From positions 1 through 64,000 of the forward strand of contig NZ_CP110395.1 of the NCBI RefSeq assembly GCF_029910215.1: DNA of 64,000 bases, read 5' to 3'. Under the pieces are notes generated by a model that had not been told where the DNA came from, did not search any database, and saw only the letters and a list, made by a program, of their open reading frames with translations. Below are positions 1-64,000 of this stretch, piece by piece. Position 1 is the first letter of the stretch; every line of letters begins with the position of its first letter. This DNA comes from Paraburkholderia sp. D15. Its GTDB lineage: Bacteria; Pseudomonadota; Gammaproteobacteria; Burkholderiales; Burkholderiaceae. The translations under genes and the position numbers were made by a program.

Positions 1-1590
1 ATGAACGATTTCTGGCAACACTGTTCCGCATTGCTGGAGCGTGAGTTAACGCCCCAGCAGTACGTGACGTGGATCAAACCGTTGGCCCCGGTCGCCTTCG
101 ACGCCGCTGCGAACACGCTCAGCATCGCCGCGCCGAACCGCTTCAAGCTCGACTGGGTCAAGAGCCAGTTCTCCGGTCGCATCGCTGATATGGCCCGCGA
201 TTTCTGGCAAGCCCCGATCGACGTGCAATTCGTGCTGGACCCGAAAGCCGGCATGCGCCCGCAGCAGGCTGCGTCGGCACCGGCGCGTCCGGCTTCGTCC
301 GCGCCCATGGGCGGTAACGCCGGCGGCGGCGCAGCCGTGGATGCCGCCGTCGGCGCCGTGCAGGCGGCGCAGTCCGCGCGCGCGGGCGGCATGAATCCCG
401 GCATGCAACAGCAGGCAAACGCCCGCGCGGCCTCGGCCGCCGCGGAAGATGCCGCGGACCTTGACCTGCCCAGCCTCGACGCGAACGAAGCCGCGGCCGC
501 GCGCCGCACGTGGCGCCCGGGCCAGAGCGCGGGCGCGAGCGGCAGTGCCGAAAGCGACTCCATGTACGAGCGCTCGAAGCTCAACCCGGTGCTGACCTTC
601 GACAATTTCGTGACCGGTAAGGCCAACCAGCTGGCGCGCGCCGCGGCGATCCAGGTCGCGGACAATCCCGGCATCTCGTACAACCCGCTGTTCCTGTACG
701 GTGGCGTGGGCCTCGGCAAGACCCACCTGATCCACGCGATCGGCAACCAGTTGCTGATGGACAAGGCCGGCGCGCGGATCCGCTATATCCACGCAGAACA
801 ATACGTGTCCGACGTGGTGAAGGCATACCAGCGCAAGGCGTTCGACGATTTCAAGCGCTACTACCACTCGCTCGACCTTTTGCTGATCGACGATATTCAG
901 TTCTTCTCGGGCAAGTCGCGCACGCAGGAGGAATTCTTCTACGCATTCGAGGCGCTGGTCGCGAACAAGGCGCAGGTGATCATCACCAGCGATACCTATC
1001 CGAAGGAAATTTCGGGTATCGACGACCGTTTGATCTCGCGCTTCGACTCCGGCCTGACGGTGGCGATCGAACCGCCCGAGCTGGAAATGCGCGTCGCGAT
1101 TCTGATGCGCAAGGCGCAATCGGAGTTCGTGAGCCTGAATGAAGACGTCGCGTTTTTCGTCGCCAAGCATTTGCGCTCGAACGTGCGCGAACTGGAAGGC
1201 GCGCTGCGCAAGATCCTCGCGTATTCGAAATTCCACGGCCGCGAAATCACGATCGAGCTGACCAAGGAAGCGCTGAAAGACCTGCTGACGGTGCAGAACC
1301 GTCAGATTTCGGTGGAAAACATCCAGAAAACGGTCGCCGACTTCTACAGCATCAAGGTCGCGGACATGTATTCGAAGAAGCGTCCGGCGAACATCGCGCG
1401 GCCGCGGCAGATCGCGATGTATCTGGCCAAGGAGCTGACGCAGAAGAGTCTGCCGGAAATCGGCGAATTGTTCGGCGGGCGCGACCACACCACGGTACTG
1501 CACGCGGTGCGCAAGATTGCCGACGAGCGCAGCAAGGACGCGCAACTGAACCACGAATTGCACGTGCTGGAACAGACGCTGAAGGGCTAA
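1..1590 (+). CDS. dnaA: Chromosomal replication initiator protein DnaA
   Basis: DnaA binds DnaA boxes at the origin, oligomerises with ATP, opens the duplex and loads DnaB. The 529-residue product has domain I at the N-terminus, a long Ala/Gly/Gln-rich linker (about residues 80-185), the AAA+ core with Walker [10 protein letters not shown] near residue 233 and Walker B LLLIDDIQ near residue 294, and the C-terminal helix-turn-helix with the DnaA signature [11 protein letters not shown] near residue 491. The linker makes it longer than the E. coli protein (467 residues), which is typical of Burkholderiaceae. The window begins exactly at its ATG, so the upstream origin and promoter cannot be seen. 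dnaN follows after 220 bp. Confidence 0.98.
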
Positions 1591-1810
1591 GCGGCCCCGC
1601 TGGAAAAATCGACCTGTTTATTTCCGAACTCGCCCCCATTTTAGTGAGGCGGTTCCTTTTTCAGGCACAATACAGGTTTAACCGCCCGGCGGCCGCGGGC
1701 GGGTTTCACGCCGTGACAGGCGCTGCGTGGCGCCGGCGCAGAGTCGCGGCTGTGAGCTGCAACGCTTACCTGGCAAGGCGCGCAGGCCGTTATATCAACG
1801 AAGGAACTCT

Positions 1811-2914
1811 ATGCAACTGGTCAAGACCGAACGCGATAACCTCCTCAGGCCGCTGCAAACTGTGAGCGGCATCGTCGAACGCCGCCATACGCTGCCGATC
1901 CTCGCCAATTTGCTGATTACCAAGAACGGCCCCGACGTGTCGTTCCTGTCCACTGACCTCGAGTTGCAAATCACCACGCGCGCGGATTTCGGCGTGGGCG
2001 GCGACTCGGTGGCGACCACGGTGGCGGCAAGAAAGCTCCTCGACATTCTTCGCGCCATGCCCGACGGGCAGGTCACGCTCACGCTGAACGACAAGCGGTT
2101 GACCGTGCAATCCGGCAAGAGCCGCTTTGCGCTGCAAACCCTCGCGGCGGACGAATTCCCGACGGTCGCGCAAGCTAAAGACTACGGCGCGAACCTTGTG
2201 GTTCCGCAGAAGACGTTCCGCCAGTTGCTCGGCATGGTCCATTTCTCGATGGCCCAGCAGGACATCCGCTACTACCTGAACGGCATGCTGCTGGTAGTGG
2301 ACGGCGACCAGCTGATGGCAGTCGCAACGGACGGCCACCGCCTGGCGTTTTCGTCGATGAAGATCGAGGGCTCGTTCTCGCGTCAGGAAGTGATCATCCC
2401 ACGCAAGACGATTCTGGAACTCCAGCGTCTGCTGGAAGACATCGACGACACGCTGAAGATCGACATCGCGCAAACGCAGGTGAAGTTCACGTTCGGCCAG
2501 GTCGAACTCGTGTCGAAGCTGGTGGAAGGCAAGTTCCCCGACTTCCAGCGCGTGATTCCGAAGTCGCACAAGAATCAGTTCGTGATTGGCCGTGAAGAAC
2601 TGCAGCGTTCGCTGCAGCGTGCCGCGATTCTGACGTCGGACAAATTCAAGGGCGTGCGCTGCATTATCGAGCCGGGCCAGTTGAAGATCATGTCGACCAA
2701 CGCCGACCAGGAAGAGGCGCAGGAAGAACTGGAAATCGCATACGACGGCGACAGCGTCGACATCGGCTTCAACGTCACGTATCTGCTCGACGTGCTCGCG
2801 AACCTGAAGGTCGACATGTTGCAGGTGAGCCTTGGCGACGCCAGCTCCAGCGCGCTGATCACGATTCCCGAGAACGACGAATTCAAATACGTGGTGATGC
2901 CGATGCGCATCTGA
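1811..2914 (+). CDS. dnaN: DNA polymerase III beta subunit (sliding clamp)
   Basis: The beta clamp encircles DNA and holds polymerase III and other clamp-binding proteins to the template. The product is 367 residues, the usual length, begins MQLVKTERDNLLRPL and ends in the conserved hydrophobic tail VVMPMRI. The ATG at 1811 is preceded by an AAGGA ribosome site. The frame stays open further upstream to 1727, but that stretch has no family similarity and is rejected. The gene sits between dnaA and gyrB in the conserved bacterial order, and a rho-independent terminator follows its stop. Confidence 0.98.
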   Translation: MQLVKTERDNLLRPLQTVSGIVERRHTLPILANLLITKNGPDVSFLSTDLELQITTRADFGVGGDSVATTVAARKLLDILRAMPDGQVTLTLNDKRLTVQSGKSRFALQTLAADEFPTVAQAKDYGANLVVPQKTFRQLLGMVHFSMAQQDIRYYLNGMLLVVDGDQLMAVATDGHRLAFSSMKIEGSFSRQEVIIPRKTILELQRLLEDIDDTLKIDIAQTQVKFTFGQVELVSKLVEGKFPDFQRVIPKSHKNQFVIGREELQRSLQRAAILTSDKFKGVRCIIEPGQLKIMSTNADQEEAQEELEIAYDGDSVDIGFNVTYLLDVLANLKVDMLQVSLGDASSSALITIPENDEFKYVVMPMRI

Positions 2915-2938
2915 CGCGTCCAACACCTAGAACACACC

Positions 2939-2966
2939 AAGGGGCGCAGCGCCCCTTTGGCGTTTT
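2939..2966 (+). terminator. Rho-independent terminator after dnaN
   Basis: A near-perfect GC-rich dyad, AAGGGGCGC paired with GCGCCCCTT, occupies 2939-2957 and is followed within a few bases by a run of five T (2962-2966). It lies 25 bp after the dnaN stop and before gyrB, so it probably ends dnaA-dnaN transcription and leaves gyrB with its own promoter in the ~60 bp before its start. Confidence 0.8.
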
Positions 2967-2979
2967 TATGGCGTTTTGA

Positions 2980-5499
<2,520 letters not shown>

Positions 5500-5648
5500 G
5501 GGTGTTGTTTCTCAGAATAGATGGCCGAATTCTCACAAAGTTGTCCATGAGAACGTTTGTGAGAACGACGGCTGTCCCCGATGCTGTCTCCTCTGTTGAC
5601 GTGAAAGTCTCTACGAAGTAGCAGCCCAAGGGGGCGAGGGTAACGCGT

Positions 5649-5951
5649 TTATTCAGCCAGTATCTTCTGATGCGGATAGGTCTCGACATCGAACTTAAAA
5701 ATGCGTACATGGCGCTATTCAACGCCATCTTGCGCGAGGCCGCAGTGTCGGAACGCAAAGAACGCAGCCACGTATGGGGAATATGACCAGTCGAGAAGTG
5801 GCGTCGGATAGCCGTGGTGCTGCAACAAATGCAGAAATCCTCCGCGGCTATCGTTATCGAGCATGTTCATTGGCTGCGGCAAGGAGCCGCTCAAACGGTT
5901 GTACAACAGCCGCATGTCTTCAGCGTCATACCGGAATCCGCCCGGCTTTCA
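5649..5951 (-). pseudogene. Broken FRG-domain gene fragment
   Basis: On the minus strand, codons from 5951 down to 5649 read as part of an FRG domain: QHHGYPTPLLDWSYSPYVAA matches the family hallmark (Q-H-x-G-x-P-T-x-L-L-D-W-x-x-S-P) and is followed by AFFAF. The frame is stopped by TAG at 5717-5715, then continues in the same frame with the FRG-like segment RIFKFDVETYPHQ until TAA at 5651-5649. A TGA also lies just upstream of 5951. The piece is therefore an internal fragment with at least one nonsense mutation. FRG-domain genes are often found in mobile or defence regions. The surrounding bases 5500-5648 and 5952-6081 hold nothing else I recognise. Confidence 0.75.
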
Positions 5952-6081
5952 CGGTGGTAGAGGGAACGTAGGGGCCACTCGGAATTCACGTATGCCCTAT
6001 AGGCGCAGGTGCGGTAAGGGCTACGCGCTAGATGACACGGGACTTTCGCTCGATTAGACTTAGGCAAAGACTGGGGGATAT

Positions 6082-6552
6082 ATGGGTAGTGGAGAACTGG
6101 GAACCGCGAATTCCTCGCAAAATGGATTGGCGCTTACTGCAGAAATGGTGGCGCGCGCGTGGCGCGATCCTGATTACCTTGCCAACTTGCCCCCTCAATT
6201 GCAGGCTCAAGTCCCCCCATCGCCAGTTGGCCCGTTGGACTTGGGGTTAGTGGGTCGGGCAGGGCAAATTCAGATTCACGCTGGAACAATCGCGGCGACC
6301 TGCAGTACCATCGCAGCACGCTGCAGTACGATTGCGGCGAGCTGCAGCACTATCTCCGCAGGTTGCAGCACCATCTCCGCAGGATGCAGCACGATCTCGG
6401 CGGGATGTAGCTCCATTTCCGCCACGTGCAGTACCGTCGCTGCAACATGCAGCACCGTAGCAGCCAAGTGCAGCACGATTGCGGCAACCTGTAGCACCAT
6501 CGCCGCCAGTTGCAGCACCATCGCTGCAAACTGTCGTCCGAGAAAACGCTAA
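6082..6552 (+). CDS. Heptad-repeat class II lanthipeptide precursor
   Basis: This 156-residue peptide is the likely substrate of the LanM encoded just downstream. Residues 1-67 form a leader: LTAEMVARAWRDPDYLANL (about 18-36) resembles the helical nitrile-hydratase-type (NHLP) leaders, and GRAG or IHAG (58-68) could be a Gly/Ala-type cleavage site. From Thr69 the core has Cys at 74, 81, 88, 95, 102, 109, 116, 123, 130, 137, 144 and 151, exactly seven apart. Each unit reads Cys-Ser-Thr/Ser-Ile/Val-Ala/Ser-Ala-x, so every Cys has a Thr or Ser five residues before it. The tail is RPRKR. The start is ATG with GGGGGA just upstream. That this is a precursor is inferred from composition and neighbour; the ring pattern is predicted, not shown. 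Confidence 0.85.
   Translation: MGSGELGTANSSQNGLALTAEMVARAWRDPDYLANLPPQLQAQVPPSPVGPLDLGLVGRAGQIQIHAGTIAATCSTIAARCSTIAASCSTISAGCSTISAGCSTISAGCSSISATCSTVAATCSTVAAKCSTIAATCSTIAASCSTIAANCRPRKR
6286..6534 (+). repeat. 21-bp coding tandem repeat (lanthipeptide core)
   Basis: About twelve 21-bp units, each encoding one heptad, run through the 3' half of the precursor gene. The Cys codon is TGC or TGT and is followed by AGC/AGT/TCC for Ser. Units vary at third positions and at the last codon of each heptad (Thr, Arg, Ser, Gly, Lys, Asn), while three consecutive units encoding the ISAG variant are nearly identical. This pattern suggests expansion by slippage or unequal exchange, followed by purifying selection on Cys and Thr/Ser. 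Confidence 0.9.
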
Positions 6553-6565
6553 GCATCGTAATCGG

Positions 6566-9500
6566 TTGTCGCAAGTGTTGTTGAACCGAGCCCTTGGAGT
6601 TCTGGAACGCGCTGGCTGTTCCGATGAATTCAATGATGTAATTGCCGAAGCGAGGCTCCAAAGGTGGCTTGAGAGCCCTGCGTTTTCTAACCGGCGTGAT
6701 TTTGAACAATTCCTTCGGGATTGTAGTGTTAGCGAGGAGACCTTCACCCGCTGCTTGGGGATCGTGCCGGACAGTGAAGGTGTCCAGTCTGTACCCTCAT
6801 CTTGGTTCGCCAACGAGGCGATACCGTCTGGCAAGGCGTTTGCCTCCGAGAATGGGATTGGTTCGTACCTTAGCTTGGTCGAACCATTGCTGCGCGAATC
6901 GACGAGCCAAGTCCAGGCGACAGTTGATGCGCAGAATGACAGATACGGCTCGGAGTTATTTTCGGGGCGTGTAGTCGAGTCTCTGGCAGATGCTCTCTAC
7001 GAGCAAATACTACTGGTGATTGTGAAGCCGCTCACCCTTGAGCTTCGTATCGCCAGCATTTCTGGAACGCTCCGCGGTGACGTCGGAGAGGATCGCTTTA
7101 AGGATTTCGCTAACGACCTTTGTCGTCCCGAGACGCGACAGCGCCTGTTCTCGCAATATCCGGTGATGCTGGCACACTGCCTTCGAGTCTGCGATCAATG
7201 GCGTAGATCAGTTACGGAGTTTCTGGAAAGAACAGCAAAGGACATTCTTCTGTTGCAAAAGTCGTTCTGCGTTGGTCAGCAGGTGCTTTCAGCCCAAGTA
7301 TCAACTGGTGATGCGCACAACGAAGGGCGACGGGTCGTAATCGTAGACTTCACAGATGGGAAGCGACTTGTTTACAAGCCCCGATCCTTGAAGGTCGAGT
7401 CGCATTTTCAAGATCTGCTTCAATGGCTGAACGACAAGGGGCTTGATCCAGCGCTGAGAACGATTCGAGTACTGGACCGAGATTCTTACGGTTGGAGCGA
7501 GTTCGTTGAAGCTTCCGACTGCGTCTCGATGGAAGATATCCAGCTCTTCTATAGACGAGTAGGTGTATTGCTAGCGCTTCTTTACGCTGTCGGCGCTACG
7601 GATGCGCACTTCGAGAATCTAATCGCCGAAGGTGCCCACCCGGTTCTGGTTGACCTAGAGACACTCTTCCATCCGAGCTTGGCCATCGATAACGATGGCT
7701 CCGGGAGCACAACTCCTAGTGCAGCAAATCGATCTGTCCTATCTGTGGGTCTACTACCAACGCCAGTTCGTGTTGGAGATCAGATTGTCGACATGAGTGG
7801 CCTCGGTGCAAGACCTAATGAAAAAACGCAGCTGCAGACAATGGGGTTTGATGCGGTCGGAACGGATGAAATGCACATCACCAGGGTGCAGTTTGTGCCA
7901 GAAACGACATCGCATCTTCCGAGATTACAAGGTCGGCAGCACAGGGCAACGGAGCACATCCAATCTGTTCTCGAAGGGTTTCGTACAGGCTACAGGTTGC
8001 TCGTCTCTTGTGCAGGAGAACTTTTGGCGGCTGAGGGACCAATAGCCGTCTTTGCAGATTGCGAGGTGCGCGTCCTGCTCCGGCCTACCGCAACCTACGC
8101 GTCTTTATTGCAAGAGAGCTATCATCCACACGCATTGTCGGACGGCACTGAGTGCGATAGGGTCCTCGCTCAAATCTGGAGCAATGCGACGAGCAACCCG
8201 ATATGGGCGGTGGCTGCGCCGCATGAATTCGCGCAGCTTCGTCGCGGGGACGTTCCATACTTCTCCTGCCATACTGCAAGCACAACGGTCTCATCCGGGG
8301 ACGGAACTCAGTTGAATTCTATTCTGTCATCAACAGGGTTCGAAAGCGTTCAGTTACGTATCGTGTCTATGGATGAGGCAGATCTATGTCGGCAAGAATG
8401 GATCATCTGCGCGTCTTTCGCGTCGCTTGGTGAAGGCGGAACTGATGGAAGCGATGCGTTAAAGGGCTGTGAACCTTGGCGAGGGTGCGGTAGTGAGAAT
8501 GCTCAAATTGCCGCAGTAAGGATGTTGGACACCCTCGCTTTCAAGCATGGCGACAGTGCAACATGGCTGACATTTGCGCCAGTTGCGTCTAGGAGTTCGG
8601 CGTCATCGCTTGACCATATCGTCACCGAGGTGGGCATCGATCTCTACGATGGACTGGCAGGCATTGCCTTCTTCCTCCTGGCCTCTGCCAAGTTCGCTGG
8701 AGACTCGCGCGGTCTCGATTTGGGATGGGCAGCATTGAATGAGCTCGAACGGCGTTTAGCAATGACGGCGGCAGACCAGCCATACGGAGCGTTCTCTGGA
8801 ATTTCAGGTGTGTTATATGTATACGCTCACGTAGCAACGTGGTTCCCAGAAGTACACGAACGGCTCAAGGCAAGGACTGGGCTATTGGTGCCAATCGTCG
8901 CCGAAAAATTGCGCGATGACGAAGCGTGCGACCTGATAAGTGGACGAGCAGGAACAATTCTTTGCCTCCTTGCAGTTCACGATGCTGGGCTCAACGAAAG
9001 CGCGCTAGATCTTGCCACTCAGTGTGGTAGCGAAATTGTCCGCATCTTGAACAAGGGCGCTGCACATGAGGTGTCGCGCCTAAAGCTTCCGAACTACCGG
9101 GGCATCTCTCATGGACTATCCGGCGTTGCCATGGCAATGGTGGCGCTCGGCAATGCTACGCACGAGTCGATCTTCGTCACTACGGCCCTAGCCTTTTTTA
9201 GCCTGGAAGGTAACATGACCGAAGGCGGAGTTTGGACGGACCCGCATGACTTACATCATGTTGGGCAGGCCACGTGGTGCCACGGGGCCCCTGGTATCGC
9301 ACTAGCGCGATTGACCGCGTATTCACAGTTGTTGGGTGAGCCGCTGATCGAGCGGGAAGCTCGGAGGGTGCTTGGTGAGTGCCTAAAATTACCGCTGATT
9401 GACAACGAGTCGCTCTGCCACGGAAATCTCGGCAACCTCGACGTACTCGCACTTGCCGTAGATGTTTTCCCTTGCGAGCAGCTTTGGGGAGATGAAATCG

Positions 9501-9742
9501 AAGAGAAACGGACAAATGTCCAAGCTTTGATCACGCGGGAAGGATTGCGGTGTGCAAGACCAGGATACATCCCTGTTCCAAGCCTAATGACTGGAGTCGC
9601 TGGTATCGGCTATGGAGCGCTCAGAATGTCTTTCTTATCCGGGATTCCTTGTGTCTTGACGCTCGCGCCGCCATTTTCGACATTTGACGACTGTGGCAAG
9701 GAAGAGCAGCGGGTGCTCAATCGCCGTAAACCAGCGACGTGA
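6566..9742 (+). CDS. lanM: Class II lanthipeptide synthetase LanM
   Basis: LanM enzymes phosphorylate and eliminate Ser/Thr in a precursor core, then cyclise Cys onto the dehydro residues. The N-terminal dehydratase (DUF4135) shows VYKPRSLKVE near residue 268, DAHFENL at 346 and DLETLFHP at 363. The C-terminal LanC-like cyclase has GISHG at 846, WCHGAPG with Cys905/His906 and LCHGNLG with Cys951/His952, which are the zinc ligands and catalytic His. With ~1060 residues the enzyme looks complete. The start is uncertain because there is no in-frame ATG: TTG at 6566 is chosen, but TTG 6479 (inside the precursor gene) and GTG 6575 are possible. GC and codon use are lower than in gyrB, which suggests transfer. 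No LanT or protease gene follows. Confidence 0.93.
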   Translation: MSQVLLNRALGVLERAGCSDEFNDVIAEARLQRWLESPAFSNRRDFEQFLRDCSVSEETFTRCLGIVPDSEGVQSVPSSWFANEAIPSGKAFASENGIGSYLSLVEPLLRESTSQVQATVDAQNDRYGSELFSGRVVESLADALYEQILLVIVKPLTLELRIASISGTLRGDVGEDRFKDFANDLCRPETRQRLFSQYPVMLAHCLRVCDQWRRSVTEFLERTAKDILLLQKSFCVGQQVLSAQVSTGDAHNEGRRVVIVDFTDGKRLVYKPRSLKVESHFQDLLQWLNDKGLDPALRTIRVLDRDSYGWSEFVEASDCVSMEDIQLFYRRVGVLLALLYAVGATDAHFENLIAEGAHPVLVDLETLFHPSLAIDNDGSGSTTPSAANRSVLSVGLLPTPVRVGDQIVDMSGLGARPNEKTQLQTMGFDAVGTDEMHITRVQFVPETTSHLPRLQGRQHRATEHIQSVLEGFRTGYRLLVSCAGELLAAEGPIAVFADCEVRVLLRPTATYASLLQESYHPHALSDGTECDRVLAQIWSNATSNPIWAVAAPHEFAQLRRGDVPYFSCHTASTTVSSGDGTQLNSILSSTGFESVQLRIVSMDEADLCRQEWIICASFASLGEGGTDGSDALKGCEPWRGCGSENAQIAAVRMLDTLAFKHGDSATWLTFAPVASRSSASSLDHIVTEVGIDLYDGLAGIAFFLLASAKFAGDSRGLDLGWAALNELERRLAMTAADQPYGAFSGISGVLYVYAHVATWFPEVHERLKARTGLLVPIVAEKLRDDEACDLISGRAGTILCLLAVHDAGLNESALDLATQCGSEIVRILNKGAAHEVSRLKLPNYRGISHGLSGVAMAMVALGNATHESIFVTTALAFFSLEGNMTEGGVWTDPHDLHHVGQATWCHGAPGIALARLTAYSQLLGEPLIEREARRVLGECLKLPLIDNESLCHGNLGNLDVLALAVDVFPCEQLWGDEIEEKRTNVQALITREGLRCARPGYIPVPSLMTGVAGIGYGALRMSFLSGIPCVLTLAPPFSTFDDCGKEEQRVLNRRKPAT

Positions 9743-10196
9743 TCGAGTAAGCCTGTATTAAAGAAACCGGCGAAAACTTCCGTCCAGGCAGCGTGGCTGT
9801 AGACGGTACCCCCAGTCTTGAGTAGCCGCGCGAGGGTGCATCGTGAGTGACCGTTGATGCCGCGGGATCGAGGCAGTGTCACCCGTGATTTGCTCGCCGC
9901 AAAGTGGTCGTTGAGCAAGGGCCCAGGAGACCCCGGTGGAAACTGGACGACGACCTTGAACGGCCGTTCATGGCCGATGACCGCCTGGTGCGGTCGGCGC
10001 AAACTGCCCCATTGCAACCGTTCAGGTTTCATTGAGCAATGTCAGCTTTGCAGAAAGCTGACCTTCTCCGTCACTCGCCGCACCGTCTGCCCCATGACAC
10101 ATTGTTGCCCCAGAGCGAGTAGGTCGAATCTTGAAAGACCTGGATGTCCGCCTGCAATGGAGGCTGGGTACATGGAAATCCGTAAGGGCCTCACCC
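9743..10196. other. Gene-free stretch between lanM and herA
   Basis: This 454-bp gap separates the convergent lanM and HerA-type genes. Reading frames of 117-140 codons exist on both strands, but their predicted proteins are rich in Arg, Pro, Cys and Ser, match no family I know and look like chance frames. There is no clear terminator with a T-run. The GC content rises again relative to lanM, so the stretch may be a remnant joining two separately acquired pieces. I cannot assign a function. Confidence 0.5.
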
Positions 10197-11966
10197 TCAC
10201 TCCTTGAGCCAAGCCTTCTTGATCGCCTCGAAGTTGAGCTGCTTCCATTCTTCCTTCCAGAGCTGGTAGTACGGGATGTCGGTCGACGAGGGCGGCGGGT
10301 CGCAACGCTGGACCTTGACTAACGACGGCATCACCACAGACTCACCGATCAGCAGTGCCTCTCCGGCGCTCAAGGTCGGTAGCTTGTCGCAAAGATTGCC
10401 AAGCGTGTCAGGCAGCAGGCGTGCGACGTAGCTCTGGTCACTCGGGTTGGTCAGCCGCATCGCAAGGAAGTTGCTGCACTGGGAGAAGATCGTCTCGGAG
10501 ATCTCCGACGGGCGCTGACTCGACAGGAGCAGCGTCACACCGTACTTGCGACCCTCCTTGGCTATGCGTTCGATCGAGAACTTGGACGCACGAAAGCGCG
10601 CCAGGTCGCTGTTGGGTACGTACTTGTGGGCCTCCTCGTACACGAGCAGGAGCGGCGTGTCGGTGTTGATCTTCTCCTTTGCCGCAGTCCGCATCACCTT
10701 GTAGTGGTACCCGTACTCGAACAAAATTCGCGAGATCAGCGACACGGTGATGCTGAGGACCTCGAAGGGGACGCCGCTCAAGTCGACGATCGTGACGTTC
10801 GACTGTTCGTCTCCGTAGCCGATCAGGCTCTTCAGGGTCCCCACCAGCGTGGCTGTGTCGGCGGACGGACCGAAGAGAAACTGCAGGCGGTCCTGCTCCA
10901 CCTTGGCCTCGAAGCGCGCGAAGAACTTGTCCAGCGACTTGTCTGCGTAGCTGCCCGGGGTGATGCTCTGGCCTTTGGTCGGATGGAAATCGAGTCGCTT
11001 GGCAAAGTACAGATCGAGCCGCTCGTTCGCGGAGAGCTGCAGGCCGTGGCTGTTGTCGGTCTTGCCTTCGGGCAGTAGCGTGTAGCTGCCATCCACCACC
11101 ATGTACCGCGCCTCGTTCTTCGAGTTCACGGTCTCGCTCTTGATGTTGTACAGCGCGTTCAGCACCTCATGGATGTTGAACTTCAGCGGGCTGTCGTAAA
11201 AGACGTTCTTCGCGCTGGTGTTGTGGCGCCTCTTATTCTCCGTCACCAGCTGACGGAACACGGCCGACTGGTCGTAGTTGTCGCGCTCGCCCGTATCCAG
11301 CAGCACCTCCTCAAGTTCCTCGCTATTGAGCAGCCAATAGGGCAAGGTCAACGTACTGGCGTCGAGGAAGTTCGCATCAGGGAAAGCCGTTCGGTACTCG
11401 GAATGGATGTCGAAGATGACGACGTGCGAGTTATTCAGCGAGTATTGGCCGTTCTTCGCGCTCACCGCCGTCTGGATGATCTTGGCTATCGTGTGGGATT
11501 TACCGGCACCGGTGGACCCCACTACGGCCAGGTGTTTGTTGAAAAACCGATCGCCGTCCACCGGCACGGTGATCTTGTCGTTGGACACCAGAGCGCTGAA
11601 AGCGAACTTCTTGGCCGGGTCGACCGAATCCTCGAAGATCTTCTTGATGTCGTCTTCAGTCGCCGGCGTCACGCCCGTTGGCGGAATGGTCAGCGTGTCG
11701 CCGCCGCGGATGAACTTGCCGTCGGCGATGATTCCCAGTGGGAGCGCCTCGATGATGTGGCGGCGCTCTGCCTTGTCGTTCACTTCAATGCAGAAGTTCT
11801 CGATGATAGCGATAAGCGCGCAGTCCTCGCTGTCGGTGACGCGCAAGTACGAGCCCACCTTGAGGCTCTTGTCGTTGGCGAACGCCGAGATGTTGCCAAC
11901 CGAGATCTTCACCTTGTCTGGGAAGACCGCGATCACTTCGGCCTTGATGTCTTGAGAATCGCTCAT
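10197..11966 (-). CDS. HerA-type ATP-binding protein (DUF87 family)
   Basis: The 589-residue product resembles HerA/FtsK-superfamily motor ATPases that form hexameric rings with nuclease or effector partners, many of them antiphage. An N-terminal barrel-like HAS domain (about 1-100) precedes Walker A GSTGAGKS at 150-157; Walker B LLLVYEEAHK lies at about 438-447 and an arginine-finger-like region, SSQRPSEIS, follows. The ATG overlaps the stop of the upstream gene by four bases (ATGA), so the two were co-translated. The partner is truncated by an insertion sequence, and this gene has probably lost its native promoter and complex. The exact defence type cannot be named from this protein alone. 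Confidence 0.85.
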   Translation of the reverse strand: MSDSQDIKAEVIAVFPDKVKISVGNISAFANDKSLKVGSYLRVTDSEDCALIAIIENFCIEVNDKAERRHIIEALPLGIIADGKFIRGGDTLTIPPTGVTPATEDDIKKIFEDSVDPAKKFAFSALVSNDKITVPVDGDRFFNKHLAVVGSTGAGKSHTIAKIIQTAVSAKNGQYSLNNSHVVIFDIHSEYRTAFPDANFLDASTLTLPYWLLNSEELEEVLLDTGERDNYDQSAVFRQLVTENKRRHNTSAKNVFYDSPLKFNIHEVLNALYNIKSETVNSKNEARYMVVDGSYTLLPEGKTDNSHGLQLSANERLDLYFAKRLDFHPTKGQSITPGSYADKSLDKFFARFEAKVEQDRLQFLFGPSADTATLVGTLKSLIGYGDEQSNVTIVDLSGVPFEVLSITVSLISRILFEYGYHYKVMRTAAKEKINTDTPLLLVYEEAHKYVPNSDLARFRASKFSIERIAKEGRKYGVTLLLSSQRPSEISETIFSQCSNFLAMRLTNPSDQSYVARLLPDTLGNLCDKLPTLSAGEALLIGESVVMPSLVKVQRCDPPPSSTDIPYYQLWKEEWKQLNFEAIKKAWLKE

Positions 11967-12989
11967 GCCTGCATGATCTCCTGAAGTAGATAGGCACTGT
12001 CACTCTTGATCGAATGAAGCCCCCTGGCCTTTGGCACGAGGGTACTGTCGAGTGGCGTGGCCTTGTAGAAGTCGTAGACCTCGACGACCAATCCGGTGCA
12101 AGCAGCGATGGTCGGCGCCAGCTGCTGTTCACCGGGGACGAACTTGATCGTCCAAAGGTTGTCCTTGGTGGGGGCCGCCGTCAGCATGGCGGGCGAGAAC
12201 TCGGCGCCTTGGAATGGATAGCCATCATTGAAGACCACGCCCTGCGTCCATAGGCTGGCCTTGAGCTCGATCAACTGCTCGGTCGTCACGCCCCGCAGCA
12301 GCACGTAGGGGCAGAACCGGTCGGTCGCAGGCGTTCGCTGGAGCTCCTTGTGCGAGAAGAACTGGCCGATTCGAACGAGCATGCGGGTGGCCTTGTCCAC
12401 GTCGTAATCATCGGCCATGTCCATCACGAAGAACCTGGCGGCCTTGGGTAACTTTGTCTTGCCGAAGTAGAAGTACCTGCGACGGACCATTCGCGCGAAA
12501 TACTCGCGTCCCAGGTGCTCCCGCAGCCAAGCGCTGAAGACCACCTCCTTGCGGTTGATGGCCCTCAAGAACTGATCCTTGGTGATCTTTCGCTTGGCCT
12601 CGTCCGCCTCGATGGCCAGCCCCTGAACGACGTTTATCGCTACCGGGTAGAAGAAGCTCAGCGCGTCGCCGGTCGAGCAATCGGGGATCTCCGACTCTAG
12701 GAGCTTGAGCACGTTAGCTTGCTGATTGTCGTAGGACAGAGCGTTCACATCAATGTCCAGCAACGCACGAAAGGCGGCAAGCTGGACATCGGTGATTGTC
12801 AGTTCCTCGTGCACCTTGTGGACCTGCTTGTCCTTCGTGTAGGTTAGGAAGTGCTCTTTCAGGAACTCGTCCGTCAGCGGGAGCGTGAGCTTGTGCTGAC
12901 CGCCGCGGTAGTGGCCGTACAGCCGGTACCTGAACACCTGGTCGGTAGGGCAGCCCGCGGCATGGAAATGCCGCAGCATGTGGATTACC
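11963..12989 (-). pseudogene. HerA partner gene, 5' end lost to IS21
   Basis: About 341 codons of a native reading frame end in four-base overlap with the HerA-type gene. The frame enters the IS element at 12989/12990, so anything upstream in this frame is transposon sequence and not protein-coding. The surviving part begins VIHMLRHFHAAGCPTDQ, then has an RYRLYGHYRGG segment and a mainly helical C-terminal part. In HerA two-gene systems the upstream partner is usually an effector such as a SIR2 or DUF4297/Cap4-like nuclease; the HFHAAGC...YRLYGHY stretch could be the end of a Cap4-like nuclease domain, but I am not certain. The catalytic N-terminus would be missing, so the system is probably dead. 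Confidence 0.7.
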
Positions 12990-13019
12990 TGTTGATACGC
13001 GCATAAAACTGACCCACTT
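12990..13019 (+). repeat. IS21 left terminal inverted repeat
   Basis: Begins TGTTGAT and carries AAAACTGACCCACTT at its inner side. It matches the reverse complement of 15458-15487 at 24 of 30 positions. The TG at the tip is typical of IS21-family ends. Confidence 0.85.
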
Positions 13020-13091
13020 CCGCTAGAAATTTGCATCGAAAATTGACCCACATGTTCAACTGCCTGCTTGGACGCCAAGCAGGAGAACGGA

Positions 13092-14618
13092 GTGATAACC
13101 GTGAGCATGTTGGCCAAAATTCGGCGGATGCATTTCCGCGATGGCGTCCCGCTCCGGGACATTGCAAGACAGACAGGGCTTTCGAGAAACACTATTCGAC
13201 GATGGTTGCGCGAACCGTCGGAAAGCGAGCCGAAATTCGCTAAGCGCATCAGCAACAGCGTCGTCGACCCGTGGTCAGAGCAACTGCGACTATGGCTGGT
13301 CGCCGATACGAGGCGTACAAGACGGGAACGGCGCTCGGCAACGCAGATGTATGAGGATTTACGGGCGGCTGGCTACGACGGGAGCTACGACCGCGTGTCT
13401 GCCTTTGTGCGCAACTGGAAGAAGGAGCGCGATTCCGGAGCGCAGCGTGGCGCCTTTGTGCCGCTCGCCTTTGAGTATGGTGAAGCATTCCAGTTCGACT
13501 GGAGTTGCGAGTATGTCTTCATCGGTGGACTCAGACGACGCGTAGAGGTCGCACACATGAAGCTCGCCGCGAGTCGTGCCTTCTGGCTTGTGGCCTATCC
13601 GACCCAAAGCCATGAGATGCTGTTCGACGCCCACGCACGAGCATTCGTCGCGTTAGGCGGCATTCCCCGGCGCGGCATCTACGACAATATGAAGACTGCC
13701 GTCGACAAGGTTGGCCCGGGTAAGGAGCGAGCTATCAATGCGCGCTTCCACGCGATGTGCGGCCACTACCTGTTCGAGCCTGAGTTCTGCAACCGGGCCG
13801 CTGGCTGGGAGAAAGGCATCGTTGAAAAGAATGTCCAGGACCGCCGCCGGCAGATTTGGCACGATGCAATCGGTATCCGGTGGGAATCGCTTGAGGTCCT
13901 GAACATATGGCTGGCAGAACGCTGCCAACAGGCCTGGAAGCAACTGAGACATCCGCAATGGCCTGAGCTCAGTGTGGAAGACGCCCTCGCGGATGAACGC
14001 CCTCGGCTGATGCAGGTTCCAAAGCCGTTTGATGGCTACATTGAGAAACCCGTGCGCGTCTCGCCGACGAGTCTGGTACATCTCGACCGGAACCGTTATA
14101 GCGTGCCGACGGAGTTTGCACATCATATTGTTAGCCTGCGTAGCTATCCGACCTACATCAGCCTGGTGGCTGACGGCATCGAAATTGCCCGCCACCCCCG
14201 CAGCTTCGACCGCTACCAAACCTTTTATGACTGGCGGCACTACATCGCTTTGGTGGAACGAAAGCCCGGCTCTTTGAGAAACGGCGCGCCGTTCCTGACG
14301 ATGCCAGAACCGATGCTTCGCCTGCAGAGACACCTACTAAGGCAGACCGGTGGCGACCGCGTAATGGTCCAGGTCCTGGCGGCCACCCCCGTTCATGGCC
14401 TGGAGGCCGTGCTGGTTGCCGTCGAGCTTGCGCTCGAGTCCGGACGTCCCAGCGGAGACCATGTCCTGAACATCCTTGCCCGACTGAAAAGCCAGTCGGC
14501 TCAATCGGGCGACGGGGTGAGGACAGCAATAACGCTCAAGGTCGAACCGCTTGCAGACGTCTACCGTTATGAACGACTGCGCGTAATGCGCGACGAGGAG
14601 GATGGTCGTGTCGAATGA
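13092..14618 (+). CDS. istA: IS21 transposase IstA
   Basis: IstA is the DDE transposase of IS21 elements. The ~508-residue protein has an N-terminal helix-turn-helix ([17 protein letters not shown]), an rve-type integrase core with the FDWS motif (Asp near residue 138) and [10 protein letters not shown] region, and a C-terminal Mu-transposase-like domain with [13 protein letters not shown] at 13092 is chosen as start because AGGAG lies eight bases upstream; the frame stays open to TTG 13068, and ATG 13107 is also possible. It overlaps istB by 17 bases. Confidence 0.93.
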
Positions 14619-15417
14619 AACTGCCGCACTTCTCAAGGCGCTAAAGCTTCACGGAATGGCGCAGGCGTGGCCCGAACTGGTAGCACAGGCACGACACAGT
14701 GACTTTGAACCGGAGAAATTCATGCAGATGCTGCTGAAAGCAGAAACGGCTGAACGGCAGGTTCGGTCAATCAACTACCAGATGGCCGCCGCACGCTTCC
14801 CCGCGCACCGTGACCTTGCCGGCTTCGACTTCGAGCAGGCTAGCGTCGATGAAACTCTTGTGCGAGAGCTCCACACTGTCCGCTTCTGCGAGTCCGCGCA
14901 GAACGTAGTGTTCATCGGTGGACCTGGCACAGGAAAGACGCACCTGGCGACGTCCATCGGTATCGACGCGATACAGAATCATGCAAAGCGGGTCCGGTTC
15001 TTCACTACGGTTGAACTCGTCAACCAGCTTGAAGCCGAGAAGGCAGCCGGCAAACCAGGGCAACTGGCAAATCGTCTCATGTATGTCGACGCCATTGTTC
15101 TGGACGAGTTGGGCTATCTCCCGTTCACTCAAACGGGCGGTGCACTGCTGTTCCATCTGCTCTCGAAACTTTACGAGCGTACGAGCGTTCTCGTTACAAC
15201 CAATCTGAGCTTCACTGAATGGTCGAACGTCTTCGGCGACGCGAAGATGACAACTGCGCTGCTTGACCGGCTCACCCACCACTGCCATATAGTGGAAACA
15301 GGCAACGATTCCTGGCGCTTCAAAAACAGTACGGCGGGGCAGCCCGCTTCGCGGGCTGCAACCCGTAAAAGCTCACCCAAACGACAAAAAGAGGAGGAAA
15401 TCGACGCACCAGATTGA
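14602..15417 (+). CDS. istB: IS21 helper ATPase IstB
   Basis: IstB is the AAA+ ATPase that assembles on target DNA and stimulates IstA. The 271-residue product has Walker [10 protein letters not shown] near residue 105, Walker [12 protein letters not shown], and sensor I TTNLSF. The C-terminal tail is basic ([13 protein letters not shown]). An ATG preceded by GAGGAGG gives a strong start inside the end of istA, consistent with translational coupling. Confidence 0.95.
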
Positions 15418-15457
15418 TGTTTATCAGCATCAGGGGTGGGTCAATTTTAGATGCAAA

Positions 15458-15487
15458 AAGTGGGTCAGTTTCCAGTGCAAATCAACA
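15458..15487 (-). repeat. IS21 right terminal inverted repeat
   Basis: Read on the minus strand this end begins TGTTGATTTGCACTG and continues into GAAACTGACCCACTT. It is the partner of the left end at 12990-13019 and marks the outer boundary of the element. Confidence 0.85.
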
Positions 15488-15559
15488 GCCATGCTCTTTC
15501 CCAAGATCGTAGGCGTAGACGCGGCCGTTGTTTTCCTTGATTGAATCCAATAAATCCAT
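15488..15559 (-). pseudogene. 5' fragment of a gene cut by IS21
   Basis: On the minus strand an ATG at 15559, preceded by GGTGA, opens a frame whose first 24 codons read MDLLDSIKENNGRVYAYDLG followed by KEHG. The frame runs straight into the IS21 right end, where the next codons are Cys and stop. The segment has good coding character and a ribosome site, so it looks like the true start of a gene whose remainder has been removed. It lies in the same direction as the HerA pair but cannot be shown to be the missing start of that partner. Bases 15560-15987 between it and the next gene are relatively AT-rich and hold nothing else I can name. Confidence 0.5.
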
Positions 15560-15987
15560 ATTTCACCAGTTTTGTTAATTTTTAAAACTACCGGAAATCT
15601 AAATCCACGTTTCAACGGGAAAAGTCTAGCGGGCGTTTCTTTATCCAAAAAATACGACGCCTTGATTTGAATCAAGCGCGTGCGGCGTTCATCCCGATTG
15701 CGGAAATGCCTGCAACCATGCAGCGCGTTTTATGCAGGAAAAAAGGCTAACGCCACCACGTCGCCGGTCATTTCGTCCACTGGAACCCATCTCCACTTTG
15801 TGTAGACGCATTTACACCGTGACGCCAAAGGACTTGAATTAAGATGCGCACGACATTGCGGCGAGTCGAATACCAGCAGAAGCAATAAATACACGCATCG
15901 CCCATCCCGCTTATTGAAAGAGGTCGATTCCGGGCATCGACGGATATCGGCACATAACCCGTTGGCAATTAAAAAATAAGGACTTTC

Positions 15988-17481
15988 ATGAAACCCCTAG
16001 CGATGGTTGTCCTGGCTGCATGCCTCACCTTGACGGCGTGCGGCGGTGACGACGTATCTGACGGCAGTGGCACCTCGTCGTCCTCGGGAAACGGCGGTCC
16101 CGGCTCGTCGGGCAATCCGTCGTCCCCCGGAAACGGCGGCACCGCCCAGGCGCAGGCCGGTTGGTCCACCGCCGCGGCGATGGACGGTAAAGCAGCCGAG
16201 TTCGAACCCAGCACAACGATCGACGCCAAGGGCAATTCGCTCGTCACGTGGATGTCGAACGGCCCCAGCGGCACCACCGGCAACGAGATGTGGGGCTCGC
16301 GCTACGTCGCCGGCTCGGGCTGGTCCACGCCGACACGCCTCGACACCAGCGATGGTAGCGACGCCATGACGGGCACCGGCACCGGCGCGCCGCAACTCGT
16401 CGGCAATGCCAGCGGCCAGGCGGTCGCGTTCTGGACTCAATGGATGCCCGCTGCCAGCAAGTATGCGTTGTGGGCGCGCCCCTATAGCCCGAGCGCCGGC
16501 TGGGGAACGGCAACCGAGATCGCGCCGAACATCACCAGCTTGACGTACACCGCGGGCATCGACGCTCAGGGCAACGCGCTCGTCGCGTGGCCGCAATCGA
16601 TCAGCCTGCTCGACTCGCGCATCGCATGGACACGCTACACGCCGGATGGCACGTGGTCGACGACCGCGCTGATCCAGATGCCGGCGCAGACCGGCCCCGG
16701 CGCCGTCACCGGCGACACGACCAACGTGCGCCCGATGATTTCAGTGCTGCCGTCCGGCAGCGCGGTCCTCGCGTGGGGGCAGACGAACAGCACGCAGTCG
16801 GCGATCTGGACCGCCACGTTCGATCAGACCGACGGCTGGACCAACATCAATCAGGCCGTCTCGAACACGAGTCTGTTCACCTCGATCGACACGCCGACAG
16901 CTGGCATGGACGCGAAGGGGAACATCACGCTGGTGTGGGGGCAACTCGATGCAACCGGCGGCAAGCTCTACACCACCACGATGTCGCAGCGCTACGTCGC
17001 GGGCACCGGCTGGCAGGCGGCGCAGGCTGTGGCGCCGGAGATCACCGAAGCGGGTGGTTTCATCGCCACGCCGATACTCAGCGTGGGTGCGAACGGCGTG
17101 GCCGCCGTCATGTGGGCGCAAGGCGGCGTCGCGCTGCAGGCGAGCGTTTCCGACGCCAACGGCAACTGGGGACCGCTGCATCAATTGACCGCGAGCATCG
17201 ACCCGACGACGGTGCAGTATCCGCCGATCGTCGTCGATCCGGCCGGCAACGTGACGGCGGCGTGGCAGGACGCGGGGACGCCGGGCTCGTCGGATGTCAT
17301 CGCGGCCAGCTACCGGAACGGCGCGTGGACCACATCGACCCTGTTCGGCCAGGACCCGCAGGACGCGTCGTGGCCCGCACTGGCCGTCAACGCATCCGGC
17401 GCGATGTCGCTGGTGTGGCAGTTGTACATCAACAGTGTCGGCCCCGAATTGCAGGCCAGCTTCTATACGCCGGGCACGTGA
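15988..17481 (+). CDS. Secreted lipoprotein with repeated beta-type modules
   Basis: The 497-residue product has a lipoprotein signal peptide ending in LTLTAC (Cys18), a Gly/Ser-rich linker to about residue 55, and then repeated units of roughly 50-60 residues. Each unit resembles a propeller blade: a D/N-x-x-G-N-x-x-V-x-W strand pair (AKGNSLVTW, AQGNALVAW, AKGNITLVW, PAGNVTAAW, ASGAMSLVW) followed by a GW-containing segment. A beta-propeller at the cell surface or in the periplasm is the simplest reading. The function is unknown. ATG 15988 is supported by AAGGA upstream. It faces a second small lipoprotein in the same direction. Confidence 0.85.
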   Translation: MKPLAMVVLAACLTLTACGGDDVSDGSGTSSSSGNGGPGSSGNPSSPGNGGTAQAQAGWSTAAAMDGKAAEFEPSTTIDAKGNSLVTWMSNGPSGTTGNEMWGSRYVAGSGWSTPTRLDTSDGSDAMTGTGTGAPQLVGNASGQAVAFWTQWMPAASKYALWARPYSPSAGWGTATEIAPNITSLTYTAGIDAQGNALVAWPQSISLLDSRIAWTRYTPDGTWSTTALIQMPAQTGPGAVTGDTTNVRPMISVLPSGSAVLAWGQTNSTQSAIWTATFDQTDGWTNINQAVSNTSLFTSIDTPTAGMDAKGNITLVWGQLDATGGKLYTTTMSQRYVAGTGWQAAQAVAPEITEAGGFIATPILSVGANGVAAVMWAQGGVALQASVSDANGNWGPLHQLTASIDPTTVQYPPIVVDPAGNVTAAWQDAGTPGSSDVIAASYRNGAWTTSTLFGQDPQDASWPALAVNASGAMSLVWQLYINSVGPELQASFYTPGT

Positions 17482-17511
17482 TCGCGTCGTAGACATCGCG
17501 CAGAAAACCGT

Positions 17512-17534
17512 CGTCGTCGCCCTCGGCGACGACG
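17512..17534 (+). terminator. Strong hairpin after lipoprotein gene
   Basis: A perfect 10-bp stem, CGTCGTCGCC with GGCGACGACG, closes a three-base loop 30 bp past the stop at 17481. No T-run follows, so it is either a weak terminator or an RNA-stabilising structure between the two lipoprotein genes. Confidence 0.4.
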
Positions 17535-17614
17535 CGGGCGCGCGGCGCGGTCGCCACGACGGCGGCATCCGCGTCGTCGCGCGGAAAGATTCAACCCATC
17601 GAAAAGGCATCGCC

Positions 17615-17941
17615 ATGCAAATCAAGCTTGATTCGACGCTGCGAACGATCATCGGCGTTGGCATCGTCAGCGCCGTGCTGTCGGCGTGCGGAACGACGAA
17701 AATGAACATGATCGACGTACAGCGTTCCACCGCGAAGACCATCGGCCTTGCGTCCTCCGACGAGCTCACCATCGATAACGTGCAGTACGGCCAGAAGAAT
17801 GGACTGGGCGGCCAGCAGGTGAGTTACGACGCCACCACCGGCAAGGGCCGGCGTTTCACCTGTACCGTGTTCATGATTCCCGGATTAACGCCGATCGACA
17901 GACCGACGTACAACAACTGGGAATGTCACCCGCATAGTTAA
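17615..17941 (+). CDS. Small lipoprotein of unknown function
   Basis: The 108-residue product has a signal peptide with the lipobox VLSAC (Cys25), and the mature part is Thr/Gly-rich with two further cysteines (FTCTVF and WECHPH) that could form a disulphide. The frame is open upstream to 17294, but the ATG at 17615 starts directly at the signal sequence and is preferred. I do not recognise the family. It lies 133 bp after the larger lipoprotein gene and may be transcribed with it. Confidence 0.75.
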   Translation: MQIKLDSTLRTIIGVGIVSAVLSACGTTKMNMIDVQRSTAKTIGLASSDELTIDNVQYGQKNGLGGQQVSYDATTGKGRRFTCTVFMIPGLTPIDRPTYNNWECHPHS

Positions 17942-18132
17942 GGGCTTGAATGACGACCACGATATGCGTCCCACGCTCAGCGATTTTCGAATCGCCGGAT
18001 GAGGCAATCCTGCGATAGGATTGGCAGCGATTGAATTCGTTTGACGCGTCGGCAGTATCGGCAGTATCGAAAGCCAGGCGCACGAAAAAGGACTGGTCGT
18101 CACTGAAAATCGGTTTGATCGTACTCGTTGCC

Positions 18133-19191
18133 ATGAATCAACTGGATGCCGTTCCCGTTTTCAAATTCTCCACGGTCGATTATCCCGAGCGGGACCGTTT
18201 TCACCTGTGGGTCAAAGACAACCTCTGCGACTGCAGATTCGAGGACGACGGTTACGGTCCGTTCAATGCGGAAGCGACCGGCGCCGCGCTCGGCCCGCTG
18301 ATTCTCTCCGGGCGTCGCTGGCCAGACCGGGCGAAGCCGTTGACTTACTCGGTGTATCGCAACGCCCGGCGCATCCGGATGGACGGCCAGGATTCGTTCC
18401 GCTTCACGTTGTTGCTGGGCGGGCGGTTCTTTTGCCGGTCGATGAGTCCGGAGTCGATCAAGACGCCCGGCCATCTATTCTTTTACGACGTCGCGCAACT
18501 CAACGATTGCACGGTGGAAGCAGGCGACGTGATCAGTATCGTCGTGCCTCGCTATCTTCTGCCGAGCCACGCCGCGTTGTTGCACGGTCACACGTTGACG
18601 AGCGGTGTCGGCCGTCTTCTCGGCGACCACCTGCTGTCGCTGTTCCGCAACCTCTCCATGCTGCGTCAGCAGGACGTCCCCAACATCGTTCAATCGACGC
18701 TGCTACTCATGGCCGCCGCCGTTTCCCCAACCGCCGACGCCGTGCGCGAGGCGAGCGGTCCGATACACACGGCATTGCTGGAGCGGGTTCGTCATTACAT
18801 CGACACGCATTTGCTGGAGCGCGATCTCACACCCGAGCGGATCTGCCGCGATATCGGCTTGTCGCGCGCCAAGCTGTACCAACTGTTCGAGGACGACGGT
18901 GGGGTGATGCGGCAAATCCGGCGCAGAAGACTTCGGCATGCGTATCACGTGCTGGGCGACCCGCAGCAACAGCATGTCCGTATCGCGGAGATTGCCTGGG
19001 CGCATGGCTTTCCGGATGAAAAGTACTTTTATCGGCTTTTCAAAGCGGAATTTGGCCACACGCCGAAGGAGACGGTCGAGCAGCGGTCGGGGCCGGTGTT
19101 GCTGCCGTATGGCAAGGTGGGGCAAGAGCAACGCATCGGTGCGGGAGGGTTGCCGGGGTGGACGTTGCCGTTTGGGGTGTTGAATAACTGA
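18133..19191 (+). CDS. AraC-family transcriptional regulator
   Basis: The ~352-residue protein has an N-terminal sensing domain of the AraC-binding-like 2 type (about 1-200: DRFHLWVKDNL, SPESIKTPGHLFFYD) and a C-terminal double helix-turn-helix (LTPERICRDIGLSRAKLYQLF; IAEIAWAHGFPDEKYFYRLF followed by KAEFG). ATG 18133 is preferred over an upstream TTG at 18031, because the added residues have no family similarity. No direct target is evident; the neighbours are small secreted proteins on both sides. Confidence 0.88.
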   Translation: MNQLDAVPVFKFSTVDYPERDRFHLWVKDNLCDCRFEDDGYGPFNAEATGAALGPLILSGRRWPDRAKPLTYSVYRNARRIRMDGQDSFRFTLLLGGRFFCRSMSPESIKTPGHLFFYDVAQLNDCTVEAGDVISIVVPRYLLPSHAALLHGHTLTSGVGRLLGDHLLSLFRNLSMLRQQDVPNIVQSTLLLMAAAVSPTADAVREASGPIHTALLERVRHYIDTHLLERDLTPERICRDIGLSRAKLYQLFEDDGGVMRQIRRRRLRHAYHVLGDPQQQHVRIAEIAWAHGFPDEKYFYRLFKAEFGHTPKETVEQRSGPVLLPYGKVGQEQRIGAGGLPGWTLPFGVLNN

Positions 19192-19244
19192 CGGGCTAAC
19201 GGATGGGCTACCTGACTCGCTAGCTGCTAAGTAGGCGCTTTATC

Positions 19245-19279
19245 GCCGGCCGGCGAGTCTCGCTGACTGACCGGCCGGC
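19245..19279. terminator. Inverted repeat between convergent genes
   Basis: GCCGGCCGG (19245-19253) and CCGGCCGGC (19271-19279) form a 9-bp GC stem with a 17-base loop between the convergent AraC and LprI-like genes. There is no T-run on either strand, so a role as bidirectional terminator is only likely by position. Confidence 0.35.
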
Positions 19280-19316
19280 CTGGCATACACCGCTACTCAA
19301 CCGATTCAACCCCGTC

Positions 19317-19781
19317 TCAATCCACCGCCTTCAAAATCGCCGCCAACTTTCCGCAATTCGCCTTCCCGCCCGTCTCCAACGTATCCGGACAAATCAGACC
19401 TTCATAAAACGCCACCTGTTGATCGCGTACCGACGATTTGCAGTTTTCGTATTCGAGTTCCGCATCCGGCGCGGGATTCTTGCCCCAATCGTTGAACGCT
19501 TCGCGCTGGAGCGCGCAATCCGTGTCCGCCTTATACGTCCACACCAGCAGGTTCTTTTGCAGCACGTCGCGCTGCGCGTCGGGTACATCTCGCCGTAGCG
19601 CTTGATAAAGCTTGTCGGCCCGCGCAGCCTTGGCCGCGGTCTCCTGTTGCGCGCAGGCGATTTCCTGATCCCGGTTGAGATTGCTTGCATCGCAGTCGGC
19701 TTTCGCGTGCGCGGTGGAAGCGATCAAAGCCAGCGCGCCTGACATTGCGAGCCTGACGATACGCAACGTAATAGGTCTCAT
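19317..19781 (-). CDS. LprI-like (DUF1311) periplasmic protein
   Basis: The ~154-residue protein has a signal peptide (MRPITLRIVRL...STAHA) and a mature part with the DUF1311 pattern: DCDASNLNRDQEIACAQQE followed by a helical segment with W-x-x-x-A-D-x-x-C. DUF1311 includes the mycobacterial LprI lysozyme inhibitor. Six cysteines in the mature part suggest disulphides. The start at 19781 is chosen because it has GAGGGGG upstream and begins the signal sequence; a longer frame to 19829 adds 16 residues without support. Confidence 0.8.
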   Translation of the reverse strand: MRPITLRIVRLAMSGALALIASTAHAKADCDASNLNRDQEIACAQQETAAKAARADKLYQALRRDVPDAQRDVLQKNLLVWTYKADTDCALQREAFNDWGKNPAPDAELEYENCKSSVRDQQVAFYEGLICPDTLETGGKANCGKLAAILKAVD

Positions 19782-20047
19782 GCGAGCGTCCCCCTCGAAG
19801 TAATGAAAAAGCGATTGCACCGTCCGCACGATTTTCCAGAATCGAACGGCAGGTCGTCGTTTTGTTTAAATTCACCGATATGCAAATATGCGACACGCAT
19901 CTGATTAATTTCGGCGTCGCCATAGCTTCTTCGATTCGACTGCGATAATCAACTCCGTTTTACGATTCGCCCATTACCCAAGCCCGATCACTCCGGCTAC
20001 CATACCGACGCGTCACGCCTTTTCACCGAAACGAAATCGAATTGTTT

Positions 20048-20971
20048 ATGTCCGCGTTTCCCACGCCCGCCGAACTCAGCCGCCTCCTGCCGTTCGCCGC
20101 GTCCGCCAGGCCGTGGCGTCTGGTGCGCTACGCGTGCACGGATTGGCTGGTCATCGCGCTGTGCTGGGTGGCGATGGCGCGCGTCCCGCATCCGCTCGTC
20201 TATGCCGCCGGCGTGTTGCTGATCGCCGGCCGTCTACAGGCGCTCGGCGTGATCCTTCACGACGCCTGCCATCTTCCGTCGCGACGCAGAAACCTGCCGC
20301 TCGTCATCGTCGAGGCGCTGGCCGGCTGGCCGATCGGGTCGTCGATCGCGGCGATGCGCTATCACCATCTGCGGCATCACCGCGCGGTGTGCACGCCGGA
20401 AGATCCGTATCTGCACCGTCTGGCCGCACGCGGCGGCTGGATCAAACGCGCGATGATGCTGCGCGGCGCCTTGCTGCCCATCTGGTGGCCGCTGCGCGCG
20501 GTGATGTCGCCGCTCGCGTTGCTGTGGCCGGCGTTCCGTCCGTGGTATGCGCGCGGCTTTCTTCAGGAGCGCTCGAAGCGCGATCTGCGCCGGCATCCCG
20601 AGATCATCGCGTGCGCGCGTGCCGATCTGCCGCATTGTGTCGCGTATCTGCTGGCGATCGCCGCCGTCGTCCATTGGGATCTGCCGTTCTTGACCTACTA
20701 CGGGCTGCCCTGGGTGCTTGGCGGGATCATGAACGCGAACCGCGTGCTGATCGAACACGATCACGTCGAGCAAGGCGAGCGCTCGCAGCAAGCCGTGTGG
20801 GCGATGACGCATACGTGGCACTACGGCTGGGCCGGCAAGCTCGTGCTGTTCCCGCGCAACATCGGTTTCCACCAGGTGCATCACGTCTATCCGGCGTTGG
20901 CGCTGGAACATCTGCCGGCGGTGCATCGTCATCTGCTCGAACGGATTCGGGCGAGTTCGCAACAAACCTGA
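20048..20971 (+). CDS. Membrane fatty acid desaturase
   Basis: This integral-membrane di-iron enzyme of about 307 residues has the three histidine boxes of the desaturase/hydroxylase superfamily: HDACH at 71-75, HHLRHH at 106-111 and HQVHH at about 275-279. Hydrophobic segments lie around 33-65, 85-100 and 210-235. It would introduce a double bond or hydroxyl into a lipid chain. It stands at the left edge of a ten-gene lipid-type cluster and faces the Rieske gene convergently (30 bp between stops). ATG 20048 is used; an in-frame TTG lies two codons upstream. Confidence 0.88.
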   Translation: MSAFPTPAELSRLLPFAASARPWRLVRYACTDWLVIALCWVAMARVPHPLVYAAGVLLIAGRLQALGVILHDACHLPSRRRNLPLVIVEALAGWPIGSSIAAMRYHHLRHHRAVCTPEDPYLHRLAARGGWIKRAMMLRGALLPIWWPLRAVMSPLALLWPAFRPWYARGFLQERSKRDLRRHPEIIACARADLPHCVAYLLAIAAVVHWDLPFLTYYGLPWVLGGIMNANRVLIEHDHVEQGERSQQAVWAMTHTWHYGWAGKLVLFPRNIGFHQVHHVYPALALEHLPAVHRHLLERIRASSQQT

Positions 20972-21001
20972 AGCAACGCGGCGCGAGAGTTCGCGCGCGC
21001 G

Positions 21002-22132
21002 TCAGATTTCGAACTTCATCAGCTTCTCGCCGCGCTGCGCCTCGGGCAAGGTTTCGCCACGCCGCACGGCAGCCAGCAAACGCTCGATGCCCACATGCAC
21101 CACGTCCGCGCGAACGTTGTGCGGCTCGAAGCCGGGCGCGTTATCCAGTCCCTGCCGATGCGCGCGCATGATACGCACGTCCTGCTGAATCACGATGTGG
21201 GTATAGAGATGCAGCAGCGGTCTGATCGCGCGCAACACCCAGCGCGGCAAACGGAAACGGTACGCGATGTAGGTGTACACGCGTGACCGCCGGTCATCGA
21301 TCGGCGTGATCTGGCTGACGATCAGAAACCCCGACCGGCTGCCCCACAGATAATCGCAACGCGTGACGTTCGGCGCGAAAAAACGATCCGTATGAACGAG
21401 CGGCTCGCGATCGGGATTCGTGAGCCAATCCATCATGCCGATCTTGTCCTGCTCGTCGTGATAGGTCACTTCGACGCTATCCGCCTTCAGCGCCACCGAC
21501 GCCTCCATCGCACTGCCGCGGCTCGAGCGGAAAATGCCGTCGTGGACGAACACGGTGTGCGGCACATCCATGAAATTCTGCGCGAGCATGCCGATGTCGC
21601 CGTCGAACGTGTTCACCATGAAATACGACTGCCACGGCGCTTGATCGTAGAACGGCATGCGGAAGATCGGCTTTGCATCGGTATCGGCATCGCCTTCGCC
21701 GAGGAATACCCAGATCAGGCTGTCGTGTTCGCGCACCGGCAAGCTGCGTTGCTTGAATGGGTAGTCGCTGGGGGCGGCGGCGGGCTTCACGCCGTCGATC
21801 GTCGGAATGTGGACGACCTGACCGTCGCCGTCATAACGCCAGCCGTGATACGGACAGACGAGGCAATCGTCGGCCAGCTTTCCTGCGGATAAACGCGTGC
21901 CGCGATGCACGCATTGATCGATCAAGGCCGCGACATCGCCATTGGCGCGTCGAAACAGCACGATGCCCAGACCGAGAATTTTGACGCCGAGCGGTTTTCC
22001 GCGCCGCAATTCGCGCTGCGTGCACGCGACGAACCATTGTTCGTGCATGCCGTCACGGGTGGCGCTGGAAGTAGCGGAGGCCGAGGCACGAAAGGCAATC
22101 GGTTGTTCGGGTTCGCGATCTACGGTCGGCAT
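21002..22132 (-). CDS. Rieske non-heme iron oxygenase
   Basis: The 376-residue protein has an N-terminal Rieske [2Fe-2S] site, CVH followed 16 residues later by CPYH (about 73-94), and a catalytic iron site DVPHTVFVH (about 190-198). The size and motif layout fit the single-component-oxygenase branch (vanillate demethylase/pheophorbide oxygenase-like), which hydroxylates or demethylates a hydrophobic substrate using electrons from a reductase not present here. It starts four bases after the GH3 stop, so it is the last gene of the desaturase-GH3-Rieske operon. Confidence 0.88.
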   Translation of the reverse strand: MPTVDREPEQPIAFRASASATSSATRDGMHEQWFVACTQRELRRGKPLGVKILGLGIVLFRRANGDVAALIDQCVHRGTRLSAGKLADDCLVCPYHGWRYDGDGQVVHIPTIDGVKPAAAPSDYPFKQRSLPVREHDSLIWVFLGEGDADTDAKPIFRMPFYDQAPWQSYFMVNTFDGDIGMLAQNFMDVPHTVFVHDGIFRSSRGSAMEASVALKADSVEVTYHDEQDKIGMMDWLTNPDREPLVHTDRFFAPNVTRCDYLWGSRSGFLIVSQITPIDDRRSRVYTYIAYRFRLPRWVLRAIRPLLHLYTHIVIQQDVRIMRAHRQGLDNAPGFEPHNVRADVVHVGIERLLAAVRRGETLPEAQRGEKLMKFEI

Positions 22133-22136
22133 GATG

Positions 22137-23729
22137 TCAGTCGCCGGTCAGGGCAAGAAGTGCGCTCGCGGTATCGAGCCGGCTCACGAGCATGCGCGGC
22201 TTGGCGTCGCCGGCGCGAATGCCGGTTAGCTCCGCGGCGTGTTGAATCGCATGGGCAAGCCGCTGGGGCAAGCCTTGAAGCTGCCGTACTCGTACGGGTC
22301 CGAGTTGGCCGAGGCGGCGCGCGTGAGCGTAGTGGAATGCACGCTGCAACGCGGTATCGACTATCGACGCTAACGCAGCCGTATCGCTTGACGTATTGCC
22401 GCCCGCCACCAGCAGCACGTAATGCGGTGTTTGCGAGTCGATGCAGGGAACGAGGCACAGCGTGTCGTTGATATCTGCAAACGTGTCGGCGAGCACGCTC
22501 GTGACTGTCGCCTCATCGAGCTTTTCGCCGACGAGGTCGCACTGCGCGCCGGCTCGGCCCGCGAATTCCACACGCGGCGTACGACCAGCGAAGCCCGTGA
22601 CTCGCACCCGATCGCCGAGCAGGTAGCGATACAAACCGCCAGCCGTCGTCACAACCACCTGCACGACATCTCCGACGCGCAGATCGGCCGCATCGCACAC
22701 GCGACCGTCGTCGAACACGAACTCCAGAAAGTGGCTTTCGATCGCGAGCGGGCAGCCGTCGTCCGAACCGAACGGCAGCGTGACCACGGCCTCCGTCGCG
22801 AACAGTCCCTTAGGCAGCCAGCGCGCATGCGGAAACCGCGTGCGCAATTGAGCCGCGTAACGGCGGCTCGGGCCGTCCATCCAGCAACTGACGGCGGCAA
22901 GCCGGGGCCACAGCGGCTCGCATGTGCCTTCGGAAAGGGCGGCACGTAGCGCGGTTTTGCGCGCGGCCGGCAACATCGATTCCAGCCACGCCAGCGTCGC
23001 GCCGTGATCCGCCTCGTTGCCTTCGAACAGCGGACGCAGGAGGCTCGACAGAAACGTCGGACTCCACACGCTGATGAAGCTTAGATCGTCAGCGGCAATC
23101 AGCGCCAGCAAGGTCTGCCGACGCCACGCGTCGGTGTCGTCGGAAAACGGCGGCACGATCAGCGTCGGCGCGAGACCCGCGACGATGCTGCCGCCGAGAT
23201 AATCCAGATCGCTCGCCGAGCCGATCGGAATGCCGTTCGCGGCGCATCCGTTCGCTTGCAACGGCGGCGACATCGACCAGTACGCGCGACCGTGTGCGAT
23301 CTCCGGCACTTGCCCATAAACGTCGGCAAGCCACACCACCAGCGCGCGTTGCATTTCGTCGAGAAACGCCGGCGTGTACGGAATCAGCTTCTGCAACGCG
23401 CTGTTGCCGCTGGTGCGCTCGAAAAACCGTGGCGCCTGCGCGCTCAGCACGGGTTCCGTCTCGCGTTGCGCGCGCTCGATCCACGGCAGTAAATCGGCAT
23501 ACGTCTGCAGCGGCACGCGCTCGCGATACTGCGCGGCATCGCGGATATCGGCAAAACCGTATGCACGTCCAAACGCCGTATCGCGATTCGTGTCGAGCAA
23601 TTGCCTCAGGCGTTTTGCCTGCGTAAGCGCCGGGTCGGCAATGGCCGCGTGCCACGTATCGAGCGCGGGATGTGCGGCAGCGAGGAAATCCCGCCACGCG
23701 TCGCGCGTGACATTCGAGTCCGTCGTCAT
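22137..23729 (-). CDS. GH3-family acyl-adenylate-forming amide synthetase
   Basis: The 530-residue protein matches the GH3 family known from plant auxin/jasmonate conjugation: ERTSGNSALQKLIPYTPAF (about 100-118), WSMSPPLQ, ATEAVVTLPF, and a GGLYRYLLGDRVRVTGF segment. GH3 enzymes adenylate a carboxylic acid and pass the acyl group to an amine, usually an amino acid. Bacterial members are common but mostly uncharacterised. Its ATG overlaps the upstream desaturase stop by one base (TGATG), showing translational coupling. With desaturases and acyltransferases nearby, a fatty acid is the likely substrate, but that is inference. Confidence 0.88.
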   Translation of the reverse strand: MTTDSNVTRDAWRDFLAAAHPALDTWHAAIADPALTQAKRLRQLLDTNRDTAFGRAYGFADIRDAAQYRERVPLQTYADLLPWIERAQRETEPVLSAQAPRFFERTSGNSALQKLIPYTPAFLDEMQRALVVWLADVYGQVPEIAHGRAYWSMSPPLQANGCAANGIPIGSASDLDYLGGSIVAGLAPTLIVPPFSDDTDAWRRQTLLALIAADDLSFISVWSPTFLSSLLRPLFEGNEADHGATLAWLESMLPAARKTALRAALSEGTCEPLWPRLAAVSCWMDGPSRRYAAQLRTRFPHARWLPKGLFATEAVVTLPFGSDDGCPLAIESHFLEFVFDDGRVCDAADLRVGDVVQVVVTTAGGLYRYLLGDRVRVTGFAGRTPRVEFAGRAGAQCDLVGEKLDEATVTSVLADTFADINDTLCLVPCIDSQTPHYVLLVAGGNTSSDTAALASIVDTALQRAFHYAHARRLGQLGPVRVRQLQGLPQRLAHAIQHAAELTGIRAGDAKPRMLVSRLDTASALLALTGD

Positions 23730-24667
23730 CAGAAGTACGTCTTGTCGAGCCGGGACAGATCGTCGGGCAAGCGTTGTGGCGGCAAAAAGATCTGCAGCCA
23801 GCCGAACCACAACGGCCGCGTTTCCTTCACGTTCGACGCCGCATGCAATTGTTGCCACCGCAGATTCGGCCGCCGATGATGCGTGAGGTTGTAGTTGAAG
23901 TTCAGGAACGCCCAGCGCACGAGCGTCGGCGCGCGCATGTTGTACGTACCTTCCACTGCATCGAGCGGCGTGCGCATGTGATACACCCACTGCAACGACG
24001 ACCACGAAAACGCGAACGCGGCGTAGGCGATCAGAACGACGTCGAGCGTCCAGTGAAACAGCCAGCCCGCGAACAGCCACGCGGCCACACCGCACAGCAC
24101 TTCGATACGAATCCGCTTGAAATCGCGCAGCGAAAAGTCCTTGAAGGCCGCGGCGTAGGTATTGTCGTCGCCGCGTTTCGACCAGCTACTCGCGATGCCG
24201 GCCGGCAGCAGGGCCAGAACGATACTGCCCACCAGTCCGCCAAGCCAGATGCCGCCCAGGATCGCCGCGTAATACTCGATCCGCTTGCGCAGCAGCGATT
24301 CGTCCAGCGTCGCGAAATCGGCCCGCTCGGCGCGCGTGCGATTGCGCACGTGGTGGCCGAGGTGGTTGATATGAATCAGCGTGGCAGACGCGCCGAACAT
24401 CGTCGAGGCCCACCACATCATCAGATAGTTGAGTGTGCGGTGCCGATGTCCGAAGCCGTGAAAGGTCTCGTGCATCATCGAGAACACGCCCTGCAACACG
24501 AGGCAGAACGGAATCAGGATCAGCCATTTGAGCGGACCCGCGTGGGTGGTCGATAGCCACGTCAGCACGGCAATCCAGAACGCCGTCTGCAACGTCAACA
24601 CGACGAGGTTGGCGAGATCGAAAGCGTGCGATTGCGTGGCGGTATTTTTCTCGGTCGAAATGGGCAT
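23729..24667 (-). CDS. Membrane fatty acid desaturase/hydroxylase
   Basis: A 312-residue integral-membrane protein with histidine boxes HETFHGFGHRH (about 67-77), HINHLGHH (about 98-105) and NLTHHRRPN (about 270). Hydrophobic segments lie at 20-60, 137-160 and 195-225. It is the first gene of a tightly coupled operon with the GH3 and Rieske genes and diverges from the PF10118 gene across about 185 bp that should hold both promoters. The spacing of boxes two and three differs from the desaturase at 20048, so the two probably act at different positions or on different substrates. Confidence 0.87.
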   Translation of the reverse strand: MPISTEKNTATQSHAFDLANLVVLTLQTAFWIAVLTWLSTTHAGPLKWLILIPFCLVLQGVFSMMHETFHGFGHRHRTLNYLMMWWASTMFGASATLIHINHLGHHVRNRTRAERADFATLDESLLRKRIEYYAAILGGIWLGGLVGSIVLALLPAGIASSWSKRGDDNTYAAAFKDFSLRDFKRIRIEVLCGVAAWLFAGWLFHWTLDVVLIAYAAFAFSWSSLQWVYHMRTPLDAVEGTYNMRAPTLVRWAFLNFNYNLTHHRRPNLRWQQLHAASNVKETRPLWFGWLQIFLPPQRLPDDLSRLDKTYF

Positions 24668-24851
24668 GCCGGCGTTGAAAACTTAATGTACGCGAAGGAT
24701 ACCCCGGATATCGCCGATTAATCCAACAAGCGCAAACCGGTCGTTCAGGGGCATGCGAATTGAATAAGAAAATCCCGATTAGACTTGGCGAACGCGTGCA
24801 TTCCCTTTATCTTTGCCACCTTCCAATCCGGCGCCCGGCCTGTCGATCGAT

Positions 24852-25715
24852 ATGATTTTTTCCCGCAAACGCGTCAGTGAATCTCCGCCGGTTGCCGATA
24901 TCGTGCAACGCGATTTGCGCTTTACGCTCGACGACACCATTCCGCGTTACTGGTATCGCGGCTGGTGTCACGTCACCCGATTTTTCGACGCGTTTTCGAT
25001 CATGTTTCCGCTCGGCGAAAAGTTCTTTATCGACAGCGTGAAGCAGTTTCGCGATGAAATACCGGCCGGCACGCCGCTCGCGCGGGATGTGGCGGGTTTC
25101 ACGCATCAGGAAGCCACGCATATTCGCGAGCATCGGCTGTATAACCAGCGTCTTGCCGCGCAGGGCGCGCCGACCGCCGAACTCGAAGCATTGATCGCGC
25201 GTCGCCAGCAAGGCAGTTTGCGCAACATCTCGCGCACCACGTGGGTCGCGCTGACCGCGTGCCTCGAACACTACACCGCGATTCTCTCGGACCAATTGCT
25301 GCGTCACCCCGAGATATTCGATGGCGCCGATCCCGCCATGGCCGCGATCTGGCGCTGGCACGCGATCGAGGAAACGGAACACAAGGCCGTTGCCTTCGAC
25401 GTATTGACGGCCTTCGAACGCAGACCGCTGCGCCGCTACGTGATCCGCTGCGGCGCAATGCTCGGCGTGTCGGTGTTCTTCGTGATCGACCTGGTTTATT
25501 TCGTCTACCGGCTGGCCGCGTGCGACCGGCAACGCGGCAACTGGCGCGAGTGGTGGCGTCTGCTGGGCTGGCTGTTCGTGCGCCCCGGCATCTTCACGCG
25601 CGTGATGCCGTCGTGGCTGTACTGGTTCGCGCCGTGGTTCCACCCGAACCGGATCGACAGCCGTGAGGTGCTGGCGCGTGCGCGTCGCTCGCTCGACGGG
25701 GAATCGGCGACATGA
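24852..25715 (+). CDS. PF10118-type predicted metal-dependent hydrolase
   Basis: The ~287-residue protein belongs to a family of predicted metal-dependent hydrolases with ferritin-like metal motifs: HQEATHIREHRLYN, LEHYTAIL and HAIEETEHKAVAFDV supply Glu and His ligands. A hydrophobic segment near residues 210-230 (GVSVFFVIDLVYFVYR) suggests membrane association. ATG 24852 is chosen; an in-frame TTG at 24813 would add 13 residues. It is followed after 28 bp by the alpha/beta hydrolase gene and is probably co-transcribed. The chemistry is not established for the family. Confidence 0.8.
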   Translation: MIFSRKRVSESPPVADIVQRDLRFTLDDTIPRYWYRGWCHVTRFFDAFSIMFPLGEKFFIDSVKQFRDEIPAGTPLARDVAGFTHQEATHIREHRLYNQRLAAQGAPTAELEALIARRQQGSLRNISRTTWVALTACLEHYTAILSDQLLRHPEIFDGADPAMAAIWRWHAIEETEHKAVAFDVLTAFERRPLRRYVIRCGAMLGVSVFFVIDLVYFVYRLAACDRQRGNWREWWRLLGWLFVRPGIFTRVMPSWLYWFAPWFHPNRIDSREVLARARRSLDGESAT

Positions 25716-25743
25716 CACCTGACTTCCTGCTGCGAGATCCACG

Positions 25744-26694
25744 ATGAATGCGACACGTCGCTGGACGCCGCTCGGCTTCGACGACTGGCAACGCCATTTT
25801 CCGGCGACGCCCTTCGCGCGCCAGACCGACGGACTCGACTGGACCGATCGCTTTATCGACTGCTGGAATCACGCGTATCCGCGCTTGCCGCGCGATACCG
25901 TGGTCGTGCTGGTGGCGGGCCTGTACTCGGAGTGGCTGCCGCGCTGTCATCGCGATGCGTTGCTCGCGCTGCGCGGCGCCGGTTATCGCGCGATGCGGCT
26001 TCCGGTTCGCTCGTCGCGCGGCGTGATCGCGCAAGGCGCGCGTATTGCCGCGATGCTGCGGACACGGTTGAAAGACGGCGAGCGTTTCGTCGCGTTGACG
26101 CATAGCAAGGGCGGCATCGATACGCTTGCGGCGCTTAACCACGCGCCGGATCTGCGCGCGCGCTGCGATGGCCTCGCGTTCGTGCAGCCGCCGGTCGGGC
26201 CGGCGTCGATCGTCGACGACATGCTCGGCTTCAATGCGACGCCGGCGTTGGCAAGCACGCGTTTGCAGGACCGCATCGGGCGGCGCTTGCTGCGCACCCG
26301 CTGGGTCGCGCAAGGCACGCTCGATATCAGTAGCCGGCGCGATCCGCGCGTCGCGACGATGCTGGCGGCAATGCCGCGTGATCTGCATTGCGTGCATGCG
26401 GTGACGTGGTCGATCGAACGCAGCTCCCGCTTCGACGCTTACCATGAGCGGCTGAATGCGCGGCGTCCCGGCTGCGCGCACGATGGGCAGTTCTATCTCG
26501 AACATCAAGTGCTGAACGGCGTGCCGCAAATCTGTCTGCCGGAACTCGATCATGGGCAGCCGGTGCTGGGCGGTTTGGGTTTCGATGCGGGGCGTTTCTG
26601 GCTGGCGTTGGCGGATCTGCTGCATGTGAGCCGCGAGTCGACCATCCGGGTTGCCGGTGACGCGCTAGCGCGGTCCGACGCCTACACGAGATAG
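25744..26694 (+). CDS. Alpha/beta-hydrolase-fold lipase/esterase-like protein
   Basis: The 316-residue protein starts a hydrolase core at VVVLVAGLYSEWLP (about 55) and has a nucleophile-elbow-like LTHSKGGIDTL near residue 120, where Ser sits in H-S-K-G-G; candidate acid and base residues follow (LPELDHGQPV near 265). No signal peptide is present, so it should act in the cytoplasm, perhaps releasing an acyl group. Its 3' end overlaps the convergent acyltransferase gene by 13 bp. Confidence 0.72.
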   Translation: MNATRRWTPLGFDDWQRHFPATPFARQTDGLDWTDRFIDCWNHAYPRLPRDTVVVLVAGLYSEWLPRCHRDALLALRGAGYRAMRLPVRSSRGVIAQGARIAAMLRTRLKDGERFVALTHSKGGIDTLAALNHAPDLRARCDGLAFVQPPVGPASIVDDMLGFNATPALASTRLQDRIGRRLLRTRWVAQGTLDISSRRDPRVATMLAAMPRDLHCVHAVTWSIERSSRFDAYHERLNARRPGCAHDGQFYLEHQVLNGVPQICLPELDHGQPVLGGLGFDAGRFWLALADLLHVSRESTIRVAGDALARSDAYTR

Positions 26695-27830
26695 ATCTCG
26701 AAGCCCGGAATTCTCGCAGCCGATGCGCTGTCGATGGCCGCGCCCGCGCGTTCGCTCGACAACGTGTAGAGGTCCATCGGCACCCGCGTCAGGCGATAAC
26801 GCGCGAGTGCGGGCCACAACGGATCGTCGTCGTAGAGACAAAGCTGCACCAGCGCGTACCGGTTACGCAGCGTCGACCACGCGGCGTCGAGCAACGCGGC
26901 GAATATCTCGGGGTCGCGTTGCTTCACCTGCAGATGCGTCAGATAGACGTCGAGCAATGCCTCGCCGGGCGGGGCGATTCGAGGACGGCCGAACATCGGC
27001 GCGAATGCGTTGAACGCCACGCGGATCGCCTGCAGCGATAACGGCAGCTTTTCCAGCACGATTCGCTTGATGCGTCCGGCGTCCCACGGCGCGACGCAGC
27101 CGACGAGATTGCCGCGCGCATCCAGCGCGAGCAGAAACGATTCGATGCCGAAGTCTGTCCAGGTACTCAACCGGCGTTCGAACTCGCGCTCGTCGAACAC
27201 GGGGCCGAACGGTTGCGCTTTCGACTCCGCGTCGAGAAACGCCCGGAGTGCGTCGGCATGATGCGATTGCGCGCGCACGACGCGGATCGGTCGGGCGGGG
27301 CGTGAGGTTATGTCGTCATCGCGGTCATGCAGCGCATTGAAGCCTTGCCAGCCCTTTCGGCCATGAATCGACACGTTGCCATAGCCACGCCAATGCGTCA
27401 GCGGCAAACGGCCATGACGCCTTGTGCCGAGCAAGGATTGCGCGGCCAGCTTGTTGTCGCGAATCATGCAGCAATACGCGTGTTGCACGCCCGCGTCGCG
27501 CTCCAGATCGGCGAGCCGGCCGCGCACCTCGTCCATCCAGCTGCGCGAGAGCCGCCGGTCGGGCACGATGCGCAGATCGCCGAGATACGCGACTCGCTGC
27601 ACGCGATCGTGCAGATAGCCGTCGCGCACGACCAGACTTGCGATGCCCTTCACGTCACCAAGCGCATCTTCCGCGAGCCACGTACGATGATCGTCCGCGT
27701 GACAACGATGCAGCGCGAAGTAATCCGGCGACCGATCGAAGCGCAACGGCAGCGCGCCCTGCATCGCGTGGTGTTCGCAGAAGCCGAGAATAGCCGGGTT
27801 GTCCGCGGACGACGCGAGGCGGATCTTCAT
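26682..27830 (-). CDS. GNAT-like acyltransferase, long form
   Basis: The 382-residue protein begins MKIRLASSADNPAILGFCE, a GNAT N-terminus, with a DLRIVPDRRLSRSW segment near residue 89 matching the acyl-CoA-binding loop. A second GNAT-like half follows (about 190-380), so the protein is probably a tandem-GNAT. In the setting of a GH3 enzyme and desaturases it may transfer a fatty acyl group. It follows the shorter GNAT gene after three bases and is translationally coupled to it. Confidence 0.7.
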   Translation of the reverse strand: MKIRLASSADNPAILGFCEHHAMQGALPLRFDRSPDYFALHRCHADDHRTWLAEDALGDVKGIASLVVRDGYLHDRVQRVAYLGDLRIVPDRRLSRSWMDEVRGRLADLERDAGVQHAYCCMIRDNKLAAQSLLGTRRHGRLPLTHWRGYGNVSIHGRKGWQGFNALHDRDDDITSRPARPIRVVRAQSHHADALRAFLDAESKAQPFGPVFDEREFERRLSTWTDFGIESFLLALDARGNLVGCVAPWDAGRIKRIVLEKLPLSLQAIRVAFNAFAPMFGRPRIAPPGEALLDVYLTHLQVKQRDPEIFAALLDAAWSTLRNRYALVQLCLYDDDPLWPALARYRLTRVPMDLYTLSSERAGAAIDSASAARIPGFEIYLV

Positions 27831-27833
27831 CGG

Positions 27834-28550
27834 TCAGCCTGCTTCGCCGCCAAAGAGCCGCCGCGCCATGGGGCGAAGATTGGCCGGCGACAGCTCGCAC
27901 AGGCACACGAGTTCGTCGCCGCGCGCGTAGTGCGGATTGCGTTGCAGAAAATACGCGACGTCCGGCAGCCTGAGATGCGCGTCCGGAATTTGCGCAAGCT
28001 CCGGTGTCAGCCGACCCTGCGGCTTCTCGAACGACAACACGCCGGTGGCGCTGTCATAAGCAGCGCCGAAGCGCTGGGTGGCCAGATGATCCATCAGCGC
28101 CTGTCGATCCGGCGAAACGGACAGGTCGCTGCGTGGCGCATAGTCCCGGGCGAAGGCACGCAAATACCGGTACGTGCGGTGCCCCTTGCAGATAAGAAAC
28201 CAGTAAAGCGGCACGTCCAGATTTTGCCGTTGAAGTTCGCCGGCAAAACGAATCCACGCAAATGCCAGTTGCTGACTGCCCCAATGCGCGGGATCGATAA
28301 TCGTATCGCCGGAAAAAATCACCCGCAGCGGCGTGCCATTCCATTCGCTGTCGTATAGCTTGAGCGTGGAAAAACCCTGAATGACGTGATCGGCGTCGCG
28401 CAGAATAATGCAATGGCTTTTGTCGTTCAGATCCTGCCTGAACAGATCGCGCTGCGCGTCGCAATAAGACGCCGAATAAAGCGCGTACATCCGGTCGATT
28501 TCAGCCGTGCTCAACGTGGCACGTTCAATAGGCGTCGCGCTGAGGCGCAT
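27834..28550 (-). CDS. GNAT-like acyltransferase, short form
   Basis: The 238-residue protein has a GNAT-like layout: an N-terminal helical region (EIDRMYALYSASYCDAQRDLF), a beta-rich centre (CIILRDADHVIQGFSTLKL) and a GDTIIDPAHWGSQQLAFAW segment in the place of the acyl-CoA loop. It is the first gene of the two-gene acyltransferase operon and diverges from the PAP2-desaturase gene across only 65 bp. I cannot name the substrate. Confidence 0.68.
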   Translation of the reverse strand: MRLSATPIERATLSTAEIDRMYALYSASYCDAQRDLFRQDLNDKSHCIILRDADHVIQGFSTLKLYDSEWNGTPLRVIFSGDTIIDPAHWGSQQLAFAWIRFAGELQRQNLDVPLYWFLICKGHRTYRYLRAFARDYAPRSDLSVSPDRQALMDHLATQRFGAAYDSATGVLSFEKPQGRLTPELAQIPDAHLRLPDVAYFLQRNPHYARGDELVCLCELSPANLRPMARRLFGGEAG

Positions 28551-28615
28551 GAGTCGATTTTGTCTGGCGGAGCGGGTTGATATGATACCCGACCTATTCC
28601 CGCATTCCGCATCTC

Positions 28616-30103
28616 ATGCCCAACCCAGTCACGCGATCGGCCGCCAACTCAATACCATTGAAAAAGCCGTGGACGTGTCTGGCGATTTATCTCGTGCTAT
28701 CCGGCGCTTTGTATTACGTCGTCACGCATTTTCCTTTTGGCACGATCCGTATTATTTCGCCTTCTATGCTGGATGAATGGACGCCGCTTTTACCCGCGAC
28801 GGTGCCGCCGTATATGAGTTATCTGCTCGTCATGCCATTGCTAGTCTGGTATGGACGCGACAGGGCGTGGTTATTGCCGGCTTTCTTTGCGGGCGCATTG
28901 GCGACGAGTCTCTGCCTGCTGAGTCATCTGTTCTGGCCGACGGAGATGGCGCGCCCCGTGGTGGCGGCCGGCTGGATCGCATGGCTGCGGTCCATCGACT
29001 CGCCGCTCGCCGCATCGCCGAGTGGACACGTGGCGTTGCCGATCGCGATCACCGTCGTGCTGGCGACGCTGCGCGTGCGCGCGGCGGCGTGGTTTGCCGC
29101 ATGGAGCGTGGTCTTGATGGTGACCGTGCTGACGACGGGACAACATTTCGTCGCCGATGTCGCGTGGGGCGCCGCGGTCGGTTTACTGGCCGCCGCAGTC
29201 ACCGCACTCGCGATGCGCTGGCGCGTCGACCTGCGAACGCTGGCGATGATCCTGCTCGAATGGCTGTGCGTTGTCGTGACGCTACGCGTCGCGTTCGCGT
29301 TGGACGACTGGCGTCTCTATCTCGTCGCGGCCGTGATTATCTCCACGCGACAGCACGCGCTTTTCATTCTCTATCACGATGCCGCGCACTATCATCTGAC
29401 GCGGCATCGCCGGGTCAACGATTTTCTGATCAACGTGGCGATCGGCGTGCCTGGTGTCGTACCGGTCGAGTTCTACCGGCCTCTGCATCTCGCGCATCAT
29501 CGGCATGTGGGAAGCGCGCTGGACCCCGAGCGGCAGTTTCTTTACCGCGACCAGCGCTGGCAGTTCAGACCGCTCGGCACGTGGCCGCTCGTCAGGCAAT
29601 TGATTGGCGATCTGCTTTTGCTCAACACGCTGCGTACCATGCGCGCCTATCGACAAGCCGGCGGCGCAGCGGTCCGTCCTACCGTACCGATACTCGCCGC
29701 GTGCGTCGTGTGGACGGTGATTGCCGGCTGGCTGATTTATCTGTGCTCCGCGCACACGTTGACGATGCTTGCGGCGCTCTGGTTCGGGCCGCTCTTCACG
29801 GTAAGCGTGTTGCTGCAGAAAGTGCGCAGCTTTTCCGAGCACAGCGGCGGTCCGGGCGTGACGCCCGGCTGGAGCGACTGGACTTACTCGTGGTGTGTGG
29901 GTTGGCTCGGCCGGGCGTTCATCTGGCCGTATCACATCAACCTGCATCTGCAGCATCATCGCAATCCGAACACGGCGTGGTACGACCTGCCGTCGCAAGT
30001 GCGGTCAAGCGATCATGTGATGTCGTCGCGCGGGCTCGTCGGTCTACTTTGGCTCGGCAGACGACGCGTTTCAGACACGCGGCGTGAACCGCAACGCAAT
30101 TAG
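28616..30103 (+). CDS. PAP2-like domain fused to fatty acid desaturase
   Basis: The 495-residue membrane protein joins two modules. Residues ~15-205 have six hydrophobic segments and PAP2 motifs ASPSGHVALP (about 140) and GQHFVADVAWG (about 180), most like the PAP2_3/Aur1 type in which the KxxxxxxRP motif is not obvious. Residues ~210-480 form a desaturase with HDAAHYH (about 257), HLAHHRH (about 293) and HLQHHRNPN (about 445). PAP2 enzymes remove or exchange lipid phosphates; fusion to a desaturase suggests sequential action on one polar lipid. The ATG is preceded by a short gap shared with the divergent GNAT operon. Confidence 0.85.
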   Translation: MPNPVTRSAANSIPLKKPWTCLAIYLVLSGALYYVVTHFPFGTIRIISPSMLDEWTPLLPATVPPYMSYLLVMPLLVWYGRDRAWLLPAFFAGALATSLCLLSHLFWPTEMARPVVAAGWIAWLRSIDSPLAASPSGHVALPIAITVVLATLRVRAAAWFAAWSVVLMVTVLTTGQHFVADVAWGAAVGLLAAAVTALAMRWRVDLRTLAMILLEWLCVVVTLRVAFALDDWRLYLVAAVIISTRQHALFILYHDAAHYHLTRHRRVNDFLINVAIGVPGVVPVEFYRPLHLAHHRHVGSALDPERQFLYRDQRWQFRPLGTWPLVRQLIGDLLLLNTLRTMRAYRQAGGAAVRPTVPILAACVVWTVIAGWLIYLCSAHTLTMLAALWFGPLFTVSVLLQKVRSFSEHSGGPGVTPGWSDWTYSWCVGWLGRAFIWPYHINLHLQHHRNPNTAWYDLPSQVRSSDHVMSSRGLVGLLWLGRRRVSDTRREPQRN

Positions 30104-30660
30104 AAGTCGCGCCTCACGCAGTACCACAGCGCGCCCGGCACTTCTCGCAGCGATGAATAGATGTCGCGTCGCTCGAAGAACGCCGGATATGTGCCGCTCA
30201 CCTCATCGACGCCAAAGCGCTTCAACGCGATGATCGCGCGTGGCACGTGGAAGTACTGCGAGACGGCAATCGCGCTGCGCAGGTTGTGCGCCTTCATATA
30301 AACGCTGGCGTTGCGCGCGGTGTCCCAGGTGTCGAGGCCCTTGTTGTCCATCACGATGCGATTTTCGGGAACGCCCTGGCGCATCAGGTCGCGTTTCATC
30401 GCAAGCGCTTCGTCGGTGCCGTGTTTGTCGATGCCGCCGCTCACCATGATCTCGCGGCACAGTCCTTTCGCGTAGCACTCGCGTGCCGCGTCGAGCCGCG
30501 CGGAGAGCCGCGCCGACGGACTGCCGTCCGCATGGACCTTATTGCCGTAGACGATCGCGAGATCCGCTTGCCGGGGCCGCGCCAGCAGACCCGCGCACGC
30601 GACGATCAATGCCGCGGCCAGCCAGAGGCCGACGGCCCATTTGAGTAGTGAAGTCAGCAC
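30100..30660 (-). CDS. DUF218 (YdcF/SanA-like) membrane-anchored protein
   Basis: The 186-residue product has one N-terminal membrane segment (LLKWAVGLWLAAALIVACAG) and a DUF218 domain: DLAIVYGNKVHADGSPSARL, EIMVSGGIDKHGTDEA, MDNKGLDTWDTARNA and AVSQYFHVPRA. SanA and related proteins affect envelope permeability in enterobacteria. The start is GTG at 30660. It overlaps the end of the convergent PAP2-desaturase gene by four bases. Its position at the edge of the lipid cluster may be chance. Confidence 0.82.
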   Translation of the reverse strand: MLTSLLKWAVGLWLAAALIVACAGLLARPRQADLAIVYGNKVHADGSPSARLSARLDAARECYAKGLCREIMVSGGIDKHGTDEALAMKRDLMRQGVPENRIVMDNKGLDTWDTARNASVYMKAHNLRSAIAVSQYFHVPRAIIALKRFGVDEVSGTYPAFFERRDIYSSLREVPGALWYCVRRDF

Positions 30661-30737
30661 AGGTTTTTAGTCCGCTGCGGTTGAGACGTCGTGTTAAATG
30701 CGCGGTCGATCGATTGGATCTCGCTCGTGTCCGCTTT

Positions 30738-31718
30738 TCATATGTTCTCCAGCAGACGGGCAATGACTTCAGGCGAAGGCAACTGATCCTTCAGCTTTCT
30801 CGGCAGTGTCTTGGTAATTTCGTAGGTTGCTACGCCAATCGGCTTGCGCGCGTCGCGCAATGCGTACTCGACGATCGTGCGCGTTTTCTCTTTGCACAGG
30901 ATGATACCGATAGACGGATTTTCGTCCTCTTGTCGTACCTTTGCATCGAGCGCCGCAAGATAAAACTGCATCTTGCCGACAAACTCCGGCTCGAATTCTC
31001 CGATCTTCAACTCGATGGCGATTAACGCGCGCAAGCGTCTGTGGAATAGCAGCAGGTCGATGAAGTATTCCTTGCCTTCCACGTCCAACCGGTACTGGCT
31101 GCCCATAAAAGCAAACATGCCGCCCATGGCGCGCAAAAAATCCTCGATACGAACAATCAATGCTCTTTCCAGCTCGCGCTCGCTGTGTTGATCGCCCAAC
31201 TCGAGGAAGTCGAAGGCATATTCGTCCTTCACCGCTAGTTTGGCCTGCGCGCGCAGGCTTGGAGTTAGCGTCTGGTCAAAATTGGTTTGGCTCAGCAGTG
31301 ATTTCTCGTAGCTCTGATTGTCTATCTGGTGGACCAGCACGTTTTTTGACCATCCGAGCTTGCGTGTCATGCGCAGGTAGAACTCCCGCTCCTGAGCGAC
31401 TTTGCAGCGTTGCAGGATGATGAGATTGTGTGACCACCCAACTTGTGCAACCAGTGGTTGCACTTTTGCGTCGCTGCGGTAGAGCAGATAGAACTCACGC
31501 ATGTAGAACAAATTGCGGCGGGAAAAACCGCCCACGCCAGGAAAGGCGTCCCGCAAGTCGCCGGCCAGCTGCTCTGCGATGGCGGCGCCGTGGGTGGCGT
31601 CTTTCTGCCGCTCCACGATCAGCTTCCCAATGTCCCAATACAGGCCGACCAGCTCCTTGTTAACTGCGCGCAGCGCCGCGTACTGCGCGGACTGGATGCG
31701 CGCCTTAACTTCGGCCAA
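30738..31718 (-). CDS. YhcG-type PDDEXK nuclease (DUF1016), possibly 5'-interrupted
   Basis: The 326-codon frame matches the YhcG family: an N-terminal DUF1016 helical domain (NKELVGLYWDIGKLI, FSRRNLFYMREFYLLY) and a C-terminal PD-(D/E)xK nuclease with YFIDLLLFH and IAIELKIGEFEPE (about 225-250). The frame begins at a TTG without an upstream ATG. In the same frame upstream the codons read KEYPALLAEVK, which the family has, then LRKTGTVPATT, then a TAA at 31784-31782, then KKTSRKL back to a GTG at 31853. A nonsense mutation near the true 5' end is therefore likely; the protein may be made by re-initiation or not at all. Confidence 0.8.
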   Translation of the reverse strand: MAEVKARIQSAQYAALRAVNKELVGLYWDIGKLIVERQKDATHGAAIAEQLAGDLRDAFPGVGGFSRRNLFYMREFYLLYRSDAKVQPLVAQVGWSHNLIILQRCKVAQEREFYLRMTRKLGWSKNVLVHQIDNQSYEKSLLSQTNFDQTLTPSLRAQAKLAVKDEYAFDFLELGDQHSERELERALIVRIEDFLRAMGGMFAFMGSQYRLDVEGKEYFIDLLLFHRRLRALIAIELKIGEFEPEFVGKMQFYLAALDAKVRQEDENPSIGIILCKEKTRTIVEYALRDARKPIGVATYEITKTLPRKLKDQLPSPEVIARLLENI

Positions 31719-32033
31719 TAAGGCCGGATACTCCTTCGTCGTCGTGGCCGGGACTGTGCCGGTCTTCCGCAGCGCTGGCGCTTATAGCTTGCGAGACGTT
31801 TTCTTACTCGTCACCAATGATCTCCTCGTCGGCGCTGACGGGCTGTCCGTCACCAGCGTGGAAAGCGACCATTACCAAAAGACGACAATCCGCATGGTTC
31901 TCTCGCTAACCTAACTGTTTGCGTTGTGGGTAGGGCAATGTGTTACCTGCTCATTGATTTTAAGGGGGGGCGCGAGAAAGGAAAATAGTTGTGTTGCCGC
32001 GGCAAACGGCCGCTTAGGGAAAGATCCCTGCAT
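31719..32033. other. Intergenic region with the 5' remnant of the YhcG gene
   Basis: The first ~135 bases (31719-31853, minus strand) appear to be the original 5' coding end of the nuclease gene, interrupted by a stop. The rest, to the stop of the reverse transcriptase gene at 32034, has a G-run (ggggggg near 31965) and no gene I can support. Confidence 0.5.
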
Positions 32034-33392
32034 TCAATCCCCAGTTGCGTCGTCCGCGCAATCCCACACAATCCGCTCGAACAACGCCTTCAACTTCTCA
32101 CCCCGCGCCGCGTTCAGCATCGCCACATGCGCGACCCGGCCCGCGAGATGCGCACGAAAGTCGGAATGATCGTCGCGATTCTGCGAGCGCGGTCCGTGCC
32201 TGACGCAATTGGTGAGCGTCGCCTTCAACGCATCGAAAGCGGGCCGCGCGATATTCGGGTGCGTATTGACGACCACGCCCGCCAGATGTTGACGCGCGCC
32301 GCGACGCATCACACGCGTCTTTCTCAGATTGAGCGTGAACCCTTCCTCGATCGCGATCGCGGCGACGCGGATCGATAGCCGTTCGGCCATGCGGGCGAGA
32401 TCGTCGCCGCCGGAGAAGGCGAGGTCGTCGGCATAACGCGTGTAAGTCGCGCCGATCGAGCGCGCGAGTCCGGTCAAGCGTAAGTCGAGTTGATAAGCGC
32501 AAAGATTCGCCAAAGCCGGCGAGCTCGGCGCGCCTTGCGGCAAATGACGGTTCCGGTAACGCTGTCGTTCGAGCCAGTCGATGCGGTCACGGACATCGGC
32601 TTCAAGCAGACGGCCGCTGGGGATGCGATTGGTACACAGCGCAGTGATGGCGCGGCTAATGGCCAATGAGTAGCCCAAAGCGCGAATCGTCGAGTAAACG
32701 CGTCCCGCATGCACCGACGCAAAAAAATCGCTCAGATCGAAGCGAATCACCACCGCTTTGTCCGCATGCGGCGCAGCGAAACTCACGATGTTCCTGCCCC
32801 GCCGAAACCCATGCGCCGCCTCATGCAACGGAATGCGATCGAGCAAACCATGCAGCACTTTCCGCTGCACGGCCCGCAAACGCGTCTTGGGAATTTCGAT
32901 GAGTCTGCAACGACCGTCGCGCTTCTGAATCGCCTTATAGACATAGTGATGCAGCGGCGAGCTCGCGGCGTGCGCCGGTACCCGCCAGCGATCGGCCAGC
33001 CAGTCGAGTTCGTCGCACCCGGCATCGAGCCACGCGGCGAGGTCCGCAAGCGTGGCCAGTTGCGGCAAAGCCACGCCCTGCAACCACGGCGGCGCGGGCC
33101 GCTGAACCGGCGGACGCATCATCACACGCACCACGCGCGGACGGGCATCGCTACGCCACGCCGACACGAACCCCGGCGTTTCCGCGATCAATGTCGACAA
33201 CTCGCGACGATCGACGCTGTCCCATCGCGCGCCAAAACGCGTTGCGGCTAGATGCGCCAATCCGCTCATCCACGCGGCGGGTTCGCCCAACGCGAGCGTC
33301 ATCCGCGCGACGAGGGCATCGGGCTCGGCGGTGCCGGACAGCATCGCATCGGCAATCGCGTAGGTGACGTACTGCAACGAAGATGACGACAT
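32034..33392 (-). CDS. Retron-type reverse transcriptase with N-terminal extension
   Basis: The 452-residue protein has an N-terminal extension of about 140 residues followed by an RT domain: HHYVYKAIQKRDGRCRLIEI, AAHGFRRGRNI, FAAPHADKAVVIRFDLSDFF (NAxxH-like motif and first catalytic Asp), LPQGAPSSPALANL, and the catalytic YADD at residues 320-323. In place of the retron VTG motif it has HLAGVVVN. The layout resembles the long retron RTs such as those of myxobacteria. ATG 33392 is chosen; the frame is open to 33596 without RT similarity, and that stretch is hairpin-rich. No separate effector gene lies next to it on the same strand. Confidence 0.85.
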   Translation of the reverse strand: MSSSSLQYVTYAIADAMLSGTAEPDALVARMTLALGEPAAWMSGLAHLAATRFGARWDSVDRRELSTLIAETPGFVSAWRSDARPRVVRVMMRPPVQRPAPPWLQGVALPQLATLADLAAWLDAGCDELDWLADRWRVPAHAASSPLHHYVYKAIQKRDGRCRLIEIPKTRLRAVQRKVLHGLLDRIPLHEAAHGFRRGRNIVSFAAPHADKAVVIRFDLSDFFASVHAGRVYSTIRALGYSLAISRAITALCTNRIPSGRLLEADVRDRIDWLERQRYRNRHLPQGAPSSPALANLCAYQLDLRLTGLARSIGATYTRYADDLAFSGGDDLARMAERLSIRVAAIAIEEGFTLNLRKTRVMRRGARQHLAGVVVNTHPNIARPAFDALKATLTNCVRHGPRSQNRDDHSDFRAHLAGRVAHVAMLNAARGEKLKALFERIVWDCADDATGD

Positions 33393-33429
33393 AGGGAAGA
33401 GAGGGCGGGCCGGCCAGTCAACGCGTCGA

Positions 33430-33600
33430 GTGCTGCGTGAGCCGTGTTGCGCACCGCGCAAGTGACGCTCATGCGACGAACTGCGGAGGTGATGTCGATC
33501 CACGGGGTAACCCCGTAGTGCCCGAAACGGATGCTGCTCGTCTCCAGGCGTGCTTGACCAGCCGTCCCGCGAGGCGACGATAAGCGAGCGGGACATTGCG
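33430..33600 (-). ncRNA. Candidate structured RNA upstream of the RT (msr-msd-like)
   Basis: Directly upstream of the RT start, three dyads occur within 150 bp: a 6-bp stem with 3-base loop at 33447-33461, a perfect ACGGGGT/ACCCCGT hairpin at 33502-33516, and GTCCCGC/GCGGGAC with a 17-base loop at 33564-33594. Retrons encode their msr-msd RNA in this position, on the same strand as the RT. The exact ends, the branching G and the a1/a2 repeats could not be assigned by eye, so this is a candidate only. Confidence 0.4.
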
Positions 33601-33660
33601 TGTCAATGCGACCGAACGTCGACCGCGCGCCGAGATTTCCGAATCCGTCAGCGCGATCGC

Positions 33661-33915
33661 GACTTATCCACAGCATCCTCTGGACAACTTTTGTAAAAGC
33701 CTGCGTATACGGTGTGGGCGCGTTGTGGGCGAAACCTTGATAAAAATGCCGAGGCGTCTCGCCGGCCAAAAGTTTTCCCTGGCTCCGTGGGGCTGTCCGC
33801 GCGCACTACGCAGGGTTATCGATTCGGCAGAGCGTTGATCCGTATACGAAGTTTCAGGTTATCCACAATGCAGCGCGAGGCTTGTTAACTATTACTACGT
33901 ATACGTATACGAAGA
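33661..33915. promoter_or_regulatory. DnaA-box and CGTATACG palindrome cluster
   Basis: Two perfect consensus DnaA boxes, TTATCCACA, lie at 33664-33672 and 33859-33867 in the same orientation. The palindrome CGTATACG occurs near 33703 and 33841 and twice, overlapping, at about 33898-33911. The right side (33885-33935) is AT-rich for this genome (gttaactattactacgta, gattataaaaacc). The region separates two minus-strand genes and has no coding frame I accept. It could be a DnaA-regulated promoter or a replication-related site. Confidence 0.55.
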
Positions 33916-33959
33916 TTATAAAAACCCTAAAGACGCCACCGCGCAGCGAAGGTCACTGC

Positions 33960-34826
33960 TCAAAGCAACGGTAAACAGATCTCCGTGACAAGATCGGGAG
34001 GCGCCGTATCCTTAGGGCTATTCAGATACTCCTCGAACACCGGCGCATCCGCCGCTTCGCGATCCGACTGCACGAGCCAGGTGCCGTACAGCCACTCGTA
34101 CGCCGCGCGCATGTCGCTATATGGACCCTTGTGCCGCAGCACCGCGTATTCGCCGCCTCTCACCTGCGCGACCGAAACCGGCGGACTCACCGTCACCGAT
34201 GCCTGAACCGGATGCGGCAGCAATACGCCGGCTTTCGAGCGCAACAGGTTTTCGTCGACCACGCCGGGATCGTCGTAGTAAACGCCGACCATCCGCATTT
34301 GCGCCGCCAACAGGTTGTGTGCCGCCAGCCAGCCGAATAGCGCATCGAATGCCTTGCCGACCTGCATATACGAACCGACGTGATCGACCGCCAGAATCTC
34401 CATCGGCGCCACGTGACGAATTTCCACTTCACGTATCGTCATTGCCTTGTCTCCTGAAAGTGCCGGACGAAACCGGCTATGCGTGCCTTGCTTGCGATAC
34501 TGCGCTGGCGGCACGCCGAACACCGCGCGAAACGTGCGCGAAAACGACTGCAAACTGCTGTAGCCGGACCGTTCGGCGATGTCGGCGATCGACATCGAAC
34601 CGTTCGCGAGATAACCCGCCGCGCGATGCAGGCGCAACCGGCGCACTGTCGTGGCGACCGTCTCGCCGTACATCGCCTGGTAGATGCGGTGCCAGTGATA
34701 CGGCGACAGACAGGCGATCTGCGCGAGGCGATCGATGTCGAGCGGCTCGTCGAGGTGATCGTAGATATGGTCGAGCACGCGGCCGAGGCGGGTTTCGTAG
34801 CGCGCCCGATGGGCGGATTCGTTCAT
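33960..34826 (-). CDS. AraC-family regulator with GyrI-like effector domain
   Basis: The 288-residue protein has an N-terminal AraC helix-turn-helix pair (LDIDRLAQIACLSPYHWHRI; MSIADIAERSGYSSLQSFSR) and a C-terminal GyrI/SbmC-like domain (EVEIRHVAPMEILAVDHVG, YYDDPGVV, VLRHKGPYSDMRAAYEWLYG). Members such as Rob and BltR-like proteins bind small, often cationic or hydrophobic molecules and control efflux or stress genes. Its target is not visible here. The promoter must lie between 34827 and the eat start. Confidence 0.9.
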   Translation of the reverse strand: MNESAHRARYETRLGRVLDHIYDHLDEPLDIDRLAQIACLSPYHWHRIYQAMYGETVATTVRRLRLHRAAGYLANGSMSIADIAERSGYSSLQSFSRTFRAVFGVPPAQYRKQGTHSRFRPALSGDKAMTIREVEIRHVAPMEILAVDHVGSYMQVGKAFDALFGWLAAHNLLAAQMRMVGVYYDDPGVVDENLLRSKAGVLLPHPVQASVTVSPPVSVAQVRGGEYAVLRHKGPYSDMRAAYEWLYGTWLVQSDREAADAPVFEEYLNSPKDTAPPDLVTEICLPLL

Positions 34827-34982
34827 GACTGAGTCGACTGGAGAATGACCGGTTGAATGGAAAACAAAGTATCACGGCGGCGTTTACCAAATCCTGCGGA
34901 CTTTATCGCCGCGATCTTTGCCGAATTTCGATAACACCTCGAATAATGGCTCACTACCATCGGTTGAAACCTCTCCGCCCAT

Positions 34983-35004
34983 GCGCCGCAACGCCTTGCG
35001 GCGC
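34983..35004 (+). promoter_or_regulatory. Hairpin in the ethanolamine permease leader
   Basis: GCGCCGCAA and TTGCGGCGC form a perfect 9-bp stem with a 4-base loop ending 29 bp before the permease ATG, just upstream of its ribosome site (AGGGAG). It could act as a terminator of upstream transcription or as a leader structure; no T-run follows. Confidence 0.35.
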
Positions 35005-35033
35005 CGAGTAAGCGGCCATTACAGGGAGCTCCG

Positions 35034-36437
35034 ATGAAACCGGAATCGAAGAGTCAGCACGTCGGCAAGGTCACCCATCACGAGTTGAAGCAGACGCTCG
35101 GCACGTGGCAACTGTGGGGGATCGCGGTCGGTCTCGTGATTTCCGGCGAGTATTTCGGCTGGAGCTACGGCTGGGCAAGCGCCGGTACGCTCGGCTTCGT
35201 GATTACGGCGGTGTTCATCGCCGCGATGTATACGACCTTCATTTTCAGTTTCACCGAACTCACCACGTCGATTCCGCATGCGGGCGGTCCGTTTGCGTAT
35301 GCGCGCCATGCGTTCGGTCCAACCGGCGGCTATCTGGCGGGCGCCGCCACGCTGGTCGAATTCGTGTTCGCTCCGCCGGCGATTGCGCTCGCGATCGGCG
35401 CTTATCTGCACGTGCAGTTTCCTGGCCTCGAACCGAAGCACGCGGCGATGGGCGCGTATCTCGTCTTCATGGCGTTGAATATCGTCGGCGTGCAGATTGC
35501 CGCGGCCTTCGAATTGTGCGTGACGTTGCTCGCGATTTTCGAATTGCTGGTGTTCATGGGCGTGGTGTCGCCCGGTTTCCAGTGGTCGAACTTCACGAAG
35601 GGCGGCTGGGCCGGTGCGGACACTTTCAGCATGGGTTCGTTTCACGGCATGTTCGCGGCGATTCCGTTCGCGATCTGGTTCTTCCTCGCGATCGAAGGCG
35701 TCGCGATGGCCGCCGAGGAAGCCAAGAACCCGAAGCGTTCGATTCCGATCGCCTACGTCACCGGCATTCTGACGCTGGTCGTGCTTGCCATCGGCGTGAT
35801 GGTGTTTGCGGGCGCGGCGGGCGACTGGACCAAGCTGTCGAACATCAACGATCCGTTGCCGCAGGCGATGAAGTTCATCGTCGGCGAACACAGCGGCTGG
35901 ATGCATATGCTCGTATGGCTCGGCCTGTTCGGGCTGGTCGCGTCGTTCCACGGCATCATCCTCGGCTACTCGCGGCAGATCTTCGCGCTGGCGCGCGCTG
36001 GTTATCTGCCGGAGTGGCTGTCGAAAGTGCATCCGCGCTTCAAGACTCCGCACCGCGCGATTCTGGCGGGCGGCGTGATCGGCATCGCGGCGATCTATAG
36101 CGACGAGCTGATCCAGTTCGGCGGTCAGACGCTCACCGCGAACATCGTGACGATGTCGGTATTTGGCGCTATCGTGATGTATATCATCAGCATGTTGTCG
36201 CTGTTCAAGCTGCGCCGCACCGAGCCCGGCATGGAGCGCCCGTTCCGCGCGCCGCTGTTTCCGGTCTTTCCGGCGTTCGCGCTGGTGGCGGCGGTGATCT
36301 GTCTGGCCACGATGGTTTACTTCAACTTTCTGGTGGCGATCGTGTTCGCGATCATCCTCGCGCTGGGCTACGTCTACTTCCTGTTGACGCGCCATCAGCG
36401 CGAAGCGGCGCCGTCGGACGCGTTGCTCGAAGAATGA
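35034..36437 (+). CDS. eat: Ethanolamine permease
   Basis: The 467-residue protein is an APC-superfamily transporter with about twelve hydrophobic segments. Early motifs GIAVGLVISGEYFGWSYGW and HAGGPFAYARHAFGPTGGY, and the central AIEGVAMAAEEAKNPKRS, match Eat-type ethanolamine permeases. It lies 40 bp before eutB and heads the eat-eutB-eutC operon. A clear AGGGAG ribosome site precedes ATG 35034. Confidence 0.93.
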   Translation: MKPESKSQHVGKVTHHELKQTLGTWQLWGIAVGLVISGEYFGWSYGWASAGTLGFVITAVFIAAMYTTFIFSFTELTTSIPHAGGPFAYARHAFGPTGGYLAGAATLVEFVFAPPAIALAIGAYLHVQFPGLEPKHAAMGAYLVFMALNIVGVQIAAAFELCVTLLAIFELLVFMGVVSPGFQWSNFTKGGWAGADTFSMGSFHGMFAAIPFAIWFFLAIEGVAMAAEEAKNPKRSIPIAYVTGILTLVVLAIGVMVFAGAAGDWTKLSNINDPLPQAMKFIVGEHSGWMHMLVWLGLFGLVASFHGIILGYSRQIFALARAGYLPEWLSKVHPRFKTPHRAILAGGVIGIAAIYSDELIQFGGQTLTANIVTMSVFGAIVMYIISMLSLFKLRRTEPGMERPFRAPLFPVFPAFALVAAVICLATMVYFNFLVAIVFAIILALGYVYFLLTRHQREAAPSDALLEE

Positions 36438-36477
36438 CGAAGCGAGCCGCTGCGCGAGCAGCGGCGATGGAGTCGAG

Positions 36478-37872
36478 ATGAGCTACACCGAAACGATCGG
36501 CAGCCGCACGTATCGCTTTGCCGATCTGAAGACCTTGATGGCGAAGGCCAGTCCGCAACGTTCGGGCGACCAGCTCGCGGGCGTCGCGGCGGCGAGCGAG
36601 GAAGAGCGCGTCGCCGCCAAAATGGCGCTCGCGGCGGTGCCGTTGCGCACGTTCCTCGACGAAGCGCTGATTCCGTACGAGAGCGACGAAGTCACGCGGC
36701 TGGTGATCGACGAGCATTCGCCGCAAGCGTTCGCCGAGATCGCGCATCTGACGGTGGGCGATTTTCGCAACTGGCTGTTGAGCAGCACGACGGATGCCGA
36801 CGCGCTCACGCGCATCACCGCCGGCCTCACGCCGGAGATGGTCGCGGCCGTGTCGAAACTGATGCGCAACCAGGACCTGATCGCGGCGGCGCGCAAGCGG
36901 CCGGTGATCACGCGCTTTCGCAATACGGTCGGCTTGCCGGGCCGCATGTCGGTGCGCCTGCAACCGAATCATCCGACCGACGACGTCAAGGGCATTGCCG
37001 CCTCGATGCTCGACGGCCTGATGTACGGCTGCGGCGACGCGATGATCGGCATCAACCCCGCCAGCGACAATCTCGCCGCGATCACCAGGCTCCTGCTGAT
37101 GATCGACGACTTCCGTCTGCGCTATCAGGTGCCCACGCAATCCTGCGTGCTGACCCACGTCACCAACACAATCGCCGCGATCGAGAAAGGCGCGCCGGTC
37201 GATCTGGTGTTTCAGTCGATCGCGGGTACGGAGAAGGCGAACGCGGGTTTCGGCATTTCGCTGGCGCTCTTGCAGGAAGCGTACGAAGCGGGGTTATCGC
37301 TGAAGCGCGGCACGGTCGGCCAGAACCTGATGTACTTTGAAACCGGCCAGGGCAGCGCGCTGTCGGCGGATGCGCATTTCGGCGTCGACCAGCAGACCTG
37401 CGAAGTGCGGGCCTATGCGGTCGCGCGCAAGTTCAAGCCGTTTCTGGTGAACACGGTGGTTGGATTCATCGGACCGGAGTACCTGTACGACGGCAAACAG
37501 ATCACGCGCGCCGGTCTCGAAGATCACTTCTGCGGCAAGCTGCTCGGCGTGCCGATGGGTTGCGACATCTGCTACACCAACCACGCCGAAGCCGATCAGG
37601 ACGACATGGACAATCTGCTCACGCTGCTCGGCGTGGCGGGCATCAATTTCATCATGGGCATTCCCGGCGCGGACGACGTGATGCTCAACTATCAAAGCAC
37701 CTCGTTTCACGACGCGCTGTACGTTCGCGACGTGCTTGGCTTGCGCCGCGCGCCGGAGTTCGAGGAGTGGCTGGAGTCGATGCAGATCACCGACGCGCGC
37801 GGCGCGCTGCTGAGCGCATCGACGCAGCAACCGTTGCTGGAAGGCGCGAACGACTGGATGGGCATCGCATGA
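36478..37872 (+). CDS. eutB: Ethanolamine ammonia-lyase large subunit
   Basis: EutB holds the TIM-barrel active site of the adenosylcobalamin-dependent lyase that splits ethanolamine into acetaldehyde and ammonia. The 464-residue protein has the family motifs NTVGLPGRMSVRLQPNHP, GCGDAMIGINPASDN, FQSIAGTEKANAGFG and LMYFETGQGSALSADAHFG, followed by GVPMGCDICYTNHAEADQDD. Its stop overlaps the eutC start by four bases. There are no carboxysome shell genes, so this is the simple cytosolic pathway as in pseudomonads. Confidence 0.97.
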   Translation: MSYTETIGSRTYRFADLKTLMAKASPQRSGDQLAGVAAASEEERVAAKMALAAVPLRTFLDEALIPYESDEVTRLVIDEHSPQAFAEIAHLTVGDFRNWLLSSTTDADALTRITAGLTPEMVAAVSKLMRNQDLIAAARKRPVITRFRNTVGLPGRMSVRLQPNHPTDDVKGIAASMLDGLMYGCGDAMIGINPASDNLAAITRLLLMIDDFRLRYQVPTQSCVLTHVTNTIAAIEKGAPVDLVFQSIAGTEKANAGFGISLALLQEAYEAGLSLKRGTVGQNLMYFETGQGSALSADAHFGVDQQTCEVRAYAVARKFKPFLVNTVVGFIGPEYLYDGKQITRAGLEDHFCGKLLGVPMGCDICYTNHAEADQDDMDNLLTLLGVAGINFIMGIPGADDVMLNYQSTSFHDALYVRDVLGLRRAPEFEEWLESMQITDARGALLSASTQQPLLEGANDWMGIA

Positions 37873-38669
37873 GCGACTTCCTCGAAAAGAATCCGTGGAA
37901 TGCGCTGCGACAGTTCACCAACGCACGCATTGCATTGGGCCGCGCGGGCAACAGCTTGCCGACCGCGCCGCTGCTCGCGTTCAACCTCTCGCATGCGCAG
38001 GCGCGCGACGCCGTGCATCATCCGCTCGACACCGGCGTGCTGCACGAGCAACTGCGCGCGCTGAACTTCACGACGCTCGACGTGCACAGCGCGGCGCCCG
38101 ATCGCGAGCATTATCTGCGGCGTCCGGATCTCGGGCGGCGCTTGTCGGCGGAGAGCCGCGCGGCGCTCGCGCAACAGCAAGCCGATGCGCCGGAAGTGGT
38201 GTTCGTGATCGGCGACGGGTTGTCGGCCTTCGCCGCATCGAAGCAGGCCATTCCGCTGATCGAGGCAGTGCGCCCGAAACTCGTCGACTGGAAAATCGGC
38301 CCGGTCGTGGTCGCGCGGCAGGCGCGCGTCGCGCTCGGCGACGAGATCGGCGAGCTGCTGAAGAGCAGGCTGGTGGTGATGCTGATCGGCGAACGGCCGG
38401 GGTTGAGTTCGCCGGATAGTCTCGGCGTCTATCTGACCTATGCGCCGAAAGTCGGCTGTAGCGATGCGCAGCGCAATTGCATTTCCAACGTGCGGCCCGA
38501 AGGACTCGACTATCCGCATGCCGCGCACAAGCTGCACTATCTGCTGATGCATGCGAGGCGTTTGGGTCTCACCGGCGTGGGTTTGAAAGACGATAGCGAT
38601 GCGCTGCTGGAACGCGCACCAACGGTATCCGCGCTCGGCGATGAGTCCGAGCCGCCGGGCGCGGTGTAA
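37869..38669 (+). CDS. eutC: Ethanolamine ammonia-lyase small subunit
   Basis: EutC binds the cobalamin with EutB. The 266-residue protein has the expected DVHSAAPDREHYLRRPDLGR, VFVIGDGLSAFAASKQAIPL, LIGERPGLSSPDSLGVYLTY, and RNCISNVRPEGLDYPHAAHK motifs. The ATGA overlap with eutB indicates translational coupling and equal production. It converges on the DUF779 gene with a 48-bp gap that has no strong terminator. Confidence 0.96.
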   Translation: MSDFLEKNPWNALRQFTNARIALGRAGNSLPTAPLLAFNLSHAQARDAVHHPLDTGVLHEQLRALNFTTLDVHSAAPDREHYLRRPDLGRRLSAESRAALAQQQADAPEVVFVIGDGLSAFAASKQAIPLIEAVRPKLVDWKIGPVVVARQARVALGDEIGELLKSRLVVMLIGERPGLSSPDSLGVYLTYAPKVGCSDAQRNCISNVRPEGLDYPHAAHKLHYLLMHARRLGLTGVGLKDDSDALLERAPTVSALGDESEPPGAV

Positions 38670-38717
38670 GAGCACGGAGACATCGAGCGGTTTGACACGA
38701 CACCGCCCGCACCATCG

Positions 38718-39113
38718 TTACCCTTCCGCCCGTTCCACCGGATGCGTTTCCAGCCACGCGTTCTCGGCATCCTCGAAGAGCCGCGAACGCGTCAAAAACC
38801 GCAAACCGCTCGGGCGCTCCAGGGAAAACATCCCGCCGTTGCCCGGCACCGCGTCGATGATCAACTGCGTGTGCTGCCAGTATTCGAATTGCGATTCGCT
38901 CATGTAGAACGGCACGTCCGCAATCACGCCGAGCTTCACATCCGACCCGCCGACCATAAATTCGCCCTGCGGAAACATCATCGGTGCGCTGCCGTCGCAG
39001 CAGCCGCCCGATTGATGAAACAGCACGGCACCATGTTCGGCGCGAAGCTTACCGATCAGTTCGACGGCGGCCGGCGTGGCGACGACGCGCGCGACTTCCT
39101 TCACCTCTTCCAT
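38718..39113 (-). CDS. DUF779 protein, acetaldehyde-dehydrogenase associated
   Basis: The 131-residue protein carries the conserved HQSGGCCDGSAPMMFP segment and QFEYWQHTQLIIDAVPGNGG. DUF779 genes are commonly next to acetaldehyde dehydrogenases of the ExaC/AcoD type; the paired Cys may bind metal. ATG 39113 is preferred over GTG 39116. It lies 64 bp downstream of the dehydrogenase gene on the same strand and is probably in its transcript. Its function is unproven. Confidence 0.88.
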   Translation of the reverse strand: MEEVKEVARVVATPAAVELIGKLRAEHGAVLFHQSGGCCDGSAPMMFPQGEFMVGGSDVKLGVIADVPFYMSESQFEYWQHTQLIIDAVPGNGGMFSLERPSGLRFLTRSRLFEDAENAWLETHPVERAEG

Positions 39114-39177
39114 CACAGGCCTCGCTGAAAAAAGCGCGAGCCGCAGGAGGTGGCTCGCGCGGACAGGGTTGCGAGAC

Positions 39178-40698
39178 TTAGAAGAAGCCGAGCGGCTTGT
39201 CGCTGTAGCTGACCAGCAGGTTCTTGGTTTGCTGGTAGTGGTCGAGCATCATCTTGTGATTTTCACGGCCGATGCCCGATTGCTTGTAACCGCCGAACGC
39301 CGCGTGCGCCGGATACGCGTGATAGCAGTTGGTCCACACGCGACCGGCCTGGATCTGCCGGCCGAAGCGGTATGCACGCGTGCCGTCGCGCGTCCAGACG
39401 CCCGCGCCGAGACCGTAGAGCGTGTCGTTGGCGATTTCGAGCGCTTCTTCCTCGGTCTTGAACGTCGTGACCGATACCACCGGCCCGAAGATTTCCTCCT
39501 GGAAGATGCGCATCTTGTTGTGACCGCGGAACACGGTCGGCTTCACGTAATAGCCCTTGCTCAACTCGCCTTCGAGCTGATTGCGCTGACCGCCGATCAG
39601 ACATTCGGCGCCTTCCTGCTTGCCGAGATCGATATACGACAGGATCTTTTCCAGCTGCTCCTGCGAGGCCTGCGCGCCGATCATCGTCTTGCTGTCGAGC
39701 GGGTGTCCCTGCGCGATCGCGTCGACGCGCTTCAGTGCGCGTTCCATGAAGCGGTCGTAGATCTTTTCGTCGATCAGCACACGCGACGGACACGTGCACA
39801 CTTCGCCTTGATTCAGCGCGAACATCGTGAAGCCTTCGAGCGCCTTGTCGAAATAGCTGTCGTCGGCGTTCATCACGTCGTCGAAGAAGATGTTCGGGCT
39901 CTTGCCGCCCAGTTCGAGCGTGACCGGAATGATGTTCTGGCTCGCGTACTGCATGATCAGGCGGCCCGTGGTGGTTTCGCCGGTGAACGCGATCTTCGCG
40001 ATGCGCTTGCTCGACGCGAGCGGCTTGCCGGCTTCGAGCCCGAATCCGTTCACGATGTTCACGACGCCCGGCGGCAACAGATCGTGAATCAGTTCCATCA
40101 GCACGAGAATCGACGCGGGCGTTTGCTCGGCCGGTTTGAGCACCACGCAGTTGCCGGCCGCGAGCGCGGGCGCGAGCTTCCACACGGCCATCAGGATCGG
40201 GAAGTTCCACGGAATGATCTGGCCGACCACGCCGAGCGGCTCATGAAAGTGATAGGCGACCGTGTCGTGATCGATCTCGGAGATGCCGCCTTCCTGCGCG
40301 CGCACGGCGCCGGCGAAATAGCGGAAGTGATCGATCGCGAGCGGAATGTCGGCTGCCATGGTTTCGCGCAGCGGCTTGCCGTTGTCGATCGTTTCAGCCA
40401 CCGCGATGCGCTGCAGGTTGGCCTCCATGCGATCGGCAATGCGGTTCAGGATGTTCGCGCGCTCGGCCGTCGAGGTTTTGCCCCACGCCGTTTTCGCACG
40501 ATGCGCGGCGTCGAGCGCGAGTTCGATATCGGCTTCGCGCGAGCGCGGGATCGACGTGAACGGCTCGCCGGTGATCGGCGATACGTTATCGAAGTACTCA
40601 CCGCCCGCGGGCTTCACCCATTCGCCGCCGATAAAATTCGCATACTGCTTTTTGTACGGGAACTCGGTCGTCAGAAACTGCATCTCCGCGTGATTCAT
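39178..40698 (-). CDS. exaC: NAD-dependent acetaldehyde dehydrogenase
   Basis: The ~506-residue protein is an ALDH of the ExaC/AcoD group: [19 protein letters not shown], the NAD-binding FTGETTTG region, catalytic Glu in [10 protein letters not shown] and the nucleophile Cys in [11 protein letters not shown]. It oxidises the acetaldehyde released by EutBC to acetate. ATG 40698 has AGGAG at the right distance. A sigma-54-type promoter lies 69 bp upstream. The neighbouring DUF779 and ethanolamine genes support the assignment. Confidence 0.93.
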
Positions 40699-40766
40699 CT
40701 GTGTGCTCCTCACATGTTGAATGGGCTATATTCGGCGCGATATTTCGCTTGGCCGCGAGTGGCTAG

Positions 40767-40782
40767 AGCCAGAAGCGTGCCA
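40767..40782 (-). promoter_or_regulatory. Sigma-54-type (-24/-12) promoter for exaC
   Basis: On the minus strand TGGCACG-N4-TGGCT matches the sigma-54 consensus TGGCACG-N4-TTGCW with one mismatch, and the invariant GG and GC are exactly ten bases apart. It is 69 bp before the exaC ATG. ExaC/AcoD-type dehydrogenases are under sigma-54 and AcoR/EatR-like activators in other bacteria, but no such activator is encoded in this window. Confidence 0.7.
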
Positions 40783-41024
40783 ATGCACCGCGCTGGTGAG
40801 CCGTGCACGCGCAGCAAGCAACCGCGCACGGGGCGAGGCGTAGCGCTGTTCAATCCGTCACGAATGAACGCGCCGTTTCTGATCAGCGTGTGTCGTGCTG
40901 TTCAGGAATTGAGCAGCGCACGCCGTAGGCCGACACGGCCAGGTAGAACGGGCCGGGCCGCGACGGCGTTCGGCATGGGAATTGCCTTCCTGTCCCGCTT
41001 CGATATCCGTTTGCGCAGTTCGCC

Positions 41025-42044
41025 ATGACGATCGACATCCGAGCCCACCGAGAGACCAGTCCGACACTCACGCCGCAGCCGAGCTTTCGCGTGCAGACCT
41101 GCATCGCTCACGACGCCGACGAACAGGCGCGCAACCTGCACGGCTGGCATCAGACCTACGACCAGCTGACGGCCGGCAGTTTCGTCGGCGAATTGACGGA
41201 ACTGTGCCTCGATCACATGCAGGTGTTCGTCGAGACGACCAGTCATACGCTGCGGCAAACCTGCGAGGTGCAGAAAGACGCGTACTGGTTCGGGATTCCA
41301 ACCTGTCCAGCAGGGTCGGGCCGCATCGACGCGCAGGTGATCGCGGGCGATGCGCTCGCGTTCCGTCCGGGCGGCATCGAGTTCGAGCTGCTGACGTCGG
41401 CGGGTTACGAAATTTTCGGCGTGGTGGTGAAGGGCGAAGTGCTGCGCCGGTATGCGGCGGATGTCGAGCGTGTCGGGCTTGCCGATCACGTGCCGCACAT
41501 GGAGCACACGGAGGTCGTGCCGATCGGGCGGGCGCGCAAGGAGCGGCTGTGCGCGTCGCTGCGGCATCTGCTCGACGACGGCGCCAAACGCGGCACGCCG
41601 CTGTCTTCGTTCGCACGCAACAACTTGCAGGCCTCGGTGCTGGCTTCGCTCTTCGACGTCGGCGCGTTGACGGCCGCCGAGCCCGTTGCGATGCCGGCAC
41701 GTCCGCGGCGGCAGTCGATCGTGGCGCAGGCGCGCGAGTATGTGCTGCTGCATCGCGACCGCGCGATCGGCGTGCCGGAGTTGTGCGAGCAACTGCACGT
41801 CAGCCGGCGCACGCTGCAATACTGCTTTCAGGATGTGCTGGGGATGGCGCCCGCCACCTATCTGCGGGCGATCCGGTTGAACGGCGCGCGCCGTGAACTT
41901 TCGACGGCGGCGCGCGAGGCGCGCTCGGTGCAGGATGTCGCGGCGTCGTGGGGTTTCTGGCATCTGAGCCAGTTCGCGACGGACTATCGCAAGCTGTTCG
42001 GTATGCGGCCTTCGGAGACCTTGAAGGCCGCGCCGCTTTCCTGA
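41025..42044 (+). CDS. eutR: AraC-family regulator, EutR-like
   Basis: The 339-residue protein has a ligand-sensing N-terminal half (HGWHQTYDQLTAGSFVGELTE then GRIDAQVIAGDALAFRPGG) and a C-terminal AraC DNA-binding domain (VPELCEQLHVSRRTLQYCFQ; SVQDVAASWGFWHLSQFATD). This form resembles EutR, which senses ethanolamine with B12 and activates eut genes. It diverges from exaC across about 325 bp. The symbol is inferred from form and context. Confidence 0.8.
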   Translation: MTIDIRAHRETSPTLTPQPSFRVQTCIAHDADEQARNLHGWHQTYDQLTAGSFVGELTELCLDHMQVFVETTSHTLRQTCEVQKDAYWFGIPTCPAGSGRIDAQVIAGDALAFRPGGIEFELLTSAGYEIFGVVVKGEVLRRYAADVERVGLADHVPHMEHTEVVPIGRARKERLCASLRHLLDDGAKRGTPLSSFARNNLQASVLASLFDVGALTAAEPVAMPARPRRQSIVAQAREYVLLHRDRAIGVPELCEQLHVSRRTLQYCFQDVLGMAPATYLRAIRLNGARRELSTAAREARSVQDVAASWGFWHLSQFATDYRKLFGMRPSETLKAAPLS

Positions 42045-42086
42045 AGCGAGGGCGAGGGCAACGTGTGGCTTCGCCCCATCGCCGAA

Positions 42087-44444
42087 TTATTTCCGCAGCA
42101 ACCGCAAGCCGTTCGCGACCACCAGCAGGCTCGCGCCCACGTCGGCGAACACGGCCATCCACATCGTGCCGAGACCCATCACGGTCAGCACGAGGAACAC
42201 GCTCTTGATGCCGAGCGCGAGCGCGATGTTCTGCACCAGTACCGCATGCGTGGCCTTCGAGAGCCGGATGAACGACGGGATCTTGCGCAGATCGTCGTCC
42301 ATCAACGCGACGTCGGCGGTTTCGATCGCGGTGTCGGTGCCCATCGCGCCCATCGCGAAGCCGATGTCGGCGCGCGCCAGCGCGGGCGCGTCGTTGATGC
42401 CGTCGCCGACCATGCCGACCGTCGCGCCTTGCTGCGACCATTGCGTGATCGCATTCAGCTTGTCTTCCGGCAACTGGTCGCCGCGTGCTTCGTCGATGCC
42501 GACCTGCTGCGCGATCGCGGCGGCGGTGTGCGGGTTGTCGCCGGTGAGCATGGTGGTCGCGATGCCGAGGCGCTGCAATTCGGCGACGGCGGCGCGGCTC
42601 GTCTCCTTCACCGTATCGGCGACCGCGAACAGCGCGAGCACGCGGTCGGCGCCGGCCAGCATCACGACGGTTTTGCCTTGCCGTTCGAGCGCGTCGAGCC
42701 GCGCTTCCAGCGAGGGCGAACAACGTCCCAATTCCTCGATCAGCCGGTGATTGCCGAGCCAGTACGACAGGCCGTCGATGTCGCCGCGCACGCCACGGCC
42801 GGCGAGCGCCTCGAACCCGTCGACCGTGACGCTGGCGATGCCGTCGCCCTTCGCCGCCGCCGCGATCGCCATCGACACCGGATGATCCGAGCGCCCCGCG
42901 AGACTCGCGGCGAGCGAGCGGCAGCGGGCGCTGTCGACATCGGCGAGCATGGCGAGATCGGTTTGCACCGGCTTGCCGTGGGTCAGCGTGCCGGTTTTGT
43001 CGAGCGCGAGGCGGCGTAGCGTGCGACCTTGCTCCAGATAGGCGCCGCCCTTGATCAGGATGCCCTTGCGCGCGGCCGCCGCGAGTCCGCTGACGATCGT
43101 CACCGGCGTCGAGATGACCAGCGCGCACGGACACGCGATCACCAGCATCACCAGCGCCTTGTAGATCCATTCCTGCCATGCGCCGCCCAGCAAAAGCGGC
43201 GGCACGACCGCCACCGCGAGCGCGACCGCGAACACGATCGGCGTGTACACGCGGGCGAACTGGTCGACGAAACGCTGCGTCGGCGCCTTGGTGCCTTGCG
43301 CTTCCTCGACCGCGTGGATGATGCGCGCGAGCGTCGTGTTGCCGGCGACGGCCGTGACGCGATAGTCGAGCGAGCCGGCCTGGTTGATCGTGCCGGCGAA
43401 CACCGCGTCGCCGACGGTCTTGTCGACCGGCAGGCTTTCGCCGGTGATCGGCGCCTGATCGACGCTGGAGCGGCCCGCGACGATTTCGCCGTCGAGCGCG
43501 ATCCGTTCGCCCGGCTTCACGCGGACCAGCGCGCCGATGGCGACCGCGTTCAGGTCCGTCGACCGCCAGCTGCCGTCGGGCTGCTGCACGCTCGCCTGTT
43601 CCGGCGTGAGTTGCATCAGCCCCTGAATCGCGTTGCGGGCGCGGTCGAGCGATTTCGCCTCGATCAGTTCGGCGATCGTGAAGAGCACCATGACCATCGC
43701 GGCTTCCGGCCATTGGCGCAGGAGCAGCGCGCCCGTCACCGCGATGCTCATCAACGCGTTGATGTTCAGGTTGCCGTTGCGGATCGCGAGCCAGCCCTTC
43801 CGGTAGGTCGTCAGGCCGCAGGAGACGATCGCGAGGAGCGCCAGACCCGCCGGCACCCAGATGGGCGCGCCGAGCCAACTGGCGGCTTCCGACGCGGTCG
43901 CGGCGACGCCCGCAAGTGCGAGCGGCCACCAGGGTTTGGCCGGCGTGGCCGCGGCGGCGGCTGCCGATCCGCCGGCAGTGGCGTCGGCCACTTCGGGCGT
44001 GAAGTCGAGCGAGCGCAGCGCGGCGAGAATCGATTCGAGTGCGTCCGGCGCGTGCACCACGGTCAGCACCCGCTGCATCAGGTTGAAGTCCATGCTGCGC
44101 ACGTAGGGCATGCGGCTGAATTTCTTGCGGATCAGCGCTTCCTCGGTCGGGCAATCCATCTGCAGGATGCGGATGGCGGTGCGCATGTCGCTGCCGACGG
44201 CTTCCGATTGCGGCAGGCGCAGCGGGGTGGCGAGCGGCGCGGGAGAGCCGCAGCAACCGGCTTCGGCGTGGGCGTGGCTGTGGCCATGATGACGATCGTG
44301 ACCCGCGTGATCGTGCCCCGCGTGATCGCCGTCATGGTCATGGCCGTGTTCGTGTTGATGCCCATGAGCATGCCCCTCGTGCCCATGGGCACAGGCTTTG
44401 ACCTGCTCCGGACGATCGGCTTCGGCGTGTTCGGCGTGAGACAT
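42087..44444 (-). CDS. cadA: CadA-type heavy-metal P1B ATPase
   Basis: This ~785-residue pump exports divalent metals (Zn, Cd, Pb). It has a His/Asp-rich N-terminus (residues 20-60), one HMA-like domain with MDCPTEE at 96-102 in place of a standard CxxC, TGES in the actuator, the metal-path CPC at about 438, phosphorylation DKTGT at about 481 and GDGINDAPAL. The CPC with a His-rich tail fits Zn/Cd/Pb specificity. ATG 44444 is chosen because the upstream part of the frame covers the operator. It diverges from the MerR-type regulator across 79 bp. Confidence 0.94.
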   Translation of the reverse strand: MSHAEHAEADRPEQVKACAHGHEGHAHGHQHEHGHDHDGDHAGHDHAGHDRHHGHSHAHAEAGCCGSPAPLATPLRLPQSEAVGSDMRTAIRILQMDCPTEEALIRKKFSRMPYVRSMDFNLMQRVLTVVHAPDALESILAALRSLDFTPEVADATAGGSAAAAAATPAKPWWPLALAGVAATASEAASWLGAPIWVPAGLALLAIVSCGLTTYRKGWLAIRNGNLNINALMSIAVTGALLLRQWPEAAMVMVLFTIAELIEAKSLDRARNAIQGLMQLTPEQASVQQPDGSWRSTDLNAVAIGALVRVKPGERIALDGEIVAGRSSVDQAPITGESLPVDKTVGDAVFAGTINQAGSLDYRVTAVAGNTTLARIIHAVEEAQGTKAPTQRFVDQFARVYTPIVFAVALAVAVVPPLLLGGAWQEWIYKALVMLVIACPCALVISTPVTIVSGLAAAARKGILIKGGAYLEQGRTLRRLALDKTGTLTHGKPVQTDLAMLADVDSARCRSLAASLAGRSDHPVSMAIAAAAKGDGIASVTVDGFEALAGRGVRGDIDGLSYWLGNHRLIEELGRCSPSLEARLDALERQGKTVVMLAGADRVLALFAVADTVKETSRAAVAELQRLGIATTMLTGDNPHTAAAIAQQVGIDEARGDQLPEDKLNAITQWSQQGATVGMVGDGINDAPALARADIGFAMGAMGTDTAIETADVALMDDDLRKIPSFIRLSKATHAVLVQNIALALGIKSVFLVLTVMGLGTMWMAVFADVGASLLVVANGLRLLRK

Positions 44445-44479
44445 GGTGGCTTCCTGGTTCGATTTGTGGTCTAGTAAAC

Positions 44480-44500
44480 ACCTTGAAGCCACTACAAGGT
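44480..44500. promoter_or_regulatory. MerR/CadR-type dyad operator
   Basis: The 21-bp dyad with arms ACCTTG and CAAGGT around AAGCCACTA matches CadR/PbrR operators. On the cadA strand TTGACC overlaps the dyad as a -35 element, and a TTTACT/TTACTA -10 lies 19-20 bp further, the stretched spacing that MerR activators correct. It sits between the divergent cadA and regulator genes. Confidence 0.85.
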
Positions 44501-44523
44501 CAAGGCCGCTATCCGGAGGGTCC

Positions 44524-44955
44524 ATGAAAATCGGCGAACTCGCGAAAATCGCCCATTGCACGACCGAAACGATCCGTTTCTATGAAAAAGAGGGCTTGTT
44601 GCCCGAAGCGGAGCGCACCGAGGCCAATTACCGCAGCTATACCGGCAAGCACGTCGAACGGCTGCGTTTCATCCGCAATTGCCGCGCGCTCGACATGACG
44701 CACGACGAGATCCGCGCGCTGCTGCGTCTTACCGACGCACCCGCCGAAGGGTGCGGCGGCATCAATGCGCTGATCGACGAGCACATCGCGCACGTCGATA
44801 CGCGGATCGACGAACTGCGGCAGTTGAAGGCGCAACTCACCACGCTGCGCGAGCAATGTCACGGCGAACAGGCCGTCGAAGACTGCGGCATCGTGCAGGG
44901 CCTCACCGACATGGATGTGAGCGCGCCGCGGGCGCGGCATACGCATCTCGGTTGA
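44524..44955 (+). CDS. cadR: MerR-family heavy-metal regulator (CadR/PbrR type)
   Basis: The 143-residue protein has the MerR helix-turn-helix (MKIGELAKIAHCTTETIRFYE), a dimerising coiled coil, and metal-binding cysteines: one in FIRNCRALDM (CadR Cys77/PbrR Cys79 position), one in EGCGGIN, and Cys in EQCHGEQAVEDCGI (the CadR Cys112/Cys119 pair). This set points to Cd/Pb/Zn rather than Cu or Hg. The start is ATG with GGAGGG upstream. It presumably activates cadA through the shared operator. Confidence 0.9.
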   Translation: MKIGELAKIAHCTTETIRFYEKEGLLPEAERTEANYRSYTGKHVERLRFIRNCRALDMTHDEIRALLRLTDAPAEGCGGINALIDEHIAHVDTRIDELRQLKAQLTTLREQCHGEQAVEDCGIVQGLTDMDVSAPRARHTHLG

Positions 44956-45008
44956 TGCCCGAAGCTTGAAGCTTTGAAGCAATAGCGTCGTCGCAAAGCA
45001 GAACAGCC

Positions 45009-45080
45009 CACGTCAGCGCATGCCTGCGCTGACGTGCGCGTGCCGGTAGTCGGCGTTCACGGGCGCTCGCCGGTGAACGC
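45009..45080 (+). terminator. Two strong hairpins after the MerR gene
   Basis: A perfect 12-bp stem (CACGTCAGCGCA with TGCGCTGACGTG, 4-base loop) occupies 45009-45036, and an 8-bp stem (GCGTTCAC with GTGAACGC) occupies 45053-45080. Neither is followed by a T-run. They may end the cadR transcript or form the leader of the zinc-ribbon/dbpA transcript, whose ribosome site begins 24 bp later. Confidence 0.45.
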
Positions 45081-45116
45081 ACCGAACCCATCATCGAATC
45101 CAGTTGGAGAATCAAC

Positions 45117-45317
45117 GTGTTTACCTGTAGAAACCAGTCCTGCGAAGCGCAGTGGGAGCAATCGGACGTCGTCATCAAGAACGAAGGGCAGGGGCTGCTG
45201 TTCCGCTGCCCGATGTGCGGCGCGCGCAATTACGTCGAGCGTTTCGACGCCGAAGACGGATCGGTGCTGTACGAACAGCTCGAAGGCCGTCCCGACTCCG
45301 GCCCGATGGCCGAATAA
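45117..45317 (+). CDS. Small zinc-ribbon protein
   Basis: The 66-residue protein has two cysteine pairs, CRNQSC (4-9) and CPMC (about 31-34), in the spacing of a zinc ribbon, followed by an acidic tail. The start is GTG at 45117 with GGAGA upstream. It precedes the dbpA gene by 31 bp and is probably co-transcribed. The function is unknown; zinc-ribbon proteins next to RNA helicases may bind RNA, but nothing in the sequence proves it. Confidence 0.72.
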   Translation: MFTCRNQSCEAQWEQSDVVIKNEGQGLLFRCPMCGARNYVERFDAEDGSVLYEQLEGRPDSGPMAE

Positions 45318-45348
45318 CTTTTGCCTTCAGCCGACAGCGAGCTCCCTC

Positions 45349-46752
45349 ATGAATAGTCCCACCTCCGCCGGCGCGCCGTTTAGCCAGCTACCGTTGCCGG
45401 CCGCCGCGCTCGCGAACCTGACGCAACTCGGCTACGTCGAGATGACGCCGATTCAGGCCGCGAGCCTGCCGATCGCGCTGGCCGGTCACGATCTGATCGC
45501 TCAGGCGAAAACCGGCAGCGGCAAGACCGCCGCGTTTTCATTGGCGCTGCTCGCGCGGCTCGATACCCGCAACTTCGCCGTTCAGGCGATGGTGCTGTGC
45601 CCCACGCGCGAACTCGCCGACCAGGTCACGCAGGAAATCCGCCGCCTCGCGCGCGCCGAGGAAAACATCAAGGTGCTGACGCTGTGCGGCGGCACGCCGA
45701 TGCGTCCGCAAACCGCGAGCCTCGAACACGGCGCGCACATCGTGGTCGGCACGCCGGGCCGCATCATGGATCACCTGGAGCGCGGCAGCCTGCCGTTGCA
45801 GTCGCTGAACACGCTGGTGCTCGACGAAGCCGACCGCATGCTCGACATGGGTTTCTTCGACGATATCGCCACGGTCGTCAGGCAATGTCCGAAGGAGCGC
45901 CAGACGCTGCTGTTCTCGGCGACGTACCCCGAAGGCATCGTCAAGCTGAGCCAGCAGTTCCTGCGCAACCCGAAGGAAGTGAAGCTGGCCGAGCGGCACG
46001 ACAACACCAAAATTCGCCAGCGCTTCTACGAAGTCACCGAGGACGAGCGTCTGCACGCCGTCGGTTTGCTGCTGAACCACTATCGTCCGGTCAGTACGCT
46101 GGCGTTCTGCAACACCAAGCAGCAGTGCCGCGATCTGCTCGAGGTGCTGCGCGCGCAAGGTTTTCATGCGCTCGCGCTGCATGGCGAACTCGATCAACGG
46201 GAACGCGATCAGGTGCTGATCCAGTTCGCCAATCGCAGTTGCTCGGTGCTGGTCGCGACGGATGTCGCCGCGCGCGGTCTCGACATCGCGCAACTGGAGG
46301 CGGTGATCAACGTCGACGTGACGCCGGACCCGGAAGTGCACGTGCACCGCATCGGCCGCACGGGCCGGGCCGATCAGGAAGGCTGGGCGCTGAGTCTCGC
46401 GAGCATGAACGAGATGGGCCGCGTCGGTGGTCTGGAACAGGCGCAAAAACGCGAGGTGGAGTGGCACAAGCTGTCCGAACTCACGGCCACGAGCAACCAG
46501 CGCCTGCTGCCGCCGATGGAAACGCTGCAGATTCTCGGCGGCCGCAAGGAAAAGATCCGTCCGGGCGACGTGCTCGGCGCGCTGACCGGCGAAGCCGGCT
46601 TCGAGGGATCGCAGATCGGCAAGATCAACGTGACCGAAATGTCGACCTATGTCGCGGTCGAACGCGGCATTGCGCGAGAAGCGGTGCGCAAGCTCAGCGA
46701 CGGCAAGGTGAAGGGCAAGAAGGTCAAGGTCCGCAGGATGACCGACGCCTGA
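45349..46752 (+). CDS. dbpA: DEAD-box RNA helicase DbpA
   Basis: DbpA is an ATP-dependent RNA helicase that binds hairpin 92 of 23S rRNA and helps assemble the large ribosomal subunit. The 467-residue protein has AKTGSGKTAAF (motif I), PTRELADQV, GTPGR, VLDEADRMLDMGF (DEAD), FSATYP, ATDVAARGLD and HRIGRTGR, followed by the DbpA RNA-binding domain (KIRPGDVLGALTGEAGF) and a basic tail. ATG 45349 is chosen; the frame is open upstream through the zinc-ribbon gene in another frame. Confidence 0.96.
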   Translation: MNSPTSAGAPFSQLPLPAAALANLTQLGYVEMTPIQAASLPIALAGHDLIAQAKTGSGKTAAFSLALLARLDTRNFAVQAMVLCPTRELADQVTQEIRRLARAEENIKVLTLCGGTPMRPQTASLEHGAHIVVGTPGRIMDHLERGSLPLQSLNTLVLDEADRMLDMGFFDDIATVVRQCPKERQTLLFSATYPEGIVKLSQQFLRNPKEVKLAERHDNTKIRQRFYEVTEDERLHAVGLLLNHYRPVSTLAFCNTKQQCRDLLEVLRAQGFHALALHGELDQRERDQVLIQFANRSCSVLVATDVAARGLDIAQLEAVINVDVTPDPEVHVHRIGRTGRADQEGWALSLASMNEMGRVGGLEQAQKREVEWHKLSELTATSNQRLLPPMETLQILGGRKEKIRPGDVLGALTGEAGFEGSQIGKINVTEMSTYVAVERGIAREAVRKLSDGKVKGKKVKVRRMTDA

Positions 46753-46849
46753 ACGGTACTCGCGCGCCATGACGTAAACGCATGCCGCGCATGACAAAGT
46801 TTCGATTGTTGCGCTTCATTGGCTGATGCCTAATCACCGGACTGGATAG

Positions 46850-46881
46850 CACCGCCTCGGCGTTTTCGTGCCGAGGCGGTG
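46850..46881. terminator. Perfect 12-bp hairpin upstream of the aminotransferase
   Basis: CACCGCCTCGGC pairs with GCCGAGGCGGTG around an 8-base, T-rich loop. It lies about 100 bp after dbpA and 32 bp before the aminotransferase start, directly upstream of its ribosome site. It may stop dbpA transcription; the lack of a T-run leaves a leader role possible. Confidence 0.5.
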
Positions 46882-46912
46882 ACGTCGCCGGATGGAGAAA
46901 GGGAGAAGCCTT

Positions 46913-48067
46913 ATGCAGAGCGCCACGCAAGCCCGCTCGAAACTGCCCGACGTGGGTACGACGATTTTTACCGTGATCGGCCAGCTGGCCGCGGAGCACG
47001 ACGCGCTGAATCTGTCGCAAGGCGCGCCGAATTTCGCGCCGGACGCGAAGCTGGTCGACGGTGTCGCGCGAGCCATGCGCGCAGGTCATAACCAGTACGC
47101 GCCGATGGCCGGCATCATGGCGCTGCGCGAAGCGCTGGCCGACAAGGTCGAAACGCTGTACGGCGTGCGCTACGACCCGGCGAGCGAAGTCACGGTGATC
47201 GCGAGCGCGAGCGAAGGCCTGTATTCGACGATCAGCGCGCTCGTGCATCCGGGCGACGAGGTGATCTACTTCGAACCTTCGTTCGACAGCTACGGTCCGA
47301 TCGTGCGTCTGCAAGGTGCGACGCCGGTGGCCATCAAGCTCTCTCTGGATGGTTTCCGCGTGAACTGGGACGAGGTCGCCGCCGCGATCACGCCGAAGAC
47401 CCGCATGATCATCGTCAACACGCCGCACAATCCGACCGCGACCGTGTTCGGCGAGGAAGACATCGCGCGCCTGAAAGCGGTGACGCGCGACACCGGCATC
47501 GTGATCCTCGCCGACGAGGTCTATGAGCACGTCGTGTTCGACGGCGCGAAACATCAGAGCATGGCGTGTCATGCCGAACTCGCGGAACGCAGCGTGATCG
47601 TGTCGTCGTTCGGCAAGTCGTATCACGTGACCGGCTGGCGCATCGGTTACTGCCTCGCGCCCGCCGCGCTGATGGACGAGATTCGCAAGGTTCACCAGTT
47701 CATGGTGTTCTCCGCCGACACGCCGATGCAGTACGCGTTCGTCGATGCATTGGCGCAGCCCGACAGCTATCTTGGCCTGTCCGCGTTCTACCAGAAGAAG
47801 CGCGACCTGCTCGCGGATGCGCTGCGCGACTCGCGGTTCGAATTACTGCCGAGCGAAGGCAGCTTCTTCATGCTCGCCCGCTTTCGCGGCTTCTCCGACG
47901 AGAGCGACAGCGACTTCGTGTTGCGTCTGATTCGCGACGCGCGGGTCGCGACGATTCCGCTGTCGGCGTTCTATACCGACGGCACCGACTCCGGTCTGAT
48001 CCGCCTGAGCTTTTCCAAGGACGACGCGACCTTGATCGAAGGCGCGCGGCGTTTGTGCGAAATCTGA
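46913..48067 (+). CDS. PLP-dependent aminotransferase, methionine type (YbdL-like)
   Basis: The 384-residue protein is a class I/II fold-type I aminotransferase. It shows LNLSQGAPNFAPD, YAPMAGIMALREAL, NTPHNPTATVF, LADEVYEHVVFDG and the PLP lysine in SSFGKSYHVTGWRIGY (Lys235). YbdL-type enzymes prefer methionine and other bulky amino acids with 2-oxo acids. ATG 46913 is chosen because GGGAGAAG lies upstream; the seven extra residues from 46892 cover that ribosome site. Confidence 0.9.
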   Translation: MQSATQARSKLPDVGTTIFTVIGQLAAEHDALNLSQGAPNFAPDAKLVDGVARAMRAGHNQYAPMAGIMALREALADKVETLYGVRYDPASEVTVIASASEGLYSTISALVHPGDEVIYFEPSFDSYGPIVRLQGATPVAIKLSLDGFRVNWDEVAAAITPKTRMIIVNTPHNPTATVFGEEDIARLKAVTRDTGIVILADEVYEHVVFDGAKHQSMACHAELAERSVIVSSFGKSYHVTGWRIGYCLAPAALMDEIRKVHQFMVFSADTPMQYAFVDALAQPDSYLGLSAFYQKKRDLLADALRDSRFELLPSEGSFFMLARFRGFSDESDSDFVLRLIRDARVATIPLSAFYTDGTDSGLIRLSFSKDDATLIEGARRLCEI

Positions 48068-48225
48068 TTGCTCGCTGTTCTCATTGCTGACCGTTGATTG
48101 TGGCTTGCGCGTACAACGACGGCTTTTTTGACCACAGTAAGATCGTGGCGCCTTCGCGTGGCAGCGTGTCGCGCAAAGGCGCCAAAAACAGAATCGAAGC
48201 AGAACCGTAGAGAAGGGGACCTGTT

Positions 48226-49020
48226 ATGAAATTGCTCAAGCCGCTCGTGGCATTGGCCTGCGCATTCGCGTCGCTCGCGGCGTCGTCCGCCGTCAGTGCA
48301 GCCGACACGTCCACGTTGCGCTTCGGACTCGAAGCGCAGTATCCGCCGTTCGAATCGAAGGGGCCCAACGGCGAGTTGCAGGGGCTGGATGTCGACGTCG
48401 GCAATGCGGTGTGCGCCGCCGCGCACATGACCTGCAAGTGGGTCGAGACCTCGTTCGACGGTTTGATTCCCGCGCTGCAAGGCCGCAAGTTCGACGCGAT
48501 CAATTCGGCGATGAACGCCACCGAGCAACGCCGCCAGGCGATCGATTTCACCAGCGTCGTGTATCGCGTGCCGACGCAGTTGATCGCGAAACGCGACAGT
48601 GGTCTGCTGCCGACGCCCGCCTCGTTGAAGGGTAAGCGGGTCGGCGTGCTGCAGGCGTCGATTCAGGAAACCTTCGCGAAGACGCATTGGGAACCGGCCG
48701 GCGTGACGGTCGTGCCGTATCAGGATCAGAACCAGGTCTACACCGATCTCGTCGCCGGGCGGCTGGACGCGACGCTCGTACTCGCGCCCGCCGGGCAAAC
48801 GGGTTTTCTGTCGAAGCCGAACGGCAAGGACTATGCATTCGTCGGTCAGCCCGTGCGGGACGACAAGATTCTCGGCAGCGGCATCGCATATGGAATTCGC
48901 AAGGGCGATACCGCGCTGCGCAACCAGTTGAACGCAGCGATCGCGAAAGTGCAGGCCGATGGCACGGTGAAGACGCTGGCAGCGAAATATCTCGGCGATA
49001 TCGATGTGAGCGCGAAGTAA
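48226..49020 (+). CDS. Periplasmic amino-acid-binding protein of an ABC transporter
   Basis: The 264-residue protein has a signal peptide ending near SAVSAAD (about 25) and a type II periplasmic binding fold: LRFGLEAQYPPFES, LQGLDVDVGNAVC, DGLIPALQGRKFDAINSAM, GKRVGVLQASIQETFAKTHW. It belongs to family 3 (polar amino acids such as Lys/Arg/ornithine or His). No permease or ATPase gene is adjacent, so its partner lies elsewhere or it is an orphan receptor. It is 159 bp after the aminotransferase. Confidence 0.9.
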   Translation: MKLLKPLVALACAFASLAASSAVSAADTSTLRFGLEAQYPPFESKGPNGELQGLDVDVGNAVCAAAHMTCKWVETSFDGLIPALQGRKFDAINSAMNATEQRRQAIDFTSVVYRVPTQLIAKRDSGLLPTPASLKGKRVGVLQASIQETFAKTHWEPAGVTVVPYQDQNQVYTDLVAGRLDATLVLAPAGQTGFLSKPNGKDYAFVGQPVRDDKILGSGIAYGIRKGDTALRNQLNAAIAKVQADGTVKTLAAKYLGDIDVSAK

Positions 49021-49237
49021 GAAGCCGGCGGCCAAAGCGCCGCGGTCTGCGCGCTCGCAACGGTGTCGACAAAGGCCACTTGCAGCGAACGAATTGCTGT
49101 CGACAAAGGCGAGCGAACCCGCCGCGCTCGCCGCGTCCGTTGACCTATTCCGCATGGACGCTGCCGAAATGTTGCTGTAAAGTGGTCCGCCTCCAGGCCC
49201 ACCGCGCGGCATGCGCTGCCACCTCAAACAGCCGTCT

Positions 49238-51079
49238 ATGGATGATTTGCTGCCCTACTACGAGCGGGAGCTGACGCTGCTTCGACAGACCGCGCGGGCG
49301 TTCGCCGAACGCTATCCGAAGGTCGCGAGCCGCATGCTGCTGACGAGCGGGGCCGACGGCGGCAGCGAAGATCCATCCATCGAGCGTCTGTTCGAATCGT
49401 TCGCGTTGATTGGCGCGCGGGCGTCGCAGAACATCGAGAACGACTATCCCGAGTTCACCACGGGGTTCATCGAGGCGCTGTATCCGCACTATCTGCGGCC
49501 GTTTCCATCGTGTTCGATCGCGTGCTTCGAAGTGGACAGCAGCCGGGCCGCGCAGATGTCCACGTCTGTCGTGATTCCACGCGGCACCCAGCTGTACAGT
49601 CCGCCGGTTCGCGGCGCCAAGGTGTTTTTCCGCACCGCGTTCGACGTCACGCTGTCGCCGCTGCAGGTGAGCGGTGCGCGCTTTCATGCGATTGCGCAGG
49701 CGCCGCGTTCGTTCCGTTTGCCCGCCAATGCCGGCGCGCAGATTTCGATCACGTTCGCGATCCAGTCGGCGCACGCGTCGATCGCCGATCTGAAGCTCGA
49801 GACGATCCGTCTTTACGCGCGCGGCGAGCCGCTCTTCAGCGCGGCGCTGCGCGACGCGTTGTCGATCCACACGCTGGCCGCGTACGTCGAACCGGCGTAC
49901 ACGGGCCGCTGGATCGCGCTGGATCGCGTGCCGCTCGCCGCGGTCGGCATGACGCGCGACGAAAGCCTGATGCCTTACCCCGAAGCCGTCGACGCGGCCT
50001 ATCCGCTGCTGACGGAATACTTCGCCTTCCCCGAGAAATTCGGTTTCTTCGATTGCGATCTGCGCCAGGCCGGCCGTCTGGGTGGGCGCGAGTTCACGCT
50101 GCATCTGCTGCTGAAAGACATTCCGGTCGAGTCCGACGCCGCGCGCCTGCTGGAGTCGCTGGGCCCGCAGCATCTCGTGTCGGGCTGCACGCCCGTCGTC
50201 AATCTGTTCGACACGCAGGGCAAGCTCGGCAAGCGGCTGAGCGTGTCGTCGATCGGCGACGCCTATCCGCTTCTCGCGGACGAGCAGAATGCGCACGCCT
50301 ACGAGGTGTATTCGGTCGATGCGGTTTCGCAGGTGACGGAGACGCCGCAAGGCGAAAAGTTGACGACGTATCCCGCGCTGCACTCGCTCAGCCACGACAA
50401 ACGCGCGACGCTCTACTGGCGCACGCATCGCGACCCGCTGGTCGCGCGCAGCCAACCGGGGCACGAAGTCGCGCTCGGTTTCGTCGATGAGCGGATCGAA
50501 TCGGTGACGCCGCCGAACGCGCTGGATTTCAAACTCACCTGCACGAACCGCGACTTGCCGGAGCAACTCGCTCACGGCTCGCCGGCCGGCGATCTGCTGA
50601 TCGAGGGCGGCACGCTGGCCCGGCGTATCACGCTGCTGCATCGGCCTACCCGATCGCTGTACTTCCGTCACGATCGCGGCGTGCTGTGGCGGTTGATTTC
50701 GCAACTGTCGTTCAATCCGCTGCTGTTGAACGCGGGCCCCGCGCCGATTCGCGATCTGTTGCGTCTGCACGATCTGGCGGGCACGCCGGTGTCGGCGCGA
50801 CAGGTGGAGGGCGTGGTCGATGTGACCGAGCAGGCGGTGACGGCGTGGGTGCCGGACAAACCCTTCGCGAGGGTGGTGCGGGGCATCGAAATACGCGTGA
50901 CGGTCCACCCGAATCACTTCGTGGGGACCGGCCTGAATGTGTTCGCGCAACTGCTCGATTCGCTGTTGAGCCTGCATATCGCGCGCAGCGGTTTCACCCA
51001 GCTGGTCTTGCTGTCGAGCAGTGACGGCGCGGAATTGTTGCGTTGTCCGCGCCGCTCGGGGCGCGGACATCTGCTTTAA
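49238..51079 (+). CDS. tssF: Type VI secretion baseplate protein TssF (ImpG/VasA)
   Basis: TssF is part of the T6SS baseplate wedge with TssG and TssK. The ~613-residue protein begins MDDLLPYYERELTLLRQ and contains ASRMLLTSGADGGSEDPSIE and the conserved EDPSIERL...YPHYLRP blocks; the C-terminal GTGLNVFAQLLDSLL is typical. ATG 49238 is chosen because it starts the conserved N-terminus. Unlike in full T6SS clusters, tssG does not follow: the next genes are convergent accessory genes. Confidence 0.92.
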   Translation: MDDLLPYYERELTLLRQTARAFAERYPKVASRMLLTSGADGGSEDPSIERLFESFALIGARASQNIENDYPEFTTGFIEALYPHYLRPFPSCSIACFEVDSSRAAQMSTSVVIPRGTQLYSPPVRGAKVFFRTAFDVTLSPLQVSGARFHAIAQAPRSFRLPANAGAQISITFAIQSAHASIADLKLETIRLYARGEPLFSAALRDALSIHTLAAYVEPAYTGRWIALDRVPLAAVGMTRDESLMPYPEAVDAAYPLLTEYFAFPEKFGFFDCDLRQAGRLGGREFTLHLLLKDIPVESDAARLLESLGPQHLVSGCTPVVNLFDTQGKLGKRLSVSSIGDAYPLLADEQNAHAYEVYSVDAVSQVTETPQGEKLTTYPALHSLSHDKRATLYWRTHRDPLVARSQPGHEVALGFVDERIESVTPPNALDFKLTCTNRDLPEQLAHGSPAGDLLIEGGTLARRITLLHRPTRSLYFRHDRGVLWRLISQLSFNPLLLNAGPAPIRDLLRLHDLAGTPVSARQVEGVVDVTEQAVTAWVPDKPFARVVRGIEIRVTVHPNHFVGTGLNVFAQLLDSLLSLHIARSGFTQLVLLSSSDGAELLRCPRRSGRGHLL

Positions 51080-51099
51080 ATCTGCCTGACCCAGACGCG

Positions 51100-51157
51100 T
51101 TACGTCCGACCGCTTTACGTCCGACCGCTTTACGTCCGACCGCTTTACGTCCGACGC
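51100..51157 (+). repeat. 15-bp tandem repeat between convergent T6SS genes
   Basis: The unit TTACGTCCGACCGCT is repeated exactly three times from 51100 to 51144 and a fourth, degenerate copy runs into the stop of the membrane-protein gene at 51158. The array is non-coding and lies 20 bp past the tssF stop. Unit length and identity indicate recent slippage. Confidence 0.9.
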
Positions 51158-52663
51158 CTACGCGGACAACGCGACAGCCTGCTCTACCGGCGGCAGACTG
51201 ACGAGCATCACGCCGCGCGCATTGGCATCGGCAGTGGTGACGGCGAACGTGGGTTGCTGTTCCGCGAGACTGTGCGCGCCGGCCACCGCGACCGCGCTTA
51301 ACGCCAGCACCGCGTTGCTCTCGCCGTTGGCGAAGCCGAGGTGCAGGCCGTGCGCTGCCGTTTCCGAAGTTGCCGCCGTCTCCGTCCCGCTGTCTCCGTC
51401 CGGCCATTTCGCTTCGACCACGCTCGTCACTTCCGCACGACGGCTGATGCGTTGATCCGCGTCGCTGACCAGCGCACAGGACGCGATCTCCAGTCCCGGC
51501 ACGGCCGCTTGCGTGGCTTGCGCGCACGCCGCGTCGAGCAGGCGCGTAACGGTGTCGCCGCGTTGCTGCGCGGTCTGCTCGATCGGCCCCGCGAGCGGTG
51601 CGCTGACGAGGCGGTGAATGTGCGCGACCGGCACCATGCCCGCGGCGGCCGGATGCGCGAGCAGCAGCGCGCACGCGCCTTCGCCGAGGACGTGGCCGTC
51701 GGGATGCTTTTGCTCGTAGAGCTGGCCGAGGTTGTCGAGCGTGTCGACGGTTTGCTGGCCGAGCGACGAGTCCAGCGCGAGCACGACGTGCCGCGTGGTG
51801 ACGGGTTGCTGACGAAGCGCGACGCTCAGTTCGTCCAGCACCGTCAACGCCTGCACGGGATCGGCCACGCTGACCGGGGGCATGCGTTCCATGCGCGGCA
51901 TCCAGCGTTCGCGCGCGATGTGCGCGTCGAGCCATGCCGCGAGCGTCGGCGCGACAGGCTGCCAGCGTTTGGGGATCAGCAGATGCAGCCGGAACGATAG
52001 AGCGTCGCGGGCGTCGCGGGCGCCGCTCGCGTTGTGAGCCGGCGCGTCGTCGTCTGCATCGCCGAGCTGGACCGCCTGGCGCTCCATCAACTCGTCGAGC
52101 GTGTCGGCGGCGAGCAGCAGTGCGCGGCGGTGTTCGTCCTGCAGCGCGTGCGTCGAGCCATCCGGCAGCAGGTCGTCGTCGAACCGGCCGGGCGCGAGCG
52201 CGGCGACGCCGCCGGCAAAGACCTTCACGCCGTCCTGACGCGCCAGTTCGTCGTGCAAGCCGATCACGCCGGCCGCGCGCGCGGCGTCGGCGACTTCGTC
52301 GGGCGTGATGCCGGCGGGCAGCCGCAGGCTGCTGTCGAGCAGTGCCGTGGTCCAGTGCTGCATCGCGACTTCGTTCGCGGATACGCCGGCCGGCGCGCCG
52401 GCGGTTTGCGCGGCCGCGGCCGGACGTGGACTCGCCGGCGCCGACAGCGCACGGCGCGCGGCGATGACCCCGGCGGCCAGCAGCGCCGGCAACGCGAGCC
52501 CATACAGCAGCAGGTCGCGCCCGGTGGGCACGTGGTATGTCGTCTTCCAGTACAGCACCGCGACGACCCACACCGCGAGGAAAACGGCGACGACCGACGC
52601 GACGGTGCGCCACATCGAACGCGGGCGCGGACTTTCTCCGGTGGCGACGCTGGCCATGCTCAT
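51158..52663 (-). CDS. T6SS-associated membrane protein, possible DUF2875/Tla3-like adaptor
   Basis: The 501-residue protein has two N-terminal membrane segments (about 17-40, SVVAVFLAVWVVAVLYW; about 50-68) and a large soluble domain with thiolase-like features such as HVLGEGACALLLAHP and an ALDSSLGQQTVD segment. It overlaps the PAAR gene by four bases and belongs to a T6SS effector island. In Pseudomonas a DUF2875 protein, Tla3, carries a lipase effector to VgrG; the size and context here are similar, but I could not verify the family. It has no close resemblance to core Tss proteins. Confidence 0.6.
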   Translation of the reverse strand: MSMASVATGESPRPRSMWRTVASVVAVFLAVWVVAVLYWKTTYHVPTGRDLLLYGLALPALLAAGVIAARRALSAPASPRPAAAAQTAGAPAGVSANEVAMQHWTTALLDSSLRLPAGITPDEVADAARAAGVIGLHDELARQDGVKVFAGGVAALAPGRFDDDLLPDGSTHALQDEHRRALLLAADTLDELMERQAVQLGDADDDAPAHNASGARDARDALSFRLHLLIPKRWQPVAPTLAAWLDAHIARERWMPRMERMPPVSVADPVQALTVLDELSVALRQQPVTTRHVVLALDSSLGQQTVDTLDNLGQLYEQKHPDGHVLGEGACALLLAHPAAAGMVPVAHIHRLVSAPLAGPIEQTAQQRGDTVTRLLDAACAQATQAAVPGLEIASCALVSDADQRISRRAEVTSVVEAKWPDGDSGTETAATSETAAHGLHLGFANGESNAVLALSAVAVAGAHSLAEQQPTFAVTTADANARGVMLVSLPPVEQAVALSA

Positions 52664-52920
52664 GCGCCGCCGGTGGTCGTCTGGCTGGCGATCAGCGTCG
52701 CGCCGCAGGCGGTTTTATAACCGTCGCGCGCCACGGCTTCGTTTTCGACAATGGCCGTATCGTCGCCGTCGGTAATGTGATTGGGGCCGTGAATCGGGCA
52801 ACTCACCTTGTCATTGCGGCGAGCGATATTCTTGCCGGCGATTTTGGCGTTCACTGCCGCGCTCGTCACCGTGCCGCCGTGACTATGTTTGTCGCCGAGG
52901 ACAATGAATGGACGTGCCAT
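52660..52920 (-). CDS. PAAR-domain protein (T6SS spike tip)
   Basis: The 86-residue protein is a minimal PAAR: it begins MARPFIVLGDKHSHGGTVT, contains VSCPIHGPNHITDGD and ends with ACGATLIAS. PAAR proteins sharpen the VgrG trimer and carry effectors. The His and Cys (HSHGG, CPIH, CG) would bind the tip zinc. No toxin extension is present. Its stop overlaps the membrane-protein start (ATGA), so the two are co-expressed. Confidence 0.95.
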   Translation of the reverse strand: MARPFIVLGDKHSHGGTVTSAAVNAKIAGKNIARRNDKVSCPIHGPNHITDGDDTAIVENEAVARDGYKTACGATLIASQTTTGGA

Positions 52921-53415
52921 GCGCTGGTTTCCCCTTTTGTTCTATCCGTTCAACCGCCGGATATTGGATTGGCTGGATTGGCGGCGCACCGCCGGTCGAA
53001 TGACTGCGATCGATTGACTGAAACGGGTCGCCCTGATTTTACTTGCTAATGCCGATGGAAGGCGATATTCCAATCGCGCCGCGGCATTCGTGCATTTAAC
53101 AATTCGGTCAATGAGCGGGTGGACAAGCCATCGTCATTCTTCTGCGCGCTCTATCGCACCGGTATTGCCGCGCCAATCCCGGTAAGTCCCTCCAAACTGA
53201 AGTTTTCTTATAGCGTAAATATCCGTGGCTCATTTAAAATACCGCACCGAAAACGGGGGCGCAGGGCATTCCGAAGTTCATGAATAATTCGTGAGCGTGG
53301 CCAGAAACGGCCGAAAGCGGCCTGAAGCGGTCATATTGGCCGACTAACGGAATCCTGTTTTCTCGATGCGGCAATATGTACTTAAAAAGTGGTCGTCACT
53401 GAGAGCGGGGCCTTC
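52921..53415. promoter_or_regulatory. Divergent promoter region PAAR/vgrG
   Basis: This 495-bp non-coding region separates the divergent PAAR and vgrG genes and is more AT-rich in the middle (gttttcttatagcgtaaata at about 53202). Several short CGGCC/GGCCG motifs repeat at 53298-53345. No sigma-54 site or clear regulator box was found. It should hold promoters for both arms of the effector island. Confidence 0.5.
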
Positions 53416-56217
53416 ATGAGCGTTATTGCGCAATACACGTCTTTGTTTGGCACATTTAATCGCCTGTATTCGCTCGAAGGAGCCGGTCCGCTATCGGCCA
53501 TGCAGATAGAACGCTGGTCCGGGCGTGAAGCGCTTTGCAATAACTATCAATGGGATATCCACGCATTGGCGACCAGTCCGGCATTGGATCTGGAAGCCAT
53601 GCTCGGGCAGCGCGCCACGATTCGCATGGCGCTTGGCGACGGCACATCCGTCACGCGCAGCGGGCTCGTGGCGGAAGCCGAATGCGTCGGCTATGACGCC
53701 GGCCTCGCCCGCTATCACCTGCAACTGGTGCCCTGGCTCGCCGCGTTGACGCAGGGCCGCGACGAGCGCACGTTCGTCAACCGGTCGGTGGCCGAGATAC
53801 TGGAGCAGGTGTTTGCCGATTACAGCGCGATCGCGCGCTGGCGTTTCACCACGGACGCGAACCAGCGCATCGAGGCGCTGGGCGCGCGCGACTACGTGGT
53901 CCAGTACCGCACGCACAGTCACTACGATTTCGTTCGCCATCTGCTGGCGTCGGCGGGCCTCGGCTTTTGCTTCGTCGAGGACACGGATGCGCCTTCCGGT
54001 CACACGCTGCTGATTTTCGACGACAGCACGCAGCTTCCCGAGGACGATACTTCCGCGCGGCTCGGCGGTGTGCCGCAGCGCCTGAGCGACATGACGACCG
54101 CGGCGGACGACATGATCCTCGGCATCGGCCAGTCGCTTTCGTTGACCGCCGACCGCGTCACGCTGCTGAGCAGCGACTATCGCAGCAACCAGTCCACCAC
54201 GGCGGCGGCGAGCCTCGGCAATCCGTCCGGCAGCCGCGAGCTGTACGACGATGTCGGACCGGAAGCCTTCGCGAGTCTGCGCGAGGCCGAGACCATCGCG
54301 CGCCGGCAGGCCGACGCGATCGTCTCGGCGGCGCGTTTCTGGACCGGTTTCAGCACGTTGCGCACGGCTGCGTCAGGCCGCGCATGGCGGCCGACCCAGG
54401 CGCCATGGGCCCAAGCCCAGGCGGGCGGCGGTGCGCAGGCGCCCGACGCGTTCCTGCTGAGCGCGGTGCAGCACGTCGGCGTAAACAATCTGCCGCAGAC
54501 GGCCATGGCGGCGGTCGCGCAGAATCTCGGCGCGCTGCCGGACGCGGATCTCGATCCCCGCGTGCTCAAGCAGGCGCAGACCGGCGGCTACGCGAACCGC
54601 TTCGAGGCGGTGCCGCGCTCGCAGGTCTGGCGTCCCACGCTGGAAGACGGCACGGGGCAGCGTCTGAATCCGGTGGCCACGGCGCTCGGCGCGCAGTCCG
54701 CGATCGTGGCCGGTCCGCAGGGCGAGTCGTCGCCGGGCGCGACCGGGCCGGTGCATATGGATTCCCAGGGGCGTTTGCGCGTGCGCTTCCACTGGCAGGC
54801 CGACAACGACAGCGGCACCTATCCGACTCGCGCGATGCAGCGGCTCGCCAGCGACGGCCACGGCCTGCAGCAGATGCAGCGCATCGGCCAGGAAGTGCTG
54901 GTGCAGTTCGATCACGGGCTGATCGATCGGCCCATCATTCTCGGCGGCCTGTTCAACGGACGCGGCGAGGGCGGCGAAGCACCGACGCCCGGCGGCGAGG
55001 CGGGGCAGCCGCTCGACGAATCGGTCTACCGTCAGGCGAGCGATCAGATGGCGAGCGCGCAAGGCAATCTCGCGGGCGGCAACGCGCCGGCCTGGCACGG
55101 CGCGGGCGCCGGCGCGAGCCGGCACAACCACGCCGGCGCGCTGTCCGGTTTCAAAAGCCAGGGCTTCGACGGGCAAAGCAGCAACCAGCTCGTGGCGGAC
55201 GACAGCGACGGCATGGGCCGTCTGCAAATGAGTACGACGCACGCGTCGACCCAACTGAATCTCGGACATCTGCGCTATCAGGCCGACAACTACCTCGGCA
55301 GTTTTCGCGGACAGGGCGTCGAGTTGCGCTCCGACGCGTATGGCGCCGTGCGCGGCGAACGCGGCGTGCTGATCAGCAGCTATGCGTCGAACGCCGGTCA
55401 GCCGGCGGGCGACATTCCCGCCATGCGCTCGCTGCTCGCGCAGCACAACAAACTGGCCCAGCAACTCGATCAGAGCGCCGACACGCATCTGACGCTACCG
55501 CTCGCATCGCAACGCGGCGCGACGAGCGCAGGGCAGTCCACCATCAACAGCCAGGCCGCGCCGCTCGACGCACTCGCGCAGAGTTTCGGCACCACGGTCG
55601 GCGCGGGCGGTTTCGCGCAAAGCGTGACCGATGCGTCGAGCCGTTCGACGGACAAGGCCTTGCCACATACCGGCGACGCGGTGCTCGGCATCGAAGCGCG
55701 CGGCGGCCAGGGTGTGCTCGCTGGCCAGGCGCTGCAGTGGACGGCCGGTGAAACCTTGAGCGTCGGCAGCGGGCGCGATCTCAACCTCGCGGTGAACCAG
55801 GCGCTGCGCGTGCACAGCGGCCAGGGGATCGGCTGGCTCGCGGGCGGCAATACATCGAACGGCGGCGGTCTTAGCGTGATCGCCGGCAAGGACAACCTCG
55901 ATCTGCAAGCGCAGCACGACACGCTGGCGCTGCGTGCGCGCGACGAATTGAAGGTCGCGTCCATCGGCGCGGATGTCGAACTGAGCGCGCAAAAGACCGT
56001 GCATCTGGCGGTGAGCGGCGGCGCGCATCTGACCATCGAAGGCGGCAACGTCACGTTCGGCTGTCCGGGCGCGTTGACGATCCACGCGGCCCAGCATTCG
56101 TTCGACGGACCGGCGCAACTGGATACGCAAATGCCGTATTTCCCCGAGAAGGTGTGTGTGGAGTGTCTGCTGCACGCCATGCAGTCGGGCAGTGCACTGG
56201 CCGCGAAGGCAGCGTGA
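53416..56217 (+). CDS. vgrG: Type VI secretion spike protein VgrG
   Basis: VgrG trimers form the spike on the Hcp tube. The ~933-residue protein has the gp27-like N-terminal part (ERWSGREALCNNYQWDIHAL, YRTHSHYDFVRHLLASAGLG), the gp5 OB region (GRLRVRFHWQADNDS, GQEVLVQFDHGLIDRPIILG) and a long C-terminal part with a T6SS_Vgr block (LRYQADNYLGSFRGQGVELR) and a DUF2345 needle (DLNLAVNQALRVHSGQGIGW). It ends without a toxin domain. ATG 53416 is preferred over GTG 53389. It overlaps the DUF4123 start by one base (TGATG). Confidence 0.96.
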   Translation: MSVIAQYTSLFGTFNRLYSLEGAGPLSAMQIERWSGREALCNNYQWDIHALATSPALDLEAMLGQRATIRMALGDGTSVTRSGLVAEAECVGYDAGLARYHLQLVPWLAALTQGRDERTFVNRSVAEILEQVFADYSAIARWRFTTDANQRIEALGARDYVVQYRTHSHYDFVRHLLASAGLGFCFVEDTDAPSGHTLLIFDDSTQLPEDDTSARLGGVPQRLSDMTTAADDMILGIGQSLSLTADRVTLLSSDYRSNQSTTAAASLGNPSGSRELYDDVGPEAFASLREAETIARRQADAIVSAARFWTGFSTLRTAASGRAWRPTQAPWAQAQAGGGAQAPDAFLLSAVQHVGVNNLPQTAMAAVAQNLGALPDADLDPRVLKQAQTGGYANRFEAVPRSQVWRPTLEDGTGQRLNPVATALGAQSAIVAGPQGESSPGATGPVHMDSQGRLRVRFHWQADNDSGTYPTRAMQRLASDGHGLQQMQRIGQEVLVQFDHGLIDRPIILGGLFNGRGEGGEAPTPGGEAGQPLDESVYRQASDQMASAQGNLAGGNAPAWHGAGAGASRHNHAGALSGFKSQGFDGQSSNQLVADDSDGMGRLQMSTTHASTQLNLGHLRYQADNYLGSFRGQGVELRSDAYGAVRGERGVLISSYASNAGQPAGDIPAMRSLLAQHNKLAQQLDQSADTHLTLPLASQRGATSAGQSTINSQAAPLDALAQSFGTTVGAGGFAQSVTDASSRSTDKALPHTGDAVLGIEARGGQGVLAGQALQWTAGETLSVGSGRDLNLAVNQALRVHSGQGIGWLAGGNTSNGGGLSVIAGKDNLDLQAQHDTLALRARDELKVASIGADVELSAQKTVHLAVSGGAHLTIEGGNVTFGCPGALTIHAAQHSFDGPAQLDTQMPYFPEKVCVECLLHAMQSGSALAAKAA

Positions 56218-57083
56218 TGACGACGGACGCTTCCAACTGGATCGACACCTATCCGTCCGATGCGTTGCCGCGTCTGCGGCGCGTGCTCGACCGGCCGGCC
56301 GACGAAACCGCGCGCCATTGGTACGCGCTGCTCGACATGGGTTTCTCGCGCGTGCTGCGTGAGCATCTGCACGAGCTGTATCCGGATGGTGCCGTCGTCG
56401 TGCTGTACGAAGGGCTGTACGACGGCGAAGACTTGCTGCCCATTTCGCCGTGCCTCGTGCCGCTGCCCGCCGACGCGGAGCGGCGCGCGGCCGTGTGCGA
56501 TGGCTTGCTGCGCCACACCGATGGCCGCCCGATGCTGAGCCTGTTGCATACCGCGTACGAGGCGGACGCGTTGGCGGCCCATCTGCGTCGCCAGTTCGAG
56601 GCGCGCGCCAGCGACGACGAAGCGTTTCTCGTGCGCTACGCCGATACGCGCTGCCTGCCGTCATGGGCCGACGTACTGAACGAAACGCAGCGCGCGCGGT
56701 TTTTCGCGGGGCTCGACAGCTGGTGGTATTTCGATCGCGCGGCGGTGCTGACGCCGCTGCGATTCGACGCGCAAGCCGAACGCATCGACCGCGACATCGA
56801 AGTGAAATCACCAACAGACGACCCGTATCGCCTCGACCCGCAACAAATGGCTGCGCTGCGGCGGGCCGCGAAGATCGACACGTTGATTTTCCATATCCGC
56901 CAACGTCCGGAGAGTTTCGGACAGTTGCAGGCGAGCCCGTCGCAGGTGCATGCGGCCGTCAGCGCGGTGTGGACCGATGAGCCGGCTTCACCGGGCGCGG
57001 CGGCGCGCGCGGCGCTCGACGCGCTCGCGAACGCCGGCATGCTGGTGCCGCTCGACACGCGCGGCGAGCTGACCGTCGCCTGA
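56217..57083 (+). CDS. DUF4123 effector chaperone (Tap/Tec type)
   Basis: The 288-residue protein has the DUF4123 domain (HWYALLDMGFSRVLREHLHE, AVVVLYEGLYDG, LSLLHTAYEADALAAHLRRQ). DUF4123 proteins bind a T6SS effector and load it onto the VgrG encoded just upstream. Here it sits between vgrG and the immunity-lipase genes, so the DUF2235 lipase is the likely client. Translation is coupled to vgrG by the TGATG overlap. Confidence 0.93.
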   Translation: MTTDASNWIDTYPSDALPRLRRVLDRPADETARHWYALLDMGFSRVLREHLHELYPDGAVVVLYEGLYDGEDLLPISPCLVPLPADAERRAAVCDGLLRHTDGRPMLSLLHTAYEADALAAHLRRQFEARASDDEAFLVRYADTRCLPSWADVLNETQRARFFAGLDSWWYFDRAAVLTPLRFDAQAERIDRDIEVKSPTDDPYRLDPQQMAALRRAAKIDTLIFHIRQRPESFGQLQASPSQVHAAVSAVWTDEPASPGAAARAALDALANAGMLVPLDTRGELTVA

Positions 57084-57105
57084 GTACCGATCAAAGGATG
57101 AAGTG

Positions 57106-57675
57106 ATGAACCGTAGTGTCGTATCGATGAAAAGTGTCTGGCATGGGGTCGTTTTCATGGCGTTGCTGCTGGGCGTCGTCGCTTGCTCGCCGGCACAGGA
57201 TGGCGCGTCGAAGCAGCCCGTGGACGAAACGCTGAGCCTGAAACTGAACTCGCTGAATTACACGGATGTGCCCATCGGCATTTTCTATGTCGACGGAACG
57301 TGGGGCGGTACGTCGCCGAGCCGGCTCGGTAGCGGTGGGGGCAGCATTCTCTGCTGCGTTTCGTTGCCGGCCAAATGGCATCCTGGCCTGACGGTCAACC
57401 TCTCGTGGCAGGACGACCTCCTCTACAAGAAAGACGAAAACGCGATGGCGCATCGCGTCGTGCCGGTGGAGAAGTACGACTTCTCTTCGGACGGGTACTT
57501 GTGGGTGCTGTTTTTTCCGGACGACAAGATCAAGGTCTATGCCTCGCCGTGGATGCCTGGCGGCGCCGGTTTTCCGGAGGGGTTGCAAGCGCCGGATGAA
57601 GCGTGCCCGGTCAACTTCAAACTGCGCAACAGTGATCCGCGCTGTCCGAAGCCCGACCCGAGGATAAAGCCATGA
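57106..57675 (+). CDS. DUF3304 immunity lipoprotein, first copy
   Basis: The 189-residue product has a signal peptide with lipobox GVVACSP (Cys about 26) and a DUF3304 domain (LSLKLNSLNYTDVPIGIFYV, SILCCVSLPAKWHPGLTV, VVPVEKYDF). DUF3304 lipoproteins are encoded beside Tle phospholipase effectors and protect the periplasm as immunity proteins. Its stop overlaps the start of the second copy by four bases. ATG 57106 follows AGGATGAAG; a GTG lies one codon before. Signal residues MKSVWHGVVFMALLLG are intact in this copy. Confidence 0.88.
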   Translation: MNRSVVSMKSVWHGVVFMALLLGVVACSPAQDGASKQPVDETLSLKLNSLNYTDVPIGIFYVDGTWGGTSPSRLGSGGGSILCCVSLPAKWHPGLTVNLSWQDDLLYKKDENAMAHRVVPVEKYDFSSDGYLWVLFFPDDKIKVYASPWMPGGAGFPEGLQAPDEACPVNFKLRNSDPRCPKPDPRIKP

Positions 57676-58288
57676 GTTTTCGTTTTGCCACAGCGGAGCG
57701 GCCCGATGTTAGCGTGGCCGTTTTCCTGGCGTTGCTGTTGGGCGTCGTAGCCTGTTCGCCTGCACGGGCTGACGTGTCGAAGCGTCCCGTGGACGAATCG
57801 CTGAGCCTGAAACTGAACTCGCTGAATTACACCGATGTGCCCATCGGTATTTTCTATGTCGACGGAACGTCGGGCGGTACGTCGCCGAGCCGGCTCGGTA
57901 GCGGTGGGGGCGCCATTCTTTGCTGCGTTTCGTTGCCAAAGAAATGGCATCCCGGCCTGACGGTCAACGTCTCGTGGCAGGACGACATCCTCTACAAGAA
58001 AGATGAAAACGCGATGGCACATCGCGTCGTGCCGGTGGAGAAATACGACTACTTCTCCGACGGATTCCTCTGGGTGCTGTTCTTTCCCGACGACAAGATC
58101 AAGGTCTACGCGTCGCAGTGGATGCCGGGTTTCCCGGGTTTTCCGGAAGGCCTGCAAGCCCCGGACGAAGCCTGTCCAGTCAATTTCAAACTGCTTAACC
58201 GTGATCCGCGTTGTCCGAAGCCCGACCCGAGGATAAAGCCATGAGTTTTCGTTTTGCCGCGGCAGAGCGGCCCGATGTTAGCGTGGTC
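57151..58288 (+). repeat. 569-bp tandem duplication (immunity gene plus effector 5' end)
   Basis: Segments 57151-57719 and 57720-58288 are homologous along their full length: the offset is 569 bp at the signal sequence (57151/57720) and again at the lipase-type start codon (57672/58241). The copies differ at scattered positions, so the event is not very recent. The junction placed the lipase start codon in front of the second immunity gene and kept both ATGA couplings. Confidence 0.88.
57672..58244 (+). CDS. DUF3304 immunity lipoprotein, second copy with altered N-terminus
   Basis: From VFLALLLGVVACSP onward this 190-residue product closely matches the first copy, but its first 15 residues (MSFRFATAERPDVSV) are those of the downstream lipase, with one change. 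The lipobox Cys is kept, but the N-region now has acidic residues (Glu9, Asp12) as well as Arg, so export may be weaker. The start is coupled to the first copy (ATGA) and its own stop is coupled to the lipase start in the same way. It arose by tandem duplication of a 569-bp unit. Confidence 0.85.
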   Translation: MSFRFATAERPDVSVAVFLALLLGVVACSPARADVSKRPVDESLSLKLNSLNYTDVPIGIFYVDGTSGGTSPSRLGSGGGAILCCVSLPKKWHPGLTVNVSWQDDILYKKDENAMAHRVVPVEKYDYFSDGFLWVLFFPDDKIKVYASQWMPGFPGFPEGLQAPDEACPVNFKLLNRDPRCPKPDPRIKP

Positions 58289-60664
58289 ACGCCTGACGAA
58301 CAGGCGGCGATTCTGCACAGACTGGCCGAGGACGACGGACTGAGTTGCTGCAAGACCCTGCACATCGGTCTTTTCTTCGACGGTACGCGCAACAACGCCG
58401 AACGGGACGCGCCGTCAAAGAAGCACAGCAATGTCGCGCGGCTTCGTGATGTTTTTGCTGTGGATAAATATCACCGCGTTATTTACGTCGCAGGCGTCGG
58501 TACGCCGTTCGTGGATGAGGTCGGCGATTACGGGTCGGGTTTGCAAGCCGCGGCAGGAGCGGCCGCTGGTTGGGCAGGGGAAGGACGCATCAACTGGGCG
58601 CTGTTGCAGATTCACAACCTGCTGCACGAATACGTTCACGATATTTCGCTGAGCGTCGCGGCTGGGAAGAAAGACAAAGACCTCGTGAAATCCATGAGCG
58701 CCGACATGAATTTCAAGGGCATCTACAGCGGCGGCACGCCGCCCCAACCCGGCAGTCTCGGCGACATCAAGGCGCGTTCCAGCGCCGGCGCCGGCGCGCT
58801 CAAACTGATGGCCGCCGAAAAAATCGGCGTCGAGCTGGAATGGAGCGTGGACTCCATCTGGGCGCAGTTGAAAGGCCAGTTCAGCACGAACTGGGTGGCC
58901 GCGATGCACGCCTGGGACATGAAACGCCGTCAGATCCTGAACGAGCGCCGCGACGATTTAAAGAAACGTATCGGCGCGCAACTCGCGCAGGCCAAGCCGA
59001 AACTGCAACGCATCCGCCTGTCGGTGTTCGGTTTTTCGCGCGGCTCGGCCGAAGCGCGCACTTTCAGCAACTGGCTCGTCGATGCACTGGACGCGAACGG
59101 CGGCGGATCGGACGCGCCCTTCAGCCTGGCCGGCGTGCCGGTGTCGTTCGATTTTCTCGGCATCTTCGATACCGTGGCCTCCGTGGGCATCGCGCAGGGT
59201 ACCGCCGCGACGGCATTCGACGGTCACGGCGGCTGGGGCCGCAAGGAACTGATGGCGGTGCCCAGCTATGTGCGCCGTTGCGTGCATATGGTGGCCGCGC
59301 ATGAGCCACGCGGCTCGTTCCCGCTCGATCTGATCGACCGCCAGACGGCCGGACGCGAAGAGGTCGTTTATCCGGGCGTGCACTCGGATGTGGGCGGCGG
59401 CTACGGCGCGGGCGAACAAGGCAAGGGCAAGGACGACGCCGACAAGCTCTCGCAGGTTCCCCTACTCGACATGTACCGCGAGGCACGCAAATCCGGCGTG
59501 CCGCTCGACATCAAAGGCCCGGGCGTCGCGGCGCGTGCCGCCGACGCGTTCAAGATATCGCCTGGCCTGAAGCAGGCGTTTTCCGCGTACGTGAAGACCA
59601 GCGCGAATTACTACTACGCCGCCGAAAACGGCACGCCGGGTCTGATGCGCGCGCACTACGGGCTGTATCTGCGCTGGCGTCGCATGCGGCTTGCCGATCT
59701 GAAATCGCAGGCCTGTTTCAAGGCGTCGCTGGCCAGCTATCCGCAGGACGCGACGGATCTCGACAGCGCCAACGTCGAGCTAAAGGCGGAATGGGACGAT
59801 CTCGCCGACATCGAAAAGAACGGCGGTGGTCCGCCGACCGTCGGCCGTTACGTGCGGCGTTACGCGGACACCTGGGTTCGCGACAATCCGATGAAGGCCG
59901 CGAAGTACGCGCCGGCCGTGCTGCCGGCCGCCGCCGCGATCGGCATGTTCGCGGGCTTGCCCGGGCTATACGGCGGCCATGAGGTGGAACTGTTCCTGAA
60001 CAGACAGCTCGCCGATAAATGGCAGGAGTGGCTCGAAGTCAAATCCGACTGGTACATGGGTCCGCCCGAGGCGCCCATCAGCGCGCTCTACGACAACTAC
60101 ATGCACGATTCGCGCGCCTGGTTCAAACCGTTCGGCGCCGACGACGACGCGTGGAACTACGGCCAGATCCAGGAGATGAAGGACAAACAGGCCGCGTATC
60201 AGCGCGATCATGCGGCGTGGCAGGCCAGCACCGGTGGTAGCTCGCCGAGTACCGCGCAGATTCTGCAGGCGGTCGGCGCGGGCGCGATGGGCATGGGACC
60301 GGCCGGCATGGCGACGCCGGCCTCCGAGCCCAAGCCGCCGCTCACCGCCGCGCAGACCGATGTGTTGAATCGCTACGACGCAGCGTCGCAGGCCGCGCAG
60401 AAGGCGCGCGCGGCGAAAGACCCGTCGGCGCCGAGCGACAGCGCGGTGCTCACCGATCCCGCCGTCACGAAGGGGCTCGCGCTGCAGAACAGCGGTCGCG
60501 AGTTCTACTTCCAATGGGGCTATCTGCGTTGGCGCACGGTGTACATCAACGGTGAGCGTTGGGTCGCGCCGCATGTGCCGACCGCGCAGGAGGACTACGA
60601 GGCAGCGCGCCAGGCGGCGCAGATGAACCTCGATACCAAGGGCCTTGGAGCGATCTTCCAATGA
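58241..60664 (+). CDS. T6SS lipase effector, DUF2235 (Tle1 type)
   Basis: The ~807-residue protein starts the DUF2235 domain at TLHIGLFFDGTRNN (about 45) and has the nucleophile motif FGFSRGSAEAR (Ser near 270), FLGIFDTVASVG (Asp) and YPGVHSDVGGGY (His near 383), together a Ser-Asp-His triad. Tle1 enzymes hydrolyse phospholipids in target-cell membranes. A hydrophobic stretch (AVLPAAAAIGMFAGLPGL, about 565) could insert in membranes. DUF3304 immunity and a DUF4123 chaperone lie directly upstream, and a second vgrG follows after 73 bp. The start ATG overlaps the immunity stop. Confidence 0.92.
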   Translation: MSFRFAAAERPDVSVVTPDEQAAILHRLAEDDGLSCCKTLHIGLFFDGTRNNAERDAPSKKHSNVARLRDVFAVDKYHRVIYVAGVGTPFVDEVGDYGSGLQAAAGAAAGWAGEGRINWALLQIHNLLHEYVHDISLSVAAGKKDKDLVKSMSADMNFKGIYSGGTPPQPGSLGDIKARSSAGAGALKLMAAEKIGVELEWSVDSIWAQLKGQFSTNWVAAMHAWDMKRRQILNERRDDLKKRIGAQLAQAKPKLQRIRLSVFGFSRGSAEARTFSNWLVDALDANGGGSDAPFSLAGVPVSFDFLGIFDTVASVGIAQGTAATAFDGHGGWGRKELMAVPSYVRRCVHMVAAHEPRGSFPLDLIDRQTAGREEVVYPGVHSDVGGGYGAGEQGKGKDDADKLSQVPLLDMYREARKSGVPLDIKGPGVAARAADAFKISPGLKQAFSAYVKTSANYYYAAENGTPGLMRAHYGLYLRWRRMRLADLKSQACFKASLASYPQDATDLDSANVELKAEWDDLADIEKNGGGPPTVGRYVRRYADTWVRDNPMKAAKYAPAVLPAAAAIGMFAGLPGLYGGHEVELFLNRQLADKWQEWLEVKSDWYMGPPEAPISALYDNYMHDSRAWFKPFGADDDAWNYGQIQEMKDKQAAYQRDHAAWQASTGGSSPSTAQILQAVGAGAMGMGPAGMATPASEPKPPLTAAQTDVLNRYDAASQAAQKARAAKDPSAPSDSAVLTDPAVTKGLALQNSGREFYFQWGYLRWRTVYINGERWVAPHVPTAQEDYEAARQAAQMNLDTKGLGAIFQ

Positions 60665-60737
60665 TGCGCGCGTCATTCATCGAGCCGGCAACCGCGACGG
60701 CCGCGCGTCGCATCGGGTATGAACACGGGGAACCGAC

Positions 60738-63700
60738 ATGGATCTAGCCGCCGCATCGACGGGTGCGTTGAACGCTGCGTTGACGGGCTACGCGCAGACT
60801 ACCCGCCACATCCAGATCGATACCGCGTTGCCGGGCAAGTTCGCGGTCGAACGCTTTCACGGCCGTGAAGCGCTGAACGAATCGTTCCGCTTCGAGATCG
60901 ACGTGCTGTCCACCGAGCCGTTTCTCGACCTGACGCCGCTGATCGGCAGCGCCGCGCGTCTGCGTCTCGCGACCGGCGCGGGCGAGCGTTGCTGGAACGG
61001 CTACGTCACGCATGCCGCGTATGCGGACACCGACGGCGAAGTCACCCGCTACCGGCTCACGCTGGAATCATGGCTGGCGCTGCTGCACCTGCGGCGCAAC
61101 TGCCTGTACTTCGTCGACCTCGACACAGAAGGCGTGTGCGAGCGTGTCTTCGGCGACTATCCCGAGGCGCGCCGGCGCTACGAACTCAAGGAGCCGCTGC
61201 GCACCTTCGCGCTGCGCGGGCAGTACCGCGAAACGGACTTCGCGTTCGCGATGCGTCAACTGTCGGAAGCGGGCCTGTCGTTTCGTATCGAACATGCGCA
61301 GGACGGCGGCAAGACACCGTCGGGCGATCACACGGTGGTGGTGTTCGACCGCCGCGCCGAATTCGCCAAAGGCAGCACCATCGCGTTCAATCAGCAGGAC
61401 GTGGGCGACCCTGACGGCGTGATGACGCAATTCACCGAACGTCATCAGATCGTGCCCGACCGCGTGGTGGCGACGAGCTGGAAAGCCGGCGAACTGCTTG
61501 CGCTCGCGGGGCATGCGCAAGGCCAGCCCGACGACGGCGCGCCGGTCATGCCGGTGCGGGAAATTTTCGACGGTCAGCGCGCGGGCCGCTTCGATACGAG
61601 CGATGGCGCGCAGCGCTACGCCGAACAGCGTTTCGATGCGCTGCGTCTGCCGAAACTGACGCACCACGGCGCGGGCTCGTCGCGCACGCTGGAGACCGGC
61701 AAGGTGCACACGCTGACCGGCTATCTCGGCAAGACGATCGAGTTCGTGCCGCTGTCGATCGACCACGAAGCCGTCAACAATCTCGGCGCCGACATCGCCG
61801 GGTTGCTCGAACGCGGCGAGCTGGAGCAGGGGCATTACCGCAACCGCTTCGTCGCGGTGCCGGCCGGCGTGCCGATCGTGCCGCCGTATCGCGACCGGCC
61901 GACCGTGCATGGCGTGCAGACCGCGATCGTGGTCGGCGAGCCGGGCAACCGGGTCAGCAGCACGCGCGATCATCAGGTGCGCATCCAGTTTCCGTGGATG
62001 CGCGGCGCCGCGCCGCTGCCCGGCGGTCTCACCGATACCGCGAGCCGGTCGAATCCGGCCGGTCACGCGCCGGGCAATCATCAGTCGGGCGTCGTCGCGC
62101 GTCTCGCGGAGCAAACGGCCGGTCCTAACTTCGGACACAGCTTCACGCCGCGCGTCGGCGCGGAAGTGGTGGTGGGGTTCGATTCCGGCAACATCGACAT
62201 GCCGGTCGTGCTGGGCCAGGTGTATGGCGGGCGCGTTCAGCCGCCGTTCGCGGCGGGCGAAGGCAGCAGCGCGAATCATCCGGGCACGCTGACCGGCATG
62301 CAGAGCCAGACGCTCGACGGGCAGTCCGGTAGTCGATGGGTGATGGACGATGCGTCGGGGCAGTCGCGTCACGAGGTGGTCAACGCGGTCGCGAACAGTG
62401 GTCTCTCGCAGGGTTATCTGATCGCGCAGCAAGGCGCGGTGCGCGGCGCGTATCGCGGCGAAGGGTTCGAGCTGGCGACGCAGGGCTGGAGCGTGGTGCG
62501 CGGCGGCGAGGGTGTGCTGGTATCGAGCACCGCGCGCGCGCAGGCAACGTCGAGTCAGATGGATATCGGCGAAAGCGTCGGGCAGTTGAGGCAGGCGGTC
62601 GATACCGCCAAACGGCTCGATGGCTCGGCGACCGGCGCGAAGGCGGGCGGCCTCGCCGGCAACACCGCGCAGGCCGATTTCCTGAAGGCGATCGATCCGC
62701 AGCAGGACGGCAAGTACACCAGTGCCGTCAACGGACAGAGCGCAACCCGGCCGACCGCGACGCAGCGCGAGGGCGGCGACCCGGTCGAGCGTTTCGCGAC
62801 GCCGGCCGTCGTGCTGGAGTCGCCGGAAAGCATTGCGCTGACCACGCCGGCCAGCGCGGTGTCGTATGCGGCGGAGTACACGCATGTGACCGTGCAGGGC
62901 GATGCGCATCTGGGTGCCGGCGCGACGGTGGCGGGTGCGTCGAACGACGCGGTGAGTCTGTTCAGCGCGGCGGGCGGCGTGAAGGCGATCGCCAATCAAG
63001 GGCCGGTGAGTGTCGAGGCGCACACCGCCGCAATGGACATTCTCGCGGACCAGACCGTGCGGATCGTGTCGACCGAAGACCGGCTCGACGTGCTGGCGCG
63101 CGACGCGATCGTGCTGCAGCAGGGACCGAACCGGATCACGCTGAAGGGCGCGGATATCACGGTGGAGACGCCGGGGCAGTTTGTGGTGAAGGCGGGCTCG
63201 CATCCGTTCCCGGGGCCGGCGACGACGTCACCCGCACTGCCCGCGTTGCCGGTTTCGCCGCCGCCGGGCGATGCGTGCGATTTTCTGGCGAGTGGATTTG
63301 CGGGTGGCGGGGCGTCGGCGTCGTCCACGTCGGCGGCGGCGATGGCCACGGCGTCGAGTTCGACAACCGGGACGGCGGTGGCAACAGCTGCGACAGGCAC
63401 GGCCGCTGCCGCTGCATCGGCGGGGGCGACCGCTGCGCTGTCATCCGCCGCGCCGCAGGCGTCGGCATTGGCATCGGCCGCTGCATCGGCTGCGGCGCCG
63501 GGCACCACGCAGGGCGCCAATCCAGCAGCGCCCGCGGCCGGCGCGTCAGGACCGAAGCCGTATATCCCGATCAGCAGCGAGCTTTCCGGGCCGCCGTCGA
63601 AAGTGCCGCCGGCGGCGCCGAGCATCTGCGCGCAGCAGCTGCAGGCGGCGAAGCAGAACGACTACACCGTCAGCATGGGCGCGATCGACTACTACGAGAC

Positions 63701-64000
63701 GGACGCGTCGGGCAACGCGGTGCTGGACAATCAAGGTCAGAAAAGGCTTCTCAACTTCGCCAACTCGAGCGGCACGTTCGACATCGAGTACGCACCGGGC
63801 ACCACCACGCTGACCGCGACCGTTCTCATCAAGGTCGTGCTGAAGGATCAGTATCTGCTGGATGCCAGCAACCAGCTCGTGCTCGACGCCGCCGGCAAAC
63901 CCAAGTCGATTCCGTTCAACACCGACGGCCTCGCACCAGGCGTCAAAATTCGCCCGATCAACCGGACCGGCGGCGCGGCCAGCATCGCCGGATTCCAGCG
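60738..64000 (+). CDS. vgrG: VgrG with C-terminal extension (incomplete at window end)
   Basis: The frame runs open from ATG 60738 to the last base, giving 1087 visible residues. It has the gp27-like part (ERFHGREALNESFRFEIDV, RQLSEAGLSFRIEHAQDG), the gp5 OB region (QVRIQFPWMRGAAPLPGG, GAEVVVGFDSGNIDMPVVLG), a T6SS_Vgr block (LIAQQGAVRGAYRGEGFELA) and a DUF2345-like needle ending at ITVETPGQFVVKAGSHPF (about 815). Then comes an Ala/Ser/Thr/Pro-rich linker (about 820-950) and a new domain starting SICAQQLQAAKQNDYTVS (about 962). The extension may be an effector or a receptor for one; I do not recognise it. Confidence 0.92.
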   Translation, partial: MDLAAASTGALNAALTGYAQTTRHIQIDTALPGKFAVERFHGREALNESFRFEIDVLSTEPFLDLTPLIGSAARLRLATGAGERCWNGYVTHAAYADTDGEVTRYRLTLESWLALLHLRRNCLYFVDLDTEGVCERVFGDYPEARRRYELKEPLRTFALRGQYRETDFAFAMRQLSEAGLSFRIEHAQDGGKTPSGDHTVVVFDRRAEFAKGSTIAFNQQDVGDPDGVMTQFTERHQIVPDRVVATSWKAGELLALAGHAQGQPDDGAPVMPVREIFDGQRAGRFDTSDGAQRYAEQRFDALRLPKLTHHGAGSSRTLETGKVHTLTGYLGKTIEFVPLSIDHEAVNNLGADIAGLLERGELEQGHYRNRFVAVPAGVPIVPPYRDRPTVHGVQTAIVVGEPGNRVSSTRDHQVRIQFPWMRGAAPLPGGLTDTASRSNPAGHAPGNHQSGVVARLAEQTAGPNFGHSFTPRVGAEVVVGFDSGNIDMPVVLGQVYGGRVQPPFAAGEGSSANHPGTLTGMQSQTLDGQSGSRWVMDDASGQSRHEVVNAVANSGLSQGYLIAQQGAVRGAYRGEGFELATQGWSVVRGGEGVLVSSTARAQATSSQMDIGESVGQLRQAVDTAKRLDGSATGAKAGGLAGNTAQADFLKAIDPQQDGKYTSAVNGQSATRPTATQREGGDPVERFATPAVVLESPESIALTTPASAVSYAAEYTHVTVQGDAHLGAGATVAGASNDAVSLFSAAGGVKAIANQGPVSVEAHTAAMDILADQTVRIVSTEDRLDVLARDAIVLQQGPNRITLKGADITVETPGQFVVKAGSHPFPGPATTSPALPALPVSPPPGDACDFLASGFAGGGASASSTSAAAMATASSSTTGTAVATAATGTAAAAASAGATAALSSAAPQASALASAAASAAAPGTTQGANPAAPAAGASGPKPYIPISSELSGPPSKVPPAAPSICAQQLQAAKQNDYTVSMGAIDYYETDASGNAVLDNQGQKRLLNFANSSGTFDIEYAPGTTTLTATVLIKVVLKDQYLLDASNQLVLDAAGKPKSIPFNTDGLAPGVKIRPINRTGGAASIAGFQ

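Follow-up and report, generated by a model that had tools for sequence, protein, structure and literature searches.

The first 64,000 nucleotides of contig NZ_CP110395.1 of Paraburkholderia sp. D15, hereafter the window, encode a peptide with twelve copies of one cysteine heptad and, next to it, a class II lanthipeptide synthetase (LanM). The best explanation as a whole, which we consider probably correct, is that LanM makes from this precursor a twelve-ring polycyclic rod with a cationic tail. The elements of the pair are the following:

6073..6078, + strand: GGGGGA purine-rich stretch, possibly the ribosome-binding site for the precursor (consensus only)
6082-6552, + strand: precursor open reading frame, 156 aa, ATG start (ORF listing)
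6082..6285, + strand: precursor leader, residues 1-68, with its AG end right before the first ring Thr (TIGR03898, family rows, AlphaFold)
6286..6534, + strand: core array, residues 69-151, twelve T/S-[IV]-[AS]-A-x-C units joined by Ser (residue count)
6535..6552, + strand: basic tail RPRKR (residues 152-156) and stop codon (residue count)
6566..9742, + strand: LanM, class II lanthipeptide synthetase, start at TTG 6566 or TTG 6581 (TIGR03897, PF13575, PF05147; LicM2 and CylM by sequence)

A class II synthetase beside a twelve-unit precursor

The preliminary description of this locus had claimed a strict Cys heptad, a Thr or Ser five residues before each Cys, a basic RPRKR tail and an adjacent LanM with all zinc ligands, and each of these features was recovered. 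LanM begins within 30 nt downstream of the precursor. It matched TIGR03897 with 730.7 bits against a cut-off of 304, as well as PF13575 and PF05147, and it aligned with LicM2 and CylM. The zinc ligands C905, C951 and H952 and the kinase-like residues K271, D346, H348, N351 and D363 (counted from TTG 6566) are invariant across all 11 aligned LanMs; their roles are presumed from the alignment with CylM and LicM2 and from the work on CylM. With its 1053 aa, the database copy of the enzyme (P0026) agrees with a start at 6581. Judged by its sequence, LanM is complete, and with the precursor it forms a class II lanthipeptide pair. A search of the genome for LANC-type domains returned this LanM as the sole match.

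The leader of the precursor (ARAWRD ... SPVG) is without Cys. The twelve cysteines lie at residues 74, 81, 88 and so on to 151, with a spacing of seven in 11 of 11 intervals. Five residues before each Cys stands Thr (11 of 12) or Ser (1 of 12), and Ser follows 11 of the 12 cysteines, the last being followed by Arg in the tail CRPRKR. Because position -6 of the first Cys is occupied by Gly, we frame the unit as T-[IV]-[AS]-A-x-C-S. The core is devoid of Asp and Glu by composition. Its computed average mass, when cut before T69, is 8354.5, and 8138.4 after 12 dehydrations. In the window, searches for Rfam families and tRNA genes gave 0 and 0 matches, and promoter and terminator scans scored at chance level. 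When compared to the NCBIfam and Pfam models, the precursor also had matches below cut-off to unrelated models, namely the S-layer protein SlaB (E 0.036), PF02349 (E 0.00038) and PF02979 (E 0.057). We rejected them as composition noise, although the PF02979 match may reflect the leader.

The repeat belongs to a precursor family

Database protein searches returned 20 proteins with the single sequence and 24 with a profile (7992 candidates scored), giving 25 different proteins outside the window, P0001-P0025. Two were set aside: P0020, which like the locus L002 has 21-bp repeats without the leader and was rejected as a relative, and P0025, a short precursor of which only the leader is related. 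The remaining 23 further precursors share leader and heptad core, which argues that the repeat is more than chance. The preliminary description had proposed a search for this heptad, and a family bearing it does exist; the precursor is thus not unique but has 23 further relatives in the database. Four of them had been labelled automatically as "mersacidin/lichenicidin family type 2 lantibiotic", so the precursor is better called uncharacterised than unseen. The source contigs of the relatives are mostly 733 to 6,201 bases long, with P0011 on 24.6 kb and P0024 on 51 kb; three have no contig.

Exactly twelve Cys at i+7 were found in 13 of the 23, which with the window precursor makes 14. Runs of ten Cys occur in P0012 and P0013, and P0024 has nine. 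The other seven have the Cys of 2 to 8 units, some of them probably cut at contig ends or frame-shifted; P0014, with four units and a tail, looks complete. The unit counts given below refer to the 14 proteins with a twelve-Cys run (P0012-P0019, P0023 and P0024 left out). In these, position -5 is the sole position occupied by Ser or Thr in every unit (168/168), Ser stands at +1 in 152 of 154 cases, and at least three Arg or Lys follow the last Cys in 14/14. In five of the 14 the leader contains one or two Cys. Over 12 aligned sequences, mean identity is 0.40 for the leaders and 0.82 for the core. That twelve units are kept in order despite this leader identity argues for a defined object. P0024 stands apart with Asp-bearing, acidic units (CSTVDST) and no basic tail, which suggests that the repeat is also used with a different surface chemistry.

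Selection on the repeat and opposite patterns of variation

A pair of units in the window precursor has on average 1.02 base differences at first codon positions, 0.00 at second and 3.47 at third positions (55 pairs, x codon left out). The fraction of third positions that differ, 0.579, compares with 0.613 (sd 0.043) for random synonymous codons in 1000 draws. Silent sites are thus saturated while the protein is held, which indicates that selection at the protein level maintains the repeat and that the units are old.

The x residue, which directly precedes each Cys, is specific to the unit within a protein. In register, identity at x between twelve-Cys proteins is 0.647, and at shifts of 1 to 5 units it is at most 0.340; within-protein permutation (2000 draws) gave 0.246, with sd 0.012 and a maximum of 0.291, a comparison that overstates the independent evidence because the family sequences are related by descent. 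The order of x in the family reads S/T-S-S-S-N/H-T-K-T-K-T-S-N/D, with a conserved Lys in units 7 and 9 of most twelve-Cys members; P0011, P0022 and the window precursor, which reads T-R-S-G-G-G-T-T-K-T-S-N, are more divergent. Positions -4 and -2 behave in the opposite way, being uniform inside a protein and different between proteins. Entropies within a protein and across proteins are 0.51 and 1.18 at -4, 0.33 and 0.91 at -2, and 2.03 and 0.86 at x. We infer from this that equivalent residues of neighbouring units touch, and that the x residues face a partner or the solvent.

A concerted change in nearly all units, with the order of x kept, was observed in three members. In P0010 the residue at -4 is Ala in all but one of the 12 units, and Thr occupies -2 in 12/12 units of P0021 and 11/12 units of P0022. 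P0002, by leader the closest twelve-unit relative of P0021 and P0022 (0.71 and 0.66), has Ala or Ser at -2.

Leader and processing

By its sequence the leader of the window precursor resembles the mersacidin/lichenicidin type. It scored 21.1 bits with TIGR03898 over residues 25-50 (E 0.00023), slightly below the cut-off of 23.5, and 18 of 20 family rows matched this model at E <= 0.01, the best at 2.2e-10. AlphaFold placed helices around residues 20-43 of the leader with block pLDDT 82-94. The unmodified core was modelled as helix at residues 67-105 and 110-150, with block pLDDT mostly 53-72 and pTM 0.31. Confidence is confined to the leader, and a rod fold is therefore not predicted with confidence.

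Before the first ring, Gly is present in 14/14 and AG in 13/14 of the twelve-Cys proteins. We read this AG as a putative C39 cleavage site. A transporter or leader protease was not recognised beside the pair among the open reading frames of positions 1-34000 (minimum 40 and 130 aa, part of them scanned against families). The genome has only two C39 peptidase domains, at 3.36 and 3.42 Mb, both more than 3 Mb away. The cleavage, export, fold and role of the product that are predicted below are points that we infer only weakly.

Ring chemistry and the proposed product

Which residue would partner each Cys can be narrowed down by comparing the family members. In many units, Ser or Thr is also present at -1 and -6. 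The first unit has Gly at -6 in 14/14 twelve-Cys proteins, so the repeated Ser cannot partner the first Cys. After the last Cys, neither Ser nor Thr is present in the window precursor and nine others, but 4/14 members have a Ser there, which makes an argument on ring direction from the ends of the array weaker. The spacing Thr(i)-Cys(i+5) is itself that of a known class II motif, TxTxEC (PMC7268733). We consider ring formation in the register Thr/Ser(i)-Cys(i+5) likely.

In the proposed course of events, LanM would bind the mersacidin-like leader, phosphorylate the Thr (or Ser) heading each unit and then eliminate the phosphate. Each dehydrated residue would close onto the Cys five positions downstream. 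The result would be a tandem series of twelve (methyl)lanthionine rings of six residues each, linked by single Ser (or dehydroalanine) residues, with the basic tail at the end. If the leader is cleaved off behind the conserved (A)G, a chain of 88 residues and about 8.1 kDa would remain. We picture the product as a rigid polycyclic rod whose length is fixed. One of its faces, formed by the -4 and -2 residues, would be uniform, and the other, formed by x, would be addressed unit by unit. This rod would most likely be extracytoplasmic, with the basic tail binding or coating membrane or envelope. That relatives share the plan of twelve units hints at a rod built with precision and not at an ordinary small antibiotic.

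A structural or envelope-binding role of the product is a tentative proposal, with less than an even chance of being right. We are a little more doubtful still about the more specific idea of a dedicated structural lanthipeptide, in which a twelve-turn thioether rod or solenoid would carry stacked ladders of -4 and -2 residues, a recognition strip of x residues and the tail as an anchor. The opposite patterns of variation, unit-specific at x and protein-wide at -4 and -2, make this structural idea testable.

Alternative readings

An ordinary lantibiotic, that is, a secreted multi-ring antimicrobial with a known ring in many copies, which permeabilises membranes or binds a cell-wall precursor and uses its basic tail for membrane contact, would account for the mersacidin/lichenicidin-like leader, the ring spacing as in TxTxEC, the cationic tail in all 14 twelve-Cys members and the automatic name on four relatives. 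However, the lipid II motif TxTxEC of the mersacidin/lacticin-481 type was looked for and rejected, as its Glu at -1 and its Thr at -3 are each found in 0/168 units. Neither an immunity nor a transport gene was recognised beside the pair among the partly annotated open reading frames of positions 1-34000, and lantibiotics do not usually keep twelve ordered units so strictly. We regard this reading as possible but somewhat unlikely; the extracytoplasmic rod is favoured, with the lantibiotic close behind. The modified peptide might also be kept in the cell and bind nucleic acid or another polyanion via its Arg tail and the x lysines. The Arg-rich tail and the Lys of units 7 and 9 would suit this, as would the absence of a GG cleavage site and of a recognised transporter nearby. 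Yet the AG and Gly that precede the first ring look like a processing site, and the distant member P0024 is without a basic tail, and we find such a function improbable.

Two further readings would dispense with the rings altogether. The heptad could be that of an unmodified coiled coil, with Cys at a and Ile/Val at d, LanM acting on something else. The 3-4 spacing of Cys and Ile/Val fits this, and so do the helices in the AlphaFold core model, although that model is of low confidence. The invariant Cys and the Thr/Ser at -5 would be needless for a coiled coil, V, I and A are all accepted at -4, and the one LANC-type domain of the genome lies directly downstream; this reading appears even less probable than that of the polyanion binder. 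Finally, the array could be a DNA tandem repeat, open in several frames by chance and without peptide function. Frames on the opposite strand are indeed open too, and elsewhere L002 and P0020 have 21-bp repeats that translate similarly. But the units differ by synonymous changes that have reached saturation, other proteins combine leader, core and tail in the same way, and 0 of the 16 weak-match loci listed in other genomes has the leader motif or a run of at least three heptads. The codon pattern contradicts a DNA satellite artefact, and of all the readings this one, which we rejected, has the smallest chance of being correct.

Relation to known peptides

The twelve-ring rod that we prefer can be compared with several types of known peptides. 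Polytheonamide-type proteusins are long peptides with periodic polar residues aligned along a helix, and they carry D-amino acids and N-methylation but no lanthionine. The window precursor resembles them as a long periodic peptide, and the lack of lanthionine sets them apart from the predicted product. Mersacidin/lichenicidin-type lanthipeptides have short cores with few, unlike rings. The window precursor instead repeats one unit in line twelve times and ends in an Arg-rich tail; Glu is absent from -1 and Thr from -3, and in the vicinity a transporter was not recognised. What it has in common with mersacidin and lichenicidin (TIGR03898, class II) is a similar type of leader, the LanM and the Thr(i)-Cys(i+5) spacing of the TxTxEC ring (PMC7268733).

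Repeated thioether rings in one ribosomal peptide are also known from PapA/freyrasin-type ranthipeptides, which have six CX3D/E thioether motifs (PMC9413430). There the enzyme is a radical SAM enzyme acting on CX3D/E (PMC9413430), whereas the window has a LanM, and the CX3D/E motif is absent from its core, which is without Asp or Glu. Corallotide and plesiocin-like graspetides are long RiPPs built of repeats like the window precursor (PMC13097080). Corallotide has five repeated modified motifs and is reported there to have collagen-like biophysical properties; we regard it as the nearest precedent for a structural role. These graspetides have ester or amide links made by ATP-grasp enzymes and fewer, non-identical units, in contrast to the thioethers predicted here (PMC13097080). 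Since repeat-built RiPPs of other chemistry exist, as PapA and corallotide show, repetition as such is not new.

Searches of open-access full texts turned up no twelve-unit in-line lanthipeptide array, and a text search for the heptad itself gave two unrelated papers; subscription papers mostly lie outside these searches, so absence is unproven. The initial statement that there was no described example therefore holds for open-access full texts, but family members had already been named automatically. We know of no lanthipeptide in which modification yields a periodic scaffold rather than a few small rings. If the rings form, the range of lanthipeptides would widen beyond small ring systems to include periodic scaffolds, and a single gene with a single enzyme would suffice for a stapled peptide polymer whose length is defined and whose side chains can be programmed. 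It would then be a question of enzymology how one LanM acts on twelve near-identical sites in register.

Distribution and genomic setting

A convincing match to the precursor was found only in its own genome, in samples of 196 genomes of relatives, 399 of the order and 369 of the class. Matches at E <= 0.001 occurred in 15 of the 196 relative genomes, including its own, and weak ones at E <= 1e-8 in two genomes of the order sample and one of the class sample. The weak matches in other genomes look like low-complexity repeats. Precursor searches against plasmids and phages gave no match, and of 91 pattern stretches in viral contigs 0 were confirmed. The scan of genome contigs relied on six exact 8-residue strings, so it misses members that are worded otherwise.

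For LanM, the protein search (7994 candidates scored, those sharing most words) listed at E <= 1e-150 five relatives with 50-51% identity, two with 40% and 65 others with 31-36%. Two of 144 congener genomes have a match, the genome itself and one other, at 26% identity. At E <= 1e-100 a match was present in one of 398 sampled genomes of the phylum, the genome itself. Plasmids gave 194 records, with a best identity of about 32%. This LanM clade and a heptad precursor were seen together in the window's genome only, and the contigs with LanM matches did not coincide in length with those bearing precursor matches.

Between 6 and 9.5 kb the GC content is 52-56%, whereas past 16 kb it is 65-68%. Of 12 congeners compared to the window, 11 align up to 5499-5516 and one up to 5674, and then they diverge; in two of the 12, DNA resembling an IS21 end lies about 1 kb past gyrB. 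The low GC and the divergence of the congeners past gyrB make the pair look foreign, like cargo that entered at an insertion site behind gyrB together with a HerA/DUF4297 pair, an FRG-domain remnant and an IS21 element. Besides being rare, the pair thus lies in a foreign-looking region next to gyrB that bears defence genes. Other features noticed in the window, these included, are:

5715-5915, - strand: short open reading frame matching part of the PF08867 (FRG domain) and PADLOC PDC-S15 models, apparent remnant
10197-13255, - strand: HerA ATPase (PADLOC HerA, 901 bits) and DUF4297 nuclease-type partner, defence pair
12989-15488: IS21-type element, istA and istB, inverted repeats 12989-13051 and 15436-15488
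15988-17481, + strand: protein without Pfam match
30738-31718, - strand: YhcG/DUF1016 PDDEXK nuclease-type protein (PADLOC PDC-S02, 479 bits), near the reverse transcriptase
32034-33596, - strand: reverse transcriptase gene, matched best in PADLOC by RT_other (487 bits) and a retron outgroup

The DUF4297 partner of HerA matches only positions 70-381 of its 404-position model, and its start lies inside the IS21 element. The protein at 15988-17481, for which 20 other genomes searched gave no paralog, has one with 58% identity at 2.79 Mb on the same contig.
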